Source: Clostridia bacterium (GTDB lineage: Bacteria > Bacillota_A > Clostridia > Christensenellales > CAG-138). Taken from it: DNA of 6,611 nucleotides. Shown here piece after piece: positions 1 to 6,611 of the stretch. The notes beneath the pieces were generated by a model that saw only the letters and a program-made list of their open reading frames with translations, made no database searches and was not told the origin of the DNA. The first letter of the stretch is position 1. Each line of letters starts with the position of its first letter. Where the stretch lies: NCBI GenBank assembly GCA_017459315.1, contig JAFUDD010000227.1, forward strand, positions 1 through 6,611, given 5' to 3'. The position numbers and the translations under genes are program-made.

Positions 1-1245
<1,245 letters not shown>

Positions 1246-1247
1246 GG

Positions 1248-2282
1248 TTACTCCTCCTTAAAAATTGATTGCAGGATGGCAGCCAGATTTGTCTGCACGC
1301 CCTGTAAAACACTCACAACACGGTTATAATCCATTCGCGTCGGCCCGATGATGCCGAACGTGCCGAACGGCACATCGTTGACCCGATAGGTCGCGGTCAC
1401 GACGCTGCAATCCTGCAGTCCTTCCTGCTCGTTCTCGCTGCCGATCGTGATCGTAAATTCCATATCGGACGCTTTTTTCAGCATCTGATAAATGGAATCT
1501 CGCTGTTCGACCGTTGCCAAAAACGATTTGGCCTTGCTGACATCGTTGTATTCCGGATATTGCAGCATATTCCGCGCGCCGGAGAACGCTACCATATTGG
1601 TGCCGGACTGGCTGCTTTCGCTGATGCGGCTGAGCAGCGTTTTCAGAAAATCGCCCCTGGAATGGAGTTCCGCACCGATTTCCCTTGTCAGCACATCCGC
1701 TACGGTCGTCATGCGGCAGTTGTAGCACCGCTGGGTGATCGTGCGCGAAAGGCTTTCAAGCTCATCCGGTGTCATGTCCGGCGGAATGTCGATTACCGCG
1801 TCTCTTGCAACGCCCGCATCCGTAACAACGACAGACAACGCCTTGCCCTCCGCCAAAGGAACGAGTTGCAAATGGCGCAGCCTGTTCGCAGCCATGTCGG
1901 GCATCATCACGACGGCGGTGTAATGTGTGATTTCGCTGAGCGCCTGTGCCGTCGAATGCAGCACCGATTCGATGCCGTCAATCCGATCACGGTAGTAGCT
2001 TTTCAGCATCTGCATCTCCGTATCGGACAGCGCCGCATGGGACAGCATATTGTCCACATACAGGCGATAGGCCTTATCGGACGGAATGCGGCCGGCCGAC
2101 GTGTGCGGATGGGCAAGGTACCCGAGCGCCTCAAGATCCGCCATTTCGTTGCGGATCGTCGCCGGGGACCAGTTCAGTTCCCCGCTGCGGCTGATCGTCT
2201 TCGATCCGACGGGGCTTGCCGAAAGAATGTATTCGTCGATGATGGCGCGCAGGATTTGCAGTTTTCTTTGATCCAGTTCCAT
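1248..2282 (-). CDS. hrcA: Heat-inducible transcription repressor HrcA
   Basis: HrcA is the dimeric repressor that binds CIRCE operators and keeps class I heat-shock genes off until chaperones are titrated by unfolded protein. The 344-residue length fits the family. The N-terminal winged helix (about 1-75) contains ASPVGSKTI and the recognition region WSPATIRNEMADLEALGYL (38-56), then the conserved HTSAGRIPSDKAYRLYVD (60-77). The middle and C-terminal parts match the GAF-like and dimerisation regions, ending in a G-I-I-GPTRMDYNRVVSVL segment. Two adjacent starts are possible: GTG at 2285 or ATG at 2282. GGAG (2295-2292) lies 6 bases from the GTG and 9 from the ATG; ATG is preferred here. The gene opens an operon with grpE and dnaK behind its own promoter and CIRCE, so autoregulation is expected. 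Its last codons hold the grpE SD; the stop is TAA. Confidence 0.96.
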   Translation of the reverse strand: MELDQRKLQILRAIIDEYILSASPVGSKTISRSGELNWSPATIRNEMADLEALGYLAHPHTSAGRIPSDKAYRLYVDNMLSHAALSDTEMQMLKSYYRDRIDGIESVLHSTAQALSEITHYTAVVMMPDMAANRLRHLQLVPLAEGKALSVVVTDAGVARDAVIDIPPDMTPDELESLSRTITQRCYNCRMTTVADVLTREIGAELHSRGDFLKTLLSRISESSQSGTNMVAFSGARNMLQYPEYNDVSKAKSFLATVEQRDSIYQMLKKASDMEFTITIGSENEQEGLQDCSVVTATYRVNDVPFGTFGIIGPTRMDYNRVVSVLQGVQTNLAAILQSIFKEE

Positions 2283-2300
2283 CACCGGAAGCTCCTTTCT

Positions 2301-2327
2301 TTAGCACTCCATACATCCGAGTGCTAA
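2301..2327. promoter_or_regulatory. CIRCE operator (HrcA binding site)
   Basis: This is a perfect inverted repeat, TTAGCACTC (2301-2309), 9-base spacer, GAGTGCTAA (2319-2327), identical to the consensus CIRCE element. It lies between the predicted start of transcription (about 2332) and the hrcA start codon, within the first ~30 bases of the message. HrcA bound here would block transcription of hrcA-grpE-dnaK. It lies 15-18 bases upstream of the possible hrcA start codons. Confidence 0.98.
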
Positions 2328-2329
2328 TC

Positions 2330-2351
2330 ATCGTGATAAAGATACCACGAT
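2330..2351. repeat. Imperfect 22-base dyad over the hrcA -10 element
   Basis: ATCGTG (2330-2335) pairs with CACGAT (2346-2351), and TA (2337-2338) pairs with TA (2343-2344), giving 16 of 22 symmetric positions. The dyad sits directly next to CIRCE and spans the predicted -10 box. It is not the CIRCE sequence. It could be a second operator or chance; no known consensus was recognised. Confidence 0.4.
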
Positions 2352-2367
2352 TGGAAACAACTGTCAA
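2339..2367 (-). promoter_or_regulatory. Sigma-A-type promoter of the hrcA-grpE-dnaK operon
   Basis: On the minus strand TTGACA (2367-2362, perfect -35) is followed after exactly 17 bases by TATCTT (2344-2339, 4 of 6 to TATAAT). Transcription should start near 2332, just before CIRCE, leaving a leader of about 50 bases. This arrangement, a vegetative promoter plus CIRCE in the initial transcribed region, is the usual class I heat-shock design in Gram-positive bacteria. Confidence 0.85.
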
Positions 2368-2385
2368 GCGAACAAAGCGGCAATA

Positions 2386-2404
2386 ATGTGAACTCCATGT
2401 GAAC
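2386..2404. repeat. 8-base direct repeat upstream of the hrcA promoter
   Basis: ATGTGAAC occurs at 2386-2393 and again at 2397-2404 with a 3-base gap, so the period is 11 bases, about one helical turn. Read with the operon it is GTTCACAT twice, about 18 bases upstream of the -35 box, at roughly -54 to -72 from the predicted transcription start. That position would suit a regulator binding one face of the DNA, but no known site was recognised. Confidence 0.45.
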
Positions 2405-2407
2405 GAT

Positions 2408-2440
2408 GAAAAGACAAAAGCCGCACGGAAATCATGCGGC
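2408..2440 (-). terminator. Intrinsic terminator after hemW
   Basis: On the minus strand, 8 bases after the hemW stop, GCCGCATG and CGTGCGGC form an 8-pair stem (one G-T pair) around the 5-base loop ATTTC (2440-2420). It is followed by the T-rich run TTTTGTCTTTT (2419-2409). It should end the lepA-hemW transcript before the hrcA promoter. Read on the plus strand there is no T-tract, so it works only leftward. Confidence 0.85.
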
Positions 2441-2448
2441 AAAAGGGC

Positions 2449-3618
2449 TTATGAATGGAGCAGCTCCCAGTAATTCGGCTCCTGAAAATCCAGTAAAACG
2501 GTATTCAAAAGATCCAGTCCCCGAACGTTTAGGCGAAGACAACGCGGATCGCTTTCGTCCCAAAGTCCACGTCGGCGGTTGCGTTCAATGGCTTCGGGAT
2601 ACGTCTCGAATATGCCGACGCCGAAGCGTTTGCGAAACGCTTCATCCTCTACGCCCTCCACAAGGCGCAGACCGAGCATGATACATTCAAACATCTGCTC
2701 GAATGTGTTGATTAAAATTCGCTCGCTTTCGGGCAGCCTACCCTTCGCAAGTGATTTCATATATGCCGGAATCGTTTCCGGATTGGCGAAGCGATACTGT
2801 TTCGTCCCCTCCCGCATCGACGAATGTGCGGCGACGCCGAAGCCGAGGTACGGTTCATTGTGCCAATAGGTCAGATTGTGGCGGCAGGCATAACCCGGCT
2901 TTGCGAAGTTGGATATTTCGTAGCGATCATAGCCGCGTTCCTTTAGATACGCCATGCCCGCATCCTGCATGTCCGCCACCGCGTCCTCGTCGGGCAGCGT
3001 TTCCCGTCTCGCCGTCACATCGCGGTACAGGGGCGTTCCCTCCTCCAAGATCAGCGAATATGCCGAGATATGCTCCGGCGCAAGGTCGCAGACGGTTTGC
3101 AGCGTGGCAAGATAGTCCGCCTGTCTTTGCCCCGGCAAACCGTGCATCACATCGACGTTGATGTTTGCAAAGCCTGCCTCCCTCGCCCATTCGTAGGTGT
3201 GCAGAAAATCCCGATACGTATGCACGCGGCCGATGCGCCGCAAAAGTGCATCATCGGCGCTTTGCAAACCGACGGAAAGACGGTTGAAGCCTGCCTGACG
3301 AAGAGTTTTCAGTGCGCTTGCGTCGGCGGTCTTGGGATTGCATTCGATGCTGATTTCCGCATCGGCTGTCAGCGGAAACGCGCGGTCTGCAGCTTCCAAA
3401 ATGCGGCACAGATCGGCCGTAGGCAGGATCGTCGGGGTTCCGCCGCCGAAAAATACGGTAGCGGCTTGCTCATTCGGGTACTGCTTTTTCCGTAGTGCTA
3501 TTTCGGAAAGCAGCGCATCACAATACCGGCCTGCGGTTTCATCCACGGGAAAGGAACAGAAATCACAGTACCGGCATTTACGAATACAATAAGGAATGTG
3601 AAAATACAGCGCGATCAT
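2449..3618 (-). CDS. hemW: Heme chaperone HemW (radical SAM, HemN-like)
   Basis: This is a radical SAM protein of the HemW group, often mislabelled oxygen-independent coproporphyrinogen III oxidase; characterised members bind heme and deliver it to respiratory enzymes. The length, 389 residues, is usual. The 4Fe-4S motif is C11-x3-C15-x2-C18 with a further Cys21 ([12 protein letters not shown]), then GGGTPT (58-63) for SAM binding, SIECNP (90-95), RLSVGLQS (113-120), DVMHGLPGQ (156-164) and the HemW-type HNLTYW (247-252). The HemN C-terminal domain follows, about 300-375. The ATG at 3618 overlaps the lepA TGA (ATGA) and no SD is visible upstream, so translation is probably coupled to lepA. 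The HNxxYW motif and the lepA-hemW setting favour HemW over true HemN. It ends with TAA. Confidence 0.94.
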
Positions 3619-4529
3619 CCGTTGATGCGAAGGACGCTCATGAACGCGTCGGACGGGACGGACACGGAGCCGACCTGCCGCATACGCTTCTTGCCCTCCT
3701 TTTGCTTTTCAAGCAGCTTCTTCTTGCGCGTGATATCGCCGCCGTAGCACTTGGCCAGAACATCCTTGCGGACAGCCTTGACGGTTTCACGGGCGATGAT
3801 CTTGGAGCCGATTGCCGCCTGAATCGGGATCTCAAACTGCTGACGCGGGATAACGTCCTTGAGCTTTTCGGCAACGGCGCGACCCTTGTTATAGGCGCGA
3901 TCCTTGTGCACGATTGTCGAAAGCGCATCGCACATCTCGCCGTTCAGCAAAAAGTCGAGCCGCACAAGGTCGCTCTTTTCATAGCCGCAAATTTCGTAAT
4001 CAAACGAAGCATAGCCGCGACTGCGGGATTTCAGGCTGTCGAAGAAATCATAGATGATCTCATTCAGCGGCAGCGTATAATGCAGATTGACACGCCCCTC
4101 CTCAATGTAGGTCATATCATGGAAGATGCCGCGATTATTCTGGCAAAGCTCCATGATCGTGCCCACATACGCCGACGGGGTCATGATGGTCGCCTTGACC
4201 ATCGGCTCCTCCATATGCTCGATCTCCGCCGCGCTCGGCAGATTGGAGGGGTTGTCGATAACGCTCTCCTGCCCGTCGAGCGTGAACACGCGATAGGCAA
4301 CGCTCGGCGAGGTTGTAACAAGATCGAGGTCAAACTCCCGTTCGAGACGCTCGGTGATGATCTCCATGTGCAATAGGCCGAGGAAACCGCAGCGGAAGCC
4401 GTAGCCAAGCGCCACGGACGTTTCATGCTCATAGACAAGCGAAGCGTCGTTCAGCTGCAATTTATCGAGCGCATCCTTTAGGTCGTTATAATGCGCGCCG
4501 TCGGCAGAATAGATGCCGCAATAGACCAT
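3615..4529 (-). CDS. lepA: Elongation factor 4 (LepA), C-terminal part downstream of in-frame TAG
   Basis: This reading frame continues the lepA frame after the TAG at 4544-4542 without any shift. From the first ATG after the stop (4529, codon 298 of the whole gene) it has 304 codons. It holds domains III and V and the LepA-specific C-terminal domain: [71 protein letters not shown] [15 protein letters not shown], then [20 protein letters not shown] and [12 protein letters not shown]. All are well preserved with no other stop, which argues against old decay. No SD precedes 4529, so separate translation would need reinitiation about 12 bases after the TAG or read-through. Without the N-terminal GTPase domain it could not work alone. 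It ends with TGA, overlapping hemW. Confidence 0.85.
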
Positions 4530-4541
4530 CGGGTTGACATG

Positions 4542-4544
4542 CTA
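4542..4544 (-). other. In-frame amber codon (TAG) at codon 293 of lepA
   Basis: The minus-strand frame reads GAG CCG CTG CCC GGC TAT TAG CAT GTC AAC (EPLPGY-stop-HVN). In LepA this is the conserved ALPGF/PLPGY-KKV stretch, so TAG stands where a lysine is usual. AAG to TAG is one transversion, and CAG to TAG one transition. Frame is kept on both sides, so no insertion or deletion is needed to explain it. The site is the linker between domains II and III. It may be an assembly or sequencing error, a recent nonsense mutation, or a read-through or recoding site; the sequence alone does not decide. Confidence 0.9.
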
Positions 4545-5420
4545 ATAGCCGGGCAGCGGCTCCTTGGCGGGATTGTCGGCTGTCGTGAACGTATCGCCCA
4601 CCTTGGTTTCGGCAACGCTCTTGATGGATGCGGAAATGTAGCCGACCTCGCCTGCGGACAATATGTCGACAGGCTTCCATGTCGGAGCGAACACGCCGAC
4701 CTCGGTCACGTCGAATTCGTTGCCGGTCGCCATCGACTTGATGCGCGAGCCTGCGCGCACTTCACCGTCGAACACGCGGACATAGGACACCGCGCCTTTA
4801 TAATTATCATAGAGGCAGTCGAAAATCAGCGCCTTCAGCGGCGCTTTAAGATCGCCGGTCGGCGCAGGCACGGTATCGACAATCTTGGCAAGCACCTCGC
4901 TGACATTAAAGCCGGTTTTGGCAGAGATACATGGTGCATCCTCCGCCGGAATCCCAATGATATCCTCGATCTCATGCACAACACGCTCCGGTTCGGCGCT
5001 CGGCAAATCGACTTTGTTGATGACCGGCAGCACCTCGAGACCGTTGTCCACCGCAAGGTAGACATTGGCGAGCGTCTGCGCCTCAATGCCCTGCGTCGCG
5101 TCCACAACAAGCACCGCGCCCTCACAGGCGGCGAGTGCGCGGGAAACCTCATAATTGAAGTCTACGTGACCCGGCGTGTCGATCAGGTTAAACATATAGG
5201 TCTTGCCGTCGGTATGATGATAAAACATGCGTACCGCAGAAGCCTTGATCGTAATACCGCGCTCGCGCTCGATATCCATGGAGTCCAAAAGCTGCTCCTC
5301 CATGTCCCGCTTGGCAACGGTATCGGTGAGCTCCATCATGCGGTCCGCAAGAGTGGACTTGCCGTGGTCGATATGAGCAATAATCGAAAAATTACGAATC
5401 AATGAAAGGTCGTATTCCAT
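4542..5420 (-). CDS. lepA: Elongation factor 4 (LepA), N-terminal part ending at in-frame TAG
   Basis: LepA/EF4 is a ribosome-associated translational GTPase linked to back-translocation and 30S assembly. This part has 292 residues; with the TAG read as an amino acid the whole locus (5420-3615) gives 601 residues, the normal family length. The GTPase domain shows AHIDHGKST (15-23, P-loop), RERGITI (52-58, switch I), DTPGHVDF (81-88), NKVD (135-138) and SAKTG (166-170). Domain II follows (about 190-290), ending EPLPGY. The ATG at 5420 was chosen because GGAGG (5430-5426) lies 5 bases upstream and the protein then begins [14 protein letters not shown], as in the family; the upstream in-frame start at 5486 would sit within the promoter. 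The gene leads a lepA-hemW transcript. The halves are too well conserved for an old pseudogene. Confidence 0.9.
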
Positions 5421-5444
5421 AAAATCCTCCGAATCAGCGATATT

Positions 5445-5473
5445 ATCATATCGTACCGTTGCAAAAAAAGCAA
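5445..5473 (-). promoter_or_regulatory. Predicted promoter of lepA-hemW
   Basis: On the minus strand TTGCTT (5473-5468, 3 of 6 to the -35 consensus) is followed after 17 bases by TATGAT (5450-5445, 5 of 6 to the -10 consensus). The start of transcription would be near 5438 and the leader about 18 bases, enough to hold the GGAGG ribosome site. The weak -35 overlaps the spacer of the divergent LUD promoter. Confidence 0.55.
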
Positions 5474-5487
5474 GAATAAGATACAAT
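5459..5487 (+). promoter_or_regulatory. Predicted promoter of the LUD-domain gene
   Basis: TTGCAA (5459-5464, 4 of 6) and TACAAT (5482-5487, 5 of 6) are separated by exactly 17 bases. Transcription would start near 5494, giving a leader of about 19 bases with the GGGAGGTGA ribosome site (5496-5504). It overlaps the lepA promoter over 5459-5473. Confidence 0.65.
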
Positions 5488-5512
5488 TCCTTTGTGGGAG
5501 GTGACGTAAAAA

Positions 5513-6115
5513 ATGGATGCGATTCTAATGGAAAACATGCGGAAACGCAATTTTACGGTGCATGAAGCCAAGAACGGCGAAGAAGCCAAAGCGATTGCGC
5601 TTTCGATCATCGGAGAACGATCCGTCGGCATCGGCGGCAGCAAAACGGTCAGGCAGCTCGGTTTATATGATGCGCTGAAAGCACAGGGCAATATTGTGCA
5701 TTGGCATTGGACGGTCGATAAAGAGCATAAGAAAGAGGAACGCGACCTTGCGATCGGCTGCGATGTATATATGTGCTCCGCAAACGCCGTACTGGAGGAT
5801 GGACGCATTGTGGAGATCGACGGCACCGGCAATCGCGTTGCGGGGCTGTTATACGGTCCGCCGTGCGTGATCCTGCTCGTCGGCAAGCAAAAGATATGCG
5901 CTGATTTTGACAGCGCCATCGAGCGCATCAAGCGCGACACCTGTCCCGAAAACGCGCGACGGCTCGGTATGCCGACGCCCTGCGCCAAGACCGGCGAATG
6001 TCATGACTGCCGCACACCCGCACGCATGTGTAATGCAACAGTGATCATCGAATGGCCGCTGCGGATCCATAAGGAATTCCATGTGGTGCTGATCGACGAG
6101 GAACTGGGCCTGTAA
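5513..6115 (+). CDS. LUD-domain protein (LutC/YkgG-like, DUF162), stand-alone
   Basis: The 200-residue protein fits the LUD fold shared with LutC, a subunit of the LutABC L-lactate oxidation system. Single LUD proteins like this are usually labelled lactate utilization protein, but their substrate is not established. Visible features are [18 protein letters not shown] (38-55), [20 protein letters not shown] (84-103), [13 protein letters not shown] (104-116) and a C-terminal cluster C157-x5-C163-x2-C166-x6-C173 within [18 protein letters not shown], which could bind an Fe-S cluster or metal. There is no signal peptide or membrane segment, so it is cytosolic. The ATG at 5513 has GGGAGGTGA about 8 bases upstream. 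No lutA or lutB neighbour is seen; it is transcribed alone, divergent from lepA and ended by a strong terminator. A direct role in lactate metabolism is therefore only a family-level guess. Confidence 0.88.
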
Positions 6116-6128
6116 AAACCATAAAGCA

Positions 6129-6164
6129 ATGCACGGGACGCGATTTTGCGCCCGTGCATTTTTT
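6129..6164 (+). terminator. Intrinsic terminator after the LUD gene
   Basis: AATGCACGGG (6129-6138) pairs perfectly with CCCGTGCATT (6151-6160), giving a 10-pair stem with a 12-base loop that can add CGC/GCG pairs, followed by a run of T (6159-6164). It starts 13 bases after the LUD stop. It lies between convergent genes. On the minus strand the tail after the stem is GCTTTATGG, a poor T-run, so it may help end the opposite transcript only weakly. Confidence 0.92.
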
Positions 6165-6168
6165 GACC

Positions 6169-6611
6169 TTATACGAGTATCAGTACATAGCGATACAGCC
6201 ACATCTTCCATTTCGGCAAAGCGTGTACCTTGCCTTGTGCAGCGCGGACAAGGGCAAGCATGACCTTGCGCTGCTCCTGCATCGTATGGTCGGAATAGGC
6301 AGCTTCTTCAGCCAAATCAAACGCCTGTTCCTCTTCATGCGGAATGCCGAACCGCTGCAGCCAAAGCAGATAGCGGTACATGGCAAGAACGGCTTTTTTC
6401 GCATTCTTCTGGCAGAAAGCTTGCTCGCGCTTTTGACGAATCAGCTTGCCTGCGCAATAGAATCCACCGACGATGGCGGGCGGCACCAACAGCCACAGCA
6501 GCCACCAAAGGTTCAGCGGCTCGGACGGTTCGACTTCCGGCTCCTCCGGATTGTGCGGCGGTTCATCCGGCGCGGTCGGTGTCGGTGTGGGCGTCGGGGT
6601 CGGGGTGGGCG
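6169..6611 (-). CDS. C-terminal part of a membrane protein with Pro-Thr linker; possibly transglutaminase-like
   Basis: The last 147 codons of a gene entering from the right edge are seen; no start is in the window. In order: a Pro-Thr repeat (PTPTPTPTPTAPD), an acidic proline-rich stretch (DEPPHNPEEPEVEPSEP), one membrane segment (LNLWWLLWLLVPPAIVGGFY), a positive stop-transfer region (KLIRQKR), then about 85 mostly helical residues including AVLAMYRYLLWLQRFGIP and ending VLILV. The positive-inside rule places the Pro-Thr part outside and the tail in the cytosol. Clostridial transglutaminase-like membrane proteins end this way (extracellular catalytic domain, Pro-Thr linker, membrane segment, DUF4129-like tail with a Y-x-x-x-L-x-x-x-G pattern), but the catalytic part is missing here, so this is an inference. 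The stop is TAA at 6171-6169. Confidence 0.8.
   Translation of the reverse strand, partial: PTPTPTPTPTPTAPDEPPHNPEEPEVEPSEPLNLWWLLWLLVPPAIVGGFYCAGKLIRQKREQAFCQKNAKKAVLAMYRYLLWLQRFGIPHEEEQAFDLAEEAAYSDHTMQEQRKVMLALVRAAQGKVHALPKWKMWLYRYVLILV
6574..6609 (-). repeat. Pro-Thr codon repeat (low-complexity coding repeat)
   Basis: Alternating CCN and ACN codons give a degenerate 6-base repeat on the minus strand that continues to the window edge. Codon choice varies (CCG, CCC, ACC, ACA, ACG), so it is not a pure microsatellite. It encodes the flexible linker next to the membrane segment of the partial gene. Confidence 0.85.

Follow-up and report, generated by a model that had tools for sequence, protein, structure and literature searches.

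A single in-frame TAG in an otherwise ordinary clostridial lepA: very probably an isolated, very recent nonsense change under the standard genetic code

The window, i.e., the whole stretch of 6,611 nucleotides that we analysed (contig JAFUDD010000227.1 of the Clostridia bacterium assembly GCA_017459315.1, presumably a contig of metagenomic type), contains seven genes. The list of open reading frames and the Pfam matches identify lepA, a radical SAM gene that is presumably hemW, the 5' part of dnaK, grpE, hrcA, a gene for a LUD-domain protein, and a last open reading frame at the edge. The features most relevant here are the following.

2449..3618, minus strand: hemW-like radical SAM gene (Pfam Radical_SAM and HemN_C)
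3615..5420, minus strand: lepA (elongation factor 4), 601 residues plus TGA, a 602-codon frame with a single interruption
3615..4529, minus strand: downstream half of lepA, an open reading frame of 304 residues with domain III, EFG_C and LepA_C (open reading frame list and Pfam)
4542..4544, minus strand: in-frame TAG at lepA codon 293, next base C (frame reading)
4545..5420, minus strand: upstream half of lepA, 292 residues with the GTPase domain and domain II (Pfam)
6172-6609, minus strand: open reading frame with no Pfam match; its beginning, at the edge of the window, is a Pro-Thr repeat

The lepA TGA and the ATG of the hemW-like gene share the bases ATGA (3615-3618), an overlap which suggests that the translation of the two genes may be coupled. 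By eye, what looks like a perfect CIRCE operator, the site of HrcA, lies at 2301-2327, just upstream of hrcA (TTAGCACTC, 9 bases, GAGTGCTAA). ARAGORN found zero tRNA genes in the window. A search with the whole window matched it in pieces to four genomes (G005, G008, G022 and G023), the large pieces at 74-80% identity. One related locus (L001) has lepA-hemW and hrcA-grpE-dnaK together on a single stretch, arranged in the order of the window.

The original prediction described a lepA frame that is open from 5420 to 3615 save for one TAG at codon 293, with two halves that both look like LepA. The TAG is indeed the sole internal stop in a frame of 601 residues, and Pfam domains are found on either side of it. 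GTP_EFTU (residues 8-185) and GTP_EFTU_D2 (209-279) match before the stop, EFG_C (403-487) and LepA_C (492-598) after it, all over the Pfam cut-offs; EFG_III (296-369) is matched weakly, with 22-24 bits against a cut-off of 27 bits. The order of domains in LepA/EF4 (GTPase, domain II, domain III, EFG_C, LepA_C) is complete, with EFG_III below its cut-off, and the TAG comes after the Pfam match of domain II and before that of domain III. The top structural relative is an elongation factor 4 (PDB 5imq_B, E 2.5e-233, residues 3-598). The gene thus resembles known LepA proteins (PDB 5imq, 2ywe, 3cb4) in domain order, in its length of 601 residues and in a match over residues 3-598; it differs from them by the in-frame TAG, which breaks the uninterrupted frame of a regular LepA/EF4 gene. 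As an open reading frame, the downstream half begins at an internal ATG 12 bases past the TAG, near which no Shine-Dalgarno-like sequence is seen by eye. The next base after the TAG is a C, as predicted. The other genes give the picture that had been announced: the ends of six genes can be seen, and five of these (grpE, hrcA, hemW, the LUD gene and the last open reading frame) stop at TAA and lepA at TGA, and the 2,075 codons of the seven window genes hold no in-frame stop besides the TAG in lepA.

Codon 293 is a sense codon in all the related lepA loci that were aligned. The position was said to be normally lysine, and the alignment with relatives that had been proposed as a check bears this out: lysine is present in 73 of 112 related lepA loci, arginine in 33 and methionine in 6, and a stop at codon 293 in none. 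(These 112 were counted from 118 loci; the six left out equal in number the release-factor loci L081-L086. At least one locus, that of genome G001, occurs twice among the 112, as L001 and L103.) By eye, the eight best proteins have lysine (seven) or glutamine (one) at this position. The nearest protein among the best 120 of 7,997 scored is the translation elongation factor 4 of a Clostridia metagenome-assembled genome (P0002, 601 residues), which is uninterrupted. It differs from the LepA of the window at three of 601 residues: 171, 293 (stop in the window, lysine in P0002) and 305 (serine in the window, proline in P0002). The longest contig of the P0002 genome has 2,331 bases. Other sources were more distant. 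Among the relatives of G005, lepA was found in 94 of 151 genomes at E 1e-200 with a DNA identity of at most 85%, so there is no same-species genome among them. A viral collection, tried as a source of near-identical lepA, gave 10 loci, the best of them 68% identical, and was useless for this purpose.

Sporadic stops of the same kind do occur in the lepA of such genomes. The gene is found at E 1e-100 or better in 187 of the 201 genomes around G001 (14 lack such a match). The matches listed number 150 by our hand count, some of them partial (the other 37 of the 187 lie outside the list), and among these 148 have no internal stop and two have one: a TAG at codon 521 (window numbering) in genome G076 (L117), and a TGA at codon 497 in genome G149 (L118). 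The RF1 of G076 scores over the family cut-off. Since at least two of the 150 listed matches are interrupted, at other codons than in the window, a case like this one is not without precedent. Moreover, 170 of the 5,400 possible single substitutions in the lepA of the window create a stop, so a single event of this kind can be expected without any particular cause.

The codons downstream of the TAG have been under about the same constraint as those upstream. When residues 1-292 and 294-601 were compared separately with three close loci, the silent and replacing codon differences were 119 and 15 before the stop and 111 and 15 after it (L087), 141 and 18 before and 126 and 17 after (L088), and 109 and 20 before and 112 and 14 after (L089). 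The stop is thus either recent or not real. There is a weak hint of the latter. At 477 positions, 18 close loci all agree, and the window deviates from them at residues 263, 293 and 305; P0002 lacks the changes of the window at 293 and 305, whereas residue 263 is not among the differences between the two proteins. The private changes at 293 and 305, 12 codons apart, could reflect a local error in the consensus. Against this, we estimate that about one in eight sets of three random differences would be spaced as closely, and a comparable test of other close loci gives each of them between 0 and 8 private changes, where the window has 3. By eye, another protein (P0003) differs from the near-identical P0009 by four substitutions, all within residues 293 to 315, where the window has the TAG and Ser305; this cluster may itself consist of consensus errors.

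How TAG is decoded was studied in relatives, whose lepA DNA is at most 85% identical to that of the window. The idea that this organism reads TAG as sense, by reassignment (as in genetic code 15) or pyrrolysine insertion, draws on the UAG that interrupts a frame open elsewhere and on the lack of TAG at the six visible gene ends. This lack means little, because at a TAG use of about 15% it has a chance of about 0.38 by our own arithmetic. This usage was estimated from non-overlapping frames of at least 250 codons in genome stretches (mechanical frames rather than gene calls), where TAG ends 17 of 114 long open frames in G022 and 9 of 61 in G005; TAG thus serves as a terminator in the stretches of two relatives, and occurs in frame only once in the 2,075 codons of the window genes. 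Of 21 related genomes, 20 have an RF1 above the family cut-off, as do all 3 genomes of another set (G001 is common to both); these genes carry no internal stop, and the copy of G017 is partial. In the remaining genome, G007, the sole match stays below the cut-off and is similar in size to the second matches found elsewhere; these second, weaker release-factor matches, including that of G007, are probably RF2. Several of the weaker matches have one internal stop, TAA or TGA (e.g., G005:C69:9596-10630). RF2 is known to use a programmed frameshift, which is perhaps what these stops represent.

The enzyme PylS gave no match over its cut-off (178) in any of the 21 relatives, with partial matches of about 19 bits in 10 of them; among 14 named genomes that served as a control, one exceeded this value. 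A pattern for tRNAs with a CUA anticodon, which presumes a standard T loop, matched 25 times in 20 possibly incomplete genomes (4 matches in 3 genomes and 21 in 17 further ones, 16 of which had a match), and no such tRNA was seen among these matches, a result obtained with a pattern that has no positive control. ARAGORN identified 17 of the 25 as tRNA-Arg(TCT) (2 of the 4 and 15 of the 21), and six, all from the set of 21, lie at loci with no tRNA; of the other two from the set of 4, both at contig ends, one is a string identical to the Arg genes and the other, by eye, a cut tRNA-Glu. Chance matches are common, since the control with the backwards pattern matched more often than the CUA pattern itself. 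The stretches of G022 (about 259 kb) yielded a single tRNA with ARAGORN and those of G005 (about 109 kb) none; being parts of genomes, they are uninformative on tRNAs. A genetic-code screen names, in the portion of the article available to us, no UAG reassignment in Clostridia (PMC8629427). The window thus differs from organisms that decode UAG with pyrrolysine or code 15 in that its relatives have no PylS over the cut-off, have RF1 in 20 of 21 cases and use TAG as a stop, and a sense meaning of TAG in this organism is extremely improbable.

There are two other explanations. The UAG could be read through or suppressed at some rate, by a near-cognate or suppressor tRNA in the UAG-C context, yielding some full-length LepA. 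The original prediction had left room for this, stating that a C after the stop is reported to weaken termination, and the remainder of the frame is intact. Programmed readthrough should come with a stop that is conserved among relatives, and this is the case in 0 of 112 lepA loci. The fold of the 90-base segment that starts at the stop is no more stable than that of shuffled sequences (z 0.37; 125 of 200 shuffles are equally or more stable), and the hexamer after the stop does not fit CARYYA, a readthrough motif. With these observations, and with no PylS over the cut-off in the 21 relatives and no CUA tRNA seen among the pattern matches, the readthrough alternative finds no support. We regard it as very unlikely, and equally so that the strain puts up with UAG here, or suppresses it in part, and sets its level of LepA by stop-codon readthrough. 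Slightly less probable still is a LepA made of two chains, in which translation would reinitiate at the ATG 12 bases past the stop and the parts would then assemble. The stop lies in the gap that separates the Pfam matches of domains II and III, which fits such a split, as do the in-frame ATG shortly after it and the existence of separate C-terminal proteins that begin at or next to the same methionine (11 were read). The internal ATG has, by eye, no Shine-Dalgarno-like sequence close by, and none of the seven N-terminal proteins of half length ends at residue 292: they overrun it or drift into unrelated residues. Their ends resemble contig ends or frame breaks, and the starts of the C-terminal proteins may do so too. 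These proteins are the 18 of 240 listed matches that were read, chosen for a length near 300. A gene split at codon 293, for which the two halves were searched separately, was not found among them.

We therefore consider it very probable that the lepA of the window is an ordinary one that follows the standard genetic code and carries a single, isolated nonsense change of very recent date. The original prediction had ranked one error or mutation above readthrough, and this preference is upheld by the uninterrupted P0002, the absence of a stop at codon 293 in 112 loci, the RF1 of 20 in 21 relatives and the TAG terminators of two relatives. The change has about an even chance of being a consensus error in the contig, which is slightly likelier than a real nonsense allele of the strain. 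If the allele is real, translation would end after residue 292, giving a fragment with the GTPase domain and domain II that lacks the C-terminal domains, and the function of LepA would be lost or nearly so. Through the overlap of the two genes, a real stop might also lower the translation of hemW by polarity. E. coli, at least, tolerates such a loss (PMC4245954).

The case mostly calls for caution: it is not rare that one contig shows a lone in-frame stop (at least two among the 150 listed lepA matches), and claims of recoding call for evidence from RF1, from tRNAs and from multiple genes.
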